Shown here in pieces: positions 1 to 64,000 of a DNA stretch of 64,000 bases. The DNA lies in NCBI RefSeq assembly GCF_012273515.2, contig NZ_CP050975.2, forward strand, positions 1,550,001 to 1,614,000, read 5' to 3'. This DNA comes from Streptomyces sp. RPA4-2. Lineage in GTDB: Bacteria > Actinomycetota > Actinomycetes > Streptomycetales > Streptomycetaceae. Every line of letters begins with the position of its first letter. Positions within the stretch are counted from its first letter, which is position 1. The translations under genes were made by a program, and so were the position numbers. The notes under the pieces were generated by a model, which saw only the letters and a program-made list of their open reading frames with translations, was not told the DNA's origin and made no database searches.

Positions 1-700
1 TCTGCGTGGTGCTGTCGGCGAGGTCGGCGTGGACGAGGCCGTCCAGCCAGATGTGCGCGATCCCGCCGGCGAAGGCCGGTGCGGCGGCCTGCTTGCGGGC
101 TCCGTCGGTCGTCGCCGTCCCGGCCACGGACTTCCAGAAGTCCGCGGCGTGCGAGCGGTCCGCGGTGAGGGCGGCGCCGTTGATGCCGTCGAGGGTACGG
201 ACCCGGGTCGCCCCGTCGGGCAGCGCGGCGGCCTTGCGGCGCGAGTCGGCGGACTGCGTGTAGGAGACGATGAGCGGCAGCCGGTCACGGTGCGCGTCGT
301 CGTACCCGTCGGCGATCATGTCCGTGATGTTGAACAGCTGCCGGTCCAGGGTGCCCTTGGCCACGAAGGGCAGCACGGACTCGGGGAACACGTAGAGGTC
401 GTCGCCCGACGTCAGGATGTGGGTCTGCACCGGGCGTCCGTCGGCGCCGCGGACGCTGACGGTGCCTCCGGTCCTGCCGTCGGTGCCGGGGCTCTGTCGG
501 GTGGTCACCACGTCACCGGTGATCAGTGTGACGGAGTGGTCGCCGGCGGGCACCCGGTCGGACGCGGATGCGGTGGTCGGGGAGTCGGCGGCGTCGGAAC
601 GGGCTGCCGAGGCCGTCGCGTCGTAGGGGCCGGCCAGCGCGAGTACCAGAGCACCGGCGGCAACCGGCACACTCCAGCGTCTGCGGTGGTGCGCTTTCAC
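1..700 (-). CDS. Secreted S8-family serine peptidase, N-terminal part (runs off left edge)
   Basis: This is the first 233 codons of a minus-strand gene that continues beyond position 1. It starts at a GTG at 700-698 behind a GGGAGA ribosome site. Residues 1-35 are a Sec signal peptide: a basic HHRRR stretch, a hydrophobic core (VPVAAGALVLALAG), then an Ala/Ser-rich cleavage region. The mature start carries HSVTLITGDVVTT, the opening motif of the long Streptomyces subtilisin-like (S8) extracellular peptidases, followed by the pro-domain-like region. The Asp-His-Ser triad lies outside the window, so catalysis cannot be checked. It is divergent from the HTH regulator at 947, an arrangement common for this peptidase group, and a palindrome lies between them. 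An S8 peptidase is the best reading; another secreted protein with this pro-domain is possible. Confidence 0.72.
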   Translation of the reverse strand, partial: MKAHHRRRWSVPVAAGALVLALAGPYDATASAARSDAADSPTTASASDRVPAGDHSVTLITGDVVTTRQSPGTDGRTGGTVSVRGADGRPVQTHILTSGDDLYVFPESVLPFVAKGTLDRQLFNITDMIADGYDDAHRDRLPLIVSYTQSADSRRKAAALPDGATRVRTLDGINGAALTADRSHAADFWKSVAGTATTDGARKQAAAPAFAGGIAHIWLDGLVHADLADSTTQ

Positions 701-874
701 AAGGTCTCTCCCGGCTCTGCAGTCGGACAGAGCACGGTCGTCCTCTGCCGTCCACGTGGCGCCCCCTGACCGCTCGTCGGCATCGAGGATGCTCGGAGCC
801 CTTCCACAGGTGGCGTGAACGTTCAGAGTGAAAGCTTGTGAACGAGGAATGTCTAGATCAAACTCATGTCGTAC

Positions 875-890
875 ATCGCCAGTTGGCGAT
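875..890. promoter_or_regulatory. Perfect palindrome between the S8 peptidase and its regulator
   Basis: ATCGCCA-GT-TGGCGAT is a perfect 7-2-7 inverted repeat in the 246-bp divergent spacer, 57 bp upstream of the regulator start and 175 bp upstream of the peptidase start. Its size and position suit an operator for the HTH protein encoded at 947. The assignment is inferred from position. Confidence 0.5.
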
Positions 891-946
891 TCGCGTCACG
901 ACCGTCCCGACTGCTCGCCGGGCGGTGACCGCTGGGAGGTCGTCCG

Positions 947-1915
947 GTGCTGAGCACCCTGGGGATCAGCGAGTTCGACGAACGGGTCTACCGCAGCTAT
1001 CTGACCAAGTCGGACCGGACGGCTGCCGAGATCGCCGAGAGCCTGGGCACCACGCCCAGCCGGGTCAGGCGCACGGTCTCCCGGTTGGCGGAGCTGGGCA
1101 TGCTGAGAAGGGAAGGGCACGGCCAGTACCGGCCGGTCAGCCCGCACACCGCGCTGAGGGCACTGCTCGCCAGACGCCGAGCCGAGACCGAGGCGGCGTT
1201 CACCGCGGTGTGGGGCACCGTCGACGACCTGGCGGACGAATACCGCGCCCGTCGGCTGCAGGAGGATCCGACCGGACTGGTGGAGGTGATCACCGGCGAG
1301 GCGGAGATCACACTGCGCGTCGCCGAGCTGATGCAGTCGGTCCGCACCCACTTCTGGGTCCTGGATCGACCCCCGTATCTCGGGCCCTACAGCACCGAGT
1401 TGGAGGAGGAGCTGACGATGGACCTGCTGGGCCGCGGGGTCGACATACGGTCGGTCTACACCCCGGAGGCGCTGGCGCAGCCGGAACGTTTCGAGCTGAT
1501 CACCCACCTGGCCCGGATCGGCGAGCAGGCCCGCATCCTGCCGGCCCTGCCGTTCAGACTGCGCATCATGGACCGACGCGTCGCGCTGGTCGCGCTGGTC
1601 CCGGGCCGCTACGACAGGATCGCCGTCGTCCACCGGTCGGGCCTGCTCGACGCACTCCTCGAGTTGTTCGACTCCTACTGGCAGCGTGGGCAGTCCCTCG
1701 TCGCGACCGCTCCGGCGACACCCGACGGGCCGAGCGCGCAGGACCTCCTGCTGCTGAAGATGATGCAGGCGGGTTACAAGGACCAGGCGATCGCCCGGCA
1801 GTTGGGGACGAGCGCGCGCACCGTGACCCGCCGCATCGCGGCGATCGCGACCGGGCTCGGCCTCGACACGCGCTTCCAGGTGGGGGCCGAGGCGGCCAAG
1901 AGGGGCTGGATCTAG
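947..1915 (+). CDS. HTH transcriptional regulator (TrmB-like N-terminus, LuxR-like C-terminal HTH)
   Basis: A 322-aa cytoplasmic regulator. Residues 1-65 form a winged-helix/TrmB-like domain (AAEIAESLGTTPSRVRRTVS, then LAELGMLRREG). Residues 75-230 are a regulatory region of the type seen in TrmB/PLD-like regulators. Residues 260-310 hold a second HTH (KDQAIARQLGTSARTVTRRI). The GTG start at 947 has a good GGGAGGT site at 935-941 with proper spacing. Regulators of this two-HTH form are often divergent from S8 peptidase genes in Streptomyces, so control of the neighbour at 1-700 is likely. The ligand is unknown. Confidence 0.75.
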   Translation: MLSTLGISEFDERVYRSYLTKSDRTAAEIAESLGTTPSRVRRTVSRLAELGMLRREGHGQYRPVSPHTALRALLARRRAETEAAFTAVWGTVDDLADEYRARRLQEDPTGLVEVITGEAEITLRVAELMQSVRTHFWVLDRPPYLGPYSTELEEELTMDLLGRGVDIRSVYTPEALAQPERFELITHLARIGEQARILPALPFRLRIMDRRVALVALVPGRYDRIAVVHRSGLLDALLELFDSYWQRGQSLVATAPATPDGPSAQDLLLLKMMQAGYKDQAIARQLGTSARTVTRRIAAIATGLGLDTRFQVGAEAAKRGWI

Positions 1916-2430
1916 GGGTATTGACCCGCAGTCGCCTGCTCACGCGCCGACTCCGGCAACCGACTCACCGCTCCCCTCCTCCTCGCTCGCCCACCCCGCC
2001 TCACGTCCGTCTCTACAGTGGAGAGAAAGAGGTCTGGCCGCGGGTAGGGGCACGGCGGCCGAGTGTTGGCGGCGGGATCGTCTTCGAGGACGGGGCCGGC
2101 CAGTCGATGACGCCGCCGCGCGGGTTCTGTCCGTCGTCCCGACGCATGTGCCATCGCGAGCCACCCAGGGCCGCCCAGCGGGAGCTTTGGGGACTCTGCC
2201 ACCGCCAAGAGCCCGACGGCGGGGACCGGATCACCTCCGTTCCGTTCGGCACAGCCCTGGACCGGCCGCGCGCAACACCGAGCCCGGGAAACACGAAGGA
2301 CTGACTGTTTCCGGGTCCCGATCGAGAATCCCCCGCCGGACTGCCACCCTGGAACCGCCGACAACCTCCACACGCTCACCCACGGCCCGTCCTACCGGGC
2401 GCTGAACCGGCACACACAGGGGGACGACGA
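1916..2430. other. 515-bp spacer without a supported gene
   Basis: Between the regulator and the ABC transporter I see no ORF with a ribosome site or protein-like codon bias. A 65-codon reading from 2107 to 2304 contains three cysteines but has no Shine-Dalgarno site. The spacer probably holds the terminator of the regulator gene and the promoter of the transporter operon; no clear hexamers were found. Confidence 0.4.
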
Positions 2431-4419
2431 GTGAAGAACTTCTTCGGGAAAGTCCGCCTGGCCGAGCCGCAGGTGTCCGACGCCGAGCGCGAACTGTTCG
2501 GCGGGCCGCTGCGCTATGACATGGGCTGGTCCCAACACGAGCACGCGGGGCTGGACTTGACCATGGGGTCGGCGCTTCGCCAGATGCCCACCCTCGTCGG
2601 TGCCACCCTGCGCATGGCGTGGCGCGCGGACCGCCGTGCGCTCGTCGCCGTGGCGATCAGCGAAATCGCCCAAGGCGTCGCCGCTGCAGTCAGCCTGCTC
2701 GCCGTCAACGCGGTCATGCACGCCCTGCTCGGCACCGGAAGCGCCGTCGAGCGGCTGCACGCGCTGCTGCCTGGACTGCTCGCCGCCGCAGGCGTCGCTG
2801 TCGTCAACTCCGCCCTGGCCGGCTGGTCGACCTCCCGGGCCGGTCGCCTCGAACCGCTGGTCGAGCGGATCGCCACCACGCAGTACCTGGCAGCGGCGAC
2901 CGCCGTCGAACTCGAAGCCATCGACGACCCGGACTTCCGTCGCCTGATCGACATCGCCCAGTACGGGCCGGCCTCCGCCCGCCGCATGATCGGTGCCTGT
3001 GTCTCGGCCCTGAACAGCACCATCTCGCTCGTCGCCACCGCCGGTGTCCTCACCGTCCTGCACCCTGCGCTGCTGCCCATGCTGCTGGCCATCGCGGCCC
3101 CCCGGGGCTGGGGCGCCATGCGGGTGGCCCAGGAACGCTACGTGTCGATGATGAGCTGGATCGAGCACCTGCGGGCCAGCCGCCTCATCGGCGGTCTCCT
3201 CACGGAGCGCACGGCGGCGCAGGAGGTCCGCATCCACGCGGTCGGGCCGTTTCTGCTCGACCGGTACGAGCGCATGGCCCACAGTGCCGAAGCCGAGCAG
3301 GAGCGGCTCGCCGCCGGCAAAGCCGTCACCGAGTGGGCCGCCTCCGCACTGTCGGGGCTGGCGATGGCCGCCACCTACGGCGTCATGATCTGGCTGATCG
3401 CGAGCGGACACATGAGTCTCGCGGTGGCCGGCACCGCGGTGATCGCCGTCCGATCGGGTTCCGCCAGCCTGGGCGCCCTGGTGATGAACGTGAACCAGTT
3501 GCACGAGGAATCCCTGTACGTCCGCGACCACGGACGCTTCCTGGAGGAGGCTGCCGAGCGGGCCATCCCCTCGGGCGGCGCGCCACTCCCGGAAAAGGTC
3601 GAGCGCATCGTCCTGGACCAGGTCACCTACCGTTACCCCGACCGCGAGAGCCCGGCGCTGGACAGCGTGTCGCTGACCCTCCCCATGGGGTCGGTCACCG
3701 CCGTGGTGGGCGAGAACGGCTCCGGCAAGAGCACTCTGATGAAGGTCCTTTCCGGGCTGTTGCTGCCCCAGGAAGGGACGGTCCGCTGGGACGAGGCCGA
3801 TGTCGCGGACCTGCAACGCACCCAGGTCTTCGACCGTGTCTCGCTGCTCACTCAGGACTTCCAGCGCTGGCCTGTGACCGCGGCGATGAACATCCGCATC
3901 GGCCGCCCGGACCACGACGCGCGCCCGGACGACTTACAGCCCTCCATCGACTACGCGGGAGCCGGCCCCGTCATCACCAAACTCACCAACGGACTCCAGA
4001 GCCTGCTGGCACGCGTCTTCCGGGGAGCCGTCGAGCTGTCCGGCGGCGAATGGCAGAAGATCGGCCTGGCCCGTACGCACTGGCGCAGTTCAACCTGCTC
4101 TGCGGACAGCATCCTCATCGTCGACGAACCCACCTCGGCCCTCGATCCGGAAGCCGAGATCGAAGCCTTCGACCGGATCCGCCGTCTCGCGGCTCCGAAC
4201 CGGGCCGTCGTCCTGGTCACCCACCGCATGTCCGGGGTCCGCCACGCGGACCGCATCTATGTCCTCAACCAAGGACATCTCGCCGAACACGGCACCCACG
4301 ACGAACTCATCGCCTCCCGCGGGCGGTACGCCGCCATGTTCGCCGCCCAAGCCGCCCAGTACGCACCCAGCGCCGCCATCCCGAACCCCACCTCGCCCAC
4401 CGTCGCGGATCACGCGTGA
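2431..4419 (+). CDS. ABC transporter, fused permease and ATP-binding protein
   Basis: A 662-aa half-transporter of the type I exporter class. Residues 50-340 contain the transmembrane domain, with hydrophobic helices such as the one around ISEIAQGVAAAVSLLAV. Residues 390-630 are the nucleotide-binding domain with Walker A GENGSGKST near 427-435, the ABC signature LSGGEWQK, Walker B ILIVDEPTSALD and the H-loop LVTHRMSG. The GTG start at 2431 follows a GGGGGA site. The protein probably works as a homodimer, since no second half-transporter is adjacent. It is followed by a degenerate gene and a methyltransferase-ASCH-NUDIX protein, which suggests export of a modified small molecule or peptide, but no precursor or core biosynthetic enzyme is visible. 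The substrate is unknown. Confidence 0.85.
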   Translation: MKNFFGKVRLAEPQVSDAERELFGGPLRYDMGWSQHEHAGLDLTMGSALRQMPTLVGATLRMAWRADRRALVAVAISEIAQGVAAAVSLLAVNAVMHALLGTGSAVERLHALLPGLLAAAGVAVVNSALAGWSTSRAGRLEPLVERIATTQYLAAATAVELEAIDDPDFRRLIDIAQYGPASARRMIGACVSALNSTISLVATAGVLTVLHPALLPMLLAIAAPRGWGAMRVAQERYVSMMSWIEHLRASRLIGGLLTERTAAQEVRIHAVGPFLLDRYERMAHSAEAEQERLAAGKAVTEWAASALSGLAMAATYGVMIWLIASGHMSLAVAGTAVIAVRSGSASLGALVMNVNQLHEESLYVRDHGRFLEEAAERAIPSGGAPLPEKVERIVLDQVTYRYPDRESPALDSVSLTLPMGSVTAVVGENGSGKSTLMKVLSGLLLPQEGTVRWDEADVADLQRTQVFDRVSLLTQDFQRWPVTAAMNIRIGRPDHDARPDDLQPSIDYAGAGPVITKLTNGLQSLLARVFRGAVELSGGEWQKIGLARTHWRSSTCSADSILIVDEPTSALDPEAEIEAFDRIRRLAAPNRAVVLVTHRMSGVRHADRIYVLNQGHLAEHGTHDELIASRGRYAAMFAAQAAQYAPSAAIPNPTSPTVADHA

Positions 4420-4442
4420 CCAGGCCGTTCGAAGGACCGGCC

Positions 4443-4724
4443 ATGACGACGCCTCCCACCGCCGACACCACCGGAACGAGCGCCCTGCGCCACCAGTTGA
4501 CCGACCAGCTCACCGCGGCCGGTCACATCCGCGCTATCGGCATCGCCGTCGCCGTCGAGCACGCCTTCCGCACCGTTCGACGCCCTCGCCCTGAACCGGA
4601 CCGGTGCACCGAGTGGCGCTGGTGGCCGCTCGACGCGCTGCCCGAACCGACCGTGGGTCACACCGGAGTCGCCTTGGAGGCGATCCCTTTCGGCACGCGC
4701 TGCACCGCAATGGGCTGGACCTGA
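4443..4724 (+). pseudogene. Short chimeric ORF: methyltransferase-like start joined to a NUDIX-like C-terminus
   Basis: A 93-codon frame with a plausible GAAGGA ribosome site. Its first 45 residues (LRHQLTDQLTAAGHIR, then VEHAFRTV) resemble the N-terminus of protein-L-isoaspartate-type methyltransferases such as those found in FxLD peptide clusters. Its last 43 residues (EWRWWPLDALPEP, then a final MGW) resemble the C-terminal part of NUDIX hydrolases of the kind that recognise nucleoside diphosphates. Neither catalytic core is present: there is no SAM-binding glycine loop and no NUDIX box. The simplest reading is an internal deletion that fused two former neighbouring genes and left a relic. 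An expressed small protein cannot be excluded. Confidence 0.45.
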
Positions 4725-4778
4725 CACCGCTCCGTCCGCTGTCCCCTCAAGCCTGCCGTCTCCCGGGAAGGACGTGCC

Positions 4779-6284
4779 GTGCACATGTTCGCCACGCAAG
4801 ACGAATGGGACCGTAGCTACGCCGACGGTCGCCGTTTCAGCCCACTCAGTGACCGTGAGCGGTCGCTGCTGGCCACGCACGCGCCTCCGCCGGCCGATGC
4901 CAGGGCCCTCGACATCGGCTGCGGAGTCGGTGAACTCGCGGCCCACTTGTCCACGCTGGGCTACGCCGTGGACGCCGTCGACTGGTCCGAGACCGCACTG
5001 GCCGAAGCCGCCGCCGAACACGGCACGGCCGTCCGGTGGCTACGCCTCGACATCGAGAGCGACGACGGGACACCACTGCACGCCGACGGCTACGACCTCA
5101 TCACCCTCCGGTTCGTGGTTCCGTTACTCAACTCCCGCGCCCGGACCCTGCACGCCCTGGGCCGACGCCTGCGCCCCGGAGGCGCCATCGTGGTCGTCAC
5201 ACCGCACGCCGCCGACACCCCGGCCGAGCGGCGTCGCCTCGCGCTCGACGAGGACGAACTCGCCGAGCTGCGGACCGACTGGGCGAGCACGACGCTGCAC
5301 GACGCCGGAGGCCTGGCCTTCGTGATCCTGCGTGACCCGTGCCGGACCGGCACGACCACGCCGCGGGACATTCCCAGGGCGGCCGGAACACAGGGCACGC
5401 CATCAGGCACGGGGAGCGTCGAACACACGGCGGCCGCCTCCCCGCGGCAGCATCGCTTCCCTCTCCTGGGGCGCTACTACCGCCAGGTCGAGTCCGGTCG
5501 GAAGACGGTCGAGGTGCGCGTCGCCACCCCTGACAAGGCAGCCGTCGAAGCCGGGGACGCGATCATCTTCCACGACGAGGACAGCGGTCGGGAACTCGAC
5601 ATCGTGGTGAAGCGGGCCACCCCGTACACCTCCTTCGAGGAACTCCTCGAAACGGAGGACCCGTCACGCATCGACCCGGACACGCCTCGCGGAGAACTGC
5701 TCATCAGGCTCCGCGGCATCTACCCGCCGGGCAAGGAAGCGCTCGGCCCGCTGGCCTTCGAGTTCGACCACCGCCCGGCGCTCCCCGGCCGCTCCATGCC
5801 GATGACGGCGTCGGAGTACGTACAGACCGTGCCCCACCACACGGTGTACGCCTGCCTGTACGTCCGCGACGAGCACGACCGACCCGTACAACTGCGCTCC
5901 GTCCACGGGTCCCGGCTCTGGCATTTCCCGGGCGGCAATCTCGACACGCGAGGGGAAGAACCTCTGCAGACCGCCCGCCGCGAAGCCGTCGAGGAAACGG
6001 GACTCGAACTCGGCTTGGAAGCCCCGAGGCTGCTCCTGACACATTTCCTGCACGCCGGGCCACCGCCGGCGCTGAACAAGGTCGGGTTCGTCTTCGACGG
6101 AGGGCGCCTCACCTCCGACCGGCTCCGCCGCATTCGTCTCGATCCCGCGGAGCACGACATGTGGGCCGTCCACGACCTCGCGGGGTGGCGGCAGTTGATG
6201 GCACCAGGGGCCTTCGCCCGTCTCGACGCCGTCGAACGGACCCGGCTCGGCGAAGGCCCCGCCTACCTCGTCACGCACACCTGA
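4779..6284 (+). CDS. Trifunctional fusion: SAM methyltransferase, ASCH domain, NUDIX hydrolase
   Basis: A 501-aa protein with three modules. Residues 1-185 are a class I SAM-dependent methyltransferase with motif I LDIGCGVGEL (44-53), motif II DAVDWSE and a post-motif region LRPGGAIVVVTPH. Residues 225-325 are an ASCH domain (LLGRYYRQVESGRKTVEVRV), a PUA-like fold linked to RNA or modified-nucleotide binding. Residues 345-495 are a NUDIX domain with the signature GGNLDTRGEEP followed by REAVEETGL; the glycine-to-glutamate spacing is one residue longer than the canonical box. The GTG start at 4779 has a GGGAAGGA site; an ATG two codons later is the alternative. Two-domain methyltransferase-NUDIX proteins are known in actinomycetes; the ASCH insert suggests a nucleotide or RNA-linked substrate. 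The reaction is unknown. Confidence 0.8.
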   Translation: MHMFATQDEWDRSYADGRRFSPLSDRERSLLATHAPPPADARALDIGCGVGELAAHLSTLGYAVDAVDWSETALAEAAAEHGTAVRWLRLDIESDDGTPLHADGYDLITLRFVVPLLNSRARTLHALGRRLRPGGAIVVVTPHAADTPAERRRLALDEDELAELRTDWASTTLHDAGGLAFVILRDPCRTGTTTPRDIPRAAGTQGTPSGTGSVEHTAAASPRQHRFPLLGRYYRQVESGRKTVEVRVATPDKAAVEAGDAIIFHDEDSGRELDIVVKRATPYTSFEELLETEDPSRIDPDTPRGELLIRLRGIYPPGKEALGPLAFEFDHRPALPGRSMPMTASEYVQTVPHHTVYACLYVRDEHDRPVQLRSVHGSRLWHFPGGNLDTRGEEPLQTARREAVEETGLELGLEAPRLLLTHFLHAGPPPALNKVGFVFDGGRLTSDRLRRIRLDPAEHDMWAVHDLAGWRQLMAPGAFARLDAVERTRLGEGPAYLVTHT

Positions 6285-6425
6285 CCCCGTCACGCCGCGT
6301 CCCGAGGAGACGCCCGTGCCCGTCGACGACATCAACAGCCGAGCCTCGGCCGTCACGACGCGCGCGTCACCGCAGCCGCCCGTCCGGCGCCCCTCGTCCG
6401 TCCGCCGTCAAGAACGCGGAGCCGT

Positions 6426-6659
6426 TCATGGCCGGAGCAGGAATTGGTCGGCCGTCAGCTGGGGGTCCTCGGTCACCGCCGTGCCCAGCACCAGTAGGGG
6501 AACGCCGTCGGACAACTCGCGATGCCGCAGGCGCACGAAGCTGTCGTAGACGCCGCTGCCGACCCGGAGTTCGGTGGGAAACAGGCCGACTTCCTCGAGC
6601 GCGAGCAGCCTGGCACCGGCATTGTCGAGTACCGAGCAGATCCATCCGTCCGTGTTCAT
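6426..6659 (-). CDS. Small protein of unknown function downstream of the Rieske reductase
   Basis: A 77-aa reading frame beginning with ATG at 6659, 14 nt after the stop codon of the reductase gene and on the same strand, with an AAGGCGG ribosome-like site. It has no membrane segment and no cofactor motif; the sequence is soluble-looking, with repeated Leu/Val and a final FLLRP. I do not recognise the family. Position suggests that it is the third gene of the oxygenase operon. An upstream in-frame start at 6689 would overlap the reductase. Confidence 0.5.
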   Translation of the reverse strand: MNTDGWICSVLDNAGARLLALEEVGLFPTELRVGSGVYDSFVRLRHRELSDGVPLLVLGTAVTEDPQLTADQFLLRP

Positions 6660-6672
6660 CCGGCCGCCTTGG

Positions 6673-7626
6673 TCAAAGGTCGAGGACAAGACGCGTGCCT
6701 TTCGTGCCGGAACAGCAGATCATCATGGTGTCTCCGGCGGCCCGTTCCTCCGCTGACAGCACCGTGTCGCGGTGCTCCGGTTCGCCCGCGAGCACACGGG
6801 TGCGGCAGGAGCCACAGATTCCCTCCATGCAGGAGAAGTCGACGTCGACGCCGGCGTCGAGCACCGCGTCAAGAATCGTTGCGCCAGGGGCGATTCCCAG
6901 GGCTTTCCCTGATCGCGCGAGTTCGACCGTGAAGCCCCCGTCGACGGCCGGTGGCAGGTCTCCACGGAACCGTTCCAGGTGCACGCGATCCGGGCCGAGC
7001 CCGCGGGTCGCCTCCTCGAAGTCGGCCAGCATCGAAGCCGGTCCGCAGCAGTAGAGGTGGGGTTCGCCGGAGGTGTCGGCCACCAAGGAGGCGATCTTGA
7101 GCGAGCGTGGCCCGTCCTCGTCGGCGAAATACGTCCGCAAGCCGCCGGCACCCGAGTCGGCGAGAGCGGACAACTCGGGGAGGAACGCGGCGGCGTGGCG
7201 TGAACGTGCCGCGTAGTGGACCTCCCACGGCGCCTCGAGCTGTGTCAGCCGGCGTGCCATGCTCAGGATCGGCGTGATGCCGATACCGCCGGCGATCAGA
7301 ACGCTGTGCGGGGCGGATTCCATGAGCCTGAAACCGCCGGCCGGTTCGCTGATCACGAGGCGGGAGCCGGTGTGGACGGACTCGTGGACAGCACGGGACC
7401 CTCCTCTGCTTTCCGGGTCGAGTGCCACCGCGATGCGATAGGACGACGGGTCCCGTTCGGGGGTGCCGACCAGTGAGTAACTGCGCGTCAGTCCAGGGGC
7501 CAGCGTGACGTCGATGTGGTCGCCCGCGCCGAACCCCGGCAGCGGGATGCCGTCGGCGGGGCCGAGTTCGAGCAAGCGCACTGATTCGGCTGCCCGGACC
7601 GTGTTCCGGACGAAGGTCTCGATCAT
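6673..7626 (-). CDS. Phthalate-dioxygenase-type reductase (FMN, NAD, plant-type 2Fe-2S)
   Basis: A 317-aa electron-transfer partner for the Rieske oxygenase encoded just upstream. It has the class IA order: flavin domain with RSYSLVGTP near residue 60, NAD-binding domain with IAGGIGITPILSM, and a C-terminal [2Fe-2S] ferredoxin domain with CMEGICGSC and a distal cysteine (MMICCS). It takes electrons from NAD(P)H and passes them singly to the oxygenase. Its ATG overlaps the oxygenase stop as ATGA (7623-7626), so translation is coupled. VanB-type reductases have the same domain order. Confidence 0.92.
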   Translation of the reverse strand: MIETFVRNTVRAAESVRLLELGPADGIPLPGFGAGDHIDVTLAPGLTRSYSLVGTPERDPSSYRIAVALDPESRGGSRAVHESVHTGSRLVISEPAGGFRLMESAPHSVLIAGGIGITPILSMARRLTQLEAPWEVHYAARSRHAAAFLPELSALADSGAGGLRTYFADEDGPRSLKIASLVADTSGEPHLYCCGPASMLADFEEATRGLGPDRVHLERFRGDLPPAVDGGFTVELARSGKALGIAPGATILDAVLDAGVDVDFSCMEGICGSCRTRVLAGEPEHRDTVLSAEERAAGDTMMICCSGTKGTRLVLDL

Positions 7627-8930
7627 GGGCGCGCCTTGTCCGTCATAGCGGTTCGGCCGGTCCGCAGGTTGCCCGGCACCAGGTCCTGCCAGCGGTCGTC
7701 CTGGGCGATCACGGTGTCCGGCAGCGACCGTACGTCGGCGAGGTCGAGGCCGTGGGCGATCGGAGCCTCGCCTTCCTCGTGGCGGCGGACCGATTCGAGC
7801 AGGCGGGCGCGGAGGTGGATCACCGCCCGGTCGGCGGCCACCATGTGTTCCCTGGTGCGGTCGAGGATCGGGCCCATGCTCATCGCGAGGACGGCGTCCT
7901 CCTGTTCGATGCCGTCGAAGCCGGTCCAGTTGTCCTTCATCCGGGACCGGTCCTGCCCGAGCCGGTTCGCCCAGTCGGCGCGGAAGTCGCAGTCCTCGTC
8001 GTTCCAGAACGGTTCCTTGAGTCCCATGATCCGGATGATCTCCGCTCGGTCGATGGGCTTCGGGCCGTGCGCGATGATGTACGTGCTGGTGACCGTGTCG
8101 CTCTGCGGGACTTCGAACACGAAGAACTGGAAGGCCGGAGCGGGGATGATGCGGGTGACCGGCAGGATCGCCGGGGTGACGCGGATGCTGGTGGCCGGTC
8201 TGCCGTCCGCGGCGGGCGGCCCCTGCCTTTTTGCGACGTAGTGAAAACCGAACGCGGTGTCTTCGATGTCCAGCGTGGGGGCGTTGTCCCCGCTGGCCAG
8301 GGCGCCCGGGTTGAAGTCCTCGTCCTCGCGAGCGGTGAACTCGTCGTTCATCCACGCCGGGTTGGCCTGGTTGCTGTGCAGGATGCCGACGTGTGAGCTG
8401 TCGACGCCGCCCTCGAACAGCTGGAGGTAGTTGACGGGGGTGTTCAGCCGGATCACGGCCCCATGCTCGGAGGGCCCGTCCATGAACGCGTAGTGCGGGA
8501 ACTCCGGCTGCCGGCCTTTGGGGCCGATGTACGCCCAGACCAGTCCGCCGGCCTCGCGCACGAGGAAGGCCGGGGCCTTCATGCGCTCCCGGAAGCGCGC
8601 GTTGCAGTGGTTCGGGGTGTCCAGGATCGTACCGTCCGCACCGAATTTCCAGCCGTGGTAGAGGCAGCGGATACCGCCCTGTTCCACCCTGCCCAGGGCG
8701 AGCGACACACCACGGTGCATGCACAGCTCCTCGAGCACGCCCACCTGGCCGTCCGTGTCGCGGAACACCACGAACGGCTCACCGAGCAGGCTCATGCGCA
8801 GGGGGTCGCCGTCGGCTTCCGGTAGTTGCGCGGAGGTACAGATCGGAAGCCAGAACCGGCGCATCATCCGCCCCATCGGCGTCTGCGGTCCGACGCGGGT
8901 CAGGATCTCGTTTTCCTCGGCAGTCAGCAT
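7623..8930 (-). CDS. Rieske non-haem iron aromatic oxygenase, large subunit (phthalate-dioxygenase-like)
   Basis: A 435-aa oxygenase. The Rieske [2Fe-2S] ligands are C70, H72, C89 and H92 (CMHRG then CLYHGW). The catalytic mononuclear iron site follows the family motif NYLQLFEGGVDSSHVGILH near residues 155-175, which includes the bridging Asp and two His ligands. The length and the lack of a small beta subunit fit the phthalate 4,5-dioxygenase/vanillate demethylase group of homo-oligomeric enzymes. It forms an operon with its reductase and is divergent from a carboxylesterase, so an aromatic ester or ether substrate is plausible. Its promoter lies beside the 16-bp phased operator array at 8984-9032, suggesting control by the MarR protein encoded at 12519. 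Confidence 0.92.
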   Translation of the reverse strand: MLTAEENEILTRVGPQTPMGRMMRRFWLPICTSAQLPEADGDPLRMSLLGEPFVVFRDTDGQVGVLEELCMHRGVSLALGRVEQGGIRCLYHGWKFGADGTILDTPNHCNARFRERMKAPAFLVREAGGLVWAYIGPKGRQPEFPHYAFMDGPSEHGAVIRLNTPVNYLQLFEGGVDSSHVGILHSNQANPAWMNDEFTAREDEDFNPGALASGDNAPTLDIEDTAFGFHYVAKRQGPPAADGRPATSIRVTPAILPVTRIIPAPAFQFFVFEVPQSDTVTSTYIIAHGPKPIDRAEIIRIMGLKEPFWNDEDCDFRADWANRLGQDRSRMKDNWTGFDGIEQEDAVLAMSMGPILDRTREHMVAADRAVIHLRARLLESVRRHEEGEAPIAHGLDLADVRSLPDTVIAQDDRWQDLVPGNLRTGRTAMTDKARP

Positions 8931-8983
8931 GCTCGGGCCCTCTCGTCGTTGATCGTCCCGGCCGTGTCGCTCACACAGCAGCT

Positions 8984-9032
8984 ACTTCCACAGAAATTAA
9001 CTTCCACAGAAGCGACCTTCCATGGAAGTTAA
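8984..9032. promoter_or_regulatory. Three-copy phased operator array between the Rieske operon and the esterase
   Basis: Two exact copies of ACTTCCACAGAA begin at 8984 and 9000, and a related element with the perfect palindrome TTCCATGGAA lies at 9018-9027, giving a 16-bp period. TTAACTTCC (8997-9005) and GGAAGTTAA (9024-9032) also form a perfect inverted repeat with an 18-nt spacer. The same palindrome recurs upstream of the MarR gene at 13114-13127. This is a likely MarR operator controlling both divergent promoters. Confidence 0.72.
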
Positions 9033-9171
9033 ATGGGGGATCCTGCGGATGTCAACGGCCGCAGTGAGCGGGCCTCGTTTTCCACGTGGCGGAAACCATT
9101 GCTTGCCGAGTCCGGGGGCGGGGACGTTGACTGACGGGCCGAGCGCCGGAAGGTCCGATCGAGGAGGCACG

Positions 9172-10587
9172 GTGACTGGTCGGGGCCAAGACACGAGAGG
9201 TCCGGTTGCGGAGTCCGTCGAAATCGACGTGCGCGCCGGTCGGCTTCGAGGCCGTCGCACGGGAGCCGTCGACGAGTTCCTGGGAGTCCCGTACGCGGCG
9301 GCGCCAGTCGGGCCGCGGCGGCTTCGTCCTCCGGAGCCCGCCCCCGCCTGGGTCGGCGTCCGCGATGCCACCCGGTTCGGTGCGGCTTCCCCGCAGCCCG
9401 GGAGTGCCCGCGCTCGGGTGCTCCAGGGGGATCCCGGAGTCACCGGAGAGGACTGTCTGAGCCTCAATGTGTGGACACCGGCGGACGCGCCGCCGGATCT
9501 TCCGGTACTGGTCTGGGTGCACGGCGGGGCGTTCACGAACGGAGCGGGTTCCGTGCCCGCGTTGCACGGCCGGTTGCTCTCCGAAGCGGCGACGGCCGTG
9601 GTCGTCACCGTCAACTACCGTTTGGGAGCTCTGGGGTTCGCCTGTCACGATTCGCTGGGCGCCGGTACGGCCAACCTCGGACTGCGCGATCTCGTGGCCG
9701 CGCTCGAGTGGGTGCACGAGAACGTCGCCGTGTTCGGCGGTGACCCCGGCCGCGTCACGCTGGCCGGCGAATCCGCGGGCTCGATGTGCGTCGCCCTGCT
9801 GTCCTTGTCGCCCGCGTACCGGCACCTCTTCGCCCAGGTGGCGCTGCACAGCGGCGTCCCGTCCCTGCAGTCACCGGCGGCTTCGGAGCGAGCAGTCGAG
9901 GCGCTGGCGACCCGACTCGGCGTCAGGGTGTCCGCACTGCGGTCCGTGCCGGGCGCGCACATCCTCACCGCGACCCGGGACATCGCCCCGGATCATCGTT
10001 TCTGGCCGACCGCGACCGGGTGGCTGGCAAGTCCGCTCGCCGGTCTGCAGTCCGCCGCCCCCGCACGCCCGACCCTGATCTCCACCACGGCCGACGAAGG
10101 AACCTTCTTCTTCATCGACGACGAATGGCCCGAAGACGTCAGCCGCGACAAGGCGCTCTCCGTGGTCACCGCCATGCTGGGACCGGACGCCGCGAAGCGG
10201 TACGCGGAGGCGGCTCAGCCCGCGAGGCCGCTGAGCACCGCCGCGGCGGCCATCACCGAGCGCCTGTACACCGAGCCGGCCGACCGGTGGGCCGACCGTG
10301 CGGCAACGGCCGGTTCGACGGTGTTCCGCGCCGAGTACGCCCATCCCAGCCCGGCCTGGGAAGGTCGGCTCGGCGCGACGCATACCGTCGACGTCCCTTT
10401 GCTGTTCGGTACTTTCGCCGCGCCGGAGTTCGCGGTGCTCTACGAGTCCGATGTGCGGGCACCGGAACTGTCGTCCACGGTGCGGCGAGCGTGGTCCCGC
10501 TTCCTCCACACCGGCTCCCCCGCGACCGCCGGATACCCGTGGCGTCCCTGGTCCCCCGACGACTCCTGTCTTCGGCGGTTCCTGTGA
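9172..10587 (+). CDS. Type B carboxylesterase (alpha/beta hydrolase)
   Basis: A 471-aa esterase. The type B signature EDCLSLNVW precedes the oxyanion-hole HGGAF. The triad reads S201 in GESAGS, E309 in ADEGT and H404 in THTVDVP. No signal peptide is seen, so it is probably cytoplasmic. I chose the GTG at 9172 because it has a strong GAGGAGG site; an ATG at 9022 in the same frame lies inside the operator and is unlikely. The gene is divergent from the Rieske oxygenase operon and shares its operator, so it may hydrolyse the ester that supplies the oxygenase substrate. p-Nitrobenzyl esterase-like enzymes are the nearest family. Confidence 0.9.
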   Translation: MTGRGQDTRGPVAESVEIDVRAGRLRGRRTGAVDEFLGVPYAAAPVGPRRLRPPEPAPAWVGVRDATRFGAASPQPGSARARVLQGDPGVTGEDCLSLNVWTPADAPPDLPVLVWVHGGAFTNGAGSVPALHGRLLSEAATAVVVTVNYRLGALGFACHDSLGAGTANLGLRDLVAALEWVHENVAVFGGDPGRVTLAGESAGSMCVALLSLSPAYRHLFAQVALHSGVPSLQSPAASERAVEALATRLGVRVSALRSVPGAHILTATRDIAPDHRFWPTATGWLASPLAGLQSAAPARPTLISTTADEGTFFFIDDEWPEDVSRDKALSVVTAMLGPDAAKRYAEAAQPARPLSTAAAAITERLYTEPADRWADRAATAGSTVFRAEYAHPSPAWEGRLGATHTVDVPLLFGTFAAPEFAVLYESDVRAPELSSTVRRAWSRFLHTGSPATAGYPWRPWSPDDSCLRRFL

Positions 10588-10704
10588 GAGGTGAACGCCT
10601 TGGTGAGAGGCTGCAGTTGCGGGACCGGCCTGCCGGACGACGGTGCGGCGAGCGGTCCCGCCGAAGCCTGGACAGCCGGCTTCGCATCAGCACAGACCCG
10701 GCGA

Positions 10705-10768
10705 CACGTCCGTTCAGTCACACGTCCGTTGAGCGGCACGCCCGTTGAGTGACACGTCCGTTGAGTGA
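10705..10768. repeat. Four tandem copies of a 16-bp repeat
   Basis: Units at 10705-10720, 10721-10736, 10737-10752 and 10753-10768 follow the consensus CACGTCCGTTGAGTGA with one to three differences each. A partial fifth unit runs into the hairpin at 10763. The repeat lies in the spacer between two convergent genes. Confidence 0.85.
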
Positions 10769-10784
10769 CACATCCGTGTCACTC
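10763..10784. terminator. Stem-loop between the convergent esterase and IclR genes
   Basis: GAGTGACAC and GTGTCACTC form a perfect 9-bp stem with the loop ATCC. It spans the stop codon of the IclR gene (10779) and follows the esterase gene, so it could serve both directions. There is no T-tract, as is usual in Streptomyces. Confidence 0.55.
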
Positions 10785-11549
10785 CTGCGGGCGCGGGACC
10801 GTCACGGCAGCCGACATGGCGGCGGCGACCGCGCGCAGTGGGGGCAGCATCCGCGTGAGGTCGTGGTGGGGTGCGGGCGTCAGCACGGTCAGGGCCATGG
10901 GCAGGCGGTGCGGCCCGGTAGGAACCCCGACCGAAAGGGAGGCCTGCCCGATGACGGCTTCCTCGTGCGCGGTCGCGTATCCATGCCGACGAGCGCGTTC
11001 GAGCTGCGTCATCAGCAGTCTCGGTGCCACGAGGGTGTGCGGGGTCAGGCGCGGCAGCCGCTTGTTCAGCACGGCACCCAGCCGATCCCGTGCCGTGGTG
11101 GCCAGGAGCAGCTTTCCGGCGCTCGTGGCCGTCACGGGGAGTTCCTCGCCGGCACCGGCGAGCGCGAGGCCGTCACCGGGCGCGGCAACGGTGTCGAGGC
11201 ATACCAGGCGCTCGCCACTGAGCGTGGCCAGGGCCACCGCCGAGCCGGTGCGGCGCGCCAGGTCGTGCAGGTGCGCCGCCGCGGCTCGGCGGAGCTCCCG
11301 CTCCCAGGGTGCGGCGACCCCGAGGCGCCAGATGCGCTCCCCGAGTTCGTAACGACCGGTCGCGGTGCGGACCAGCACACCGCAGTGAAGCAGCTCGCTC
11401 AGCAAGCGGTGTGCCGTGGAGACCGGGAGACCCGCGCCGCGGGCGATCTCGCTCAACGTCAGGGGTCGCGGGGACGCTCCGACGATGTCGAGCAAGCCGA
11501 AGATGCGTCGTGGCAGCGAACGTGCGTGCGTGTCCCCGGTCGCGGTCAT
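10779..11549 (-). CDS. IclR-family transcriptional regulator
   Basis: A 256-aa regulator with an N-terminal winged helix (residues 15-70; LTLSEIARGAGLPVSTAHRL) and a C-terminal GAF-like effector domain (residues 80-250; LVCLDTVA, ATSAGKLLLAT, GQASLSVGVP). IclR proteins often control aromatic acid and glyoxylate catabolism. The ATG at 11549 overlaps the stop codon of the upstream isomerase gene as ATGA, so the two are co-translated. A longer reading to 11720 would be entirely inside the isomerase gene and was rejected. Candidate targets are the neighbouring catabolic genes. Confidence 0.88.
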   Translation of the reverse strand: MTATGDTHARSLPRRIFGLLDIVGASPRPLTLSEIARGAGLPVSTAHRLLSELLHCGVLVRTATGRYELGERIWRLGVAAPWERELRRAAAAHLHDLARRTGSAVALATLSGERLVCLDTVAAPGDGLALAGAGEELPVTATSAGKLLLATTARDRLGAVLNKRLPRLTPHTLVAPRLLMTQLERARRHGYATAHEEAVIGQASLSVGVPTGPHRLPMALTVLTPAPHHDLTRMLPPLRAVAAAMSAAVTVPRPQE

Positions 11550-12448
11550 CGCGCCCTGAGGCCTTCCCGGTCCGCCAGGATCTCGAGTGCCGCCGCGTGA
11601 GCCAGTTCGAAGGCTTCTCTCCCCTCGCGCAGAAAGCGTTCCGGCGGAATGGCCCAGTAGGAGTCCGGGAGGACCGTGCCGTAGGTTCCGTCGTCGGAGA
11701 AGATCTCGAGCTCCCACCATCCGCGATACCCGGCTTCCATGAGCGTGGCCATGATCTCCGGCGCGACTCCTCGTCCCTTTCCCGGCAGCTCACGGTCGAA
11801 CGCGCAGCGTTCCGGGTCGCGGATGTCGCACACCTGGACGCTGTTGATCCGTGAGGCGTACCGGCGCAGGTCTTCGTGCAGCCCGGGATCCGACCAGCTG
11901 TGGAAGACGCTGAACATGATGCCCACGTTGTCCCGGCCCACGGCGTCGACGACGTCGACCAATTCGCGTATCGAGGGCACCGCCGAGCCCCGCCGCCGTG
12001 CCAGCAGTTCCAGTCCTATGCGGACGCCGCGGTCGGCTGCGGCGTCGGCGATGGCGGGCAGGACTTCGAGGACGGCGTCCAGCGGACCCGCAGGATTGGC
12101 CGGGTCTCCGGACGCGCCGGGTGCGATCGTGATCACCGCCGGGTCGAACGCGGCGAGCCGCTCGACGCTCGCGCAGATGAGATCGCGTCGGTCCAGGATG
12201 TCCTGGGGTGCCCCGGGAGGGTCGATCTGGGAGGGAAGGACGCAGTTCACGGTCGGCACGCAGAAGGTCGCGGTCAGTCCGGCGTCACGCATCCGCAGGG
12301 CGACCTCCGCGTCCGGGACGCCGGTCAGTTTGCGCTCCCAGAGCCCCAGGCCCCGCGTGCCGGTCATGGCGGCGTTCTCGATGTCCTCCCAGACGCTCGA
12401 ATGCGGCATCGAGGTCGCGTTGACGGCGTAGGGAACGGACGGCGCCAT
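11546..12448 (-). CDS. Sugar phosphate isomerase/epimerase-like TIM barrel
   Basis: A 300-aa protein of the xylose-isomerase-like/AP-endonuclease-2 fold. Glutamates typical of the metal site are visible in GLELLARR (mid-protein) and WWELEIFSDDGT (near residue 260), with a His in VFHSWSD. Family members include hydroxypyruvate isomerase, inosose dehydratase and 3-dehydroshikimate dehydratase, so the reaction cannot be fixed by sequence alone. Two adjacent ATGs exist (12451 and 12448); the second has the better 6-nt distance from AGGAGG. It is co-translated with the IclR gene and belongs to the catabolic island. Confidence 0.82.
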   Translation of the reverse strand: MAPSVPYAVNATSMPHSSVWEDIENAAMTGTRGLGLWERKLTGVPDAEVALRMRDAGLTATFCVPTVNCVLPSQIDPPGAPQDILDRRDLICASVERLAAFDPAVITIAPGASGDPANPAGPLDAVLEVLPAIADAAADRGVRIGLELLARRRGSAVPSIRELVDVVDAVGRDNVGIMFSVFHSWSDPGLHEDLRRYASRINSVQVCDIRDPERCAFDRELPGKGRGVAPEIMATLMEAGYRGWWELEIFSDDGTYGTVLPDSYWAIPPERFLREGREAFELAHAAALEILADREGLRAR

Positions 12449-12518
12449 CATGAACCTCCTGGGTTCACAGCTGTCCGCGGGCGAACCGGCCGTTCACCGC
12501 GCCGCCGCCGCACGCCGG

Positions 12519-13058
12519 TCACGCCCGCTCCGCGGTTTCGGCCGTGTCCATCGTCCGCTGCAAGAGGCCGAGCAGGTCGAGCGCGCGACCCGCCTCGGCG
12601 GCACTCAGGTTCTCCAGGCCGCAGAAGGACGTCGAAATCCGCCGCATCGCGTCCTCCGCGATCGTGCTCCCGGCCGGCTTCAGGCCGATCAGCACCCCGC
12701 GCAGGACGTCGGGGTCCGATACGCGTTCCACCAGCCCCAGTTCAGCGAGGCGGTCGACCTGTTTGCTGACCGCTCCCGAGGTGATCATCAGTCGCTTGAA
12801 CAGGGCCGTCGGGCTCATGGCGTAATCCGGCGCGGACCTGCGAAGCGCCAGAAGCACGCGCAGATCACCTGGTCCGATTCCGCTGCTTCTCGCGACCGCG
12901 GTAAAGGCGCGCTCGACCTGCTGCGCCAGGCGCAGGATTCCGCCACTCACCAGGAAGGGCATGAGATCGAGACCGGGCAGCTCTCGCGCCCAGGCCTCGG
13001 CGATCCCGCTCGGTTCCGACACCTCGGCCGGGGAATGCCTGTCCGCCTGCAACGCCAC
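12519..13058 (-). CDS. MarR-family transcriptional regulator
   Basis: A 179-aa winged-helix regulator. Residues about 75-145 carry the HTH and wing (MSPTALFKRLMITSGAVSKQ, then LAELGLVERVSDPD). The GTG at 13058 with a CGGAGAG site is preferred; an in-frame ATG at 13122 lies inside the palindromic operator and would put the operator in the coding region. The same operator occurs between the Rieske operon and the esterase, so this protein probably represses itself and the catabolic genes until an aromatic ligand binds. Confidence 0.87.
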   Translation of the reverse strand: MALQADRHSPAEVSEPSGIAEAWARELPGLDLMPFLVSGGILRLAQQVERAFTAVARSSGIGPGDLRVLLALRRSAPDYAMSPTALFKRLMITSGAVSKQVDRLAELGLVERVSDPDVLRGVLIGLKPAGSTIAEDAMRRISTSFCGLENLSAAEAGRALDLLGLLQRTMDTAETAERA

Positions 13059-13097
13059 GAGAACCACTCTCCGTCGACCGGACTCCGCGAGGTGATA

Positions 13098-13130
13098 CCT
13101 TCCTCGGAAGTAGACTTCCATGGAAGTTAA
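13098..13130. promoter_or_regulatory. Two-copy MarR operator upstream of the marR-like gene
   Basis: ACTTCCATGGAAGT (13114-13127) is a perfect 14-bp palindrome followed by TAA. A second element, CTTCCTCGGAAGT (13099-13111), lies exactly 16 bp away. The spacing and sequence match the array at 8984-9032. It is 56-72 bp upstream of the preferred start of the MarR gene. Confidence 0.72.
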
Positions 13131-13144
13131 TCCGGGGAGTCTCC

Positions 13145-13414
13145 GTGTGTCAACCGGTCGCCCGGTCGCCCGCCCCAGCCGGTCCCCCGCCCCAGCCGAC
13201 CGCTCGCCCCAGCAGGTCGGCTTACTGCCGTGGCCGCGCGCCGGGCTCAGCGGACACCGGCCGCCGCGTACGAACGGTCGCCGGCGAGCCACTGGTCGCC
13301 CTGCTGATCGACGCGGCCATCGCGCACACCAAGGCGGACCTGGGGCTGCTGGACAGCGCCGAGCGGCACCTGAGCCCGCTCGCCGCGGCACAGGGCGTCG
13401 GGCCAGGGCGATGA
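13145..13414 (+). pseudogene. Possible C-terminal gene remnant
   Basis: The 363-bp spacer between the MarR and methyltransferase genes holds one open stretch whose last 45 codons (EPLVALLIDAAIAHTKADLG and onward) look protein-like. Upstream of that the reading is low-complexity Pro/Arg and has no ribosome site. It may be the tail of a decayed gene. I do not recognise the family, and it may be noise. Confidence 0.2.
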
Positions 13415-13493
13415 AGCGAGGCGAGCCGCCCGTCTTCGGCCCGACGCGGAGGTCATACCGATGGGGAGAGCCGGGCCGATGGGTCCGGCGTGG

Positions 13494-14228
13494 TCACGGT
13501 GCCGTCCGGGCGGACACCACGGGGAGCGGACGAGGTGACACCGCCGGGGCGCGCAGGTGCCATACGCGGGCCGGTGGAATGTTGCCCCACACGGTGCGGA
13601 AGTCGGCGCCATGGGCCTGTTGGAACGTGTCGAGCACATGGATGACGCCGCTGTGCCGGGCCAGACTCCGGGAGGTGCCCAGCAACGCGCGCAGGCGGCC
13701 CGTGCCGCGGTATCCGAAGTAGGTCAGATGGCCGCCGGGCTTGAGCGCGGACAGGTAGCGCGTGAGCAGCCCGGACACTTCGTCGGGAGGGAAGTTGGCG
13801 AACGGCAGCCCGGAGACGATCACGTCGTAGCGCGCCCCGGGGTCGAGCTCCGCGACCGGGCCGGCGATCAGCGAAACGCGTTCCCCGAGGACCGCAAGAC
13901 GCGGATCGGCACGCAGGTCGGCCGCGAGCAGACGGGCGAAGCGGGGGTTGGCCTCGACCAGGTCCAGAGTGTCCTCGGGGCCGAGCAGGCCCGCCAGGAC
14001 CCGGGAGACCGCACCGGTTCCGGCGCCCACCTCCAGCACGGCACGCGGCTGCCCCGTGCGGTGCGCCAGCGGCGCGGCCAGCGCCTCGGCGAGGTGACGG
14101 CCGCTGGGGGTCACGGCCCCGGTGGTACGGAAGGTCCGGAGGGTCTCGGCGAAGAACAGCCGGCGGTCGGCGAGGCGCCGGGCCGGGGTCCGCCGGACGG
14201 AAGAGGTGCGCCTCGGGAGGAAACTCAT
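13494..14228 (-). CDS. Class I SAM-dependent methyltransferase (phospholipid-methyltransferase-like)
   Basis: A 244-aa methyltransferase with motif I VLEVGAGTGAVS near residue 63, an acidic motif II region LDLVEANP and motif IV IVSGLPFANFP. The N-terminal FRTTGAVTPSGRHLAEAL resembles PmtA-type phospholipid N-methyltransferases and rRNA-dimethylase relatives, so a lipid or small-molecule amine is a possible acceptor. There are no transmembrane segments. The ATG at 14228 is chosen because the sequence upstream of it lacks protein character. It is divergent from a two-component system, with a hairpin-like operator between. Confidence 0.78.
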   Translation of the reverse strand: MSFLPRRTSSVRRTPARRLADRRLFFAETLRTFRTTGAVTPSGRHLAEALAAPLAHRTGQPRAVLEVGAGTGAVSRVLAGLLGPEDTLDLVEANPRFARLLAADLRADPRLAVLGERVSLIAGPVAELDPGARYDVIVSGLPFANFPPDEVSGLLTRYLSALKPGGHLTYFGYRGTGRLRALLGTSRSLARHSGVIHVLDTFQQAHGADFRTVWGNIPPARVWHLRAPAVSPRPLPVVSARTAP

Positions 14229-14286
14229 GGCATGGACGCTAGGCAGCTCCGGGTGCCATGGAATCGGCCGATGTGCGGCGCCGGCA

Positions 14287-14302
14287 CCCGACGAAAGTCG
14301 GG
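14287..14302. promoter_or_regulatory. GNRA-looped inverted repeat in a divergent promoter region
   Basis: CCCGAC-GAAA-GTCGGG is a perfect inverted repeat 58 bp upstream of the histidine kinase and 59 bp upstream of the methyltransferase. A half-site (TTCGTCGGGGG) follows at about 14317. It could be the binding site of the response regulator encoded at 15571. Confidence 0.45.
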
Positions 14303-14347
14303 GGTCGCGATGTCCCTTCGTCGGGGGTACGGGGGCAGGGCCGTCCC

Positions 14348-14359
14348 TAGGATGACGAG
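14348..14359 (+). promoter_or_regulatory. Probable leaderless promoter of the histidine kinase gene
   Basis: TAGGAT at 14348-14353 fits a HrdB-type -10 box and lies only 6 nt upstream of the GTG start at 14360. No separate ribosome site is present, so the mRNA probably begins at or near the start codon, as is frequent in Streptomyces. Confidence 0.5.
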
Positions 14360-15574
14360 GTGAGATCCGGACCGGAACGTGGTGTACCGCTGTGGGTGGA
14401 GACACCGGCGGCGGTGCTGCTCGCCCTGATATCCACGCTGGAGGGCTTCCGTTCGGCCGGTGACACCCTGGCCGATCCCGCCCCGTGGGTGGGGGCCGCC
14501 GCGTCGTTCGGAGCGCTCGGTCGCCATCGGTTCCCGAGAGCGGTCGCGGGCCTGGCGCTGGTGTCGGTCTCCCTGGGCCCGGTGGCCCCCTTGCTGGTGA
14601 CGCTGTATCACTTCGCCTCGCGGGGCCGGTTGCGGGCGGTGTGGGTGTGTCTGGGGATCGCGTTGGGCGCCGGACTGCCCTGGCTGGCCGTCGCGCTGGC
14701 GCTGGGCCGCCCGCTCTCCTGGATACGGCTGACCACCTGGGCGGGCTCCGGCGTCGGCAACGCCGTACTGGTGGCCCTGGCCCTGGCCCTCGGCATGTGG
14801 GCGGGCAGCCGGCGCAGACTGCTGGGCGCGCTGCGGGACCAGGTGGAACAGCTGCGCGTGGAGCACGAACTGCGCGCCGAGCAGGCACGATCGGCGGAGC
14901 GGGCCCGCATCGCCCGCGAGATGCACGACGTGCTCGCCCACCGGCTGAGCCTGCTGATGCTGCACTCCGGAGTGCTTCAGTTGCGCGAGGAGGGGATGTC
15001 GGCGGTCGGCCGCGACCGCCTGGCCCTGTTGCGCGACACGGCCGGGCAGGCGCTGGACGATCTGCGCGAGGTGCTGGGCGCGCTGCGCTCCGACCGGCCC
15101 GCCGGGGCCGACGGGGCGACACCTGTCGCGGTGCCGGCTCTGCAGGACCTGGACGAGCTGCTCGCCGAGGCCCGGGCCGCCGGTCAGGTCATCGAGTCAG
15201 TGGTCTCCGGTGATACGCGGGACGCGTCCACCAGTCACCGGCTGGCCGTGCACCGGCTCGTACGGGAGGCCCTGACCAATGCGCGCAAGCATGCCCATGA
15301 CGCGCCCGTCGCGGTGAGCGTGCACTACGGGCCACCGGTCACCACGGTGGAAGTGGTCAACGGGCGCGCCGGGCGGGCCAGGACCACCGAAGGTGCCGCG
15401 TCCGCGTCTCCCCAAGGTTCCCCGCCTCCCGGCGGCTACGGCCTGATCGGCCTGGCGGAGCGGGTCACGGCGCTCGGCGGTCACCTGCACACCGGTGCCT
15501 ACGGCGACGGCTGGCGGCTCTCCGCGCGTCTGCCCACGTCCACCTCCACCCCTCCTCCGGCGTTCCGCTCATGA
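14360..15574 (+). CDS. Sensor histidine kinase (NarL/DesK type, HisKA_3)
   Basis: A 404-aa membrane sensor. Residues 10-165 contain four or more hydrophobic helices. A coiled linker (RDQVEQLRVEHELRAEQ) leads to the HisKA_3 dimerisation domain with phospho-acceptor H189 in REMHDVLAH. The ATPase domain follows with the N-box REALTNARKH and the G-box GGYGLIGLAERV. The stop overlaps the response regulator start (ATGA at 15571-15574). The signal is unknown; the membrane domain and the lipid-methyltransferase-like neighbour suggest an envelope cue. Confidence 0.92.
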   Translation: MRSGPERGVPLWVETPAAVLLALISTLEGFRSAGDTLADPAPWVGAAASFGALGRHRFPRAVAGLALVSVSLGPVAPLLVTLYHFASRGRLRAVWVCLGIALGAGLPWLAVALALGRPLSWIRLTTWAGSGVGNAVLVALALALGMWAGSRRRLLGALRDQVEQLRVEHELRAEQARSAERARIAREMHDVLAHRLSLLMLHSGVLQLREEGMSAVGRDRLALLRDTAGQALDDLREVLGALRSDRPAGADGATPVAVPALQDLDELLAEARAAGQVIESVVSGDTRDASTSHRLAVHRLVREALTNARKHAHDAPVAVSVHYGPPVTTVEVVNGRAGRARTTEGAASASPQGSPPPGGYGLIGLAERVTALGGHLHTGAYGDGWRLSARLPTSTSTPPPAFRS

Positions 15575-16230
15575 TCAATGTCCTGGTGGCCGACGACGAC
15601 GCCCTGGTCCGGCTCGGTCTCGTCGACCTGCTCTCCACCGACGCGGAACTGAACGTCGTCGCCGAGGCGCCGGACGGCCTGGCCGCCGTCGAACAGGCAG
15701 GCCTCCACCGGGTCGACATCGCCCTGGTCGACGTGCGCATGCCCCGTATGGACGGCATCACCGCGACCCGCCGGCTGCGCGCGCTCCCCGACCCACCACG
15801 AGTGATCACCCTGACCACCTTCGACCTCGACGAGTACGTCTACGACGCGCTCGCCGCCGGCGCGGACGGCTTTCTGCTCAAGGACACCGCACCGCGCGAC
15901 ATCATCCGCGCGGTACACGTGGTGGCGGCCGGCCAGGGCATCCTGCATCCGGCCGCCGCCCGTCGCCTGATCGACCGCTTCCACCACGCCGGCCGCCCGG
16001 AAGTGCTCGAAGCACGCACCCGCGTCGGGGGCCTGACGCCTCGTGAGAGGGATGTCCTCGCACGGCTCGCACACGGTGATTCCAACGCGGAGATCGCGGG
16101 GGCGCTGGGAATGCGCGAGAGTACCGTCAAGGCACACGTCAGCCGGATCCTCGGCGCTCTGGGAGCGGGTAACCGCGTCCAGGCCGCCCTGCTGGCCCGC
16201 GACGCAGGGCTGGGCGGCGGCCACGCTTGA
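15571..16230 (+). CDS. Response regulator, NarL/FixJ family
   Basis: A 219-aa partner of the kinase encoded upstream. The receiver domain has the acidic pocket D8-D10, phospho-acceptor D54 (ALVDVRMPRMDG), Thr in ITLTTF and Lys in LLKDTAPRD. Residues about 150-215 are a LuxR-type HTH (LTPRERDVLARLAHGDSNAE, then ESTVKAHVSRIL). It probably acts on its own promoter region, where the inverted repeat at 14287 is a candidate site. Confidence 0.94.
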   Translation: MINVLVADDDALVRLGLVDLLSTDAELNVVAEAPDGLAAVEQAGLHRVDIALVDVRMPRMDGITATRRLRALPDPPRVITLTTFDLDEYVYDALAAGADGFLLKDTAPRDIIRAVHVVAAGQGILHPAAARRLIDRFHHAGRPEVLEARTRVGGLTPRERDVLARLAHGDSNAEIAGALGMRESTVKAHVSRILGALGAGNRVQAALLARDAGLGGGHA

Positions 16231-16406
16231 CCGATTCTTCGTGGGCGGAGGCCGTCCCCGGGAGACGCCGTGACCGGCGACCGTGACGGGTACGGGTTCG
16301 CCACCGACGCCCGGATCACGCCGGGGTGTCGCGCCGCGCGCAGGGGGCCAGGATGGGGTCGAGGATGCAGGCACCCGCTCCGGCCATAGGGGTGCGCGTA
16401 CCGCTG

Positions 16407-16450
16407 CGGCCCTCGGGACGCACGTACGGCTCCGGCCCTCGGGACGCACG
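16407..16450. repeat. 18-bp direct repeat in the spacer after the response regulator
   Basis: CGGCCCTCGGGACGCACG occurs at 16407-16424 and again at 16433-16450, a 26-bp period. It sits in the 229-bp spacer between the convergent response regulator and M56 genes. Confidence 0.7.
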
Positions 16451-16459
16451 ACCGCTCGG

Positions 16460-17482
16460 CTATACGCGGTGTCCCCGGATCTCGGCACGGTCCCGGTAAC
16501 CGCAACAGAGGACGTGCCGCTGGCGCCGGTGGTCCGTCGTGGCGGCTGTCGTGCCGGCTGGAGCGCGGTGCGCGGCACACAGCACACGCTTGGCGCCGTC
16601 GACCATCTCGTCGCTGTCGGACGCGGCGTCGGCCAGACTCACGAAGCACAGGGTCAGCAGCAGTGCGCCCGCCACGAAGGGCAGCGTCCGGCGCGGGGGA
16701 GGCGGGGCCAGCAGGGCCCGTACCCGCTGGGGAACGACCCCGCCGGTCGCCGCCAGGACGCTGGGGCGTGACACGCCGGCGGACGCCAGGGCGGCTCGCC
16801 CGACGGCGCGGGCGACGACCGCGCGGTCGCCGACCTGCGCGGCGGCCTCCTCGTCCGCCCAGCGTTCCAGCACGAACGCGCCGGCGTCGGCCAGGGGCCG
16901 CAGCAGCGGGTTCACCGCCGCCGTGAGCCGCCAGAGGGTCAGGAAGCGGTGGTGCCCGGCGTTCAAATGCGCCCGCTCGTGCGCCAGTAGGGCGCTGCGT
17001 TCGTGGTCGTCGAGGCACCGCAGCATGCCTCGGGACACCACGATCCGTCCGGGCGTACCCTCCAGCGCGAACGCCAGCGGTGCGTCGTCGTCGAGGACGG
17101 CCAGCTCGGTGTCCCCGGGCAGCCGGGCGCACTCCCGCCGGGCCCGGGCGACCTGGCGGACGTGCCGGAGGGCGGCCGCGGCCAACCGTACGAGGCTCAC
17201 GGCCAGGAGCAGCGCACCGCCCGCCGCGACGGTGAGGTGCACCGGATCCTCCGCCCGCAGCGCCCGAACCGACCAGTGGCCCTCGGCGGCGACCTGGGGT
17301 ATCTGCGCGATGCCGGTGAAGGCCAGGAGCGCCAGCGATCCCGTCCATCCGGCCGCCGTGACGAGCGCGGCGCAGGCCAGGGCCCATGCTGCGGGGCGCG
17401 GGGCCAGCCGCCGCGCCAGACGCGGCGCCGGCACCGTGAGCAGGGCGGATACGAGGAACGGAACGTAGACGCTGATCCGCAC
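16460..17482 (-). CDS. M56-family (BlaR1/MecR1-like) membrane metallopeptidase
   Basis: A 340-aa membrane protein. Hydrophobic helices at about 5-20, 32-60 and 85-105 precede the zinc motif H168-E-R-A-H172 (LLAHERAHLNAGHH) and a downstream ERWADEEAAA, with a final helix near residue 275 (LPFVAGALLLTLCFVSL). BlaR1-type proteases cleave the BlaI-type repressor when they sense cell-wall stress; this protein lacks a large penicillin-binding sensor domain. The GTG start is 4 nt after the BlaI-like gene stop. The tail is basic and contains a CC pair of unknown role. Confidence 0.88.
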   Translation of the reverse strand: MRISVYVPFLVSALLTVPAPRLARRLAPRPAAWALACAALVTAAGWTGSLALLAFTGIAQIPQVAAEGHWSVRALRAEDPVHLTVAAGGALLLAVSLVRLAAAALRHVRQVARARRECARLPGDTELAVLDDDAPLAFALEGTPGRIVVSRGMLRCLDDHERSALLAHERAHLNAGHHRFLTLWRLTAAVNPLLRPLADAGAFVLERWADEEAAAQVGDRAVVARAVGRAALASAGVSRPSVLAATGGVVPQRVRALLAPPPPRRTLPFVAGALLLTLCFVSLADAASDSDEMVDGAKRVLCAAHRAPAGTTAATTDHRRQRHVLCCGYRDRAEIRGHRV

Positions 17483-17486
17483 CGGC

Positions 17487-17912
17487 TCAGGGCCTTCCGT
17501 CGGACGTCTCGTCGCCGCCGCGCGCCTCGTGCTCGGACAGCAGGCTGTGCAGCAATTCCTCGTCCTGTTCGGACAGTTCGGAGACGAAGCGGGTCAGCAC
17601 CGCCTCGCGGTCCGGTCCGCCCTCCAGGAGCGACCGCATGCGCCGGGCGGTGTGCGAGGCCTCGTCCCGAGCCGGCGTGTACGCGTATCCCCGTCCCTCT
17701 CGGTGCCGGACCAGCATGCCCTTGCCGTGGAGACGGGTCAGGATCGTCAGAACCGTGGTGTAGGCCAGGCCGGCGGCCAGACGCTCCCGTACCTGACGAG
17801 CGGTCATCGGGCCGTCCGCGGACCAGAGCGCGGCGAGTACGTCGCTCTCCAGCTCGCCGCGGGCCCGTCTGCCGGATCCGCCAGGGGGTTCCTGTCCCCT
17901 CTGTTCGCTCAC
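17487..17912 (-). CDS. BlaI/MecI/CopY-family transcriptional repressor
   Basis: A 141-aa repressor. The winged helix spans residues 20-95 (ELESDVLAALW, MTARQVRERL, TTVLTILTRLHGKGMLVRH), followed by a C-terminal dimerisation helix pair (FVSELSEQDEELLHSLL). The GTG at 17912 has a GGAGGT site; a longer reading to 18026 crosses the operators and was rejected. BlaI proteins bind CTACA/TGTAG-type dyads, which are present just upstream at 17957 and 18005, so it likely represses itself and the divergent glycosyltransferase operon and is inactivated by the M56 protease. Confidence 0.9.
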   Translation of the reverse strand: MSEQRGQEPPGGSGRRARGELESDVLAALWSADGPMTARQVRERLAAGLAYTTVLTILTRLHGKGMLVRHREGRGYAYTPARDEASHTARRMRSLLEGGPDREAVLTRFVSELSEQDEELLHSLLSEHEARGGDETSDGRP

Positions 17913-17956
17913 GGTCCACCTCCCGCTCCCGCGTTCCGGACAGACTACCCGGCGAT

Positions 17957-17975
17957 CTCCTACTAAACGTAGGAG
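17957..17975. promoter_or_regulatory. Candidate BlaI operator 1
   Basis: CTCCTAC-TAAAC-GTAGGAG is a perfect inverted repeat with 7-bp arms, 45 bp upstream of the BlaI-like gene. The core CTAC/GTAG matches the general BlaI dyad. Confidence 0.6.
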
Positions 17976-18004
17976 GTATGCTCCGGGCTTCAAAGCGTGA
18001 ACTA

Positions 18005-18017
18005 CTACATGTTGTAG
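18005..18017. promoter_or_regulatory. Candidate BlaI operator 2
   Basis: CTACA-TGT-TGTAG is a perfect inverted repeat close to the mycobacterial and staphylococcal BlaI consensus (TACA and TGTA half-sites). It lies 35 bp before the glycosyltransferase start, where it would block the promoter. Confidence 0.65.
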
Positions 18018-18052
18018 ATCCCGCATGCCCTCTGACGGTGGAGGAACAGCCC

Positions 18053-19630
18053 ATGCCCCACGCCGAACGCATGCTCCCCGGACCCGTGCCTCCCGGGCCC
18101 GAGGTCGCGAATGCCCTACCGGGCCCTCGCACGGCCATGACGCCGCATGCGGGCCGGATCGCGGTCTTCTCCGCGAGCGTCGGCGCCGGCCACGACGGCG
18201 CGGCGGCCGAACTGGCCCGCCGCCTCACGGCGGACGGGTTCACCGTGGACCGCCACGACCTGCTGGACCTGCTGCCCGCCGGACTCGGCCGGGCGGTCCG
18301 GACGGGCTACCACCGGATGCTCGTCCGCGCCCCGTGGGCCTACCAGCGGATCTACTCCAGCAGCGAGCGCGCCGGAGGCGGCGGCCCGGCCGCACGGGCG
18401 CTGCTGCGCGCGGCCGAACGCCGGGTGCTGCACGCCCTGCACCCGGGTACCGGCGCCGTCGTCTCCACCTACCCCGGGGCCAGCCAGGTGCTGGGCAGTC
18501 TGCGCCGGGACGGCAGGCTGGCCGTTCCCGTCCTGACCTACCTGACCGACTTCTCCGTACATCCACTGTGGGTGGCGGACGGTGTGGACGTGCATCTGGC
18601 CGCCCACCCGGTGACCGCTGCCCAGGCGCGTGCCGCCGGCGCCCGGACCGTGCGGGTGTGCGGGCCGGTCACCGATCCGCGTTTCCGGCCCTGCACCGGG
18701 GCGGAACGCGATCGGGCACGGGACAGGTTCGGCCTGCCTCAGAAGGCCCCGCTGGCACTGCTGGTCGCCGGATCGTGGGGCGTCGGGCCTGTCCGGCAGG
18801 TGGCCCTGGAACTGCGTGACTCGGGCGCGGTCGTACCGGTGGTCGTCTGCGGACGCAACGAGGCGCTGGCCGCGCGGTTGCGCGCGGAAGGCATCGAGTA
18901 CGCCTACGGGTGGGTCGACGACATGCCCGCCCTGATGAACGCCGCCGACGTCCTGGTGCAGAACGCGGGCGGTCTGACCTCGCTGGAGGCGTTCGCGGCG
19001 GGGCTACCGGTCGCGAGCTACCGCTGCATACCGGGCCACGGCCTGACCAACGCCGCAGCGCTCCACGAGGCCGGGGTGGCCGTGTGGATCCGGGACCCGG
19101 CGGATCTGAAGGCCGTGCTCACCGATCTGACGGACGGCACACTCGGACTCCGGCAGCGCGAGGCCGCCTTCGCCCTCTTCACCCGAACTCCCGGCCAGGG
19201 CCCGGCGGCTGAGATCGCGCGGCGGCACCGGCGCGCCCCAGTGCCGCGGCAGGCGATGTCCGCCCCGTCGCGACGCCCGGCACGCCCTCTCGCCGCACCG
19301 GCCGAAAGCCCGGGTACACCCAGCGCGAGGACTTCCGGCCGGCACGCGGAGAGCACGCACCGAACACCGCTCCCTGACGGGCGAACGCGGCCTGCCGCGG
19401 CACCGGCGCGGAAAGACTCGGTCCCGGCCGGTCGGACACGCCCCGCACCCCGTCGGCTCGCCGCCACGGCCGCGGTCGCCTGCGCCGTATGGGCGTGCGC
19501 CGTGGTCACGGGAGGCGCCACGGCGCTCGACGGGCCCAGCCTGGTGCGGACCATCGGCCACAGCCTCGACCTGGACGACCTCCACCAAGGGGACGGCCAC
19601 GGCGCCGGATCCGGAGGCCACCACTCATGA
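18053..19630 (+). CDS. Glycosyltransferase of the MGDG-synthase/MurG type with a membrane-anchored tail
   Basis: A 525-aa protein. Residues 30-200 are the MGDG-synthase-like N-domain with the ASVGAGHDGAA loop. Residues 200-400 are the GT28-type donor domain with the NAGGLTSLEAFAAGLP motif that binds the UDP-sugar. After about residue 410 comes a Pro/Arg-rich low-complexity linker, then a hydrophobic segment (LAATAAVACAVWACAVVTGG) and a short His/Asp/Gly-rich end, a tail not expected in the family. The ATG at 18053 has a GGAGGA site. The stop overlaps the deacetylase gene (ATGA). A role in glycolipid or envelope glycan synthesis, controlled by the divergent BlaI/M56 pair, is likely. Confidence 0.82.
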   Translation: MPHAERMLPGPVPPGPEVANALPGPRTAMTPHAGRIAVFSASVGAGHDGAAAELARRLTADGFTVDRHDLLDLLPAGLGRAVRTGYHRMLVRAPWAYQRIYSSSERAGGGGPAARALLRAAERRVLHALHPGTGAVVSTYPGASQVLGSLRRDGRLAVPVLTYLTDFSVHPLWVADGVDVHLAAHPVTAAQARAAGARTVRVCGPVTDPRFRPCTGAERDRARDRFGLPQKAPLALLVAGSWGVGPVRQVALELRDSGAVVPVVVCGRNEALAARLRAEGIEYAYGWVDDMPALMNAADVLVQNAGGLTSLEAFAAGLPVASYRCIPGHGLTNAAALHEAGVAVWIRDPADLKAVLTDLTDGTLGLRQREAAFALFTRTPGQGPAAEIARRHRRAPVPRQAMSAPSRRPARPLAAPAESPGTPSARTSGRHAESTHRTPLPDGRTRPAAAPARKDSVPAGRTRPAPRRLAATAAVACAVWACAVVTGGATALDGPSLVRTIGHSLDLDDLHQGDGHGAGSGGHHS

Positions 19631-20439
19631 CCGCCCGCCGCACACTCCGCACGGCCGCACTGGCCGCCCTGCCGGCTCTCGTCGCCGCCCACGCCGCACC
19701 GGTGGTCTCCACCTTCGGACCGCTGCGCAACCGCGCCATGCCCCGCCTCTCGGGCCGCGGCCGCCCCGACCACGTCGCCCTGACCTTCGACGACGGACCC
19801 GACCCGCGGTCCACCCCGCGCTTCCTGCGGCTGCTCGCGGAACGCGAGGTCCGTGCCACCTTCTTCCTGCTCGGCACAGAGGCCCAGCGCTTTCCGGACG
19901 TCGTACGGGAGATCGCCGCCGCCGGCCACGAGATCGGTGTCCACGGCTGGCTGCACCGCCCGCTCCTCCTCCGTGGCCCGCGCGCCACGTACGACGACTT
20001 CGCCCGAGCCCGCGACACCGTCGCCGCCCTCACCGGGCAACCGCCCACCCTCTTCCGGCCGCCGTACGGTGTCATGTCGACCGCGGCCCATCTCGCGGCA
20101 CACCGCCTCGGCCTCACCCCGGTGCTGTGGACCTGCTGGGGAGAGGACTGGACGGCGCACGCCACCCCCGAGTCCGTCCACCGCGTCGTCACCGCCGACC
20201 TGGACGGCGGCGGCACCATCCTGCTCCACGACTCCGACCGCACCTCGGCACCCGAGGCCTGGCGCGCGACCCTGGGGGCCCTCCCCCGGATACTCGACAC
20301 CTGCGCGAGTCGGGGCTTCCAGGTGGGCCGACTGCGCGACCACGGATGGCGGCACAACGCTTCCCGCCTTCCGCGCACTCGGGAACACCCGGGACCCGCC
20401 GATCGTCTACAGTTCGGTAGACCGTCTACTCGCTCGTAG
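19627..20439 (+). CDS. NodB-type polysaccharide deacetylase
   Basis: A 270-aa carbohydrate esterase (CE4). Motif 1 TFDDGPD supplies the catalytic base and metal Asp; motif 2 HGWLH supplies the two metal His residues; motif 3 RPPYG and a late HDSDRTS follow. An N-terminal hydrophobic stretch (LAALPALVAAHAAPVV) could be a signal or anchor. It removes N- or O-acetyl groups from an envelope glycan. It is translated together with the glycosyltransferase, and both are divergent from a BlaI/M56 pair. Confidence 0.88.
   Translation: MTARRTLRTAALAALPALVAAHAAPVVSTFGPLRNRAMPRLSGRGRPDHVALTFDDGPDPRSTPRFLRLLAEREVRATFFLLGTEAQRFPDVVREIAAAGHEIGVHGWLHRPLLLRGPRATYDDFARARDTVAALTGQPPTLFRPPYGVMSTAAHLAAHRLGLTPVLWTCWGEDWTAHATPESVHRVVTADLDGGGTILLHDSDRTSAPEAWRATLGALPRILDTCASRGFQVGRLRDHGWRHNASRLPRTREHPGPADRLQFGRPSTRS
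20405..20422. repeat. Inverted repeat at the end of the deacetylase gene
   Basis: GTCTAC-AGTTCG-GTAGAC is a perfect 6-6-6 inverted repeat overlapping the last codons of the deacetylase gene, followed at about 20425 by another CTAC/GTAG pair. It could be a BlaI-type site for the next gene (start 20492) or a weak hairpin. Confidence 0.4.
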
Positions 20440-20491
20440 TCGCTCGTTGTCGGTCACTCACTCACTTCAGGTCGCGGAGCAGGGGCGGGCG

Positions 20492-21103
20492 GTGTACGAA
20501 CCGGAGGAGCCGGCGAGCGGTCGGCGCGCGGCCCACGTCGTGGCATGGCTCAGCGCACGCGAAGAGGTCGAGAACGTGTTGCGCGAGCCTCTCGGCGGCC
20601 TGCCGAGCCAGCAGGACGAGACGGCGTCGCGGATGGCCGGCGTGCTGCAGGCCACGGCACTGGGACTCGGCCCCGACGCGGCCGCGATATGGGCGGGAGT
20701 GCCCGACCGGGTCCTTCACGGCTGGCTGGAGAAGGACTCCGTCTTCGCCGCGGCCGTGAAGTCGGCCGGTGAACTGGCGGCCGCCCACGGACCGCACCTC
20801 CACGGCAAGGTGACGGCCGCGCAGCTCAGGGTGATGCTGATCGCCATCAGCCGGGGTGAGACCTGGCTGGTGGCCGCCCGGCTCGCCGGCATCTCGACGC
20901 ACCAGTACCGCAAGCTGTGGGCCGCCTCGCCGGCCATGGTCGCCCTGGTGAACGCCGCACGCAGCGTACGGCCGCGGAAGTCGAAGCACCTCGCCGCCCC
21001 CGCACACCGCCGGCTGTGGCCGGCTTCCGCCGACCGCAAGAGCTACCGCCTCGTGCGGCGCGACGACCCCCAGGCGCCACCGGACACACCAAGGGCCGAC
21101 TGA
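20492..21103 (+). CDS. Uncharacterised HTH-like protein
   Basis: A 203-aa soluble, helix-rich protein. It contains two repeated helical stretches of HTH character: DAAAIWAGVPDRVLHGWLEK (residues 70-90) and ISRGETWLVAARLAGISTHQ (about 125-150), each followed by a conserved-looking AAS/AAxV segment. This resembles small terminase-like or phage-type DNA-binding domains, though no phage gene is near. The GTG at 20492 has only a weak G-rich site. It follows the deacetylase gene by 52 bp on the same strand and may be read through from it. DNA binding is inferred, not shown. Confidence 0.6.
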   Translation: MYEPEEPASGRRAAHVVAWLSAREEVENVLREPLGGLPSQQDETASRMAGVLQATALGLGPDAAAIWAGVPDRVLHGWLEKDSVFAAAVKSAGELAAAHGPHLHGKVTAAQLRVMLIAISRGETWLVAARLAGISTHQYRKLWAASPAMVALVNAARSVRPRKSKHLAAPAHRRLWPASADRKSYRLVRRDDPQAPPDTPRAD

Positions 21104-21280
21104 GCCCGCTCCCGCGGCCACTTGTGCGCGAGCCGCTTCCCCCGTCGCGCTCCACGGACGGGGCGCCGGCCCCTGAGCGGAAGGGGGCACGGCCGGGCCG
21201 GTGGTATCCGCCGTCACGGCGATCGGAAGATGACCCGGGTGGCGTCGGTCCCATCACCGCCCGTGCATGTCCCCCTGCCC

Positions 21281-21997
21281 TCAGGGCAGTTCCAGCCGGT
21301 AGCCGTGCCCTCGCAGGGTGGTGACGCGTGGAACGCGGTACGGCTGGGCCACCGGGCCCGTGAGCCGGCGTCGCAGCGCCGCCATGGTGACGTCGAGCGT
21401 CTTGGTCGACCCGAACCAGTTCTCGTCCCAGACCTCGGCCATCAGGGTTTCCCTGGACACGGCCTCGCCCGCGTGCCGGGCGAGCACCGCCGGCAGCTCG
21501 AACTCCTTCGGACGCAGCCTTACTTCGTGCTCGTGGAGCGTGCAACGGCGTGCCGTGACGTCGACGACCAGGTCGCCGAGCCGGATCGGCTCCCGCGGCG
21601 GCGAGGTGATCGTCCGGCGCCGCATGTGGGCGCGGAGCCGCGCCAGCAGCACGGTCAGGCTGAAGGGCTTGACCAGGTGGTCGTCGGCCCCCGCGTCGAG
21701 CCCCACGATGACGTCGATGTCGTCCGTGCGGGCGGTGAGGATCACGATCAGCAGGTCCGGGAAGCGGGCTCGCAGCGTACGGGCCACGTCGAGCCCGTCC
21801 ATGTCCGGCAGCCCGAGGTCCAGCAGGAGCACGTCGTGGACGGATCGCGCGGCCTCGGCCAGCGCGCCCGACCCCGTCCTGCTCCGGGTGGGCGCGTAGC
21901 CGTTGCCGCGCAGGCCGGTGTCGAGGTTCCGGCCGATGGTCTCGTCGTCCTCGACGACGGGGAGACACCTCGCCGTCGCCCTGTCGGGTGGATTCAC
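21281..21997 (-). CDS. Orphan response regulator, OmpR/PhoB family
   Basis: A 238-aa regulator. The receiver domain has acidic residues EDDE, phospho-acceptor D60 (LLLDLGLPDMDG), Thr in ILTAR and Lys in LVKPF. Residues 135-235 are a winged helix (LRPKEFELPAVLARH, TLDVTMAALRRRL, VTTLRGHGYRL). No histidine kinase is adjacent, so the cognate sensor must lie elsewhere. The start is a GTG without a strong ribosome site, and the first ten residues (to ARCLPVVEDD) are unusual for the family, so a different start or small sequence change is possible. It is divergent from the membrane protein at 22151. Confidence 0.86.
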   Translation of the reverse strand: MNPPDRATARCLPVVEDDETIGRNLDTGLRGNGYAPTRSRTGSGALAEAARSVHDVLLLDLGLPDMDGLDVARTLRARFPDLLIVILTARTDDIDVIVGLDAGADDHLVKPFSLTVLLARLRAHMRRRTITSPPREPIRLGDLVVDVTARRCTLHEHEVRLRPKEFELPAVLARHAGEAVSRETLMAEVWDENWFGSTKTLDVTMAALRRRLTGPVAQPYRVPRVTTLRGHGYRLELP

Positions 21998-22150
21998 GGG
22001 GCCGAGCGGGATCGAGCACCTTCCGACGGGGACCTTTGAACCGGCGGCGGTGTGCGCTGTCCGCCATGAAGGGGTGGTGGGACGAGTTCAGCCGGACCTT
22101 GTCGGGGTCGGGCGGACGCCGACTCCCCCAGGCACGACGGGAGCACTCTC

Positions 22151-22969
22151 TTGACTTCGACGAATTCGGTGATGAAGAAGCTGCCTGAGGTCACTCTGGC
22201 GTTCTGGATCATGAAGATCGCCGCGACGACCCTGGGCGAGACGGCGGGCGACCTGTTCGCCCAGACTCTCAAACTCGGCTACTTCGTGACCACGATCGCC
22301 CTGTTCCTGATGTTCGTGGTGACACTGGTCGTCCAGCTCAGGTCCCGTCGCTACAACCCGTTCTTCTACTGGACCGTGATTCTCTCGACCAGCATGGCCG
22401 GCACCACCATGTCCGACTTCATGAACCGCGACGCCAGCGCCAAGTACCTCTCGGACGGGGCGACGTCGCTCGGCTGGGGCCCGCAGGGCCTCGGGCTGGG
22501 CTACCCCGAAGGCGCCGCCATCCTGGTCTCGATCCTTCTCGCGATCTTCCTCGCCTGGAAACTGAGCGGGATGACGTTCCAGATCCGCGACATCGTGACC
22601 TTCCGCGCCGAGGCCCTGTTCTGGTCGGCGATCCTCGTCTCGAACACGCTCGGTACGTCCATGGGCGACTTCCTCTCCGACAGTTCCGGCCTCGGCTACC
22701 TCGGCGGGGCGCTGCTCGTCTCCGGGGTGCTGGCGGTCCTCGTCGCGCTGATGAAGGTCCCGGTGGTGCCGAACGTCCTGCTGTTCTGGATCGCCTTCGT
22801 CCTCACACGGCCGCTCGGCGCCACCGCCGGTGACTTCCTCACCAAGCCGCACGCCAAGGGCGGCCTCGACCTCGGCACCGCGGGCTCGTCCGCCGTGCTG
22901 CTCGCCGCCCTGTTCGGCCTCATGGCCTACGCCCAGGTCCAGGAACGCCGCACGGCGTTGCCGGCCTGA
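22151..22969 (+). CDS. COG4705-type polytopic membrane protein
   Basis: A 272-aa membrane protein with about eight hydrophobic helices. It contains four related motifs: TTLGETAGDL, GTTMSDFMNRD, GTSMGDFLSD and GATAGDFLT, each of the form T-x-G/S-D-F/L next to a helix, pointing to fourfold internal duplication. The TTG at 22151 follows a GGGAG site; the ATG at 22172 has none. Function is not established. The adjacent orphan OmpR regulator may control it. Confidence 0.8.
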   Translation: MTSTNSVMKKLPEVTLAFWIMKIAATTLGETAGDLFAQTLKLGYFVTTIALFLMFVVTLVVQLRSRRYNPFFYWTVILSTSMAGTTMSDFMNRDASAKYLSDGATSLGWGPQGLGLGYPEGAAILVSILLAIFLAWKLSGMTFQIRDIVTFRAEALFWSAILVSNTLGTSMGDFLSDSSGLGYLGGALLVSGVLAVLVALMKVPVVPNVLLFWIAFVLTRPLGATAGDFLTKPHAKGGLDLGTAGSSAVLLAALFGLMAYAQVQERRTALPA

Positions 22970-22982
22970 CGGCCGGAGCGGT

Positions 22983-23037
22983 CCGGCAGCAAGCCGGCGG
23001 TGCGTTCGGTGTTGCCTGCGTAGGGCCGTAGGCAGGC
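22983..23037. terminator. Two stem-loops between convergent genes
   Basis: CCGGC-AGCAA-GCCGG (22983-22997) is followed by GCCTGC/GCAGGC arms (23014-23019 and 23032-23037) enclosing 12 nt. They lie after the membrane protein gene and in front of the end of the convergent M56 gene. Confidence 0.45.
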
Positions 23038-23195
23038 CCATTCGTCGGGCAGGGACTGATCCGCAGCTGAACCCCGTCGCCCCGCCACCGGCCGGCATCA
23101 CGCCGGTCCGGCCGGGTCGCTCCCCCGGCCGGGAAGCGACAAGTCCCTTCGCCCGGCCGATGGTTGGGGGCTCGGCTGCCTCGACCGGTCGCGAG

Positions 23196-24143
23196 TCAGC
23201 CTCCTCGAACGGCGACGGCCGCGTACTCCACGTACTCGTGCAGCCCGTAGGCCGGCGCGAGTGCCGCCAGCGCCAGAGCGGCCGCAGTCGTCGCCAGACC
23301 CAGGGCACCCGCCTGCCGGGCTCCCCCCTGCGGTGCCGCGGGCGCCGGCCTGAGCAGCGCTTCGACCCGCCGGGGCACCGGCCCGGTCGTCACCGACAGC
23401 AGCGGATACCCGCCACCGGTACGCCGCTTCTGCGACGCTCCGGCCAGGGCCGCCCGGGCGATGGCCGCCGCCGCCACCTTCCGGTCACCGACGGCGGCCG
23501 CCGCCGATTCGTCCGCCCATCGCTCGAGGTGGAACCCCAGCGACTCCCGCAGGCTCCGCGCCGCGGGGTGAACGGTCGTGGACAGGTCGACCACGGCGGA
23601 CAGCAGGTGATGGCGGCCGGACAGGTGGGCGCGCTCGTGGGCCAGCAGTACCTCGCGCTCCGTGGCCCTCAGGGCCCGCATCATGCCGGAGGTCACCACG
23701 ATCCGGCCGCCGCGGCCTTGGTAGCCGGGCAGCGCGAAGGCGTCCACCTCGCTGCCCGGCACCACCAGCAGGTCCCCGGCGCCCGTCCCCTCGGCGGCCG
23801 ATCGCCAGGCGCGCCTGAGCAGCGAACGGTGCTGGAACCACCGCCGCACCAGCAGCACCAGCTGGACGAGCATGACCGCGCCGGCCACGCAGGCCATCGG
23901 CACCGCGGCCGGCCACACCTCCAGCACACGCGCGAGCGGCACCTGCTCAAGTGCCGCGAGGAAGGGCACGTGGAACAGGCCGGTCAGTGCCGCGATCGTG
24001 CCGCAGGCCATGAGGACCGCCGCGGCCGTCAGCGTCCAGCACGCCTCCCGGGGCGGGAGAACACCGGCCAGACGGCGGGCCGCCACGGAGGCGCCCCACG
24101 GAAAAGCGAGGCCCAGCACGACCAGGGCCAGTACGTAGGTCAC
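23196..24143 (-). CDS. M56-family membrane metallopeptidase (second copy)
   Basis: A 315-aa membrane protease with helices at about 2-18, 38-60 and 78-100. The zinc motif is H169-E-R-A-H173 (LLAHERAHLSGRHH), followed by ERWADESAAA. It parallels the protein at 16460 but is clearly diverged. The GTG at 24143 overlaps the stop of the BlaI-like gene as GTGA, so the pair is co-translated. The likely role is signal-induced cleavage of the adjacent repressor. Confidence 0.88.
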   Translation of the reverse strand: MTYVLALVVLGLAFPWGASVAARRLAGVLPPREACWTLTAAAVLMACGTIAALTGLFHVPFLAALEQVPLARVLEVWPAAVPMACVAGAVMLVQLVLLVRRWFQHRSLLRRAWRSAAEGTGAGDLLVVPGSEVDAFALPGYQGRGGRIVVTSGMMRALRATEREVLLAHERAHLSGRHHLLSAVVDLSTTVHPAARSLRESLGFHLERWADESAAAAVGDRKVAAAAIARAALAGASQKRRTGGGYPLLSVTTGPVPRRVEALLRPAPAAPQGGARQAGALGLATTAAALALAALAPAYGLHEYVEYAAVAVRGG

Positions 24144-24523
24144 TCGGAGCCGTCCTCGGCTTCGAGGAGCAGGCACCGCAACGTGTCCTCGTCGCTCTCG
24201 GACAGGGGGGACACGAAGCGCCTCAGCGCCAGGTCACGACGGGGCTCACTCTCCAGCTCGCGACGCATGCGCCCGGCGACGAGCCCGGCCGCGTCCTGAG
24301 CCGGCTCGTGGGCGAAGCCACGGCCCGACGGGATCCGGCGCAACGTGCCCTTCTCGTGGAGCCGGGTCAGGATGGTGGCCATCGTCGGCCTCGCCGGCCC
24401 CCTGTCGAGCGCCGCGTCGACCTGCCGCGCTGTCATCGGCTCGCCGGCCTCCCACAGCGGGGCCGGCGCATCCGCGACGAGCCCGCCGTGCGGACGTCCC
24501 CCGTCCCGGCGCTTGTCCGACAT
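24140..24523 (-). CDS. BlaI/MecI/CopY-family repressor (second copy)
   Basis: A 127-aa repressor. The winged helix is recognisable from MTARQVDAALDRG and PTMATILTRLHEKGTLRRI, with the C-terminal helices FVSPLSESDEDTLRCLLLE. The first helix is atypical: VADAPAPLWEAGEP replaces the usual VMxxLW segment, so the N-terminal fold may be altered. The ATG at 24523 follows a GGAGAGGG site, and earlier in-frame ATGs exist at 24544 and 24586. No clear CTACA dyad was found upstream. Confidence 0.8.
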   Translation of the reverse strand: MSDKRRDGGRPHGGLVADAPAPLWEAGEPMTARQVDAALDRGPARPTMATILTRLHEKGTLRRIPSGRGFAHEPAQDAAGLVAGRMRRELESEPRRDLALRRFVSPLSESDEDTLRCLLLEAEDGSE

Positions 24524-24890
24524 CCCTCTCCCGTTCTCCGGCATCCTCGACCGGTGCGCCTCGCGCACCCGCCCCGCCGCGTCCACCTGAACCTGAGCCT
24601 GCGCGTTTCCAAGGATCGCCCAATCTACTGGTCGCGGTGTGAGACGCGTCCCGGCCGACGGCGTGGCCCACCCGGGTCCCGGGGCCTCGCGGGCGCCACC
24701 GCAACCCCCACCGCGGGGAGTTCACCGAACTGGTGCGTGCCCATGACGTGTGGCACGGAGTCGTTGCCGTGACGGCCACAACGGGTGGGGGCGTCGGCCG
24801 GTCGTACTCGGCGTACGGAAAAGCATCGGGCGGCCAGTGAGAACCGGGCCCCCGACGCCCACTCGACCGATGAAACGAACGGGGAACGAC
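24524..24890. other. Divergent spacer between the BlaI-like and SapA-like genes
   Basis: These 367 bp hold the promoters of both genes. I found no convincing palindrome, promoter pair or short gene in it. Confidence 0.35.
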
Positions 24891-25319
24891 ATGTCACGGA
24901 TGACGCGTGTGGTGCAGGGCGCGGTGGCGGCGGCCGTGAGCGCCGTCGCCCTCACGGCTCTGGCACCGGTGGCGTCGGCGGCACCCGCCGCCGCGACCGC
25001 CGCCTACAACGGGGCCTGTGGCACCGGCTACAGGACCGTCAACTCCACGCCGATCGGCGGCATCGGCACGGCCTACCTCACCTACAACTCCGCCACCGGC
25101 AAGAACTGCGCGGTGGCCATCCGGAACGTCGCGGGTGACCCGGTCGCCATGGAGTTGTACATCCGGCGCGGCGGCGGTGAGATCTACGCCGACCAGGACG
25201 GCGGCGCCTTCCGTTCCTACGTCGGCCCGGTCTACGTCGCCGCCGCCGGCTCCTGCGTGGACTGGTGGGGCGCGATGGACGGAACGTCGTTCCAGAAGTA
25301 CGGCACCAACTGCGGCTGA
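24891..25319 (+). CDS. Secreted SapA-like (spore-associated) protein
   Basis: A 142-aa exported protein. Residues 1-33 are a signal peptide (TRVVQGAVAAAVSAVALTAL, then ASAAPAAA). The mature part begins AYNGACGTGYR and contains four cysteines (CGTGY, KNCAV, GSCVDWWG, TNCG) that probably form two disulphides; the DxGAFRSYVGPVYV core is typical of the Streptomyces spore-associated protein family. The ATG at 24891 has a GGGGA site. The family is found on spores and outside aerial hyphae; the molecular role is unknown. Confidence 0.82.
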   Translation: MSRMTRVVQGAVAAAVSAVALTALAPVASAAPAAATAAYNGACGTGYRTVNSTPIGGIGTAYLTYNSATGKNCAVAIRNVAGDPVAMELYIRRGGGEIYADQDGGAFRSYVGPVYVAAAGSCVDWWGAMDGTSFQKYGTNCG

Positions 25320-25321
25320 CG

Positions 25322-25354
25322 CCGCGGCACCGACCCGCCTCGGTCCCGCCGCGG
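25322..25354 (+). terminator. Stem-loop after the SapA-like gene
   Basis: CCGCGGC (25322-25328) and GCCGCGG (25348-25354) form a perfect 7-bp stem, with an inner CCGA/TCGG pair extending it. It begins 3 nt after the stop codon. Confidence 0.6.
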
Positions 25355-25464
25355 ACGCGCACCCACCCGCGGCCGCGGCGGGTCGCGGGCCCGGTCGGGC
25401 CGGGCTTCGGCCAAGCCCGGTCCCCGCGCGGGGCGTCAGCCACCGCCTTCCCACGGGCGATCCC

Positions 25465-25506
25465 GCCACCGCCACCGCCACCGCCACCGCCACCGCCACC
25501 GCCACC
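25465..25506. repeat. Hexanucleotide microsatellite
   Basis: Seven perfect tandem copies of GCCACC in a noncoding spacer. Copy number is likely to vary between strains. Confidence 0.9.
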
Positions 25507-25563
25507 CTGCGTCCCTTTCGCGAGAGACGACCGTTTGCTACGTTTACGCTAATTCAAATGACA

Positions 25564-25581
25564 TATTGCACTAGTGCAATA
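25564..25581. promoter_or_regulatory. Perfect 18-bp palindromic operator upstream of the PaiB-like gene
   Basis: TATTGCACTAGTGCAATA is a perfect palindrome in an unusually AT-rich patch, 64 bp before the start codon. No repressor gene is adjacent, so the regulator acts from elsewhere or is the PaiB-like protein itself. Confidence 0.7.
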
Positions 25582-25644
25582 GCGGTGAAATATCGCTCCC
25601 CAGGGACAGGGCGGCCCACCCGCCCCGTCCGCGAAAGGCCGACC

Positions 25645-26337
25645 GTGTACGTTCCGCGACACTTCTCCCCCACTGACGAGGACGTCCGGCAGTTGCTGAA
25701 CCGCCATGGCGCCGCCGACCTGGTCACGGTGACCGAGGACGGCCTCCAGGCCACCCTGCTGCCCTTCGTCCACGACCCCGCGGCCGGTGAGCACGGCTCG
25801 CTCATCGGGCACATGGCCCGCAACAACGACCAGTGGAAGCTGCCCACGGTCGGCCAGGCCATGGTCATCGTGCGCGGCCCCGACGCCTACGTCACACCCA
25901 CCTGGTACCCCTCCAAGGCCGAGCACCACCGACAGGTTCCGACCTGGAACTACATCACCGCGCACGTCCACGGGAACCTGCTCGTCCACGACGACCCCGC
26001 GTGGGTCGAGGACCAGGTACGCCGGCTGACCGACAAACACGAAGCCGCCGCCGCCGTCCCCTGGTCCGTCGACGACGCTCCGGCCCCCTACATCCAAGGC
26101 CAACTGCGAGCGATCGTCGGCGTCGAACTCTCCATCACCCGTATCGAAGCCAAGTTCAAACTCAGCCAGAACCGCTCCGACACCGACATCAGCGGTGTCG
26201 TCCACGGGCTCCGGAGCCGTGGCCAAGGCCAGGACGGCGCCGTGGCCGACGCCGTCCACGCCCACCGCCCCCGCCGGCCGGGCGACACCGGCGAGGGCGG
26301 CCTCCCCGTCCAGGACGGCTCCGGCAGGAAGCCGTAG
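25645..26337 (+). CDS. PaiB-like FMN-binding protein (negative transcriptional regulator family)
   Basis: A 230-aa protein of the PaiB/split-barrel flavin family. The conserved start MYVPRHF, the HMARNNDQW motif, the PTWYPSKAEHHRQVPTWNY segment and the late KFKLSQNRSDTD are all present. Members bind FMN or haem-like ligands and were first linked to repression of sporulation and protease genes in Bacillus. The GTG at 25645 follows an AAAGG site. The C-terminal 35 residues are low-complexity. An 18-bp palindrome lies in its promoter region. Confidence 0.88.
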   Translation: MYVPRHFSPTDEDVRQLLNRHGAADLVTVTEDGLQATLLPFVHDPAAGEHGSLIGHMARNNDQWKLPTVGQAMVIVRGPDAYVTPTWYPSKAEHHRQVPTWNYITAHVHGNLLVHDDPAWVEDQVRRLTDKHEAAAAVPWSVDDAPAPYIQGQLRAIVGVELSITRIEAKFKLSQNRSDTDISGVVHGLRSRGQGQDGAVADAVHAHRPRRPGDTGEGGLPVQDGSGRKP

Positions 26338-26806
26338 GCCGACGCGCGCGGAGCCCATACGGTGGTGACGTCACCCAGGACGGGGGCCGTGCGGTGGCAG
26401 GGCGCACCCGGACCGGTGGGCCCCCAAGGCCCCGTGCTCCCCATGCCGTTGGGCGCCGCCTCCCCCCTCCCCCGGTCGACAGCTGCGCCCTCGTACCCGG
26501 ACGGGCCTCGTCCCCGCCGCGCGTTCCCGCGGACTCGTCCGATAACTTCCTTGCTGAGTAGGCGAGTTGAAGCCCGGCGCAGCCTCTCGGCTTCTTCGGT
26601 GAAGGGCTGACCGCACAGCCGGGGTGGCACCACCGCATCGGGTGAGGCGAGGGTGTCGTCTCCCTCTACTATGTCGGTGTCCGGTCCAGACGTGGAGTCG
26701 ACGGACTGGTACTCGCACCCCACTGGGCAACGGAGTTGGAGCCCGGCCGAGCCGACCTCACGGCGGATCCGGTGACTGTGGGTTCCACTTCAGGAGGACA
26801 GGTCCA
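26338..26806. other. 469-bp spacer without a supported gene
   Basis: No reading with a ribosome site and coherent protein sequence was found on either strand. It presumably carries the promoter of the kinase gene. An AGGAGGA ribosome site (26792-26798) ends it. Confidence 0.4.
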
Positions 26807-28597
26807 GTGCATTCGCTCGATGGCTCCGATCCGTCACACATAGGCCGCTACCGGCTGGTCGGCAGACTCGGTGAGGGCGGCATGGGGAGGGTGTATCTCG
26901 CGCGTTCGCCGGGTGGCCGTCCGGTCGCCGTCAAAGTGATCAACGACCACCTCCGCCACGACGAGCACGCCCTCAGCAGGTTTCGGCGCGAGGTGGAGAC
27001 CTTGGGCACGGTCCGCAGCGCGTACACGGCGTCACTCATCGACGCGGAGCTGGAGACACCCCCGTACTGGCTGGCCACCGAGTACGTGCCGGGGCCCACG
27101 CTCCACGCCGCGGTCATGACCCACGGACCCCTCCCCGCCGACCTGGCGCGGATCATGCTGGCCGCACTGGCCGAGGGTCTGGACGCCATCCACGTCCGCG
27201 GTGTGTGGCATCGGGACCTCAAGCCGCACAACGTCATCCTCTCCGCCACCGGCCCTCAGCTGATCGACTTCGGCATCGCCCGGAACAGCGGTCCGTCCGA
27301 CCTGACCCAGGTCGGCGGCGCGATGGGCAGTCCCGGGTACATCGCACCGGAGACGATCACGGGCAGCGAGACCGGTCCGGGAGCCGACGTCTTCGCCCTG
27401 GGCGCCACTCTGGCGTTCGCCGTCACCGGCCGACCGCCCTACGGGGACGGGCCGTTCGCCGCCGTGTCCTACCGTTCGGTGCACGGGGAGATCGACCTGC
27501 GGGGCGTGGACCCCGGCGTCGTCGAGCTCATCTCGGCCTGCGTGCACAGTGATCCGGCCCGGCGCCCCCACCTGCAGCGCATCGTGGAACTCTGCCAGGC
27601 CGAGACCGATCTGGTCCAGCATCCCGCCTACCAGCGGGCACTCGCCATGGGTCCCGCGCCGGAACGGGAACGTGCCGCGACCGTCGCCGGCCAGGGAAGC
27701 GGCACGGGGAGCGGTATGGGGGGCCCTACGGGGAGCGGCGGTATGTCAGTCGGCCTCTCGGACGCGACGGCGCCGCTCGCCCCGCCGATGACGACGGCCA
27801 CCGCGGTCGGCACCCGGGAAGCCGACGCCTTCACCCTCCTCGCGCCGGGAGCGGGCCCCGGCCCCCTCGCGCGCCCTCACGCGGCGGACACCTACGGCGC
27901 CTACCCGGACGACGCGTACCCGGTGACCGCTCCGACTGCGCGGCCGGACGGCGCAGGACGCCAGAACGGACGGCGCGGGCGGGCTGCCGCCATCGGCGCG
28001 GGCGCGCTGGTCGCCGTCGCCGCCGCCGCGCTGCTCCTGTTCCACGCCTTCGGCGACGAAGGCTCCGGGTCCGCGCGCGCCACACCGTCCGTCAGTGCCG
28101 ACCGTGCCGCCGACAGGTCGGCCGGCCCCTCGCAAAGCGGGGCGAAGGCATCCCCGTCCGCCGCGGGCGCGGGCACGGACGCGACCACCGGGGCGGGCAC
28201 GGACGCGACCTCCGGCTCGGACACGGGCACAGGCGCCGACGGTTCCGCGGACGGGAGCAACCTGCCCGACGCCCTGGTGCTGAAGCCCCCCTTCACGTTC
28301 GAGGTCGGGAAGTTCGTGAAGACCGTGCGCTCGCGGCTGATCATGCAGACGGACGGCAACCTGGTGCTCTACGACCAGTCCGGAAAGGCCCGTTGGGCGA
28401 GCCGGACCCAGGGCCCGGGGAACACCGCCGTGTTCCAGGCGGACGGCAACCTGGTCGTCTACGGCGCCCAGGCCAAGCCGTTGTGGGCCAGCAACACCCA
28501 AGGCGCCGATGGCGCGACGCTCAAGGTGCTGGAGGACGGGAACATGGTCATCGCGATCGACGACCGGATCGCCTGGCAGACCGGCACCGCCCACTGA
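26807..28597 (+). CDS. Transmembrane Ser/Thr protein kinase with extracellular bulb-type lectin domain
   Basis: A 596-aa PknB-type kinase. Residues 10-270 are the catalytic domain: glycine loop GRLGEGGMGRVY, Lys in AVKVIN, HRDLKPHN, DFG in LIDFGIA and GSPGYIAPE. A Gly/Ala/Thr-rich linker leads to one membrane helix at about 400-420 (AAAIGAGALVAVAAAALLLF). Outside the cell, a low-complexity Ser/Thr/Gly stretch precedes a B-lectin domain (about 485-596) with repeated QTDGNLVLYD and QADGNLVVYG motifs and final ASNTQ. The QxDxNLVxY repeats bind mannose-type sugars in relatives, so the kinase may sense a glycan. The GTG start has an AGGAGGA site. Confidence 0.92.
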   Translation: MHSLDGSDPSHIGRYRLVGRLGEGGMGRVYLARSPGGRPVAVKVINDHLRHDEHALSRFRREVETLGTVRSAYTASLIDAELETPPYWLATEYVPGPTLHAAVMTHGPLPADLARIMLAALAEGLDAIHVRGVWHRDLKPHNVILSATGPQLIDFGIARNSGPSDLTQVGGAMGSPGYIAPETITGSETGPGADVFALGATLAFAVTGRPPYGDGPFAAVSYRSVHGEIDLRGVDPGVVELISACVHSDPARRPHLQRIVELCQAETDLVQHPAYQRALAMGPAPERERAATVAGQGSGTGSGMGGPTGSGGMSVGLSDATAPLAPPMTTATAVGTREADAFTLLAPGAGPGPLARPHAADTYGAYPDDAYPVTAPTARPDGAGRQNGRRGRAAAIGAGALVAVAAAALLLFHAFGDEGSGSARATPSVSADRAADRSAGPSQSGAKASPSAAGAGTDATTGAGTDATSGSDTGTGADGSADGSNLPDALVLKPPFTFEVGKFVKTVRSRLIMQTDGNLVLYDQSGKARWASRTQGPGNTAVFQADGNLVVYGAQAKPLWASNTQGADGATLKVLEDGNMVIAIDDRIAWQTGTAH

Positions 28598-28935
28598 CGG
28601 GCGGCTTCGGCGCCGCGTCGACCCTGGGGGCTCGAACTCGGCGCCCGTCACCACCACCTCGCCGCGCGGATCCCGTTCCCGAGCGTAACTCGACCGACGC
28701 GGACGGTAGTCAGGTGCGTCGCCGAACCGGTCGCGGCGCCGGGTACGACGACTCGCCTCGCCGGACCTTGTCCAGTAAGCGACAATTGTGACGTCAGCCG
28801 GCCCGTCCGACGTCGACCGTGCCCCGCGGTTCCGCGAGGTCCGGGGACGCCGACGGTGAGACGTGAGTGAGGTGTTCCACGACGTACGCCTTCCCGGACG
28901 GTGACGGGATCCCGTACGACCGAGGAGGTTTCGTC
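28598..28935. other. 338-bp spacer
   Basis: Apart from a GAGGAGG ribosome site at its end (28922-28928), I see no gene. Short GC-rich complementary stretches after the kinase stop may act as a weak terminator. Confidence 0.3.
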
Positions 28936-29124
28936 ATGGACGTCACCGCGTTGGCGGCACTCCTGAAGGAGACCGCGGAGCACCACGGATTCTATGAGGC
29001 GACCGCTCCGGAGCACGACTGGTGGGACTGGTACGCCGCCTACATGACCGCCCGTGAGCACGGCCGGGCTCCCGACGAGGCGGCCGCCGACGCCGCGCTC
29101 CACATGGACGCGCTGCGGCGGTAG
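28936..29124 (+). CDS. Small conserved protein of unknown function
   Basis: A 62-aa soluble protein. ATG at 28936 follows a textbook GAGGAGG site with a 7-nt spacer. It contains the HDWWDWYAAYM motif and a helical end (DEAAADAALHMDALRR). Proteins with this HDWWDWYA segment are common in Streptomyces as short stand-alone proteins or as the tail of other small proteins. I cannot assign a function. Confidence 0.75.
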   Translation: MDVTALAALLKETAEHHGFYEATAPEHDWWDWYAAYMTAREHGRAPDEAAADAALHMDALRR

Positions 29125-29371
29125 ACCGGCCATGACGCGGCAGTTCCTCCCTCTTGTCCTGACCGGGACGGTGTCCCCCGGTCGAAGGCACGGTGGCACT
29201 TCCCCGACGCGGTGTTCCCGCCCGGTCCCCGGCCCCCGTCCGTGCCACCGTCCCGGTGCGGCCCGCCGTCGTCCACTTCGCCGACCCGGACGCCCAAGTC
29301 ACCAGGGCACACGCCCGTTCAGTCGCACGGGCGGGGCGGGCAGGAACCGAGGGAAGCGGAGGTGCTGTCGA

Positions 29372-29551
29372 ATGTCCAGCGGTGACGTGCTCGTGCTCAT
29401 CGATGAGAACGGCCGGATCGTCGAGTGGCGACGCCAGGCCGAGCAGCTGTTCGGCTGGTCCGCCGAGGAGGCCGTCGGTCGGGCGGTGACCGCGCTCGTG
29501 CGCGAGGCGACGGCTGACGGGGGAGGGCGGCGGGAAGGGTTCGCGGCTTAA
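29372..29551 (+). pseudogene. PAS-containing N-terminal piece of a frameshifted SpoIIE phosphatase gene
   Basis: The ATG at 29372 has a GGAGGT site and opens a PAS domain (VLVLIDENGRIVEWRRQAEQ, then LFGWSAEEAVGR). The frame stops at 29551. The reading that continues the protein lies one base out of phase, starting in the same place (LVKPVLRGTSV follows in the other frame at 29563 on). The two pieces together give the usual PAS-PAS-GAF-SpoIIE-ATPase order, so a one-base deletion, a two-base insertion or a sequencing error near 29540-29551 is the best explanation. Confidence 0.65.
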
Positions 29552-29574
29552 GCACTCCGGTACTGGTCAAGCCG

Positions 29575-31683
29575 GTGCTGCGGGGCACTTCCGTGATGTG
29601 GCAGGTCCTCGCGGCGCCGGACGTGGTGTCGGGGCAGGACGTGGCGATCCTGGAGGCCATGTTCGCCCACTCCCCGGCGCGACTGCACGTCCTCGACCAT
29701 CAGCTGCGGGTGGCCCGCGTGCCCGGCGCCACCCACGGTCCGCCCGGCACGCCGGTGGAAGACCTGACCGGCACGCACTTCGCCCAGGCCTACGACCTGG
29801 AAGACCCCGAAAAAGAGGCCGCGGTGGCGCAACAGGTCCTGGACGGCGGTGAGCCGGTGGTCAGCCGGCTCGTACGGGCCGTCGTCGACGCGCCGGGTGG
29901 GTTCGGACGACGTATCTACTCCGTCTCCTACGTCCGCCTCGAGAACTCCCACGGCGACGTGCTCGGCCTGGTGGCCTCCGCGCTCGACGTCACCGAGCGC
30001 GAGAACGCGCATCACCGGCTGGCGCTGCTGGAGGCCGTACGCACCCACGTCGGGCAGGGGCTGAACGTGGGCGCCGTGTGCGAGGAGCTGGTGGAGGCGG
30101 TCGTACCCGGGTTCGCGGGCATCACCGTGGTCGAGGTGATCGAGGACGTGGTCCACGGAGAGGAGCCTCCGCAGGCGCCCGTCCACGAGGACACCGTGCT
30201 GCGGCGGGCTGCCTTCCGCGGTCCGTTCTCGGCCTACCCGGTCGGAGACGTGCGCCCGCTGCCGAGGGACACCCCGTTCGCGCGTGTGCTGTCCGACCTG
30301 CGGCCACGCCTTCTCTCCATCGGGGAGGACACCGACTGGCTCACCGCCGACCCGCCCCGCGCCGAGGCCATCGAGCGATCCGGCGCCCACTCCCTGATCG
30401 TGGCCCCACTGGCGGTGCGCGGTCAGGCTCTGGGCGTGGTCAGCTTCTACCGCCACCGGCAGGAGGACCCCTTCACACAGGACGACGTCGCGGTGGCCTC
30501 GGCCGTGTGCGCGCACGCTTCGCTCTGCGTCGAGACCGCCCGTCGGTACATGCGTGAGTGGATCATCGCCGCCACGGTCCAACGCAGGCTTCTGCCCCAG
30601 CATTCGGGCACACCGAACACCCTGGAGATCGCCCGGTTGTTCCTTCCCGATCCGGACGGCGGCGGGGCCTGGTCCGACACGATCGCGCTGCCCGGCGCAC
30701 GGACCGCGCTGGTCGTCGGTGACGTGGCGAAGCAGGGCATCGGCGCAGCCGTCACGGTGGGAATCCTGCGCACGGCCGTCCACACCCTCGCCGCCCTGGA
30801 CCTGGAGCCCGACGATCTGCTGGCACGCCTGAGCGACACCGCCGGCCGTCTCGCCAAGGCCTGCGCCTCCCTGCCGCCCGGGGATCCCATGTGCCGCGAG
30901 TCGCTCACCGCCGGCTGCGCCGTCGCGGTCTACGACCCGGTCGAGCTCACCTGCACCCTCGCCCGAGCCGGTCTCCCGCAGCCCGTCGCCGTCCTCCCCG
31001 ACGGCACCTCCAGCGAACTGCCCGTCCCACCGGGCCCCCTTCTCGCCGAAACGAGCAGCGCCCCCTTCCCCTCGACCACCGTCGACCTCCCCGAAGGCAG
31101 CACCCTGGCGATCGGTACGGCCACCGCGGCGGGCAGGGTCCTGGCACCCTCCGGTCCCCTGCGCCCGCTCCTGGACTCCGTCGGCGCCAGGCCCCTGCCG
31201 GAACTCTGCGACGACCTCGCGGCCGCGCTCGCGGATGACCGGCCCACCGGTGACACACTGATACTGCTCGCTCGTACGCATGCGCTGCCCGCGGACCGGG
31301 TACGGACGGTCCCCCTGCCGGACGACACCGAGGCCGCGCCCATCGCCCGTCGGGCGGCGCGCCACCAGTTGGAGGTCTGGGGGGTGGACGAGGAGACGGC
31401 CTTCACCACCGAACTCATCGTCAGCGAACTGGTCGGCAACGCGATCCGTCACGGCGCGCCGCCCCTGCGCCTACGTCTGATCCTCGACCGGATGCTGACC
31501 TGCGAGGTCAGCGACGGCGCGAGCAGCGCCCCCCACGTCAAACACGCCCGCACGGTCGACGAGACGGGCCGGGGACTGTTCATCGTCGCCAGCCTCGCCG
31601 GCCAGTGGGGCGCCCGCCATCACCAGCACGGAAAGACCGTCTGGGCGGAGCAGCCCCTGCCGGACGCGGGGTCCTCCGGATGA
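29575..31683 (+). CDS. SpoIIE-family phosphatase: PAS-GAF-PP2C-HATPase (5' end lost by frameshift)
   Basis: A 702-aa reading. Residues 20-135 are a PAS domain, 140-325 a GAF domain, 330-560 a SpoIIE/PP2C phosphatase and 570-700 an RsbW-like ATPase domain (ELIVSELVGNAIRHG, DETGRGLFIVASLA). Such proteins balance anti-sigma and anti-anti-sigma factors. The phosphatase core is altered: where relatives have GGDWYD, this protein has GGAWSD, losing one metal-binding Asp, while VVGDVAKQG remains. The GTG at 29575 lacks a ribosome site, so independent translation is doubtful and the true gene begins at 29372. Confidence 0.75.
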   Translation: MLRGTSVMWQVLAAPDVVSGQDVAILEAMFAHSPARLHVLDHQLRVARVPGATHGPPGTPVEDLTGTHFAQAYDLEDPEKEAAVAQQVLDGGEPVVSRLVRAVVDAPGGFGRRIYSVSYVRLENSHGDVLGLVASALDVTERENAHHRLALLEAVRTHVGQGLNVGAVCEELVEAVVPGFAGITVVEVIEDVVHGEEPPQAPVHEDTVLRRAAFRGPFSAYPVGDVRPLPRDTPFARVLSDLRPRLLSIGEDTDWLTADPPRAEAIERSGAHSLIVAPLAVRGQALGVVSFYRHRQEDPFTQDDVAVASAVCAHASLCVETARRYMREWIIAATVQRRLLPQHSGTPNTLEIARLFLPDPDGGGAWSDTIALPGARTALVVGDVAKQGIGAAVTVGILRTAVHTLAALDLEPDDLLARLSDTAGRLAKACASLPPGDPMCRESLTAGCAVAVYDPVELTCTLARAGLPQPVAVLPDGTSSELPVPPGPLLAETSSAPFPSTTVDLPEGSTLAIGTATAAGRVLAPSGPLRPLLDSVGARPLPELCDDLAAALADDRPTGDTLILLARTHALPADRVRTVPLPDDTEAAPIARRAARHQLEVWGVDEETAFTTELIVSELVGNAIRHGAPPLRLRLILDRMLTCEVSDGASSAPHVKHARTVDETGRGLFIVASLAGQWGARHHQHGKTVWAEQPLPDAGSSG

Positions 31684-31808
31684 ACCGGATCGCCCCCAGC
31701 GAGTCGAAGTGCCCGCGCGACAGGGAAGCAGGGTGGCGCGGACCACGCCCTCACCGCCGGGCCGCGCAAGGCCAGGCCGGACGGTTCGTCGACGGAAGGT
31801 GAACGGAC

Positions 31809-33164
31809 GTGCGTCATTACGATCTCGTGGTTCTGGGAGCGGGCAGCGGCAACATGCTGCCCGACGAAGAACTCGCTCAACTCCGCACCGCCATCGTCGA
31901 ACCCGACCTCTTCGGCGGCACGTGCCTGAACCGAGGCTGCATTCCGAGCAAGATGTTCGTCGTCGCCGCCGACGCGGTCGAGGACGCGCGAGCGGCGGCG
32001 CGTCTCGGTGTCCACGCGACCGTCGAGCACGTCGACTGGAAGGCCATCCGCGACCGGGTGTTCCACCGCATCGATCCGCTGCACGCGAGCGCGCTGAACT
32101 ACCGCAGGGAGAACGGCATCGACGTGTACACCGAGGAGGGACGGTTCGTCGCGCCGAAGGTGTTGCAGGCGGGAGCCGAGCGGATCACCGCCGACACGTT
32201 CGTCGTCGCGGTCGGATCGCGGCCCGTGGTGCCGGACATCCCCGGTCTCGACACCGTCCGGTACCACACCTCGGACACCATCATGCGGATCGACGAGGTG
32301 CCCGCGTCCATGGTCGTCATCGGTGGCGGTTTCATCGCAGCCGAGTTCGGCCATGTCTTCGGCGCGTTCGGCTCCGACATCACGATCGTGCAGCGGGGGC
32401 CGCGCCTGCTGATGGCGGAGGACGAACAGGTGTCGGCACGCTTCACCGACCTGGCGTCGCGGCGCCATCGTGTGCTCCTCGACGCTGCCGTCACCTCCGT
32501 CGAAGGGCGTGAGGACGGCGTCACGGTCACCGTGTCCTGCCCGGACGGCGACCATGTCGTGCGCGCCGCGGCGCTGTTGGTGTGCGTCGGCCGCCGGCCC
32601 AACACCGACCGGCTGGACGCCGCCGCCGGCGGTCTGGACCTCGACCGGCACGGCCACATCGTGACCGACAGCGCCTACCGCACGTCGGTACCGGGGGTCT
32701 GGGCCCTCGGCGACACGGCGAATCACTTCCAGCTCAAGCACATGGCGAATGCCGAGGTCCGGCTCGTGCGGCACAACCTGCTCCACCCCGAGGACGTACG
32801 CGCACTGCCCCACAAGGTCGCCCCGCACGCGGTCTTCACCAGCCCGCAGATCGCCGGCATCGGGCTGACCGAGCAGGAGGCCCGCCGTCGCGGCATCGAC
32901 CACCTCGTGAGTGTCCGCGACTACGGGGACGCCGCGTACGGATGGGCGTTGGAGGACACCACCAGCTTCGTGAAGATCCTGGCCGATCCTGTCGAGCGGA
33001 CGATCCTCGGCGCGCACATCATCGGCCCCCAGGCCGCGACACTCATTCAGCAGTTGATCCAGGCCATGGAACTGGGTCTGACGGTGGACCGGATCGCCCG
33101 AGACCTGCTGTACATCCACCCGGCACTGACCGAAGTGGTCGAACAGGCCCTGCTGGCCCTGTAG
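31809..33164 (+). CDS. mtr: Mycothione reductase
   Basis: A 451-aa FAD disulphide oxidoreductase that reduces oxidised mycothiol with NADPH, the actinobacterial counterpart of glutathione reductase. The start has FAD-binding GAGSGN, the redox pair C39/C44 in GGTCLNRGCIPSKMF, the NADPH-binding VIGGGFIAAEFGHVF, the second FAD motif GVWALGDTAN and the C-terminal dimer-interface HPALTEVVEQALL with the catalytic His. The whole sequence follows Mycobacterium Mtr closely (for example YHTSDTIMRI and YGWALEDT). The GTG at 31809 has a GAAGGTG site. It stands alone as a transcription unit and is followed by a hairpin. Confidence 0.95.
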   Translation: MRHYDLVVLGAGSGNMLPDEELAQLRTAIVEPDLFGGTCLNRGCIPSKMFVVAADAVEDARAAARLGVHATVEHVDWKAIRDRVFHRIDPLHASALNYRRENGIDVYTEEGRFVAPKVLQAGAERITADTFVVAVGSRPVVPDIPGLDTVRYHTSDTIMRIDEVPASMVVIGGGFIAAEFGHVFGAFGSDITIVQRGPRLLMAEDEQVSARFTDLASRRHRVLLDAAVTSVEGREDGVTVTVSCPDGDHVVRAAALLVCVGRRPNTDRLDAAAGGLDLDRHGHIVTDSAYRTSVPGVWALGDTANHFQLKHMANAEVRLVRHNLLHPEDVRALPHKVAPHAVFTSPQIAGIGLTEQEARRRGIDHLVSVRDYGDAAYGWALEDTTSFVKILADPVERTILGAHIIGPQAATLIQQLIQAMELGLTVDRIARDLLYIHPALTEVVEQALLAL

Positions 33165-33201
33165 TCCCCGCCGGGGAGGGGGCGGGCGCGCGGTCCCCGT
33201 C

Positions 33202-33217
33202 CCCGCCCGGGGGCGGG
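33202..33217 (+). terminator. Stem-loop after mtr
   Basis: CCCGCCC and GGGCGGG form a perfect inverted repeat 38 nt after the mtr stop codon in a very GC-rich stretch. Confidence 0.5.
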
Positions 33218-33325
33218 CGACGGGAGCGGGAATGGCCCGACGTACGGTGACCGCGTGCTCCGCCCTAACAGTTCCTCTCCCCATCCGCCCCCGGTGGTGC
33301 GCGTACCACTCGAGCTGGAGATCTC

Positions 33326-34330
33326 ATGAATGACAAGATCGCCCTGTCGACATGGCCCACCCCCCTGGAGCGTGCGCCGCGGCTGGCGGCGGCGCTGGGG
33401 CTGGGCGGGGCCGACCTCTGGATCAAGCGGGACGACCTCATCGGCCTGGGAGGCGGCGGCAACAAGGCCCGCAAGCTGGAGTGGACCGTCGGCGCCGCCC
33501 TCGCGGCCGGCGCGGACACGCTGGTCACCACCGGTGCCGCGCAGAGCAACCACGCCCGTCTCACCGCGGCCGCCGGCGCTCGCCTCGGGCTCGACGTCGT
33601 GCTCGTGTTCCCCGGCACCCGCGACAGTGCCGTGAACGGCTCCGGCAACCTCGTTCTCGACAGTCTCTTCGGAGCCAGGATCTTCTGGGCCGGCGACAGC
33701 GACCCGAGCGCGATGGCCGACGTCACCGACGAGGTGTGCCGTCAGCTGCGCGACGACGGGGCGCGCCCCTTTGCGATCCCCTTCGGCGGTTCAAGTCCCC
33801 TCGGAGCACGGGGATATGTGGATGGCGGTGAGGAGTTGCTCTCCCAACTGCCCGACGTGGAGCACGTCGTGGTCGCCCTGGGTTCCGGGGGCACCATGGC
33901 GGGACTGATCGGCGCACTCGGGGAGCGGCGTGTCCTCGGCGTTCACTGCGGGGCGGTGGCGGAGCCGGCCGTCACCGTCGCCGGCCTCGCGGGCGCGCTG
34001 ACCGGCCGCGACATCGCCCCCGACGCCCTGCGGATCCGCACCGACCAGGTGGGCCCGGGATACGGGGTGCTGCACGAACCGGTCCTGGAGGCGATGCGAA
34101 CGGCCGCGCTCACCGAGGGGCTCGTCCTCGACCCGGTATACAGCGGGCGCGCCATGGCCGGCCTGATCGCCGCGGTCCGGGACGGCGACATCCGCCCGGG
34201 GCAGCGCAGCGTCCTCCTGCACACCGGCGGGCTGCCGGGCCTTTTCGGGCATACGGAGACCGTGCACCGCGCCGTCGACGGCCTGCGCGCCTACGAGCCC
34301 GAGGGGACGTCGCCCCGCACGGAAGAGTAG
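33326..34330 (+). CDS. D-cysteine desulfhydrase/ACC-deaminase-like PLP enzyme
   Basis: A 334-aa fold-type II PLP enzyme. K47 in GGGGNKARKLEW is the Schiff-base lysine; SNHAR follows in TTGAAQSNHARLTAAAGA, and the glycine loop GSGGTMAGL binds the phosphate. The late LLHTGGLPGLFG matches D-cysteine desulfhydrase and ACC deaminase. These cleave D-cysteine or 1-aminocyclopropane-carboxylate to ammonia and a keto acid. Without the substrate-specific residues checked by alignment, D-cysteine desulfhydrase is the more general call. ATG at 33326 has a GGAG site. Confidence 0.87.
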   Translation: MNDKIALSTWPTPLERAPRLAAALGLGGADLWIKRDDLIGLGGGGNKARKLEWTVGAALAAGADTLVTTGAAQSNHARLTAAAGARLGLDVVLVFPGTRDSAVNGSGNLVLDSLFGARIFWAGDSDPSAMADVTDEVCRQLRDDGARPFAIPFGGSSPLGARGYVDGGEELLSQLPDVEHVVVALGSGGTMAGLIGALGERRVLGVHCGAVAEPAVTVAGLAGALTGRDIAPDALRIRTDQVGPGYGVLHEPVLEAMRTAALTEGLVLDPVYSGRAMAGLIAAVRDGDIRPGQRSVLLHTGGLPGLFGHTETVHRAVDGLRAYEPEGTSPRTEE

Positions 34331-34368
34331 AGTCACTGGTTCGAGCGGTGACGCTCCCCCGGGTTCAG

Positions 34369-34412
34369 GGGGATACGCGTGATCGGGGATACGCGGAATC
34401 AGGGGGTAAGCG
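34369..34412. repeat. Three direct repeats just upstream of a promoter
   Basis: GGGGATACGCG occurs at 34369-34379 and 34385-34395, and the related GGGGTAAGCG at 34403-34412, a 16-18-bp period. The array ends directly before the -35 box at 34413, a usual place for activator sites. Confidence 0.6.
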
Positions 34413-34441
34413 TTGACGTCTAAGACGACCGGTCATATTGT
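34413..34441 (+). promoter_or_regulatory. Probable HrdB-type promoter of the alcohol dehydrogenase gene
   Basis: TTGACG (34413-34418) and TATTGT (34436-34441) are separated by 17 bp, close to the HrdB consensus. The start codon is at 34568, leaving about 120 nt of leader. Confidence 0.65.
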
Positions 34442-34567
34442 CTTCGTAGCGCCTCCGCGGATCGTCCGCGGGCCCGGCCGCGCCGCCCGCAACCGCGAGG
34501 ACCGGCAGGCCGATGGGGGTCCCCACGCGGGACCCGGACCGGGCGCCGCGCATCCCCCAGGAGAAAC

Positions 34568-35587
34568 GTGTCCACGTACCAGGCATTCGAAGTCACCGGA
34601 TCACGGCAGTTCGCATGGACCACCCGTGAGCTCGTCCCGCCCCGCGCGGGCCACGTACGGATCAGGGTGGAGAGCTGCGGGGTGTGCCACTCCGACGTGC
34701 TCGCCGTCGAAGGCCTCAGGCCCGATCCGTCGCGGCCCGTCGTCCCGGGTCACGAGGTCGTCGGGACCATCGACGCCGTCGGCGAGGGAGTGCGGGCGTG
34801 GCAGGTCGGCGAGCGGGTGGGCGTCGGATTCCTGGCCGGTCACTGCGGTGAGTGCGACCCGTGCCGACGCGGCGACTTCGTCAACTGCGCCGACCAGGAG
34901 CAGACGGGCACGAGCGTCGACGGCGGGTACGCCGAGGTGATGTACGCCAGGTCCAACGCGCTGGCCCGGATTCCGGAGGGCATCTCGTCGGCCGAGGCGG
35001 CCCCGCTGCTGTGCGCCGGTCTGACCAGCCTCAGTGCCCTGCGTCAGCTGGACAGCCGGCCCGGGTCGCTCGTGGCCGTACAGGGCATCGGGGGTCTCGG
35101 ACATCTCGCGGTGCAGTACGCGGCCAGGCTCGGCCACCGGGTCGTGGCGATCGCCCGCGGGGCGGAGAAGGCGTCACTGGCGGCCTCACTCGGCGCGGAC
35201 GACTACATCGACAGCGCCGCCGAGCACCCCGGGGAGGCGCTGGCGCGACTGGGCGGCGCCGACGGCATCGTCGCGACGGCGGCCAGCGGCAGCTCGATGA
35301 CCCCCCTGCTCACCGGGCTCGCCCCACGCGGCCGCATGATCGTGGTCGGGGTCGGCACCGACCCGATATCGGTGTCCACGCCGGACCTCGTGCTCAGCAC
35401 GCGGACCATCACCGGCAGCCTGACGGGAACCCCGATCGAGAACGAGGACAACCTGGCCTTCAGCGTGCGGCACGGGGTCCTTCCGCTGATCGAGCGGATG
35501 CCGCTGGCCGAGGCGCCGAAGGCCTACGAGCGCATGATGTCCGGCGAGGCGCGCTTCCGTGTCGTGCTCGACGCCGTACAGGCCTGA
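34568..35587 (+). CDS. Zinc-dependent alcohol dehydrogenase (MDR family)
   Basis: A 339-aa medium-chain dehydrogenase. The catalytic zinc site is CGVCHSD with GHEVVG; the structural zinc site has four cysteines in HCGECDPCRRGDFVNC. The Rossmann motif is GIGGLGHLAVQYAA. It oxidises alcohols or reduces aldehydes with NAD(P); the early CxVCHSD and QFAWTTRE start fit the propanol-preferring AdhP/Adh subgroup. GTG at 34568 has an AGGAGA site. It is preceded by a clear promoter with three direct repeats. Confidence 0.92.
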   Translation: MSTYQAFEVTGSRQFAWTTRELVPPRAGHVRIRVESCGVCHSDVLAVEGLRPDPSRPVVPGHEVVGTIDAVGEGVRAWQVGERVGVGFLAGHCGECDPCRRGDFVNCADQEQTGTSVDGGYAEVMYARSNALARIPEGISSAEAAPLLCAGLTSLSALRQLDSRPGSLVAVQGIGGLGHLAVQYAARLGHRVVAIARGAEKASLAASLGADDYIDSAAEHPGEALARLGGADGIVATAASGSSMTPLLTGLAPRGRMIVVGVGTDPISVSTPDLVLSTRTITGSLTGTPIENEDNLAFSVRHGVLPLIERMPLAEAPKAYERMMSGEARFRVVLDAVQA

Positions 35588-35887
35588 CCGGGCCTGACCG
35601 CGGCCCCCGCCTCCAAGTCGCGCGCCGGGAAGTACCCGAGGCCTTCGCCGAAGCGGCCGTCGGAGCGGACCGGGTCGCTCGCCGACCACCCGGGCTCCCC
35701 GTTCCGCCCGGCCCGGCCCGGCCCGGCCGTCCGGGCCCGTCCGCGTCGCGGGCCGGCGCGCCCCGCACGGGTTGCGGGCGGCCACCCCCGGCCCAACGGT
35801 GGACGTGGAGAGGACCGGCTGACGTCGGCCGATGCCGGTCGATGTCGATCGACAGCAACGTATGCCCAAGGACAGGAGCAAGCCGTC
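35588..35887. other. 300-bp spacer with a short GGCCC repeat
   Basis: No gene is seen. A CCCGG/GGCCC simple run lies near 35706-35730. An AGGAG site ends it before the VOC gene. Confidence 0.4.
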
Positions 35888-36331
35888 ATGGACATGAAAC
35901 TCGAGGTCGTGGTGGTGCCGGTCGCCGACGTCGACCGGGCCAAGGCCTTCTACGAGAAGCTCGGATGGCGGCTCGACGCCGACGTCACCGACGGGGAGGA
36001 CTTCCGGGTGGTGCAGGTCACCCCGCCCGGCTCACCCTGTTCGGTCATCTTCGGCACCGGGATCAGCGCGGCCTCGCCCGGCTCGTCGGAGGGCCTGCAC
36101 CTCGTCGTCTCCGACATCGAGGCGGCCCGCGCCGAGCTCGCGGACCGGGGCGTCGAGGTGAGCGAGGTGTTCCACGACGCGGGCGGAGTCTTCCACCGCG
36201 CCGGAACCGAGGGCCGGGTCCCGGGCCCGGACCCGGAACGCCGGAGCTACTCCTCGTTCCTGTCGTTCAGCGATCCGGACGGCAACGGATGGGTGCTGCA
36301 GGAGATCACGACACGGCTCCCGGGCCGCTGA
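35888..36331 (+). CDS. VOC-family (glyoxalase/bleomycin-resistance-like) protein
   Basis: A 147-aa single-domain vicinal oxygen chelate protein. Two beta-alpha-beta-beta units are visible: VVPVADVDRAKAFYEKLGWR at the start and LSFSDPDGNGWVLQEITTR at the end, with candidate metal ligands H (GLHLVV) and E (LQEI). Members act as glyoxalases, dioxygenases or antibiotic-binding proteins; substrate cannot be assigned. ATG at 35888 has an AGGAG site. Confidence 0.87.
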   Translation: MDMKLEVVVVPVADVDRAKAFYEKLGWRLDADVTDGEDFRVVQVTPPGSPCSVIFGTGISAASPGSSEGLHLVVSDIEAARAELADRGVEVSEVFHDAGGVFHRAGTEGRVPGPDPERRSYSSFLSFSDPDGNGWVLQEITTRLPGR

Positions 36332-36407
36332 CCGAACTCCCGGCGGTCTCCGTCCGGGCCGCCGGGGGCCCATGGCATCCGCGAGCCCGGTTCCGCGCAA
36401 TCCGGAC

Positions 36408-37667
36408 CTACGAAGCCGGCCGGGTGCCCCGCTCGGCGGGCAGCTCGGCGGGCACCTCGGCGGGCATCTCGTTGGGCATGTCGTGGGGGAAGCCGATCCG
36501 CAGGACGACCGCGGTGAGGGCGGCGGCGAGGACGACGGCCGAGGCCAGGATCAGGGCCTGGTGGTAACCGTGGTGGAGCAGTGGCGCGACGGCCAGGGGT
36601 CCGACGATCTGGCCGACGGAGTATCCCGCGGTCAGCAGAGCCACCGAGCGGGGGAACCGCAGATGGGCCCCGGTGGCCAGCGCGATGGTCCCGATCCCGA
36701 GGAACGTCGCGCCGAAGAGGAACGCGGAGATCAGGGCCGCCGCCACTCCTCCGACCAGAGCGGGCAGCGCGATGCCGACGGCCTGGATCACGAGCGCGGC
36801 GAACAGCAGGTCGGGGCGGGACCAGCGGCGACCCAGCCAGGCCCACAGCGCCGAGGACGGCACGGCAGCCAGGCCGACCAGCACCCAGGCGCCGCTGCCG
36901 ATCCACCCCGGGGACGCCTGGTCGATCGCGGCGACCAGGAAGGTGCCGGCCACGATGTAGCCGACGCCCTCCAGGGTGTATCCGACGAACAGCGCGGTGA
37001 ACCATCGATGCGTACGCGCGGACCGCGTCGGAGCCACGGCCCCGGGGCCCGTGACCTCGGCGCGCGGCAGTTCGACGCGCAGGTTCCACGACAGGGCGGC
37101 GAAGACCGCGGCGAGGCCCGCGGAGCTCCACCACGCGGCCTGCCAGTCGGCGATCGAGCGCAGGGCGAGGACCAGCAGGCCGGACAGGGCGATCCCCGCG
37201 CCGACTCCGCCGAAGGCCCAGCCGGGCAGGTGCGCGGGGTGGTCGTGCAGGTGACTGAGCAGCGAGCTGACGGCGATGACGAAGATCAGGGCGCTGGCCG
37301 CACCGGCCGTCAGCCTCAGCGCCATCCACCCGGCGGTGCTGTGCGTGAGGGGCATCGCCGCCAGCGTGCCGGTCAGCACGACGAGGGAGCCGCGCAGGAC
37401 TCCGGGCGAGCGGACCAGCGCGGGACGCAGGATGCCGACGAGCGCGCCCATCAGGTAGCCGACGTAGTTGGCGGTGGCGAGGTGCGCGCCGGCCCCGGCG
37501 GACAGCCCCGCCTGCGCGTGCATCAGGGGAAGGATCGGTGTGTAGACGAAGCGCCCGACGCCCATGCCGACCGCCAGGGCCGCGGCCGCCTGCGCCACGT
37601 GGATCCAGGGGGAACCGAGCAGGCCGTCCGACCCGTCCGGCGGGCGTCGCAGGATGGTTGCGCTCAT
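36408..37667 (-). CDS. MFS transporter (YbfB/YjiJ-like)
   Basis: A 419-aa integral membrane protein with 12 predicted helices. The first helix has AVGMGVGRFVYTPILPLM, the family hallmark of YbfB/YjiJ-type proteins, and GYLMGALVGI follows. The cytoplasmic tail (PNEMPAEVPAELPAERG) is acidic and Pro-rich. The ATG at 37667 has an AAGGA site; a longer reading to 37721 overlaps the upstream gene. It lies 50 bp after a muconolactone-isomerase-like gene on the same strand, suggesting export or import of an aromatic or small organic compound. Confidence 0.87.
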   Translation of the reverse strand: MSATILRRPPDGSDGLLGSPWIHVAQAAAALAVGMGVGRFVYTPILPLMHAQAGLSAGAGAHLATANYVGYLMGALVGILRPALVRSPGVLRGSLVVLTGTLAAMPLTHSTAGWMALRLTAGAASALIFVIAVSSLLSHLHDHPAHLPGWAFGGVGAGIALSGLLVLALRSIADWQAAWWSSAGLAAVFAALSWNLRVELPRAEVTGPGAVAPTRSARTHRWFTALFVGYTLEGVGYIVAGTFLVAAIDQASPGWIGSGAWVLVGLAAVPSSALWAWLGRRWSRPDLLFAALVIQAVGIALPALVGGVAAALISAFLFGATFLGIGTIALATGAHLRFPRSVALLTAGYSVGQIVGPLAVAPLLHHGYHQALILASAVVLAAALTAVVLRIGFPHDMPNEMPAEVPAELPAERGTRPAS

Positions 37668-37717
37668 GAAGAAGTCCTTGTGGGTGCGTACGCGGTCCCT
37701 GTGAGGTGACGCGTCGG

Positions 37718-38020
37718 TCACGCGAGGGCGTCGGGTCCGGCCGGGTCATTGGGGTGGGACACGAGCGGGGTGACCCTGGCCGTCATCCACGCGCGCAGCG
37801 GCAGTGTGCCGATCACCTTCTCGTGCAGCTCGTACTCGTCCGCGGCGAGCCAGACACCGATGCTGCGCGGTTCACCGACCGGGCGCCACAGCCTGAACAG
37901 GTGCCCGGCGGCGGCCAGTTCAGCGGCCCGTACCGCTTCCGCGGCGCGACGTCGGTCGACCTCCGCGGGGTCGGTGCCCTCGGGAATGGTGGTGGTCAGC
38001 TCGACCAGGAACTCTCGCAT
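37718..38020 (-). CDS. Muconolactone delta-isomerase-like protein
   Basis: A 100-aa protein of the CatC ferredoxin-like fold. The start MREFLVELTTTIPEGTDP, the RRRAAEAVRAAELAAAGHLF segment and LFRLWRPVGEPRSIG with a late LPLRAWMT match muconolactone isomerases, which move the double bond in the catechol branch of the beta-ketoadipate pathway. No catA or catB gene is near, so a different lactone or a stand-alone role is possible. It is probably co-transcribed with the MFS gene downstream. ATG has an ACGGAGAAG site. Confidence 0.85.
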   Translation of the reverse strand: MREFLVELTTTIPEGTDPAEVDRRRAAEAVRAAELAAAGHLFRLWRPVGEPRSIGVWLAADEYELHEKVIGTLPLRAWMTARVTPLVSHPNDPAGPDALA

Positions 38021-38145
38021 GATGTCTTCTCCGTAGGGTGGGTGGCGCCGGGTGCGGACCGGAGCGCCGGAGCTAGGTCGGGTCCGCCCGAGCGGGTCGA
38101 GTCCCGTCGGTTCGGTCGGGTGCGGGTGGCGGTCGGCCGCTCCGC

Positions 38146-38976
38146 TCAGAGGGTCGTCGGCGTGCCGGGGACCAGCAGGAGCAGTCGGTCCTCGAGACCG
38201 TGATGGGCGAGCGCGGCGCGCTGGGTGCCGGGAGCCGTAGCGCAGAGCTCCCAGGCTTCGGGGTGGACCGGAATGACCGTGCGCGCACCGAGGATCTCGG
38301 CGGCTCGGGCCGTACGCAGGGCGGTGGGCATCGGCGGCCGGTCCGGCGGGACGGGGCAGGCGTCCCCCAGCACGGCCAGCTCGACGGGCCCGAAGCGGTC
38401 CGCGACTTCGCTCGCGATGTCCAGTGAGGGGGCGGCGTCACCACCGACGTAGATCGTGGGCACGTCCGGTCCGGTCAGTACGAAGCCGATGACGGCGCCG
38501 ATGCCGCCCTCCGTCTTTCCCTCCTCGCGGCCGTCACGGCCATCGCTCCGCGACGCGGTCGCGGTGACCTTGAGGCAGCCGCCGTCCGGCCGGGCCAGGG
38601 TCAGGTGGTACCAGGGCCGCAGGCCGACGGCGGTGCCGCCCAGGCGGTCCGCGGCCCCGGTCGTGGTGAACGTCACCGGGACCGTCGCGAGCAGCCGCTC
38701 GCCGGCGACGCCGAGGCTGTCGGCGGACCCGCCGCGTGACAGGAGTACGGCGTGCAGCGGGCCCAGCGCCTCGACCGCCGCCACGGAGCAGTGGGGCCCG
38801 CCCGCCGTGCGGGTGCCGTCGGCGGCCGGACCGGGTGACCCGAAGGCGGGGTCGGTGAGCAGCCGCAGCCCCCCGATCTCGATGAGCGCGGTCGGTCCGC
38901 CGAGCAGCCGCACCGTGACCGGTTGCCGCACGTCGGCGGCGGCCGCCGCTCCGGGGGCGTGCTGTCGGGTGTCCAT
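38146..38976 (-). CDS. Metallo-beta-lactamase-fold protein lacking the metal ligands
   Basis: A 276-aa UlaG-like MBL-fold protein. The fold is recognisable: LIEIGGLRLLTDPAFG, DxxAVLLS, VGGDAAPSLD, VIPVHPEAW. However, where relatives have SHDHHAD the sequence at residues 80-86 reads SRGGSAD, and the later LTATPARHG-type His is replaced (TATASRSDG). The usual LGHAT is LGGPT. With at least three zinc-binding His residues lost, hydrolase activity is unlikely; it may be a binding protein or decaying. ATG at 38976. The gene stands alone. Confidence 0.8.
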   Translation of the reverse strand: MDTRQHAPGAAAAADVRQPVTVRLLGGPTALIEIGGLRLLTDPAFGSPGPAADGTRTAGGPHCSVAAVEALGPLHAVLLSRGGSADSLGVAGERLLATVPVTFTTTGAADRLGGTAVGLRPWYHLTLARPDGGCLKVTATASRSDGRDGREEGKTEGGIGAVIGFVLTGPDVPTIYVGGDAAPSLDIASEVADRFGPVELAVLGDACPVPPDRPPMPTALRTARAAEILGARTVIPVHPEAWELCATAPGTQRAALAHHGLEDRLLLLVPGTPTTL

Positions 38977-39403
38977 GTCCCCATCGTGTGGCTACGGCCG
39001 GGGCGGACGCCACGACCGGCTTCCTCCCCGGTGGAAGGCGCGGCCTCCCAACGACGGTGCGAGGGGCTCCTCGGCGACCGTGCGGACGTGACGCGGACGG
39101 CACGGCCGCCGACGCCCCGGCCACTGCGAGGCCGCACCTATCAGCAGGGAGGAAGGTGGTCGTGGCGTCGACCGTGTCGGAGGCCGCACCGTGGAGACGT
39201 GGAGGTACGCCGCCGTCCCGGCCGCGAGTACGGCGCGTCGGTGCCGGGCGCTCCCCCTATGTCGCCGCCGACCCGTGGCCGGTCACGACGGGCCGACCAC
39301 GACCGGCCGGCCGACCGACCGGAAGCGTCACCGACGGTGTCACCGCGACCGTCGACGTCACCGCGACCGTCTACGTCAACGTCAGGAAGAAGGGCACAGC
39401 ACC
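38977..39403. other. 427-bp divergent spacer with an 18-bp tandem repeat
   Basis: Contains GTCACCGCGACCGTCGAC (39339-39356) followed at once by a one-base variant (39357-39374) and a partial third copy. No gene was found. It holds the promoters of the MBL-like and nitronate monooxygenase genes. Confidence 0.55.
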
Positions 39404-40435
39404 ATGAACAGCCTGCTCGCGGCTCTCGGCGTCACCACGCCGGTTCTGGCCGCGCCCATGGCGGGTGGTGCCACGACCACCGCGCTGCTGGTGGCCGCGG
39501 CCCGCAGCGGTGGTCTCGGCTTCGTCCCGGCCGGTTACGCCACCGCGCGGACGCTGGCCGAGCGTGTCGCCGCGGCGCGTGCCGAGCGGATCCCGTTCGG
39601 CGTCAATGTGTTCGCACCCAATCCGCTGCCGGTGGACCGTGCGGCCTTCGACCGCTACGCCGCGCTCGTCCAGGGAACGGCCGACCGCCACCACATCGAC
39701 CTGAGCGGGCACGTCCCGGTCGAGGACGACGACGCGTTCGCGGAGAAGATCGACCTGCTCGCCGAGGACCCCGTACCAGTGGTCAGCTTCACGTTCGGGA
39801 TCCCCGAACGGGCCGTGGTGGCCAGGCTGCGTACGGCGGGAAGCCTGGTGGCCCAGACGGTCACGGGGGTGGACGAGGCGCGCGCCGGGGCCGAAGCGGG
39901 CGTGGACGTCCTCGTGGTGCAGGCCGCCGCCGCGGGCGGTCACTCCGGCACCCTGACACCGCGGCTGCCGCCGCCCGAGGTACCGGTCGACGACCTGATC
40001 GCCTTGATCCGCCAGGCTGTCGGCCTGCCGTTGATCGCGGCGGGCGGACTCGCCACGCCCGACGACGTCGCCCAGGTCATGGCGGCCGGCGCGCAGGCCG
40101 CCATGGTCGGCACCGTGCTCCTGCGCACCGGGGAAAGCGGGGCCTCCCCCGTCCATCAGGCGGCTCTCGCCGACCCCGAGGGCCGAGGCACCGTGCTGAC
40201 CCGGGCCTTCACCGGCCGCCCCGCCCGCGCGCTGCGCAACCGTTTCACCGATCTGTACGGCGACCACGCCCCGTACGGGTATCCGGCGCTGCATCACCTC
40301 ACGGGCCGGCTCCGCAAACTGGCGGCCGAAGCGGGGGACGCCGACGCTCTGCACCTGTGGGCGGGCACCGGTCACCGGCAGGCACGCCGCGAGGGTGCCG
40401 GCCAGACCTTGGCGCGCCTGGCCGCGGCTCTATGA
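39404..40435 (+). CDS. Nitronate monooxygenase (2-nitropropane dioxygenase-like)
   Basis: A 343-aa FMN TIM-barrel enzyme. The start LGVTTPVLAAPMAGG, the GVNVFAPNP segment, VQAAAAGGHSGTL and LIAAGGLATPDDVAQVMAAGAQAAMVGT are the class I nitronate monooxygenase motifs; the His in AGGHSG is the proposed catalytic base. It oxidises alkyl nitronates such as propionate-3-nitronate and protects against nitro toxins. ATG at 39404 behind AGGAAGAAGG. It is followed by a mycothiol-dependent nitroreductase-like gene, a fitting nitro-compound pair. Confidence 0.93.
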   Translation: MNSLLAALGVTTPVLAAPMAGGATTTALLVAAARSGGLGFVPAGYATARTLAERVAAARAERIPFGVNVFAPNPLPVDRAAFDRYAALVQGTADRHHIDLSGHVPVEDDDAFAEKIDLLAEDPVPVVSFTFGIPERAVVARLRTAGSLVAQTVTGVDEARAGAEAGVDVLVVQAAAAGGHSGTLTPRLPPPEVPVDDLIALIRQAVGLPLIAAGGLATPDDVAQVMAAGAQAAMVGTVLLRTGESGASPVHQAALADPEGRGTVLTRAFTGRPARALRNRFTDLYGDHAPYGYPALHHLTGRLRKLAAEAGDADALHLWAGTGHRQARREGAGQTLARLAAAL

Positions 40436-40592
40436 CCCGGTCGCTCTCTGTGCCGTCGCCCGCTCGGGGGCGGCGCCACCGCTGGTCCGTCGCCCGCTCA
40501 GGAGTTACTCCACCGTCTTTCCCGCAGCCCTTTCCCCGCCGACCGCCGACCAAGCCCTCGGCCCGCCCCCACCACCGCGTTTGGAACCTCTC

Positions 40593-41231
40593 ATGAACGA
40601 CTCCCTCCCCCGCACTCCCGTCGACTTCTGGTTCGACCCGGTGTGCCCGTGGACCTGGCTGACCTCCCGCTGGCTGCTGGAGGTCGGCAAGGCCCGGCCC
40701 CTCACCATCAGCTGGCACGTCATGAGCCTGGCCGTCCTCAACGAGGGCCGCCTCGACGAACTGCCCGAGCACCACCGCGTGCTGATGGGCCAGGCATGGG
40801 CACCGGTGCGCGTCCTGATCGCCGCCGCCCGGGCTCACGGCCCCGCCGTACTGGAGCCCCTCTACACCGCGCTCGGTACTCGCTTCCATCTGCGGGAGGA
40901 GCCCAGGACGCGCCCGACCATCGAGGCCGCGCTGCGCGACGCGGGACTGCCCACGAGCCTCGCCGACGCGGGTGACACCGACGCCTACGACCCGGAGCTG
41001 CGCGCCTCCCACCGCGAGGGCATCACCCTCGTCGGGTCCGACGTGGGCAGCCCGGTCATCGCGGTGCCCGGACCCGGCACGGGCAAGGTCGCCTTCTTCG
41101 GTCCCGTTGTCACCCCGGCTCCTCGGGGCGAGGAAGCCGTCCGCCTGTGGGACGCCACACTGACCGTCGCCTCCACACCCGGCTTCTACGAGATCAAGCG
41201 GACCAGGACGGTCGGCCCGCTGTTCGATTAG
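40593..41231 (+). CDS. Mycothiol-dependent nitroreductase (Rv2466c-like, DsbA fold)
   Basis: A 212-aa thioredoxin-fold protein closely following Mycobacterium Rv2466c: DFWFDPVCPW at the start, WHVMSLAVLNEGR, MGQAWAPVRVLIAAA, SDVGSPVI and the C-terminal FFGPVV, LWDATLTVAS, FYEIKRTRT. Rv2466c has a CPWC active site that uses mycothiol; here it is C18-P-W-T21, so only the N-terminal cysteine remains and the chemistry must be monothiol. ATG at 40593 has a weak GGAA site. It follows the nitronate monooxygenase gene with a 157-bp gap. Confidence 0.9.
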   Translation: MNDSLPRTPVDFWFDPVCPWTWLTSRWLLEVGKARPLTISWHVMSLAVLNEGRLDELPEHHRVLMGQAWAPVRVLIAAARAHGPAVLEPLYTALGTRFHLREEPRTRPTIEAALRDAGLPTSLADAGDTDAYDPELRASHREGITLVGSDVGSPVIAVPGPGTGKVAFFGPVVTPAPRGEEAVRLWDATLTVASTPGFYEIKRTRTVGPLFD

Positions 41232-41300
41232 GCAGCCGGGCCACCCATGCCCGGGCCACCCACGCCCGAGCGGACCTCACCCGGCCACGGCCCACGCACG

Positions 41301-41873
41301 TCAGCGCTGGACCGCCTCGAAGGCCATGCGGAAGAACGTGTCGAAAGCGGCGGCCGACTTGGTGGCGCGAGCCTCGATCAGGGTTCCCTCCCAGGCGTTG
41401 ACGAGGAAGCGAGCCGTGGCGTCAGGGTCGAGGTCCGCCCGTACGGCACCGTCGCGGCGGGCCTCCGTCAGGGCCGCCGCGATCGCGCTGTTCCACGTCC
41501 GCAGGCTGTCCGCGACGGCCGTGCGGATCTCCTCGCTGTGGTCGATCACGTCCGTGGCGAAGTTGCCGAACATGCAGCCTCGCGTGAAGTCCCGGTCGAC
41601 GACCTCGTCCCGCAGGAACTCGAAGTGGCGGCGAATCCTCTCCAGCGGGGGCGAGGTGGTGTCGGCGAGCATGTCCAGGCGGCGCTCGGCTCCGTAGAGC
41701 CGCAGGGCCTCGATGGCACACTCCTCTTTGCTGGAGAAGTGGTTGTAGAACGACCCCTTGGGCGCTCCGGCGGCGTCGGCGATCTCCTTGATGCCGGTGC
41801 CGTGGAAACCGCGCGCGTGGAACGTCTCCAGCGCGGACGCCAGCAGGTCGTCACGCTTGGACGGCTTGGGCAC
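41301..41873 (-). CDS. TetR-family transcriptional regulator
   Basis: A 190-aa repressor. HTH at residues 10-55 (LLASALETFHARGFHGTGIK, then PKGSFYNHFSSKEE) and a ligand-binding domain with a conserved RGCMFGNFATDV segment typical of the TetR_C_16/AcrR-YcdC-like branch that responds to electrophiles or aromatic compounds. GTG at 41873 has an AGGAGGTG site. It is convergent with the nitroreductase gene, and possible targets are the neighbouring redox genes. Confidence 0.9.
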   Translation of the reverse strand: MPKPSKRDDLLASALETFHARGFHGTGIKEIADAAGAPKGSFYNHFSSKEECAIEALRLYGAERRLDMLADTTSPPLERIRRHFEFLRDEVVDRDFTRGCMFGNFATDVIDHSEEIRTAVADSLRTWNSAIAAALTEARRDGAVRADLDPDATARFLVNAWEGTLIEARATKSAAAFDTFFRMAFEAVQR

Positions 41874-42001
41874 GGCGCGACACCTCCTCTGTCCGGTGGA
41901 CTCCCCAGGGACGCCCAGGCAGTCAATATGACCGGACACTTTACCTGGACAATACACCTCGGGCGAGGTGCCGCTCCCGGCGCCGCGGCAGCCGCACCGC
42001 G

Positions 42002-42088
42002 TCAGAAGATCTGCGCGAAACACCCGACCGAAATGACGACCACGGCCGCGATCGCCGTCAGGCCCTTGAGCATCCTCGATGCCTTCAT
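42002..42088 (-). CDS. 28-aa membrane peptide
   Basis: A 28-residue ORF with an exceptionally good GGAGGGG ribosome site 6 nt before its ATG. It encodes a basic start (MKASRMLKGL), one hydrophobic helix (TAIAAVVVISVGCFAQIF) and ends at once, so it is a single-pass membrane peptide. It is too short for normal gene callers. It lies 128 bp upstream of a TetR gene on the same strand. Function unknown; leader, toxin-like or membrane-regulator peptides are possibilities. Confidence 0.5.
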   Translation of the reverse strand: MKASRMLKGLTAIAAVVVISVGCFAQIF

Positions 42089-42445
42089 GGGATTCCCCTC
42101 CACTTGGTCCACACCCCGGCTGCCCGGGGCTCCCCGTCTCGCGACCATCACCGGTTCGCCTGGTGACGATGCTCGCCGCCCACCTCGTCACCTGTCAAGG
42201 TGGTGACGCACATGGTTCGGCGCGACCACGGCGCGGGCCGCGCGATCTTGACGCAGCAGGGCGACGACCGACTCCGCCCCGCGACCCTGGACCCCTCCGA
42301 TCGGGCGGGAGCCTCGTACGCGCGCACGGAGCCCCTACAAGCGTCCGGCACCCGACCGACCGGTGGCCCTGGCACGGCCGCGACCAAGCGTGACAGGGTC
42401 AGTGGTGATCGTGGACAGTCCGAGGACGAGGGTGAAGGGAAATTC
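42089..42445. other. 357-bp divergent spacer with a TTGACA-containing palindrome
   Basis: CACCT-GTCA-AGGTG (42189-42202) is a perfect dyad whose minus-strand centre reads TTGACA. It could be an operator over the promoter of the 28-aa peptide gene. No other gene was found. Confidence 0.4.
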
Positions 42446-43009
42446 GTGGAGACCCAGATGTGGAACGCGCTGGCCGACTCGATGAAGGGGGCCTACGCGG
42501 CGGGGCTGGCCGAAGGCGCCGTGCCACGGCCGGTCATCATGCCCCTGGTGCGGGGCCGGCTGGTCGGGCTGATCTGGGTGCGCCCGCTCAAGTCCGGCGA
42601 GGACGCGCTCACCGGCATCGCGCAGCTGTCGAACATCGCGGCGGCGGCAGGCGCGGACGAGGTCGTCCTCGCCTGGGAGAGTCATGACGTGGCCACCGCG
42701 TGCGAGCTGCCCCTCAGCGGCCCTGCCCCGTGCCTGAACATGGTCCACGCCACGCGGGACGGCCATGTACTGCACCGGTTCCCCTACGAGGAACGGGTCC
42801 TGGCCCGCGACCCCGAGGGCGTCGCCTCGATCGATCCCGACTGGCGGGACGCGCCCGCGCCGCAGCCCGGCGGCGAGCTCGTGCCCCCGATCCGGGCCGC
42901 GGTCGAGTTCTCCTTCGTCCCGATGGAGATGGACCATCCCAACCCGTTCGGCGTGACCGTCGTCCTCATGGAGGAGGACGGCTACAAGGTGCGCCTGACC
43001 GAGGCGTGA
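42446..43009 (+). CDS. Protein of unknown function
   Basis: A 187-aa soluble protein with no signal or membrane segment. It begins VETQMWNALADSMKGAYAAG. The centre has LVRGRLVGLIWVRPLKSGED and DEVVLAWESHDVATA, and a conserved-looking VEFSFVPMEMDHPNPFGVTV closes it. I do not recognise the family. The GTG at 42446 has a GAAGGGA site; the stretch upstream of it has no protein character. Confidence 0.65.
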   Translation: METQMWNALADSMKGAYAAGLAEGAVPRPVIMPLVRGRLVGLIWVRPLKSGEDALTGIAQLSNIAAAAGADEVVLAWESHDVATACELPLSGPAPCLNMVHATRDGHVLHRFPYEERVLARDPEGVASIDPDWRDAPAPQPGGELVPPIRAAVEFSFVPMEMDHPNPFGVTVVLMEEDGYKVRLTEA

Positions 43010-43116
43010 TCCGCGCTTCACCGATCCGGCCGCGCAGGGCCGGGTCCGCGCCGCCACCGTCGCGGTGACCGCCCGGAAGCCAGGGCATGTCCAGGGCGAC
43101 CTGGACCTTCGGTCAC

Positions 43117-43164
43117 GGTCACGACGGTTGCCCCAAGAGCATGGTCACGACGGTTGCCCCAAGA
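43117..43164. repeat. 22-bp perfect direct repeat at the end of the HGxxPAAW gene
   Basis: Positions 43117-43138 and 43143-43164 are identical, a 26-bp period. The second copy encodes the last residues and stop codon (LGQPS) of the minus-strand gene, so the first copy is a duplicate of the gene end. Confidence 0.8.
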
Positions 43165-43516
43165 AGGTGGGCTCGGCCGGAGCGCGCGAGCCGGCCGGGG
43201 TGGCGCTCGGCGCGCCGGCCGGGCCGCGGCCGGCCATGCGGCAGCCGAGGCAGTCGGGGTGGCCGCGCCGGGTAGGGGTGTCACGGACACGCCAGTGCTG
43301 TTCCGCCACGGGGCGCGGTCCGGTGGCCTTTCCCCAGCCCGCCAGGTGGAGAAGCCAGGTGGTGAGGGCGGCCAGGACGACGACGGCACCGCCCAGCCAG
43401 AGCCCGGTGGAGGATCCGGCCGCGAGGGCCACCGCCGTCACCGCGCAACCGGTGACGGCTATGGTGGTCCCGGCCCAGCCCGCGACCGTGTGACCCAGAT
43501 CATGGTCTCCGTGCAT
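43145..43516 (-). CDS. HGxxPAAW-family small membrane protein
   Basis: A 123-aa protein with two hydrophobic helices (TTIAVTGCAVTAVALAAG and LWLGGAVVVLAALTTWLLHLAG). It has the family start GHTVAGW and a conserved soluble end HWRVRDTPTRRGHPDCLGCR with a CxxC pair that may bind metal. The ATG at 43516 is the usual start; a GTG at 43522 has better spacing from GAGGAG. It is divergent from a MarR gene. Function unknown; the family is limited to actinomycetes. Confidence 0.77.
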   Translation of the reverse strand: MHGDHDLGHTVAGWAGTTIAVTGCAVTAVALAAGSSTGLWLGGAVVVLAALTTWLLHLAGWGKATGPRPVAEQHWRVRDTPTRRGHPDCLGCRMAGRGPAGAPSATPAGSRAPAEPTFLGQPS

Positions 43517-43582
43517 GCCCACTTCTACTCCTCGGGAAGGCGGGTCGGGTGAACAGCTCGGCGGACACCCGACGCGAACTAT

Positions 43583-43616
43583 CTTAGCTCGCGAGGTAAG
43601 TAACTTAGACACTAAG
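43583..43616. promoter_or_regulatory. Paired dyads upstream of the MarR gene
   Basis: CTTAGCTCGCGAGGTAAG (43583-43600) is an 18-bp dyad with one mismatch pair, and CTTAG-ACA-CTAAG (43604-43616) is perfect. Both carry CTTA/TAAG ends and lie just before the MarR start codon, so autoregulation is likely. Confidence 0.6.
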
Positions 43617-43626
43617 GGGATGCGTG

Positions 43627-44130
43627 GTGAAGGGCAAGCAGCGCCCGGCGGCGACGGCCGGCCAGGCGCTCTACGCGATGGACCGGATGATCGCGACCGC
43701 GCAGTTCGGCCAGCAGGACATCGCACGGCGGCTCGGCCTCAACGTCACCGACCTCACTTGCCTGGGCTTCATCATCGAGGCCGCCACCGCGGGCCGGACA
43801 CCGGCAGCGGGCGACCTCGCCGAGCAGGCCCGCCTGACCACCGGAGCGATGACCGGCGTCCTCAACCGGCTGGAGAAGGCCGGCTACATCCGCCGCCAGG
43901 CCGACCCCCAGGACCGGCGCCGGGTCCATGTGGTCATGGAGGAATCCGCGCAGGAGCGCATCCTCCAGGTCTACGGCCCGTTCTACGAGCGTCTCGGCGC
44001 CCTGTTCGCCGACTACACCCCGGACGAGATCGCCGTACTGGCGGACTGGCTCACCCGTGCCAAGGCCCTGCTCGGCGACTCCCTGGACGAGATCGGCCGG
44101 GAGCCGTCCCAGGAGTCGTCCCAGCAGTAG
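43627..44130 (+). CDS. MarR-family transcriptional regulator
   Basis: A 167-aa winged-helix protein. The HTH and wing are at residues 60-110 (AAGDLAEQARLTTGAMTGVL, KAGYIRRQADPQDRRRVHV), with the family DxRDRR-type wing motif DPQDRRR. Helices at both ends make the dimer. Two GTGs at 43624 and 43627 are possible; the second is better spaced from AAGGGGA. Two dyads overlap its promoter. The divergent HGxxPAAW gene is a second candidate target. Confidence 0.9.
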   Translation: MKGKQRPAATAGQALYAMDRMIATAQFGQQDIARRLGLNVTDLTCLGFIIEAATAGRTPAAGDLAEQARLTTGAMTGVLNRLEKAGYIRRQADPQDRRRVHVVMEESAQERILQVYGPFYERLGALFADYTPDEIAVLADWLTRAKALLGDSLDEIGREPSQESSQQ

Positions 44131-44171
44131 TCCTTCTTGCCCCCGGCCGCTGAGCGCCCGGCTCGACGCGG

Positions 44172-44636
44172 TCAGACGTCCGCGACCGTCGCGGTGACCG
44201 GGGTGCCGATCTCGACCGTGCGGCTGACCGTGCAGAGCCGCTCGTGGGAGGCGGTGACCGCCCTCGGCAGAATGGCTCGCGCGCGGTCGCCGGGCGCGCC
44301 GTCGGGGAAACGGACGGTGAAGGTGACCGTGAGGTCGGTCATCCGGTTGCCCAGCTCGTCACTGATCTTGTCGCCGCTCACCGTGACGGTGAACTCGGTG
44401 GGCTCCTCGTGGCGGGCGGTGGCGACGTCGGCATCGGCCGCGGTGCATCCCCCGATCGCGGCGAGCAGCAACTCGACCGGGGTGAAGCCGGTGCCGTCCT
44501 CGGTGCCGGAACCGGTGCCGGAACCGGTGCCGGAACCGGTGCCGAAGCCGATCGTGCCGCCGCGGGCGTTCGTCGCGGTGAAATGGCCGGTACGGGTCCG
44601 CTCGATGCTGACGGAACGCAGGCTGTTGTCGGTCAT
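44172..44636 (-). CDS. OsmC-family protein
   Basis: A 154-aa OsmC/Ohr-fold protein. The signature TPVELLLAAIGGCTAADADV contains the first redox cysteine; the second is in ERLCTVSRTVE. OsmC proteins reduce organic hydroperoxides through these two thiols. Residues 30-47 are an inserted Gly/Ser/Thr run (GTGSGTGSGTGSGT), encoded by a tandem 12-bp repeat, just before the signature. ATG at 44636. Confidence 0.87.
   Translation of the reverse strand: MTDNSLRSVSIERTRTGHFTATNARGGTIGFGTGSGTGSGTGSGTEDGTGFTPVELLLAAIGGCTAADADVATARHEEPTEFTVTVSGDKISDELGNRMTDLTVTFTVRFPDGAPGDRARAILPRAVTASHERLCTVSRTVEIGTPVTATVADV
44502..44549 (-). repeat. 12-bp tandem repeat inside the osmC-like gene
   Basis: Three perfect copies of GGTGCCGGAACC and one variant in a row, encoding repeated GSGT units in a loop of the protein. 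Being a multiple of three, copy-number change would not break the frame. Confidence 0.85.
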
Positions 44637-44677
44637 GCCGTCGACAGTAGTGGCGGGTCCCGTCCTTCAGCCGTCCT

Positions 44678-45121
44678 TCACCCGTCGTCCCCGGGTACGT
44701 CGTAGGACGTCTCGGGCCGCGCCACGCACAGCGCCCAGATGATCAGCGCGGAGAAGGCCATCATCACGACGGACCAGACCGGGTAGTACGGCAGGGACAG
44801 GAAGTTGGCGACGATGATGAGTCCGGCGATGACCACGCCGAGGACACGCGCCCAGAACGCCGCCTGGAACAGTCCGAGGCTGACGACCACGGCGACCGCC
44901 CCCAGGACGAGGTGGATCCAGCCCCAGCCGGCGAGGTCGAACCGGAAGACGTAGCTCGGGGTCGAGACGAAGACGTCGTCGTCGGCGATCGCCATGACGC
45001 CGCGGAAGAGGTCGAGCAGCCCTGCGAGCATCAGCATCACGCCCGCGAAGACCGTCAGGCCCCCGGCCCATTGCTGCCTCGTCGAGCGTGTGTGTCCGTG
45101 CCCGGTGTGTGTCGCGGCCAT
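44678..45121 (-). CDS. DUF7144-family membrane protein
   Basis: A 147-aa protein with four hydrophobic helices (GLTVFAGVMLMLAGLLDLFR, GWGWIHLVLGAVAVVVSL, ARVLGVVIAGLIIVANFL, WSVVMMAFSALIIWALCVA). The arrangement and the ISSTP-like loop VFVSTPSYVFRFDLAGWGW fit DUF7144 of actinomycetes. A short His-rich start (THTGHGHTRS) precedes it. It is the downstream-most of three stress-type membrane protein genes on the same strand (with 45210 and 45904). Function unknown. Confidence 0.83.
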   Translation of the reverse strand: MAATHTGHGHTRSTRQQWAGGLTVFAGVMLMLAGLLDLFRGVMAIADDDVFVSTPSYVFRFDLAGWGWIHLVLGAVAVVVSLGLFQAAFWARVLGVVIAGLIIVANFLSLPYYPVWSVVMMAFSALIIWALCVARPETSYDVPGDDG

Positions 45122-45209
45122 CGTGCTCCCTCGTCTCCTGTCGCCGGGGCGTTCCGTGTCCTCCGGTGGATGTGGCGTCTGGCGTCCCGGTGGATGTGGC
45201 GTCGGCGTC

Positions 45210-45647
45210 TCAACGGTCCGACGGGCCGTGGCCGCTCAGGACCAGTTCCTTCGCCCTGCGGAACTCCTCGTCCGTGATGTCCCCGCGGGCGCGGATCTCG
45301 GACAGCCTGGCGAGTTCGTCGACGCTGCCGGACCGGGACGCACCGGCCGCGGTCTCCCGGATGTAGGAGTCGACGGCCTCCTGCTGCGCGCGTGCCTGCT
45401 TCATCTCCCGCGTGCCCATGTTCCTGCCACGGGCGATCACGTAGACGAGGACGCCCAGGAAGGGCAGCACGATGACGAACACCAGCCAGCCGGCCTTGGC
45501 CCACCCGCTCAGTGTGTCGTCGCGGAAGATGTCCACGATGACCCGGAAGAGCAGGACGAACCACATGATCCACAAGAAGAACCAGAGCATGGTCCAGAAG
45601 ATGCTCAGCAGCGGATAGTCGTACGCGAGGTACATCGGCTCGCTCAT
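45210..45647 (-). CDS. SHOCT/PLD-nuclease-N-terminal-like membrane protein
   Basis: A 145-aa protein with two helices: FWTMLWFFLWIMWFVLLFRV and GWLVFVIVLPFLGVLVYVIAR (PLDc_N type). After a charged middle it ends in a SHOCT motif (SVDELARLSEIRARGDITDE). Proteins of this form are common stress-response membrane proteins of unknown mechanism. The ATG at 45647 has a GGAGAAG site. A 15-bp repeat array lies upstream at 45797. Confidence 0.85.
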   Translation of the reverse strand: MSEPMYLAYDYPLLSIFWTMLWFFLWIMWFVLLFRVIVDIFRDDTLSGWAKAGWLVFVIVLPFLGVLVYVIARGRNMGTREMKQARAQQEAVDSYIRETAAGASRSGSVDELARLSEIRARGDITDEEFRRAKELVLSGHGPSDR

Positions 45648-45796
45648 GTCTCTTCTCCCTCCCGGGGCGGGTGCCCGGCAGTCGTTGCCGTCCTCAGCAT
45701 GCGCACGGCCCGGACCGGGCGGCCTCACCCGAGGCGGGTGATCAGGCGGGTGAGCGGGGCGCCGCGGGCGCGCCCGCCGTCGGGCACCGGACCGAC

Positions 45797-45873
45797 GACG
45801 CGCGGACCCGCGACGCGCGGACCGGCGACGCGTGGACCGGCGAACACGTGGACCGGCGAACACGTGGACCGGC
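45797..45873. repeat. Five tandem 15/16-bp repeats
   Basis: Three 15-bp units (GACGCGCGGACCCGC type) at 45797-45841 are followed by two identical 16-bp units (GAACACGTGGACCGGC) at 45842-45873. They lie in the 256-bp spacer upstream of the SHOCT gene and just after the end of the HdeD gene. Confidence 0.85.
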
Positions 45874-45903
45874 GAATCGCGGGCCGCCGCGCGACGGCCG
45901 TGC

Positions 45904-46566
45904 TCACAACGGTGCGGCGATGCCGCCCTGGTGCGCGGCGGCCGCCCTGCGCAGTGCGGCCCGCCACGCGAAGGCGACGCCGAGTTCGACCAGACCGAGC
46001 AGCACGAGCCACAGGCCGAGCAGCCGGGTGAGGGCCCGGGCCGACTCGGTCGGCAGCGCCAGCACCACGACACCCGCGACGATGCCGAGCGCGGCGGCGG
46101 CGAGGACGACGCCGCGGTGCGGCAGGTCCCGGGTGGCGAGGGCCGTGTAGGCGGTCAGCATGCCGGACACCAGCCAGACGACCCCGACGATCAATGAGAG
46201 CGCGGCGATCGTCTGCATCGGGTTCCGCAGACAGAGCACGCCGGCCAGGACGAACAGCAGGGCTAGAAGCAGTCCGGGAAGCCGTTCACCCTGTTCGCGC
46301 CGGGAGAACGCCGCGACGAAGCGGAAGACCCCGATCACGAGCAGATACAGACCGATGAGAACCGCCAGGACATGCAGGCTCTCGTTCGGCCAGACCAGCA
46401 CCAGGACGCCCGGCACCAGCGTCGCCACCGCCGAGCCCAGGATCCAGGTCCACGAGCCGCCCAGTGCCGCCAGCAGCTCCGCGGGGTCACCCGCCGGAGT
46501 GGGCGCCGGTCCGTCGGGCCGGTGTTCCGGTCCGGTCGGCGGCGCCGAACCACGCGGTACGGTCAT
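45904..46566 (-). CDS. HdeD-family membrane protein
   Basis: A 220-aa protein with six hydrophobic helices arranged as paired repeats (WTWILGSAVATLVPGVLVLV, LHVLAVLIGLYLLVIGVFRF, LPGLLLALLFVLAGVLCL and onward). The VLxWPxxSLxVLAxLIGLYLLVxG motif is typical of HdeD proteins, linked to acid resistance in E. coli. The ATG at 46566 follows a GAGGAGG site. It probably starts the three-gene stress membrane unit 46566-44678. The divergent neighbour is a K+ channel gene. Confidence 0.86.
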   Translation of the reverse strand: MTVPRGSAPPTGPEHRPDGPAPTPAGDPAELLAALGGSWTWILGSAVATLVPGVLVLVWPNESLHVLAVLIGLYLLVIGVFRFVAAFSRREQGERLPGLLLALLFVLAGVLCLRNPMQTIAALSLIVGVVWLVSGMLTAYTALATRDLPHRGVVLAAAALGIVAGVVVLALPTESARALTRLLGLWLVLLGLVELGVAFAWRAALRRAAAAHQGGIAAPL

Positions 46567-46767
46567 GGCTCCTCCTCGCACGATCTTGCAGGTCACCGCC
46601 GGACCGCCGGCAGGCAGGCGCGCGGGAACCTCACCGGGCCAGCGTGCCCCGCGCCGGCGTCCCCCGGGTCACCCGCGGCGGGTGATCCCTTCCGGCCGCC
46701 AGGGCGATGAGGTGGGGGCTGGACGGGCCGACCGCCCACTCCCGGCGAACCGAAGAAGAGACACGCG

Positions 46768-47796
46768 ATGAGCGATCCAGCGGCTGGCCGAACCGAACGC
46801 CTCCGGCCGCGGAAGGGCCCGTACCGGCGGGGCCGGCCGAAGCGCCGCACCCGGTGGACGAAGGTCGTGGTGGTGGCCCGTGCCTTCCTGATCGCGGCCG
46901 GACTCGTCACCGCCTACTACCTGCTGCCCCTGGACGGGTACAGCGCCCGCGGCACCTCGGTGCTGCTGCTGTCCGGTCTGCTGGCGGTGGTCCTGGTCTT
47001 CGTGTGGGAGCTGCGGACCATCATCCGCTCGCCCCACCCCCGGCTGAAGGCCGTCGAGGCCCTGGCCGCCACGCTGGTGCTGTTCCTGGTGCTCTTCGCC
47101 AGCGCCTACTACCTGCTGGACCGCTCCGCCCCGGGCTCGTTCACCGAGCCGCTGTCCAGGACGGACGCCCTGTACTTCACGCTGACCACGTTCAGCACTG
47201 TCGGTTTCGGCGACATCGCCGCCCGCTCCGAGACGGGCCGGGTGATGACGATGCTGCAGATGGCCGGAGGGCTGGTCCTGGTGGGCTTCGCCGCGCGCGT
47301 GCTGGCGAGCGCGGTCCAGGCGGGGTTGCGGCACAGGGGGCCCGTCGGGCAGGAGACCGGGGCGGACGCCGGGGACACCGGGGACGCCGGGGCGCCGAGG
47401 ACTCCGAAGCTGAGCCGGAGACAGAGACGTAGGCGATCCGTCGATGAGGCCGGAACCGAGCGCCGACCCGCAGACCCGCAGACCCGCAGACCGGGCAGCC
47501 TGGGCACCGGACCGGCGCGGACGGCCACAGCCCTGCCGCCGGCGTTCACTCGGGCAGCTGACGCATCTCCAGGACGCGCAGTCCCAGCGACTGGCAGCGC
47601 GCCAGCAGACCGTACAGATGGGCCTCGTCGAGGACGGGCCCGAACAGGACGGTCTGACCGGACATCACCACGTGCTCCATGTCCGGGAAGGCCTGGGCCA
47701 GCGTCTCCGACATTTGTCCGTCGACACGGATCTCGTAGCGCATCAGCTGCTCTCCCGCGGGCGGCCCGGGGCGGACGGACGACGCCCTACCCGTGA
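46768..47796 (+). CDS. Two-pore-helix type potassium channel protein with long basic tail
   Basis: A 342-aa protein. Helices at about 30-55, 63-83 and 92-115 precede the pore loop with selectivity filter TVGFGD (near residue 150) and a final helix (MLQMAGGLVLVGFAARVLA). A single pore per chain means a tetramer is expected. After residue 195 the sequence is Arg/Pro/Gly-rich without structure. Its last 84 codons (47546-47796) run antisense over a conserved small gene at 47546-47743, so the end may be a runaway extension after loss of the original stop. Confidence 0.8.
   Translation: MSDPAAGRTERLRPRKGPYRRGRPKRRTRWTKVVVVARAFLIAAGLVTAYYLLPLDGYSARGTSVLLLSGLLAVVLVFVWELRTIIRSPHPRLKAVEALAATLVLFLVLFASAYYLLDRSAPGSFTEPLSRTDALYFTLTTFSTVGFGDIAARSETGRVMTMLQMAGGLVLVGFAARVLASAVQAGLRHRGPVGQETGADAGDTGDAGAPRTPKLSRRQRRRRSVDEAGTERRPADPQTRRPGSLGTGPARTATALPPAFTRAADASPGRAVPATGSAPADRTDGPRRGRARTGRSDRTSPRAPCPGRPGPASPTFVRRHGSRSASAALPRAARGGRTTPYP
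47546..47743 (-). CDS. Conserved 65-aa protein, antisense to the K+ channel tail
   Basis: A small soluble protein starting at ATG 47743 behind GGGAGAGC. Its sequence (MRYEIRVDGQMSETLAQAFP, then TVLFGPVLDEAHLYGLLARC and LGLRVLEMRQLPE) has normal protein character and matches a small ferredoxin-like-fold family widespread in Streptomyces. It is therefore a true gene, and the opposite-strand overlap is probably the anomaly. It lies 200 bp downstream of the LuxR gene on the same strand. Confidence 0.8.
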   Translation of the reverse strand: MRYEIRVDGQMSETLAQAFPDMEHVVMSGQTVLFGPVLDEAHLYGLLARCQSLGLRVLEMRQLPE

Positions 47797-47944
47797 TCCT
47801 CCGCCTCGGCGCGCGGGCCGCCCTCACCCTCAGCAGGTGACCCGGCGCCCGGCCGGCCGTCCACCGGTGTCATCGCACCGGCCTTCGCACCGGACCGGTG
47901 TCGTCGCACCGGGCGCACCGGCCTCGCACGCGCATCGCCGCGGG

Positions 47945-50665
47945 TCACAGCAGTCCCAGTTCGCGCGCGCGGCGCACCGCCTCGTTGCGCCGGTTCACCG
48001 CGAGCTTCCGGTAGACGCTCTTGAGGTGGGTCTTCACCGTGTTCACGGACACGTAGAGGTCGGCCGCGATCTCCTGCGTGGACATCATCTCGGCCAGCCG
48101 CCGCAGAACGTCGAGTTCGCGTCCGCTCAGCTCCTCCACGACGAGCGCCGGAGGAAGGGACGGAAGCCGGGACGGATCGCCTCCGCGGGTCGGACCGGCC
48201 TGGAGCCAGCCCTCGGCCAGTGCCTGGAGCGGCGCCTCGCCCAGCGGTCGCCCGATCCAGGGTCTGGCGTCGAGAAAGGGACGCCGCAGCCGCTCGCGGC
48301 GGGCCTCGACGAGCGCCCGGGCGACGAGCCCGCGGGCGGTCACGGTGTCCCCCGCCTCTTCCGCGGCCTGGGCCCGTACCAGCGTGGCCCGCACGGTCAG
48401 GGCGGGACCCGTCCGGCCCGTCCGGCCCTCCAGGTGAATACGGTCGAGGATCCCGATCGCCTCGCCGGGGTGGCCCGCCGCGAGCCGGACGCGCGCGGCC
48501 TGCACCGCGCAGGCCGTCTGGCCGTCCGGTACCCGGCGCAGCGCCTCGGCGGCTCTCTCCGTACGTCCCTCGGCCAGGTGGACGGCGGCGGCGACCAGCG
48601 CCGCGTGGCCGGCCGCCCACGGTGAGACCACGGCGGCGGGGATCGCCGCGGAGGCTGCCGTCAGCGCGGCTCCCGCCCTGCCGCGGGCGAGCAGCAGCCC
48701 GGCCGCCGCGAGGGACCGGCCCGCCGCCGTCACCGGGTCCCGCGGCCCGCGCCCGGCGTCGGCCGTCTCGTCGAGCAGGGCTTGGGCCCGGTCCAGCTCG
48801 TCGCGGTCGACGGCCACGGCCGCCAGCACCAGCCGCCCGAGGTCGGAGCCTGACGACCGGCGCGGGCCGAGGCGCTCCGTCCCGGTCGTGGCCGCGAGGG
48901 CCTTGCTCTCCGCCCGGCCGAGCCAGCCGTCCAGGTAGTCCATGAGGGCGAGGTGCGCCAGGGACTCCTCCCGGGGCAGCCCGGCCGAGGCCGCGCCGCA
49001 CGAGTCGGCCGCCGTGGACAGGGCGGCGCGCGCCTCCTCGAAGCGCCCCGCCCACAGCAGCGTCGAACCCAGATGCGTCAGGAGCAGGGCGGAGAGCTCG
49101 GGATGCCGCTCCAGGAGGTGGGCGGGGACCGCCTGCCGCAGCTCCTCGGCAGCCACCGCCGCCGTCTCCGCGTTCGCGGGGGAACCGGCCAGCCGGGCCG
49201 CCAGCGCCTCGAGCAGGGCGCAACTGAGCCGAGCCGGGCCGAGGTCGGGCCCGTTCCCGGCCGGACCCTCCTGGGCCGCGCCCTCCGCTGCCAGGCCCTC
49301 CTGGGCGTGACGCAGGTGGGCCAGGCCTCGGTCGAGGTCGTGGTGGGCGAGGTCGCGGGCAGCCCGCACGAGGTCGGTCGCGGGGCCCGTGGCCTCGGGC
49401 CCCATACGGGAGAACAGCTCGGTCAGGTCCTCGGAGCGCAGGCCGGTGAAGAGCTGCCCGATGGCCAGGTCGTCGACCAGGGCACCGGCGGTGAATTCCC
49501 AGTCGCCCGCCGCGGCCCCGTGCGCGAGTGTCTCCGGGAGCGATCCGGACCGCCGCAGCCAGCACGCGGCGCGCCGGTGGAGTTCGGGTTCGAGTCCGGG
49601 AGAGCGGACCCTGAGATGGGCGCGGAGGATCTCCCCGAACAACGGGTGGAGGCGGTACCAGGAGTGTCCGAGGCTCTCGACGAACGCGTTCTCGCGGTGC
49701 AGCCCGGCGAGGATGGGCTCGGCGTCGGCGCGCTCCGTCAGCGCGTTCGCCAGTTCCGGGCAGAAGCGTTCCAGGACGCTGACGCGCAGCAGGAGGTCCT
49801 GGGTCTCTGCCGTGCGCCGCTTCAGCACTTCGGCCAGGAGGTAGTCGGCGATCGTGCTCTGTCCTGCCTCGAACTCCTTGAGGTAGGTCTCCGGATCCGG
49901 GGCCTCCCGTGCGGCCAGGGCGCACAGACGCAGGCCGGCGGCCCAGCCCCGGGTGCGGTCCACGAGTGCGCGTACGCCGGCCGCGGACAGGTGCAGACCG
50001 TGCGTGTCCAGGAGGGCGGACGCCTCCTCGGGGGTGAAGGCCAGCTCGGCGTCGCGTATCTCCGTCAGGTCCCCGGCCGCGCGGTAGCGGTGCAGCGGCA
50101 GCAGCGGTTCGGTGCGTGTGACGAGGACCAGGCGCAGGCCCGGCCCGGCGTGGTGGAGCACGAACTCCAGTTGCTCGGCGATCTCTGGGGCGGTCACCCG
50201 GTCGTACTCGTCGAGCACGAGGATCGCGGGCCGGTCGCGGCCGCTCAGTTCGGCGGCGAGACGGGCCGGCAGTTCGTGGTCGACCCCGCTCGCGTCCGCG
50301 GGGCGGGGGATCTCGCGGGGCACCGGCACTCCGGAGGCGTCCAGGGCCCGGAGGAGGTACGCCCAGAACATCCCGGGGCCCTGACCCGCCGCGTCGGTGG
50401 TGAGCCAGGTGACCGGCTGCCCCAGGCCGGCCGCCCAGTCGGCGACCAGCAGGGTCTTGCCGGCCCCGGCCGCCCCGTTGACCATCGTCAGGGGTGTCAG
50501 GAGAGCCTCGTCGAGGTGTGCGGTGAGCCGCTCCCGGCGCAGGAAGGTGGCGGGTCTGGTGGGCAGGGCGAACCGCGTCCGCAGAAAGGGGTCGCCCAGG
50601 GGATCGACCTGCGCCGGGGCCGGACCCGTACCGTTCTCGTCGAGGGCAGCCACGGCGCGCACCAC
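47945..50665 (-). CDS. MalT-like LuxR-family ATPase regulator
   Basis: A 906-aa STAND/LAL-type activator. Walker A is GAAGAGKTLL (about residues 64-73) and a Walker B-like ILVLDEYDRV follows near 150. The middle 400-830 is a long TPR-like helical array (DRGLAHLRHAQEGLAAEG and many Ala/Leu repeats). The C-terminal 65 residues are a LuxR HTH (LSGRELDVLRRLAEMMSTQE, then VNTVKTHLKSVYRKL). Such proteins bind ATP and an inducer such as maltotriose before activating. GTG start at 50665; the next GTG at 50662 is equally possible. It is the largest gene in the window, and its target is unknown. Confidence 0.92.
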   Translation of the reverse strand: MVRAVAALDENGTGPAPAQVDPLGDPFLRTRFALPTRPATFLRRERLTAHLDEALLTPLTMVNGAAGAGKTLLVADWAAGLGQPVTWLTTDAAGQGPGMFWAYLLRALDASGVPVPREIPRPADASGVDHELPARLAAELSGRDRPAILVLDEYDRVTAPEIAEQLEFVLHHAGPGLRLVLVTRTEPLLPLHRYRAAGDLTEIRDAELAFTPEEASALLDTHGLHLSAAGVRALVDRTRGWAAGLRLCALAAREAPDPETYLKEFEAGQSTIADYLLAEVLKRRTAETQDLLLRVSVLERFCPELANALTERADAEPILAGLHRENAFVESLGHSWYRLHPLFGEILRAHLRVRSPGLEPELHRRAACWLRRSGSLPETLAHGAAAGDWEFTAGALVDDLAIGQLFTGLRSEDLTELFSRMGPEATGPATDLVRAARDLAHHDLDRGLAHLRHAQEGLAAEGAAQEGPAGNGPDLGPARLSCALLEALAARLAGSPANAETAAVAAEELRQAVPAHLLERHPELSALLLTHLGSTLLWAGRFEEARAALSTAADSCGAASAGLPREESLAHLALMDYLDGWLGRAESKALAATTGTERLGPRRSSGSDLGRLVLAAVAVDRDELDRAQALLDETADAGRGPRDPVTAAGRSLAAAGLLLARGRAGAALTAASAAIPAAVVSPWAAGHAALVAAAVHLAEGRTERAAEALRRVPDGQTACAVQAARVRLAAGHPGEAIGILDRIHLEGRTGRTGPALTVRATLVRAQAAEEAGDTVTARGLVARALVEARRERLRRPFLDARPWIGRPLGEAPLQALAEGWLQAGPTRGGDPSRLPSLPPALVVEELSGRELDVLRRLAEMMSTQEIAADLYVSVNTVKTHLKSVYRKLAVNRRNEAVRRARELGLL

Positions 50666-51051
50666 CGCTTTCGGTCAGGTCATGGGCAGCGTTCCCTCCC
50701 TCACGATCCCAGCTTTTCCGCAGGTACGCGGATCGGACGTGGTCCGGCGGTCCCTTCGTGAGGCACGCCCGACGGCCCCTTCGCGAGGCCGATGACCCGT
50801 CCGTGAGGCCGATGCCCCCTCCGTGAGGCCGGCCCGGCGGCCCTTGCGCGGAGCCGGACGGGTCCGGCCCGGTGGTCTCCTCGTGGGGTAAGCCCTCCCC
50901 GCCTCCCCGCCTCCCCGCCTCCCTGCCGTCGATGCGTGCAACCCTCTCGCAACCTGCGGGATGGTCGGATGCACGGTGGCCTGCCCCGCTCTCCGCCACG
51001 GCCGGCTCCCGCCCCTGTCACCGTTCGTCCCCGACCCGACGGAGAACCCCG
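50666..51051. other. 386-bp spacer with two repeat families
   Basis: Four copies of a CsTCCGTGAGGC-like motif begin at 50753, 50778, 50798 and 50818 (spacing 25, 20, 20). Further on are three tandem copies of GCCTCCCC-like octamers at 50901-50924. It is the common promoter region of the divergent LuxR and DUF779 genes. No gene found. Confidence 0.6.
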
Positions 51052-51405
51052 ATGGACGTCGTCCCGCGCGTAACGCTCACTCCGGCGGCCGCCGACCTGG
51101 TGCGGCGGTTGCGGGCGGTCCACGGCCCGCTGATGTTCCACCAGTCCGGCGGCTGCTGCGACGGCAGTGCGCCCATGTGCTTCCCGGCGGGTGAGTTCCG
51201 CACCGGCGGCTCCGACATCCTGCTCGCGGAGCTGGAGGTGGAGGGGGTCGACGAACCGGTGCCGTTCTGGATGTCGAAGAGCCAGTACGAGCTGTGGAGT
51301 CACACACGGCTGACCGTCGATGTCGTCCCGGGCCGGGGCAGCGGCTTCTCGCTGGAGGCTCCCGAGGGAGTGCGCTTCCTCATTCGCTCCCGCGTCGTCG
51401 GCTGA
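51052..51405 (+). CDS. DUF779-domain protein
   Basis: A 117-aa protein carrying the DUF779 signature: FHQSGGCCDGSAPMCF with three cysteines that may bind metal, then GDILL-type GGSDILLAEL and PFWMSKSQYELW. In other bacteria DUF779 genes sit next to acetaldehyde dehydrogenases (AcoX/AcdX-like), but no such neighbour is here; the nearest aldehyde dehydrogenase is at 60096. ATG at 51052 has a GGAG site. Function is not proven. Confidence 0.87.
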   Translation: MDVVPRVTLTPAAADLVRRLRAVHGPLMFHQSGGCCDGSAPMCFPAGEFRTGGSDILLAELEVEGVDEPVPFWMSKSQYELWSHTRLTVDVVPGRGSGFSLEAPEGVRFLIRSRVVG

Positions 51406-51534
51406 GGGCCGCCTCGCCGGGCATCGCCCTCCGGTTGACGCCCCTTGATCGCGGCGCAGTTGACGAGACATCAGGGGTTGCTGCCACACGTCGTGTCGGA
51501 CGGTTCAGAACCGTACCGGCGGTTCTCACGGCGA

Positions 51535-51592
51535 CGAGCTCCGCCGGCCGGTGCCCGCCCTGGCGGGAGGCGGCACCGGCCGGCGGAGCTCG
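51535..51592. terminator. Perfect 21-bp stem-loop between convergent genes
   Basis: Arms 51535-51555 and 51572-51592 are exact reverse complements, 21 bp long, with a 16-nt loop that itself can pair (CGCC/GGCG). It lies between the ends of the DUF779 gene and the small membrane protein gene and should stop transcription both ways. Confidence 0.8.
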
Positions 51593-51636
51593 GGCCATCT
51601 GCCCGACGGCGTCGGCGTCCTCTCACGGACCCGAGG

Positions 51637-51831
51637 TCAGGGATGGAGACTGCTCACGATGTCCGCCGTGGCCGTGAGCCCGTTCTGGATCGTCGGCGCC
51701 ATGCTGCTGCCCGACAGGAAGAAGCCGAGCAGGACGCACACCACCGCGTGCGAGGGCTTCAGCGCGCCGTTGCGCAGGAACACCACCGCGAGGATCAGCA
51801 GCAGTACCACCACAGAGATGGAAATGGCCAT
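51637..51831 (-). CDS. Small two-helix membrane protein
   Basis: A 64-aa protein with helices ISISVVVLLLILAVVFLRNG and HAVVCVLLGFFLSGSSMA, then a polar end (TATADIVSSLHP). It has a strong GGAGGAGG ribosome site before the ATG at 51831. Proteins like this (RNG-x-LKxSHAxVxVLxGFxLxGSxxAPTI) are widespread in Streptomyces near plasmid-transfer-like genes, but their role is unknown. Confidence 0.73.
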   Translation of the reverse strand: MAISISVVVLLLILAVVFLRNGALKPSHAVVCVLLGFFLSGSSMAPTIQNGLTATADIVSSLHP

Positions 51832-51934
51832 CGTCAACCTCCTCCGCCACGTCGACACCGCGGCTTTCGGCGGCAAGTGTCGCGTAGCGGAGGGTTCGTC
51901 CGGGCGGCTGACGTGTCCTCCGAACGTGTGGTGT

Positions 51935-52822
51935 CTACGCCCGCTCGCGCGGCTGTTCGCGTGTCCGTTCGTGCGTGTCGAGGAACGTCTCGAGTCCGGC
52001 GAGGTCGTCGGTGTTGAAGTAGTCGACGTCGGCGGCCAGCAGTTCGCCCCACAGCGCGTCCCTGGCCGGTCCCGCGAGGTCGGGTGTGGCCCAGAACCGC
52101 ACCTTCTGCCGGCGCGCGTGCGCCGCCGCGATGATCTCTCGCAGCTTCGCACGCTCCGCCTCGGGGAACGGGCCGTCCCCCAGCCAGGTGAAGTTGAGTG
52201 TCCAGTTGTCGCTGATGAGCGGGACGAAGGACGCGGTCGCCGCGCTGCCGAGGTCGGTGAGCCGGCCGTCGTAGAAGGCACGCCGCAGGCTCTGCGCCTC
52301 CATGGGGGTGCGGGCGGCGCGGTCGCCGGAGATGACGGCCGTGACCGGACCGGGGTGCACCCGGCCGTGCGCGTAGGTCGTGAACAGGTGCGGGTAGCGG
52401 CGCAGGTGACGGTCGAGCTCGAGGTACGTCGAGGCGCCCTCGGTCTTGATGTCGATCAGGAGTTGCAGCGGCCGGCGGTAACCCCGGTACACGGAGCCGT
52501 GGTTGGCCCTCACCCGGGAGACGAGCGGGTCGAGGTAGAGCGCTTCGAGGGTGCGGGTCGGGTCGAGATCGACGGGGTCGTGGGCGACGAGGAGCTGGTT
52601 GCCGACGAGGTAGATGTCGGCCTCGACACTCCCGAAGCGGTGGGCGAGGGCGTCGAACAGGGGGCGCTGGTGGTCGTAGTCGTTGTGGGCGTGGGCGCGC
52701 CACAGCGGGCGCCCACCGTGCCCCTGCTCGTCGGCTCGCGCGTGCACGGCGGGCAGTGCGACGGCGCCCGCGAGGGCGGCGCCGAGGGTGGTGAGGGCTC
52801 TGCGACGGGTGGTGTGGGCCAT
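51935..52822 (-). CDS. Tat-exported GDPD/PI-PLC-like phosphodiesterase
   Basis: A 295-aa exported enzyme. The N-terminus TTRRRALTTLGAALAGAVAL with an AxA cleavage site (VHARA) is a Tat signal. The mature part has the metal-site motifs AHAHNDYDHQRPLFDAL (His pair), EADIYLVGNQLLVAHD and LLIDIKTEG, the TIM-barrel pattern of glycerophosphodiester phosphodiesterases and PI-PLC. Substrate is probably a lipid headgroup diester outside the cell. ATG at 52822. Confidence 0.88.
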   Translation of the reverse strand: MAHTTRRRALTTLGAALAGAVALPAVHARADEQGHGGRPLWRAHAHNDYDHQRPLFDALAHRFGSVEADIYLVGNQLLVAHDPVDLDPTRTLEALYLDPLVSRVRANHGSVYRGYRRPLQLLIDIKTEGASTYLELDRHLRRYPHLFTTYAHGRVHPGPVTAVISGDRAARTPMEAQSLRRAFYDGRLTDLGSAATASFVPLISDNWTLNFTWLGDGPFPEAERAKLREIIAAAHARRQKVRFWATPDLAGPARDALWGELLAADVDYFNTDDLAGLETFLDTHERTREQPRERA

Positions 52823-52997
52823 GCTCTGCCTCCCTGGAAGTCCCGTACCGGATACCGGCGAGTATGAGGCGCGCGAAAGCCAAGGTGCGGTGGGGCGTGG
52901 GGAGTTGGCCGGACTGCCGTCATGGGTTCACTTCTTCGCGGCGGCGCACACCGGGAAGCCCGCCCCAGGTGGGACGGGCTTCACATGAGCCGGGCGG

Positions 52998-54101
52998 TCA
53001 GGGCGCCTGGAGGTCGACCAGCCGCGCCAGTGCCTCACGGTGCGCGCCCGCCGTGCCGTAGGCGATCGAGTCCGCCTTCGCGCGCTTCAGGTACAGGTGG
53101 ACCGGGTGCTCCCAGGTCATGCCGATGCCACCGTGCAGCTGGAGTGCCTCCTCGGCGGCGTGGACGGCGACCGGGGCGGCGTACGCCTGGGCGACGGCGA
53201 CCGCCACGTCGGTGTCCGCGCTGCCTGCCGCGAGCGCGTCGGCGGCGTTGCGGGCGGCGGCCCGCGTGTTGACGACCTCGAGCCACAGCTGCGCGAGCCG
53301 GTGCTTGAGGGCCTGGAAGCCACCGACGGGCCGGTTGAACTGCTTGCGTTCCTTGAGGTGGCGGACCGTCTCCGTCAGGCACCAGTCGGCGAGGCCGAGC
53401 TGCTCGGAGGCGAGCAGTCCGGCGCCGGCCCGCAGGCCCCGTCGTACGGCGGGTCCGGCGTCGCCCAGCCGGCGGCCCCGCACCCCGTCGAGGGTGACCG
53501 TGGCGAGCGGCCGGGTGAGGTCGAGAGAGATCTGCGGTGTGACCGTGACGGCGCTCGCGTCCACCGCGTACAGGCCGCCGTCCGCCGCCGGGACCAGCAG
53601 CACGTGGACCGCCGTCGCGTCCGCGATCCCCGTCAACTCGCCGTACAGCAGGCCGCCTTCGTCGCGTACGGTCCGGTGGGCACCGTCCGGTGCCGCGGAG
53701 AGGGCGACGGCGAGCGCGCCGACGGTCCGTCCGGACGCCAGCTCCGTCAGCAGGGCATCGGCGTCCTCCCCCGTGCAGGCCAGCAGCGCCTCGGTCGCCA
53801 CGACGGCGCTCGTGAGATAGGGCACGGGAGCGACGGCTCGGCCCAACTCCTCGAGTACCACGGCGACTTCACGGTGGGTGGCGCCCTGGCCACCCTGCTC
53901 CTCGGGCACCAGCAGACCCGCCAGGCCCATCCCGTCCGAGAGCGCCTTCCACAGCGCGGGGTCGTAGGGCGTGTCCGACTCCGTGCGGGTGATGACACGG
54001 CCGGCGTCGCAGTGGTCGGCGAGGAGGTCGCGCACGGCGGCCCGCAGCGCCTCTTCCTCCTCCGAGTACAGCAGATCGGGTTGCGTGCCCTGCGTTGTCA
54101 T
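52998..54101 (-). CDS. Acyl-CoA dehydrogenase (FadE-like), second of a pair
   Basis: A 367-aa flavoprotein. N-terminal helices (EEEEALRAAVRDLL), GLAGLLVPEEQGGQGAT, and the C-terminal ERKQFNRPVGGFQALKHRLA and LHGGIGMTWEHPVHLYLKRA motifs are present. It lacks an obvious catalytic Glu at the usual place near the end, as in the smaller subunit of two-gene FadE pairs that work as heterotetramers in steroid-ring or side-chain degradation. It is translationally coupled (ATGA) to the partner gene upstream. Confidence 0.9.
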   Translation of the reverse strand: MTTQGTQPDLLYSEEEEALRAAVRDLLADHCDAGRVITRTESDTPYDPALWKALSDGMGLAGLLVPEEQGGQGATHREVAVVLEELGRAVAPVPYLTSAVVATEALLACTGEDADALLTELASGRTVGALAVALSAAPDGAHRTVRDEGGLLYGELTGIADATAVHVLLVPAADGGLYAVDASAVTVTPQISLDLTRPLATVTLDGVRGRRLGDAGPAVRRGLRAGAGLLASEQLGLADWCLTETVRHLKERKQFNRPVGGFQALKHRLAQLWLEVVNTRAAARNAADALAAGSADTDVAVAVAQAYAAPVAVHAAEEALQLHGGIGMTWEHPVHLYLKRAKADSIAYGTAGAHREALARLVDLQAP

Positions 54102-55306
54102 CGGGCGAGGTCCTTCCACGCGACGTCCTTGTCGGTGCGCGGCTCGGACGGCAGTCCCAGCACGCGTTCGGCGACGATGTTCAGCAGGACCTCGCTGGTC
54201 CCGCCCTCGATGCTGTTGCCCTTGGAACGGAGGTAGCGGTAGCCCGCGTCGCGGCCGGTGAAGTCGACCAGCTCGGGGCGGCGCATCGTCCAGTCCTCGT
54301 ACAACAGGCCTTCCTCGCCGAGGAGTTCGACCTCCAGGCCGCTGATCTCCTGATTGAGCCGGGCGAAGCCGAGCTTCAGGCCTGAGCCCTCGGGGCCGGG
54401 CTGTCCCGCGACGAGCTGCTGGCGCAGCCGCTCGCCGGTGAGCCGGCCGACCTCGGCCTCGACCCAGAGCTTCAGCAGCCGCTGGTGCAGGTCGTGGGTG
54501 CGCAGTTCGGGCCGCTCGCGCCAGGTTTTCGCGACCGGGCCGATCATGCCGCCCTCGCGCGGGATGCGCATGCCGCCGATGGACACGCGCTCGTTCATGA
54601 GCGTGGTCTGCGCGACCCGCCAGCCGTCGCCGACCTCGCCGAGGCGGTGGCTGTCGGGGATGCGTACACCGGTGAGGAAGACCTCGTTGAACTCGGCCTC
54701 GCCGGTGATCTGACGCAGCGGCCGTACCTCGACGCCCGGGTCGGTCATGTCGCAGACGAAGTAGGTGATGCCGCGGTGCTTGGGGACGTCCGGGTCGGTG
54801 CGGGCGATGAGGATGGCCCAGCGGGCCAGATGGGCGCTGGACGTCCAGACCTTCTGGCCGTCGACCACCCAGTCGTCGCCCTCCCTGACCGCGCGCGTGC
54901 CCAGCGCGGCCAGGTCCGATCCGGCGCCGGGCTCGCTGAAGAGCTGGCACCAGACCTCCTCGCCGACCCACAGGGGCCGCAGGAAGCGCTCCTTCTGTTC
55001 CTGCGTGCCGAAGCCGAGGATCGTCGGCGCGGCCATGCCGAGGCCGATGCCGATGCGCCGGGGGTCGTTGTCGGGTGCGCCCGCGGCCTCCAGTTCGGCG
55101 TCCACGACGGCCTGGAGGGTGCGCGGGGCGCCGAGGCCGCCGAGGCCCTCGGGGTAGTGCACCCAGGCGAGTCCGGCGTCGAAGCGGGCCTCCAGGAAGG
55201 CCGTCCGCCCGGTCTCCAGGGGCGGGTGGGCGGCCAGCAACTCCCTGGTGCGGCGGCGCAGTTCGGTGGCGTCGGGCGCACCGCCCCGGTGTGCGGCGTC
55301 GGTCAT
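54098..55306 (-). CDS. Acyl-CoA dehydrogenase (FadE-like), first of a pair
   Basis: A 402-aa flavoprotein with the family motifs WCQLFSEPGAGSDLAAL, VVDGQKVWTSSAHLARWAIL, FNEVFLTGVRIP and the C-terminal GNSIEGGTSEVLLNIVAERV; the Glu-Gly-Gly-Thr segment is the usual flavin contact. It forms a probable heteromer with the gene downstream. Stop-start overlaps join it to both neighbours (54098-54101 and 55303-55306). Confidence 0.92.
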   Translation of the reverse strand: MTDAAHRGGAPDATELRRRTRELLAAHPPLETGRTAFLEARFDAGLAWVHYPEGLGGLGAPRTLQAVVDAELEAAGAPDNDPRRIGIGLGMAAPTILGFGTQEQKERFLRPLWVGEEVWCQLFSEPGAGSDLAALGTRAVREGDDWVVDGQKVWTSSAHLARWAILIARTDPDVPKHRGITYFVCDMTDPGVEVRPLRQITGEAEFNEVFLTGVRIPDSHRLGEVGDGWRVAQTTLMNERVSIGGMRIPREGGMIGPVAKTWRERPELRTHDLHQRLLKLWVEAEVGRLTGERLRQQLVAGQPGPEGSGLKLGFARLNQEISGLEVELLGEEGLLYEDWTMRRPELVDFTGRDAGYRYLRSKGNSIEGGTSEVLLNIVAERVLGLPSEPRTDKDVAWKDLAR

Positions 55307-56280
55307 GCCGAGGCTCCGTTCTCGAGTGAGGGCAGCACGGCGACCCGGCCCGTGGTGACACCGTCGGCGACGCGTTGCACGGCCGCGGCGGCACCGGCCA
55401 GCGGCACCCGCTCGCTGACCAGGGGTTTGATCGAACCCCGCGCGGCGAGTTCAGTGAGCCGCTCGTGGCAGTGCTGGATCAGCTTGGGGTTCTTGGTGCC
55501 GTACAGGCCCCAGTGCAGACCGAGGATCGAGTAGTTCTTCACGAGGGCGTGGTTCAGCGCCGGGCTGGGGATGGACCCGCTGGCGAAGCCGACGACGACG
55601 ATCCGGCCCTCGAAGGCGACGACCTTGGTGGACTGGGTGAAGGCCTCGCCGCCGACGGGGTCGTAGATCACGTCGGCGCCCCGGCCGCCGGTGGCCTCCT
55701 TCACGGCGGCGATGACGTCCTGGCCGCGCCGGTCGATGACCACGTCGCAGCCCAGTTCCCGGGCGACGGGGACCTTGCCGGCTCCGCCGACGACACCGAT
55801 GACGGTGGCCCCGGCCGCCTTGCCGAGCTGTACGGCGGCGCTGCCGACGCCGCCCGCGGCCGCGTGCACGAGCAGGGTCTCGCCCGCTTCGAGGCCGGCC
55901 CGCCGGTGCAGCCCGAACCACCCCGTCTGGTATCCGATGTGCAGGGCGGCCGCCTCGGCGTCGTCCAGGGCGTCGGGGGCGGGCAGCAGGGCGGCGGCGT
56001 CCGCGACGGCGTACTCGGCGAATCCGCCGTACGGCAGTGCGGGGTTCGCGAGCACGCGGCGCCCGTCCTCGGTCTCGCCGCAGATCTCGACACCGGGTGT
56101 GAACGGCAGCGGCGGCCTGACCTGGTAGTGCCCGCGGCACATCAGCGCGTCCGGGAAGTTGATGTTCGCCGCGCGCACCTTGAGCAGGACCTGTCCGTCA
56201 CCGGGGACCGGCCGCTCCACGTCCTGGAGCCGCATCACCTCGCTCGGTTCGCCGAGCTGGTGCACTTGCCATGCCTGCAT
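55303..56280 (-). CDS. NADPH:quinone oxidoreductase family (MDR, zinc-free)
   Basis: A 325-aa dehydrogenase. The start MQAWQVHQLGEPSEVMRL, the FPDALMCRGHYQVRP substrate loop, GETLLVHAAAGGVGSAAVQL (NADPH loop) and VVGFASGS are those of quinone oxidoreductase/enoyl reductase-type MDR enzymes without zinc ligands. First gene of the operon with the two acyl-CoA dehydrogenases, suggesting side-chain or fatty-acid-like breakdown. An AAGCG-GT-CGCTT dyad lies 50 bp upstream. Confidence 0.92.
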   Translation of the reverse strand: MQAWQVHQLGEPSEVMRLQDVERPVPGDGQVLLKVRAANINFPDALMCRGHYQVRPPLPFTPGVEICGETEDGRRVLANPALPYGGFAEYAVADAAALLPAPDALDDAEAAALHIGYQTGWFGLHRRAGLEAGETLLVHAAAGGVGSAAVQLGKAAGATVIGVVGGAGKVPVARELGCDVVIDRRGQDVIAAVKEATGGRGADVIYDPVGGEAFTQSTKVVAFEGRIVVVGFASGSIPSPALNHALVKNYSILGLHWGLYGTKNPKLIQHCHERLTELAARGSIKPLVSERVPLAGAAAAVQRVADGVTTGRVAVLPSLENGASA

Positions 56281-56329
56281 GCGGGGCCTCCACGGGACTG
56301 CTTCGTCTGACCGGGGTCGACCGCATACT

Positions 56330-56341
56330 AAGCGGTCGCTT
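56330..56341. promoter_or_regulatory. TetR-type operator in front of the acyl-CoA dehydrogenase operon
   Basis: AAGCG-GT-CGCTT is a perfect dyad at the expected promoter position, the form used by many TetR regulators of acyl-CoA genes. No TetR gene is adjacent. Confidence 0.6.
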
Positions 56342-56360
56342 GCCGATCAGGGAACAGTCT

Positions 56361-56375
56361 CGTGCGTCACGCACG
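56361..56375. promoter_or_regulatory. Second dyad upstream of the acyl-CoA dehydrogenase operon
   Basis: CGTGCGT-C-ACGCACG is a perfect 7-1-7 inverted repeat, 15 bp past the end of the XRE gene. The single-base centre suits a protein site more than a hairpin. Confidence 0.5.
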
Positions 56376-56389
56376 CGAAAGGGCCCGTC

Positions 56390-56962
56390 TCACCGGCGGG
56401 TCGGCCGGGCCCGTACGTGCATCCGCTCCCCCTGTGGCCCGAACAGGCTCAGGAACTCCACCGGCCCCTCCCCCGTCGACCCGAACCAGTGCGGAACACG
56501 CGTGTCGAACTCGGCGGCCTCTCCGGCCCCCAGCACCACGTCGTGCTCGGCCAGCACGAGCCGCAGCCGCCCGGAGAGCACGTACAGCCACTCGTAGCCC
56601 TCATGCGTCCGCGGGTCCGGGTCGAGCTCGCGCTGCGGTTCGAGCACCTTGTAGGCCTGGAGCCCGCCGGGCTGCCGCGTCAGGGGCCAGTGCGTGCGGC
56701 CGTTGCGGACGATCGGTTCGGAGCGGACGCGCGGGTCGCCGACCGGCGGCGCGCCGACCAGCTCGTCGAGCGCCACCTGGTGGGCGCGGGCGATCGGCAG
56801 CAGCAGCTCCAGACTGGGCTTGCGCAGCCCGGACTCCAGACGGGAGAGGGTACTGACGGAGATCCCCGTCGCCTCCGAGAGCCCGGCCAGCGTGGCACCG
56901 CGCTCCTTCCTGATCCGGCGCAGCCGGGGTCCGACGTCGGCGAGGACTTCATCCGTGGTCAT
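56390..56962 (-). CDS. XRE-family regulator with cupin domain
   Basis: A 190-aa regulator. HTH_3 domain at residues 10-65 (LRRIRKERGATLAGLSEATG, VSTLSRLESGLRKP); RmlC-like cupin at 110-185 (YEWLYVLSGRLRLVLAEHDV, LGAGEAAEFDTRVPHWFGS). This form includes PuuR-type regulators that bind small amines or acids. ATG at 56962 is 77 bp from the divergent FAD oxidoreductase gene. Confidence 0.92.
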   Translation of the reverse strand: MTTDEVLADVGPRLRRIRKERGATLAGLSEATGISVSTLSRLESGLRKPSLELLLPIARAHQVALDELVGAPPVGDPRVRSEPIVRNGRTHWPLTRQPGGLQAYKVLEPQRELDPDPRTHEGYEWLYVLSGRLRLVLAEHDVVLGAGEAAEFDTRVPHWFGSTGEGPVEFLSLFGPQGERMHVRARPTRR

Positions 56963-57039
56963 ACGGGTATTGCAGTTTCGGCAAAGCCGTTTGTCAATCC
57001 GTGGACGGTCGGGCGACGGTCTCCTCGGAGGTGGTCACC

Positions 57040-57978
57040 ATGACCCACAAGTACGAGGCCGTCGTGGTCGGAGGCGGCGCGGCCGGGCTGTCCGCGGCTC
57101 TGGTGCTGGGACGGGCACGGCGCCGGACGCTCGTCGTCGACGCGGGCGAGCCGCGCAACGCGCCCGCCGCGCACCTGCAGGGCTATCTGACCCGGGACGG
57201 CGTGCCGCCCGCCGAGTTCCTCGCCCTGGGGCGCGAGGAGGTCGCGCGCTACGGGGTCGAACTGGTCCGGGACCGGGCCGTCGACGTGACCCGGATCGGC
57301 TCCGGGGAGTTCCGGGTGACGCTCGCGTCCGGACGGACGGCGGACGCGCGACGGCTGGTCCTCGCCACCGGGCTTGCCGACGAGCTGCCGACGGTGCCGG
57401 GGGTCGCCGAGCGCTTCGGGCGGGACGTGCTGCACTGCCCGTACTGCCACGGCTGGGAGGTCCGCGACGAGGCCTTCGGGGTGCTGGCCAGTACGGCGAT
57501 GGGTGTCCACCAGGCGCTGATGGTCTCCCAGTGGTCGAAGGACGTCACCCTCTTCCTGCACGAGGTCGCCGAGGAGGAGCTGTCGCGCGACGACCGGCGC
57601 CGGCTCGCCGCCGCCGGGGTCGCCGTGGTGCCGGGCGAGGTCGCCGCGCTCGTCGTCGAGGAGGACCGGCTCACCGGGGTCCGGCTCACGGACGGCTCGG
57701 CGCACGCCCGTTCGGCGCTGTTCGTGGCTCCGCGCGCCGTCCCCCGCAACGACCTCTTCGAGCGCCTGGGAGCCGAAACGCGCGAGACCCCGTTCGGTAC
57801 GTATCCCGTGGTCGACGAGACCGGGCTGACGAGCGTGCCCGGTGTCTGGGCGGCGGGCAACGCGGCCGGCTTCGCCGAGCAGGTGGTGAACGCCGCGAGC
57901 GCCGGTTATCGCGCGGCCGCCACCCTCAACGGAGAGCTGCTCTTCGCCGACCTCGACGCCGTCCCGCGACGGGACTGA
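57040..57978 (+). CDS. Thioredoxin-reductase-like FAD/NAD(P) oxidoreductase
   Basis: A 312-aa flavoprotein. FAD motif VVGGGAAGLSAALVLGRAR, then a redox CPYC motif in LHCPYCHGWEV (residues about 130-140) and GVWAAGNAAGFAEQVVNAAS at the end. The NADPH-domain glycine motif is replaced by GVLASTAMGV, so it differs from true thioredoxin reductase and matches the ferredoxin/bacillithiol-disulphide or holomycin-type oxidase group. ATG at 57040 has a GGAGGT site. Likely divergently controlled by the XRE-cupin protein. Confidence 0.88.
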   Translation: MTHKYEAVVVGGGAAGLSAALVLGRARRRTLVVDAGEPRNAPAAHLQGYLTRDGVPPAEFLALGREEVARYGVELVRDRAVDVTRIGSGEFRVTLASGRTADARRLVLATGLADELPTVPGVAERFGRDVLHCPYCHGWEVRDEAFGVLASTAMGVHQALMVSQWSKDVTLFLHEVAEEELSRDDRRRLAAAGVAVVPGEVAALVVEEDRLTGVRLTDGSAHARSALFVAPRAVPRNDLFERLGAETRETPFGTYPVVDETGLTSVPGVWAAGNAAGFAEQVVNAASAGYRAAATLNGELLFADLDAVPRRD

Positions 57979-58021
57979 ACGCCGGGGTGTGGACCGCCCG
58001 ACCGCGTTGCACCATGGCTGC

Positions 58022-59560
58022 ATGCTGCTGAGCAGGCTCGCCCATGTGTCCCAGGAGGTCGCCGCCACCTCCGCGCGGTCCCGGAAGATCGCTCTGCTCG
58101 CCGAGCTGTTCCGGGACGCCGACGCGGACGACGTGCCGATCGTGATCCCCTATCTCGCGGGGCGCCTCCCGCAGGGGCGGCTCGGCATCGGGTGGAAGCT
58201 GCTGAGCCGCCCGGTCCCGCCCGCCGCCGAGGCCACGCTCACCGTGCGGGACGTGGACGCCCGGCTGACGGAGATCGGCGCGGTGACGGGCACCGGCTCG
58301 CAGGCCGCCCGCGGACGTCTGGTGGACGCGTTGCGGGCGGCGGCCACCGAGAGCGAGCAGCGCTTCCTGTTCGGGCTGCTCACCGGCGAGGTGCGGCAGG
58401 GCGCGCTGGACGCGCTCGCGGTGGAGGGGCTCGCCGTGGCGACCGGCGCGCCCGCCGCCGACGTACGCCGGGCGGTGATGCTCGCCGGGTCGCTGCGAAC
58501 GGTGGCGCGGGCACTGCTCGCCGAGGGCCCCGGGGCGCTGGACGGGTTCCGGCTCACCGTCGGCCGTCCGGTGCTGCCGATGCTCGCGCACAGCGCCTCG
58601 TCCGTGTCCGAGGCCGTCGACAAGCTGGGGGCGTGTGCCGTCGAGGAGAAGCTCGACGGCATCCGGGTACAGGTCCACCGCGACGGCGACGACGTACGGA
58701 TCTACACCCGCACACTCGACGACATCACCGACCGGCTCCCCGAACTCACCTCAGCCGCGCTGGAGTTGAAGGACATCCGGTTCATCCTTGACGGCGAGGT
58801 CATCGCGCTGGACGAGGACGGGCGACCGCGTTCCTTCCAGGAGACCGCCGGGCGCGTGGGCTCACGGGTGGATGTGGCCACGGCCGCGCGGAGCGTACCC
58901 GTCTCGCCCGTCTTCTTCGACGCCCTCTTGGCGGACGGACAGGATCTGCTGGACCTGCCCTTCGCGGCACGGCACGCGGCGCTCGCGCGTCTGGTACCCG
59001 AGCCGATGCGGGTGCGGCGCGCGCTCGTCGAGGGCCCCGCGGACCTCGCCGCGGCAAAGGAGTTCCTCGCCGACACCCTGCGCCGCGGCCACGAGGGAGT
59101 CGTCGTCAAGGCCCTGGACGCGACGTACAGCGCGGGCCGCCGCGGCGCCTCCTGGCTGAAGGTCAAACCCGTGCACACCCTCGACCTGGTGGTCCTGGCC
59201 GCCGAGTGGGGCCATGGGCGGCGCACCGGAAAGCTCTCCAACCTGCACCTCGGCGCGCGTGCCGGGGACGGGGCGTTCGTGATGCTCGGCAAGACCTTCA
59301 AGGGCATGACGGACGCGATGCTGGCCTGGCAGACCGGGCGGCTCCAGGAGCTGGCCGTGGGGGACGACGGCCATGTCGTGACCGTACGCCCCGAACTCGT
59401 CGTCGAGATCGCGTACGACGGCCTCCAGAGGTCGACCCGGTACCCGGCCGGTGTCACGCTCCGCTTCGCCCGCGTGGTGCGCTATCGCGAGGACAAGACC
59501 CCCGCCGAGGCGGATACCGTCGCGGCACTGCTCGCCGCACATCCGGAGGTGGCCCCGTGA
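58022..59560 (+). CDS. ligB: ATP-dependent DNA ligase (LigB type)
   Basis: A 512-aa ligase. Residues 1-195 are the DNA-binding helical domain. The adenylation domain starts at the catalytic K210 in VEEKLDGIRVQVHRD (KxDG), with EVIALDEDG, EGVVVKALD and SWLKVKP nucleotidyl-transfer motifs. The oligonucleotide-binding domain follows from about 400 to 500. It matches Mycobacterium LigB. ATG at 58022 has no Shine-Dalgarno site, so leaderless translation is possible. The stop overlaps the NUDIX gene start (GTGA), so the two are co-translated. Confidence 0.92.
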   Translation: MLLSRLAHVSQEVAATSARSRKIALLAELFRDADADDVPIVIPYLAGRLPQGRLGIGWKLLSRPVPPAAEATLTVRDVDARLTEIGAVTGTGSQAARGRLVDALRAAATESEQRFLFGLLTGEVRQGALDALAVEGLAVATGAPAADVRRAVMLAGSLRTVARALLAEGPGALDGFRLTVGRPVLPMLAHSASSVSEAVDKLGACAVEEKLDGIRVQVHRDGDDVRIYTRTLDDITDRLPELTSAALELKDIRFILDGEVIALDEDGRPRSFQETAGRVGSRVDVATAARSVPVSPVFFDALLADGQDLLDLPFAARHAALARLVPEPMRVRRALVEGPADLAAAKEFLADTLRRGHEGVVVKALDATYSAGRRGASWLKVKPVHTLDLVVLAAEWGHGRRTGKLSNLHLGARAGDGAFVMLGKTFKGMTDAMLAWQTGRLQELAVGDDGHVVTVRPELVVEIAYDGLQRSTRYPAGVTLRFARVVRYREDKTPAEADTVAALLAAHPEVAP

Positions 59561-60021
59561 CGGGGAAGCGCAGCGCGGGACTGCTGCTGTACCGACGCGC
59601 CGAGGACGGCCTGGAGGTACTGCTCGGCCACATGGGCGGCCCGTTCTTCGCCCGCCGCGACGCCGGGGCGTGGACCGTGCCCAAGGGTGAGTACGAGCCC
59701 GACGAGACCGCCTGGGACGCCGCGCGCCGCGAGTTCCGGGAGGAACTGGGACTGCCCCCGCCCGACGGGGAGGCGGTGCCGCTCGGCGAGGTCCGGCAGG
59801 CGGGCGGCAAGGTCGTCACGGCCTGGGCGATCGAGGCGGACCTCGACCCGGCGACCGTGGTCCCGGGCACCTTCGAGATGGAGTGGCCGCCGAGGTCGGG
59901 GCGCCGCCAGGAGTTCCCCGAGCTGGACCGGGTGGAGTGGTTCGGCCTGGACCGGGCGCGGGCCGTCGTGGTTACGGCGCAGGTGGCGTTTGTGGACCGG
60001 CTGGCGGAGCACCAGGACTGA
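59557..60021 (+). CDS. NUDIX hydrolase coupled to the DNA ligase
   Basis: A 154-aa NUDIX protein. The box reads GEYEPDE, then REFREELGL with the correct spacing (G-x5-E-x7-REUxEExGU). The start KRSAGLLLYRR and the WTVPKGEYEP segment match the diadenosine polyphosphate/mutator-type clade. GTG start at 59557 overlaps the ligase stop. A likely role is removal of ADP/AMP derivatives or damaged nucleotides formed in ligation. Confidence 0.9.
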   Translation: MTGKRSAGLLLYRRAEDGLEVLLGHMGGPFFARRDAGAWTVPKGEYEPDETAWDAARREFREELGLPPPDGEAVPLGEVRQAGGKVVTAWAIEADLDPATVVPGTFEMEWPPRSGRRQEFPELDRVEWFGLDRARAVVVTAQVAFVDRLAEHQD

Positions 60022-60095
60022 GCAGCCCCCTTCGCGTTGCGCCGCGTCCCGGCGCGCGGGAGGGTCGAGGAACAGCCCGCTCCAGGAGGTCGGCC

Positions 60096-61490
60096 ATGCC
60101 CATCGCGACGGTGAACCCGGCGAACGGTGAGACGCTCATGACGTACGACGCGCTCGGCGCCGAGGAGATCGAGCGCAAGCTCGCGACGGCCGAGGACACG
60201 TTCCGTACCTATCGCACCACGTCCTTCGCCGAACGGGCCCGCCTGATGCACCGGGCCGCCGACCTGCTCGACGCCGACCAGGACGCCATCGGCCGGGTGA
60301 TGACCACGGAGATGGGCAAGCCGGTCAAGCAGGCCCGCGCGGAGGCCGCCAAGTGCGCGAAGTCGATGCGCTGGTACGCCGACCACGCGGCCGGACTGCT
60401 CGCCGACGAACTGCCCGCCGACTCCGACGTGAAGGACTCCGGCGCCTCCCGTGTGCTGGTGCGCTACCGCCCGCTGGGCCCGGTCCTGGCCGTCATGCCG
60501 TGGAACTTCCCGCTCTGGCAGGTGATCCGGTTCGCCGCGCCCGCGTTGATGGCGGGCAACGTCGGCCTGCTCAAGCACGCCTCCAACGTGCCGCAGACCG
60601 CCCTCTACCTGGAGGACCTGTTCCGCCGGGCGGGCTTCCCGGAGGGCTGTTTCCAGACGCTGCTGATCGGCTCGGGGGCCGTCGAGGACATCCTGCGCGA
60701 CCCACGGGTCAGGGCGGCGACGCTCACCGGGAGCGAACCTGCCGGGCGCGCCGTGGCGTCGGTCGCCGGGGACGAGATCAAGAAGACGGTCCTTGAGCTC
60801 GGCGGCAGCGACCCGTACGTCGTGATGCCGTCCGCCGACGTCGACCGGGCGGCACGGACCGCCGTGACCGCCCGGGTGCAGAACAACGGGCAGTCGTGCA
60901 TCGCCGCCAAGCGGTTCATCGTCCACACGGACGTGTTCGACGCCTTCGCCGAGCGCTTCACGGCGGGCATGGCGGCTTTGAAGGTCGGCGACCCGCTGGA
61001 CGAGGACACGGACGTCGGTCCGCTCTCCAGCGAGCAGGGCCGTCGCGATCTGGAGGAACTCGTCGACGACGCGGTGGAGAACGGTGCGAGCGTCCTGTGC
61101 GGCGGTGAACGCCCCGAGGGGTTCGGCGAGCGCGGCTGGTACTACGCGCCGACCGTCCTCGCCGACATCACCCCCGAGATGCGCGTCCACCAGGAGGAGA
61201 CCTTCGGTCCCGTCGCCACGCTGTACCGCGCCGCCGACCTGGACGAGGCGGTGACTCTCGCCAACGACTCGCCGTTCGGGCTGAGTTCGAACGTATGGAC
61301 GCGCGACGAGAGCGAGATCGACCGGTTCGTACGGGATCTGGAGGCGGGGGCCGTGTACGTCAACGGGATGACGGCCTCGCACGCGGCGTTCCCGTTCGGC
61401 GGGGTCAAGCGGTCCGGCTACGGTCGTGAGCTGGCGGAGCACGGGATCCGCGAGTTCTGCAACATCACCACGGTATGGCACGGAGCGTGA
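60096..61490 (+). CDS. gabD: NADP-dependent succinate-semialdehyde dehydrogenase
   Basis: A 464-aa aldehyde dehydrogenase. Motifs: PWNFPLWQVIRFAAPALMAG, GSEPAGRAV (NADP side), catalytic Glu in LELGGSDP and catalytic Cys in NNGQSCIAAKRF, and the late FGGVKRSGYGRELAEHGI. The NPANGETLMTYD start and the SDVKDS-type loop match GabD1/GabD2 of actinobacteria, which oxidise succinate semialdehyde to succinate. ATG at 60096 has AGGAGGT. It is on the same strand as the ligase pair but with a 74-bp gap. Confidence 0.92.
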   Translation: MPIATVNPANGETLMTYDALGAEEIERKLATAEDTFRTYRTTSFAERARLMHRAADLLDADQDAIGRVMTTEMGKPVKQARAEAAKCAKSMRWYADHAAGLLADELPADSDVKDSGASRVLVRYRPLGPVLAVMPWNFPLWQVIRFAAPALMAGNVGLLKHASNVPQTALYLEDLFRRAGFPEGCFQTLLIGSGAVEDILRDPRVRAATLTGSEPAGRAVASVAGDEIKKTVLELGGSDPYVVMPSADVDRAARTAVTARVQNNGQSCIAAKRFIVHTDVFDAFAERFTAGMAALKVGDPLDEDTDVGPLSSEQGRRDLEELVDDAVENGASVLCGGERPEGFGERGWYYAPTVLADITPEMRVHQEETFGPVATLYRAADLDEAVTLANDSPFGLSSNVWTRDESEIDRFVRDLEAGAVYVNGMTASHAAFPFGGVKRSGYGRELAEHGIREFCNITTVWHGA

Positions 61491-61502
61491 GCGTTCCGCG
61501 GC

Positions 61503-61508
61503 TACGAT
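61503..61508 (+). promoter_or_regulatory. Probable leaderless promoter of the DUF6213-like gene
   Basis: TACGAT is a good -10 hexamer, only 7 nt upstream of the GTG at 61516, with no ribosome site in between. Confidence 0.5.
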
Positions 61509-61515
61509 CCCCTGT

Positions 61516-61755
61516 GTGAACCGCGAAGTTACCCTGCCTCTGATCGTCGACGACCGCGGCACGTTGCAGGTGGCGGCCGCCGACGTCAGCAAACTGCTGC
61601 GCACGCTGGGCGGCCGGTGGCTGCATCTGGTGGAGGCCGGCGAGGGCGGGCTCGACGAGGACACGGTGGCGGCGCTGACCATCGAACTCGCCAAGCTCGC
61701 CGACCGGATCGATGTGGCGTGCATCGCCCACAGCAGCGGGGGCGCCTCCGGCTAG
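61516..61755 (+). CDS. DUF6213-like small protein
   Basis: A 79-aa soluble protein (VNREVTLPLIVDDRGTLQVA, then KLLRTLGGRWLHLVEAGEGG, and IDVACIAHSS). The sequence agrees with a small conserved Streptomyces family of unknown function that I recall as DUF6213. The GTG at 61516 has no ribosome site but lies behind a -10 box, so it is probably leaderless. Confidence 0.72.
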   Translation: MNREVTLPLIVDDRGTLQVAAADVSKLLRTLGGRWLHLVEAGEGGLDEDTVAALTIELAKLADRIDVACIAHSSGGASG

Positions 61756-61784
61756 GGTGGGAGGGGGTGGCGTTGTGGTGACAG

Positions 61785-61870
61785 GGGTGTCTTCTTCGGG
61801 TGCGGGTCCGTCGTGGCCGGGTGCGCAGGGTGTCTTCTTCGGGTGCGGGTCCGTCGTGGCCGGGTGCGCA
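61785..61870. repeat. Perfect 43-bp tandem duplication
   Basis: Positions 61785-61827 and 61828-61870 are identical. The unit ends with GTGCGCAGTTCCCCGCGC-like sequence, a short element that is scattered in Streptomyces intergenic DNA. It is in the spacer after the DUF6213-like gene. Confidence 0.85.
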
Positions 61871-61931
61871 GTTCCCCGCGCCCCCAAAAGCCTTGCCCGG
61901 CCCCGCGCCCCGAAAGCCCCGCCCCTGAAAG

Positions 61932-61951
61932 CCGGGGGCTTCGCCCCCCGG
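61932..61951. terminator. GC-rich stem-loop between convergent genes
   Basis: CCGGGGG-CTTCG-CCCCC-CGG forms a strong GC hairpin with one bulge, in a spacer full of GCCCC(A/T)AAAGCC-like runs between the DUF6213-like and TenA-like genes. Confidence 0.55.
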
Positions 61952-62062
61952 AACCCGCGACTCGACCCCGCACCCCCAAAGGCCGGAGCCCGACCCCCAC
62001 GCCCCGAAGACCCAGGGCCCGCCCCGCGCCCCGAAAGAGCTGAGCCGGGCCCGGAGGGCGTG

Positions 62063-62737
62063 TCACGCGACGCGTTGGTCCTGTTCCCACAGGGCGTGCC
62101 AGAAGGCGGTCTCGTAGGCCTGGAGCAGACGGCCGTGGTGGTGTGCCCGGTCCTCGTCGATCCGGTCGGCCCCCAGCCCCTCCTGCACGGCGGCGAGCGC
62201 CCGCTGCCGCAGTTCCGGCGCGGGCTCGGCGAAGTGGTCGAAGAAGCCGCAGGCCTCGTCGTCGAAGCCGTAGTGGTGGCGCAGGGCCTCGGCGATCGTC
62301 CCGCAATAGGCGCCCCAGGCAGCGAAGTTGGCGGTCAGGGCCAGGACCACGTCGGCGGGTGAACCGTTCATGGCGAGCCAGGCGACGTACGCGGGATAGC
62401 TCTGACAGCCCGCGAGCGGCTCGTACGCCGCCCTTCTCCCCTCGTCCGCCCCGCAGGCGTCGGCGTAGGCGGCCAGCCGGTCCAGGGCGACGGCCTCACC
62501 CTCCGCGAGCTCGGTGAAGAAGGCCGCGCCGTCGGGTCCGGTGTCCGGCCGTTCGGCCAGATGCAGGAACGCCCGGCGGTCCGCGGGAATCACATGGCCC
62601 TGTTCCAGGGCGAGGGCGGTGAGCGTGGAGCGCTGCGCCGCGCCCCGGGCGATCAGCGGCAGCAGCCGGTTGGCATGGGGGTCCGGGGCGAGTTTCCCGG
62701 CCGTGCGTTCCAGCAGCTCCCTGGCCGTGCGCGCCAT
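62063..62737 (-). CDS. TenA/THI-4-like helical protein
   Basis: A 224-aa all-helical protein of the TenA/haem-oxygenase fold. Conserved stretches: NRLLPLIARGAAQRSTLTAL, FFTELAEGEAVALDRLAAYA, ACQSYPAYVAWLAMNGSPAD and LVLALTANFAAWGAYCGTIA. True thiaminase II has a catalytic Cys in the middle; here C in ACQSYPAY or AAWGAYC may correspond. Family members degrade or salvage thiamine, or act as haem-oxygenase-like oxidases. The ATG at 62737 has AAGGAG; a longer frame upstream is noncoding. It is divergent from rppA. Confidence 0.83.
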   Translation of the reverse strand: MARTARELLERTAGKLAPDPHANRLLPLIARGAAQRSTLTALALEQGHVIPADRRAFLHLAERPDTGPDGAAFFTELAEGEAVALDRLAAYADACGADEGRRAAYEPLAGCQSYPAYVAWLAMNGSPADVVLALTANFAAWGAYCGTIAEALRHHYGFDDEACGFFDHFAEPAPELRQRALAAVQEGLGADRIDEDRAHHHGRLLQAYETAFWHALWEQDQRVA

Positions 62738-62850
62738 GACGTACTCCTTCGATTCGCCTGTCCGGGGGACCTTCCACCAGCATCCCACTTCGTCCCGAAA
62801 TTCCCCGCAATGGAGTAGTCCGACGCGATATCCCCACGCTTCCGGGTGAT

Positions 62851-62894
62851 CGTGGGTGGACCACCCTTCGCAACGTGGGTGATCCATCCTTCCG
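62851..62894. promoter_or_regulatory. Imperfect direct repeat in the rppA upstream region
   Basis: CGTGGGTGGACCACCCTTCGC (21 nt, 62851-62871, including the dyad GGGTGGACCACCC at 62854-62866) is followed 23 bp later by a related copy (62874-62894) matching at 16 of 21 positions. They lie 45-88 bp before the rppA start, as expected for an operator. Confidence 0.5.
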
Positions 62895-62938
62895 CCGGGG
62901 GACGCGAGTTCCCCGGAAGGCGAAAGAAGGCGCGCTCA

Positions 62939-64000
62939 ATGGCGACTTTGTGCAAACCCTCGGTCTCCGTCCCGGAACACGTGATCACGATGGAGGAGAC
63001 GCTGGAGCTGGCGAGCTCCCGCCACCCGGACCACCCCCAACTGCCGCTGGCACTGCGACTGATCGAGAACACCGGCGTCAAGACCCGGCACATCGTGCAG
63101 CCCATCGAAGAGACGCTCAAGCACCCCGGCTTCGAGGACCGCAACAAGGTCTACGAGAGTGAGGCGAAGGCCCGCGTCCCCGCGGTCGTGCAGCGTGCGC
63201 TGGACGACGCCGAACTCCTCACCACCGACATCGACATGATCATCTACGTGTCGTGCACCGGGTTCATGATGCCCTCGCTCACGGCCTGGCTGATCAACAC
63301 GATGGACTTCAGCAGCGACACCCGGCAGATGCCCATAGCCCAGCTGGGCTGCGCCGCCGGCGGCGCCGCGATCAACCGGGCGCACGACTTCTGCACCGCC
63401 TACCCCGAGGGCAACGCCCTCATCGTGGCCTGCGAGTTCTGCTCGCTCTGCTACCAGCCGACCGACCTCGGCGTCGGCTCCCTGCTGTCCAACGGACTGT
63501 TCGGCGACGGCATCGCCGCGGCCGTCGTCCGGGGCCGCGGCGGCACCGGGATCAAGCTCGAACGCAACGGCTCGTACCTGATCCCCAAGACCGAAGAGTG
63601 GATCATGTACGACGTCCGGGCCACCGGTTTCCACTTCCTGCTGGACAAGCGGGTGCCGGGAACGATGGAGCCGCTCGCTCCCGCCCTCCACTCGCTCGCC
63701 CGACAGCACGGCTGGGACGCCTCCGACCTGGACTTCTACATCATCCACGCGGGCGGCCCGCGGATCCTCGACGACCTCAGCAAGTTCCTCGAGGTCCCGC
63801 CGGACGCCTTCCGGTTCAGCCGGGCCACGCTCACCGAGTACGGCAACATCGCCAGCGCCGTCGTCCTGGACGCCGCGCGCCGGCTGTTCGAGGAGGGCGG
63901 CGCCGAGCACGCCTCGCGCGGACTCCTCGCGGGCTTCGGTCCCGGCATCACCGCGGAGATGTCTCTGGGCCGCTGGCAGAACAACGACGGGGAGCCGGCA
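62939..64000 (+). CDS. rppA: Type III polyketide synthase RppA (1,3,6,8-tetrahydroxynaphthalene synthase), C-terminus cut by the window edge
   Basis: The first 354 residues of a chalcone-synthase-like enzyme. The triad is C138 in QLGCAAGGAAINRAHDF, H270 in IIHAGGPRILDDL and N303 in EYGNIASAVV, identical in number to Streptomyces griseus RppA. The flanking sequence MATLCKPSVSVPEHVITMEE, VYVSCTGFMMPSLTAWLIN and RVPGTMEPLAP also match. It condenses five malonyl-CoA units to 1,3,6,8-tetrahydroxynaphthalene, the precursor of flaviolin-type melanin. ATG at 62939 has an AAGAAGG site. About 20 residues of the end lie beyond 64000, where a partner P450 gene is often found. Confidence 0.97.
   Translation, partial: MATLCKPSVSVPEHVITMEETLELASSRHPDHPQLPLALRLIENTGVKTRHIVQPIEETLKHPGFEDRNKVYESEAKARVPAVVQRALDDAELLTTDIDMIIYVSCTGFMMPSLTAWLINTMDFSSDTRQMPIAQLGCAAGGAAINRAHDFCTAYPEGNALIVACEFCSLCYQPTDLGVGSLLSNGLFGDGIAAAVVRGRGGTGIKLERNGSYLIPKTEEWIMYDVRATGFHFLLDKRVPGTMEPLAPALHSLARQHGWDASDLDFYIIHAGGPRILDDLSKFLEVPPDAFRFSRATLTEYGNIASAVVLDAARRLFEEGGAEHASRGLLAGFGPGITAEMSLGRWQNNDGEPA

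Follow-up and report, generated by a model that had tools for sequence, protein, structure and literature searches.

Why would one protein join a SAM methyltransferase (MT), an ASCH domain and a NUDIX hydrolase domain, and is the ABC exporter encoded just upstream a partner in the same task? We address these questions for a locus of Streptomyces sp. RPA4-2, within a stretch of 64,000 nucleotides (the window; contig NZ_CP050975.2, positions 1,550,001 to 1,614,000), using coordinates that count from the first letter of that stretch.

An intact three-domain protein

A sequence-only reading of the window had proposed the three domains, and the family matches (PF00293, PF04266-type and Methyltransf) agree with it. 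Positions 4785-6284 are an intact MT-ASCH-NUDIX coding region, laid out as follows.

4785..6284, + strand: MT-ASCH-NUDIX fusion protein, 499 aa from the ATG at 4785 or 501 aa from the GTG at 4779
4878..5249, + strand: SAM methyltransferase domain, residues 34-157 of 501, with motif I DIGCGVGE
5445..5777, + strand: ASCH domain, residues 223-333, with the stretch GRKTVEVR at 5496-5519
5841..6173, + strand: NUDIX domain, residues 355-465 (PF00293, E 9e-10, 39.1 bits)
5931-6005, + strand: NUDIX box, GGNLDTRGEEPLQTARREAVEETGL

The first domain belongs to the class I SAM methyltransferases, with both a Methyltransf family match and the glycine-rich motif I, and the last domain combines a PF00293 match over the cut-off with the REuxEE catalytic stretch. 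The ASCH similarity claimed for the middle region is borne out under PF04266 (family model or fold): residues 223-333 resemble PDB entries 1xne and 2z0t by sequence, and 2z0t by fold as well. We take both entries to be small archaeal proteins of the ASCH family; they are stand-alone chains of 109-113 aa, whereas the ASCH domain of the window is part of a three-domain protein.

The structure model is confident for the MT and ASCH domains only, with pLDDT block means of 30-59 from residue 331 on, and its NUDIX half was left unused, the NUDIX assignment being made by sequence and not by fold. By sequence comparison, the closest NUDIX structures are ADP-ribose pyrophosphatases. In the fold comparison, the MT domain accounts for 49 of the 50 matches listed, which place it near toxin and metabolite methyltransferases such as 7bgg, plus many others. 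The TehB, thiopurine and heterocyclic-toxin class I methyltransferases share 13-22% identity with it and are one among very many equally close families. As modeled, the MT fold is shared across a very broad superfamily and says nothing definite about the substrate.

Across 24 aligned fusions, the invariant residues include D45, G47, C48, G49 and G51 of the MT motif, G240, R241 and K242 of the ASCH domain, and R401, E402, E405 and E406 of the NUDIX domain. The strict box GX5EX7REUXEEXGU is absent from the window fusion, which has one residue too many between G and E. The sequence-only reading had seen this residue and suspected altered activity from it; the residue is real, but the suspicion is unlikely to be right, with the four catalytic-stretch residues invariant. 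Because 14 of the 24 fusions carry the extra residue, and because, among 46 distinct predicted family members, the strict box is found in just 6 but REuxEEx in 45, it is a trait of the family and not a sign of damage. Pairwise dN/dS between the window fusion and nine other fusions is 0.28-0.46. Domain by domain, in five comparisons, pN/pS is 0.25-0.33 for NUDIX, which is lowest in four of the five, and 0.63-0.99 for the linker.

Remnants of a longer operon

The fusion and the exporter are accompanied by three pieces of other genes.

2170..2407, + strand: NUDIX hydrolase gene remnant, its C-terminal half, split over two frames, with the NUDIX box missing
2431..4419, + strand: intact ABC exporter, TMD plus ATPase, 662 aa (PF00005, 83.9 bits)
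4416..4724, + strand: deletion relic of an FxLD-system PCMT-NUDIX-NUDIX gene, an ORF from GTG 4416 or ATG 4443
6316..6345, + strand: 5′ end (~10 codons) of an otherwise lost MT-NUDIX gene, which in relatives comes after the fusion

By tblastn, the NUDIX remnant matches a 155-aa NUDIX protein of locus L045 (E 5e-16, in two frames) and a gene of locus L059 (E 3e-17), scoring 58-62 bits against a best of 22.7 bits for 100 random 640-base stretches of the window. The 155-aa gene is intact in L045, where it overlaps the ABC start. A peptide ending GPSYRALN.. ahead of the ABC gene was rejected as a precursor candidate, being the C-terminus of this upstream NUDIX gene (in the window, of its remains). 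Orthologues of the exporter, at 81-82% identity, adjoin the fusion in L038/L087 (identical sequences) and in L059.

Judged by its matches, the 93-aa ORF at 4443-4724 is no gene in its own right. Its residues 1-47 correspond to the N-terminus of the L059 protein (57%, E 2.5e-8) and residues 51-93 to the C-termini of the L059 (65%, E 2.6e-14) and L060 (70%, E 3.5e-16) proteins, the full-length counterparts being 722- and 716-aa proteins at the same place in L059 and L060. At the DNA level, the relic aligns to L059 on both flanks of the deletion. Its reading frame, open from GTG 4416, overlaps the ABC stop as the L059 gene does; the frame is that of the fusion, but the relic has its own stop. The full L059 gene encodes two NUDIX domains joined to an FxLD methyltransferase that scores 375 bits with TIGR04364 (cut-off 320). 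Downstream, window positions 6271-6406 align to L059 DNA with a score of 57, running through the fusion stop into the start of the next gene and then fading; the corresponding protein match (10 residues, E 0.12) is weak and too short to stand alone. Together, the relic and the DNA matches imply an ancestral operon with the order NUDIX / ABC / PCMT-NUDIX-NUDIX / MT-ASCH-NUDIX / MT-NUDIX, of whose five genes two, the ABC exporter and the MT-ASCH-NUDIX fusion, are intact in the window.

Just past the operon break, at 6673-8930 on the - strand, a Rieske oxygenase whose C-terminus is of LigXa type is encoded together with its reductase, which has a 2Fe-2S domain; the two probably serve as an O-demethylase or a ring-hydroxylating system for aromatic compounds. 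Immediately before the NUDIX remnant, 947-1915 (+) encodes a TrmB-like regulator that carries a second helix-turn-helix at the C-terminal end.

The ASCH-NUDIX core of the family

The family was sampled by a search of 394 genomes, in 153 of which at least part of the protein has a match with an E of 1e-20 or lower, and of a second set of 395 relatives, 19 of which match at 1e-100 (own genome included). Only one protein, P0001 (99%), is a very close relative; P0002 (84%) comes next. ASCH-NUDIX proteins of 275-314 aa that lack the MT are common, and by sequence the ASCH-NUDIX pair is the constant core of the family.

We compared 112 ASCH-NUDIX regions (65 from fusions, 47 not) in a tree whose sampling was seeded from the window sequence and whose midpoint root is weakly supported (44). 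The fusion label changes six times on this tree, against a mean of 36 when labels are shuffled, and most non-fusions fall in one nested clade (39 rows, SH-aLRT 94). The simplest reading of these few changes and the nested clade is an ancestral fusion that later lost its MT. With the midpoint root only, and weak support for it, this is how the history looks. The sequence-only reading had seen the ASCH domain as inserted into an MT-NUDIX fusion; under the same root, the trees do not favor that order of events, and the common MT-less forms with their constant core also speak against it.

The exporter as a frequent but inconstant neighbor

For the neighbor comparison we used 57 distinct ASCH places, drawn also from named genomes and comprising 10 fusions and 47 rows without the MT (L056 and L086 giving two rows each). 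An exporter was counted when an ABC gene lay upstream on the same strand within 10.5 kb; an ABC match at L131 (28-30%, downstream) was excluded. Four of the ten fusion loci have such a gene: the window, L087 and L059, where the three exporters are orthologous, and L039, where it is distant (37% identity). A downstream MT-NUDIX gene is more frequent (6/10). Among the 47 rows without the MT, the same 10.5-kb, same-strand count gives an ABC gene in 29, and the other neighbors are a VanX-like gene (30), triple NUDIX (31), double NUDIX (25), MT-NUDIX (28), an FxLD-type methyltransferase (27) and a P-loop kinase (23). VanX-like, P-loop kinase, APH kinase and MFS genes occur in the fuller cassettes. 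Seven of the 47 rows have none of the tested neighbors: L094, L077 (with only 3.4 kb upstream), L086 twice, L090, L092 and L095.

The link between exporter and fusion that the sequence-only reading drew is thus real but not constant. Since the ABC gene is missing within 10.5 kb upstream at 6/10 fusion loci, and since the tree requires 18 changes of the ABC label, strict coupling of the two is rejected. Nor is the pair always retained together, because in locus L096, left out of the 57-place tally, the ABC gene (83% identical) is still open whereas the neighboring fusion has been reduced to part of its NUDIX domain.

NUDIX domains are plentiful in these cassettes: elsewhere the fusion partner is variously an MT, PCMT, ASCH or kinase domain, and L045 alone has eight REuxEE NUDIX stretches over five genes. 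As separate observations, a 637-aa protein of S. lydicus (P0007) carries a NUDIX piece with a REAKEETG box ahead of a whole MT-ASCH-NUDIX chain, a four-part fusion. The domain shuffles of the L093 and L049 cassettes (L093 6369-8747, L049 7928-10249 and L093 4993-6372) include MT-NUDIX-PCMT proteins as well as a NUDIX-APH kinase fusion, and the L049 MT is 53% identical to that of the window.

Lanthipeptide clusters in relatives

A survey of LanB and precursor genes covered 36 genomes, finding LanB in 26 and an FxLD precursor over the cut-off in 20. Thirteen genomes have LanB on one contig and strand with an MT-less ASCH-NUDIX gene, an ABC gene and NUDIX genes. In 12 of these 13 clusters the ASCH domain is preceded, at a distance of 11.7-14.9 kb, by a closely similar FxLD precursor (82-100% identity, tblastn); in L148, the one remaining cluster, an HMM search detected a precursor of another kind. 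The ABC gene sits between the precursor and LanB on one side and the downstream ASCH-NUDIX gene on the other. All 13 are FxLD-system class I lanthipeptide clusters, with precursor, LanB, LanB-C/PCMT, ABC and ASCH-NUDIX on one strand. The MT-less ASCH-NUDIX gene and its similar neighbors are the downstream half of isoaspartate-type class I lanthipeptide clusters in related Streptomycetaceae. Four of the 13 (L124, L142, L143 and L147) have a second, cassette-type FxLD PCMT, 75-78% identical to that of L059 and separate from the LanB-side one. The ASCH-NUDIX gene has an in-frame stop in two clusters that are otherwise full (L125 and L143), so it may be dispensable there.

The window genome has no TIGR04364 FxLD methyltransferase over the cut-off, only the deletion relic at 4416-4724, and no TIGR04363 FxLD precursor over the cut-off. 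LanB is not beside the window locus, the only PF04738 (LanB-like) matches in the genome being ~290 kb away. Lacking an FxLD precursor and an FxLD methyltransferase over the cut-off as well as an adjacent LanB, the window locus is not an FxLD-system cluster. At the ten fusion loci as a group, tblastn at E 1e-3 found no LanB, LanB C-domain or precursor (in 64 kb for the window and about 20 kb for the others). The cassette can also stand alone, because locus L045 (genome G285) has the full cassette order intact while LanB and precursor were not found in G285. A scan of short conserved ORFs at 35 loci gave no convincing precursor peptide near the cassette.

Two minor observations belong here. A stretch ending ..SRPDTRYLA, in one frame, lies upstream of the NUDIX and ABC genes at seven loci, of which three are L047 (about 2497-2800), L049 (about 1709) and L059 (about 5027); a promoter or leader region may explain it better than a peptide would. 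At L069, in S. olivaceus NRRL B-3009, the strain of the published OlvA work, the ASCH-NUDIX gene is on one contig; in genome G180, contig C63 is the same as that of L069, the fusion is on C36, and LanB and the precursor are on C9.

The 13 clusters share the FxLD precursor, LanB, elimination-domain-PCMT fusion and ABC gene with the LanSA class I lanthipeptides ('lanthimiditides', for example OlvA/OlvSA of S. olivaceus NRRL B-3009), whereas the window has none of the peptide genes. PMC7268733 describes proteins in which an elimination domain is fused to a PCMT, together with the class I families with an isoaspartate methyltransferase that are most common in actinobacteria; for one of these families it states that the mature product is unknown. 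According to that paper and PMC13001092, a review of aspartimide RiPPs, no additional enzyme occurs in class I lanthipeptide clusters more often than this type of methyltransferase. In the passages concerned, PMC12710340 and PMC9303977 bear on the FxLD motif only. By term count, 'nudix' is absent from the main text of PMC7268733, and both 'nudix' and 'asch' from that of PMC13001092; the open-licence literature searched by term yielded no description of a NUDIX/ASCH/MT cassette. Such a downstream cassette in a known type of RiPP cluster is apparently undescribed. The imiditides and pamtides, treated in part of PMC13001092 as PIMT-only RiPPs, resemble the LanB-less L045 in having a PIMT-type methyltransferase gene without LanB. 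They differ in that the 35-locus scan found no convincing precursor at the cassette loci, and the imiditide PIMT motif WxxxGxP given in that text occurs in 0 of 27 distinct predicted FxLD-type proteins (18 c5, 7 c17 and 2 c119).

Possible roles of the fusion

We tentatively favor, at a little short of an even chance, the reading in which the exporter and the fusion are the intact survivors of a decayed operon and the fusion is an accessory of a peptide pathway, most likely for self-protection or tailoring. The substrate would be a nucleotide-linked compound, or one activated in some other way: NUDIX would cleave its pyrophosphate, ASCH would hold its base or RNA part, and the MT would methylate the same or a neighboring group. 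The sequence-only reading had suggested that a single chain may recognise, methylate and hydrolyse a nucleotide-linked intermediate, and that the exporter may carry the product out of the cell; in this genome the genes around the pair have decayed. As an accessory, the protein could work in self-protection with the ABC pump, which in fuller copies would be joined by the VanX-like peptidase and the P-loop or APH kinases, or in tailoring. The strain would have kept pump and enzyme, with no FxLD methyltransferase or precursor over the cut-off, as an orphan protection pair would be kept. Self-protection appears slightly likelier than tailoring because the fuller cassettes also contain VanX-like, P-loop kinase, APH kinase and MFS genes and because the enzyme and the pump outlasted the peptide genes; these resistance-like families and the retention are what point to protection, and the decay of the operon may simply be unfinished. 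The patchy exporter linkage, the state of L096, the stops in two of the 13 clusters, the LanB-like gene ~290 kb away in the window genome, and the lack of LanB and precursor in the stretches searched at the fusion loci weigh against the favored reading. If the cassette belongs to the pathway, it names candidate enzymes for missing steps or for self-protection, and the window strain offers a natural experiment, having retained the pump and one three-domain enzyme without the peptide genes.

Tailoring proper would have the fusion act while the RiPP matures, modifying either the peptide itself or an activated donor by transferring a methyl group and removing a nucleotide group, with the ABC gene exporting the finished peptide. 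This account draws on the ASCH-NUDIX genes that share a strand with LanB, the elimination-domain PCMT and ABC in 13 clusters, 12 of them with the same kind of precursor, and on the second FxLD-type PCMT in the cassettes of four. We nevertheless consider it unlikely: the cassette exists without LanB and precursor in G285, all ten fusions are in loci of that kind, the window retains its fusion without any FxLD methyltransferase over the cut-off, and 2/13 clusters have a stop in the ASCH-NUDIX gene.

A still less probable account makes the fusion a general nucleotide house-cleaning gene that travels with the cassette by chance, so that its neighborhood is uninformative about its substrate. Patchy exporter adjacency, with its 18 changes on the tree, would fit this, as would the seven rows without any tested neighbor; the recurrence of ABC, triple NUDIX, VanX-like and FxLD-type methyltransferase genes, each in 27 to 31 of the 47 rows, does not.

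ASCH domains have a PUA-like fold of RNA-binding type, and LanB-dependent clusters use glutamyl-tRNA. Both facts lend some appeal to an RNA or tRNA role, in which RNA bound by ASCH would have a 5′ end or an adduct trimmed by NUDIX and would be modified by the MT; the cassette P-loop kinase also weakly matches Pnkp (E 4.9e-6). We give this role little credence, since LanB is absent from the fusion loci (64 kb in the window, about 20 kb elsewhere) and the NUDIX domain comes closest in sequence to structures of ADP-ribose pyrophosphatases.

More speculative again, and to be doubted as it stands, is the idea that the NUDIX-rich cassette represents an undescribed module for making or disarming an aspartimide-type lanthipeptide in nucleotide-linked form, with the exporter and fusion of the window as its minimal orphan protection pair. 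A role in anti-phage defence is rejected, since what PADLOC matched among 10 proteins (mad2, mad3, PDC-S07 and others) appears to reflect no more than general methyltransferase, ATPase and NUDIX similarity.

Elsewhere in the window, on the - strand, a gene pair occurs in two copies (16460-18026 and 23196-24586) that cluster together and with L064; by eye, the pair is presumably a membrane peptidase and a BlaI-like regulator.
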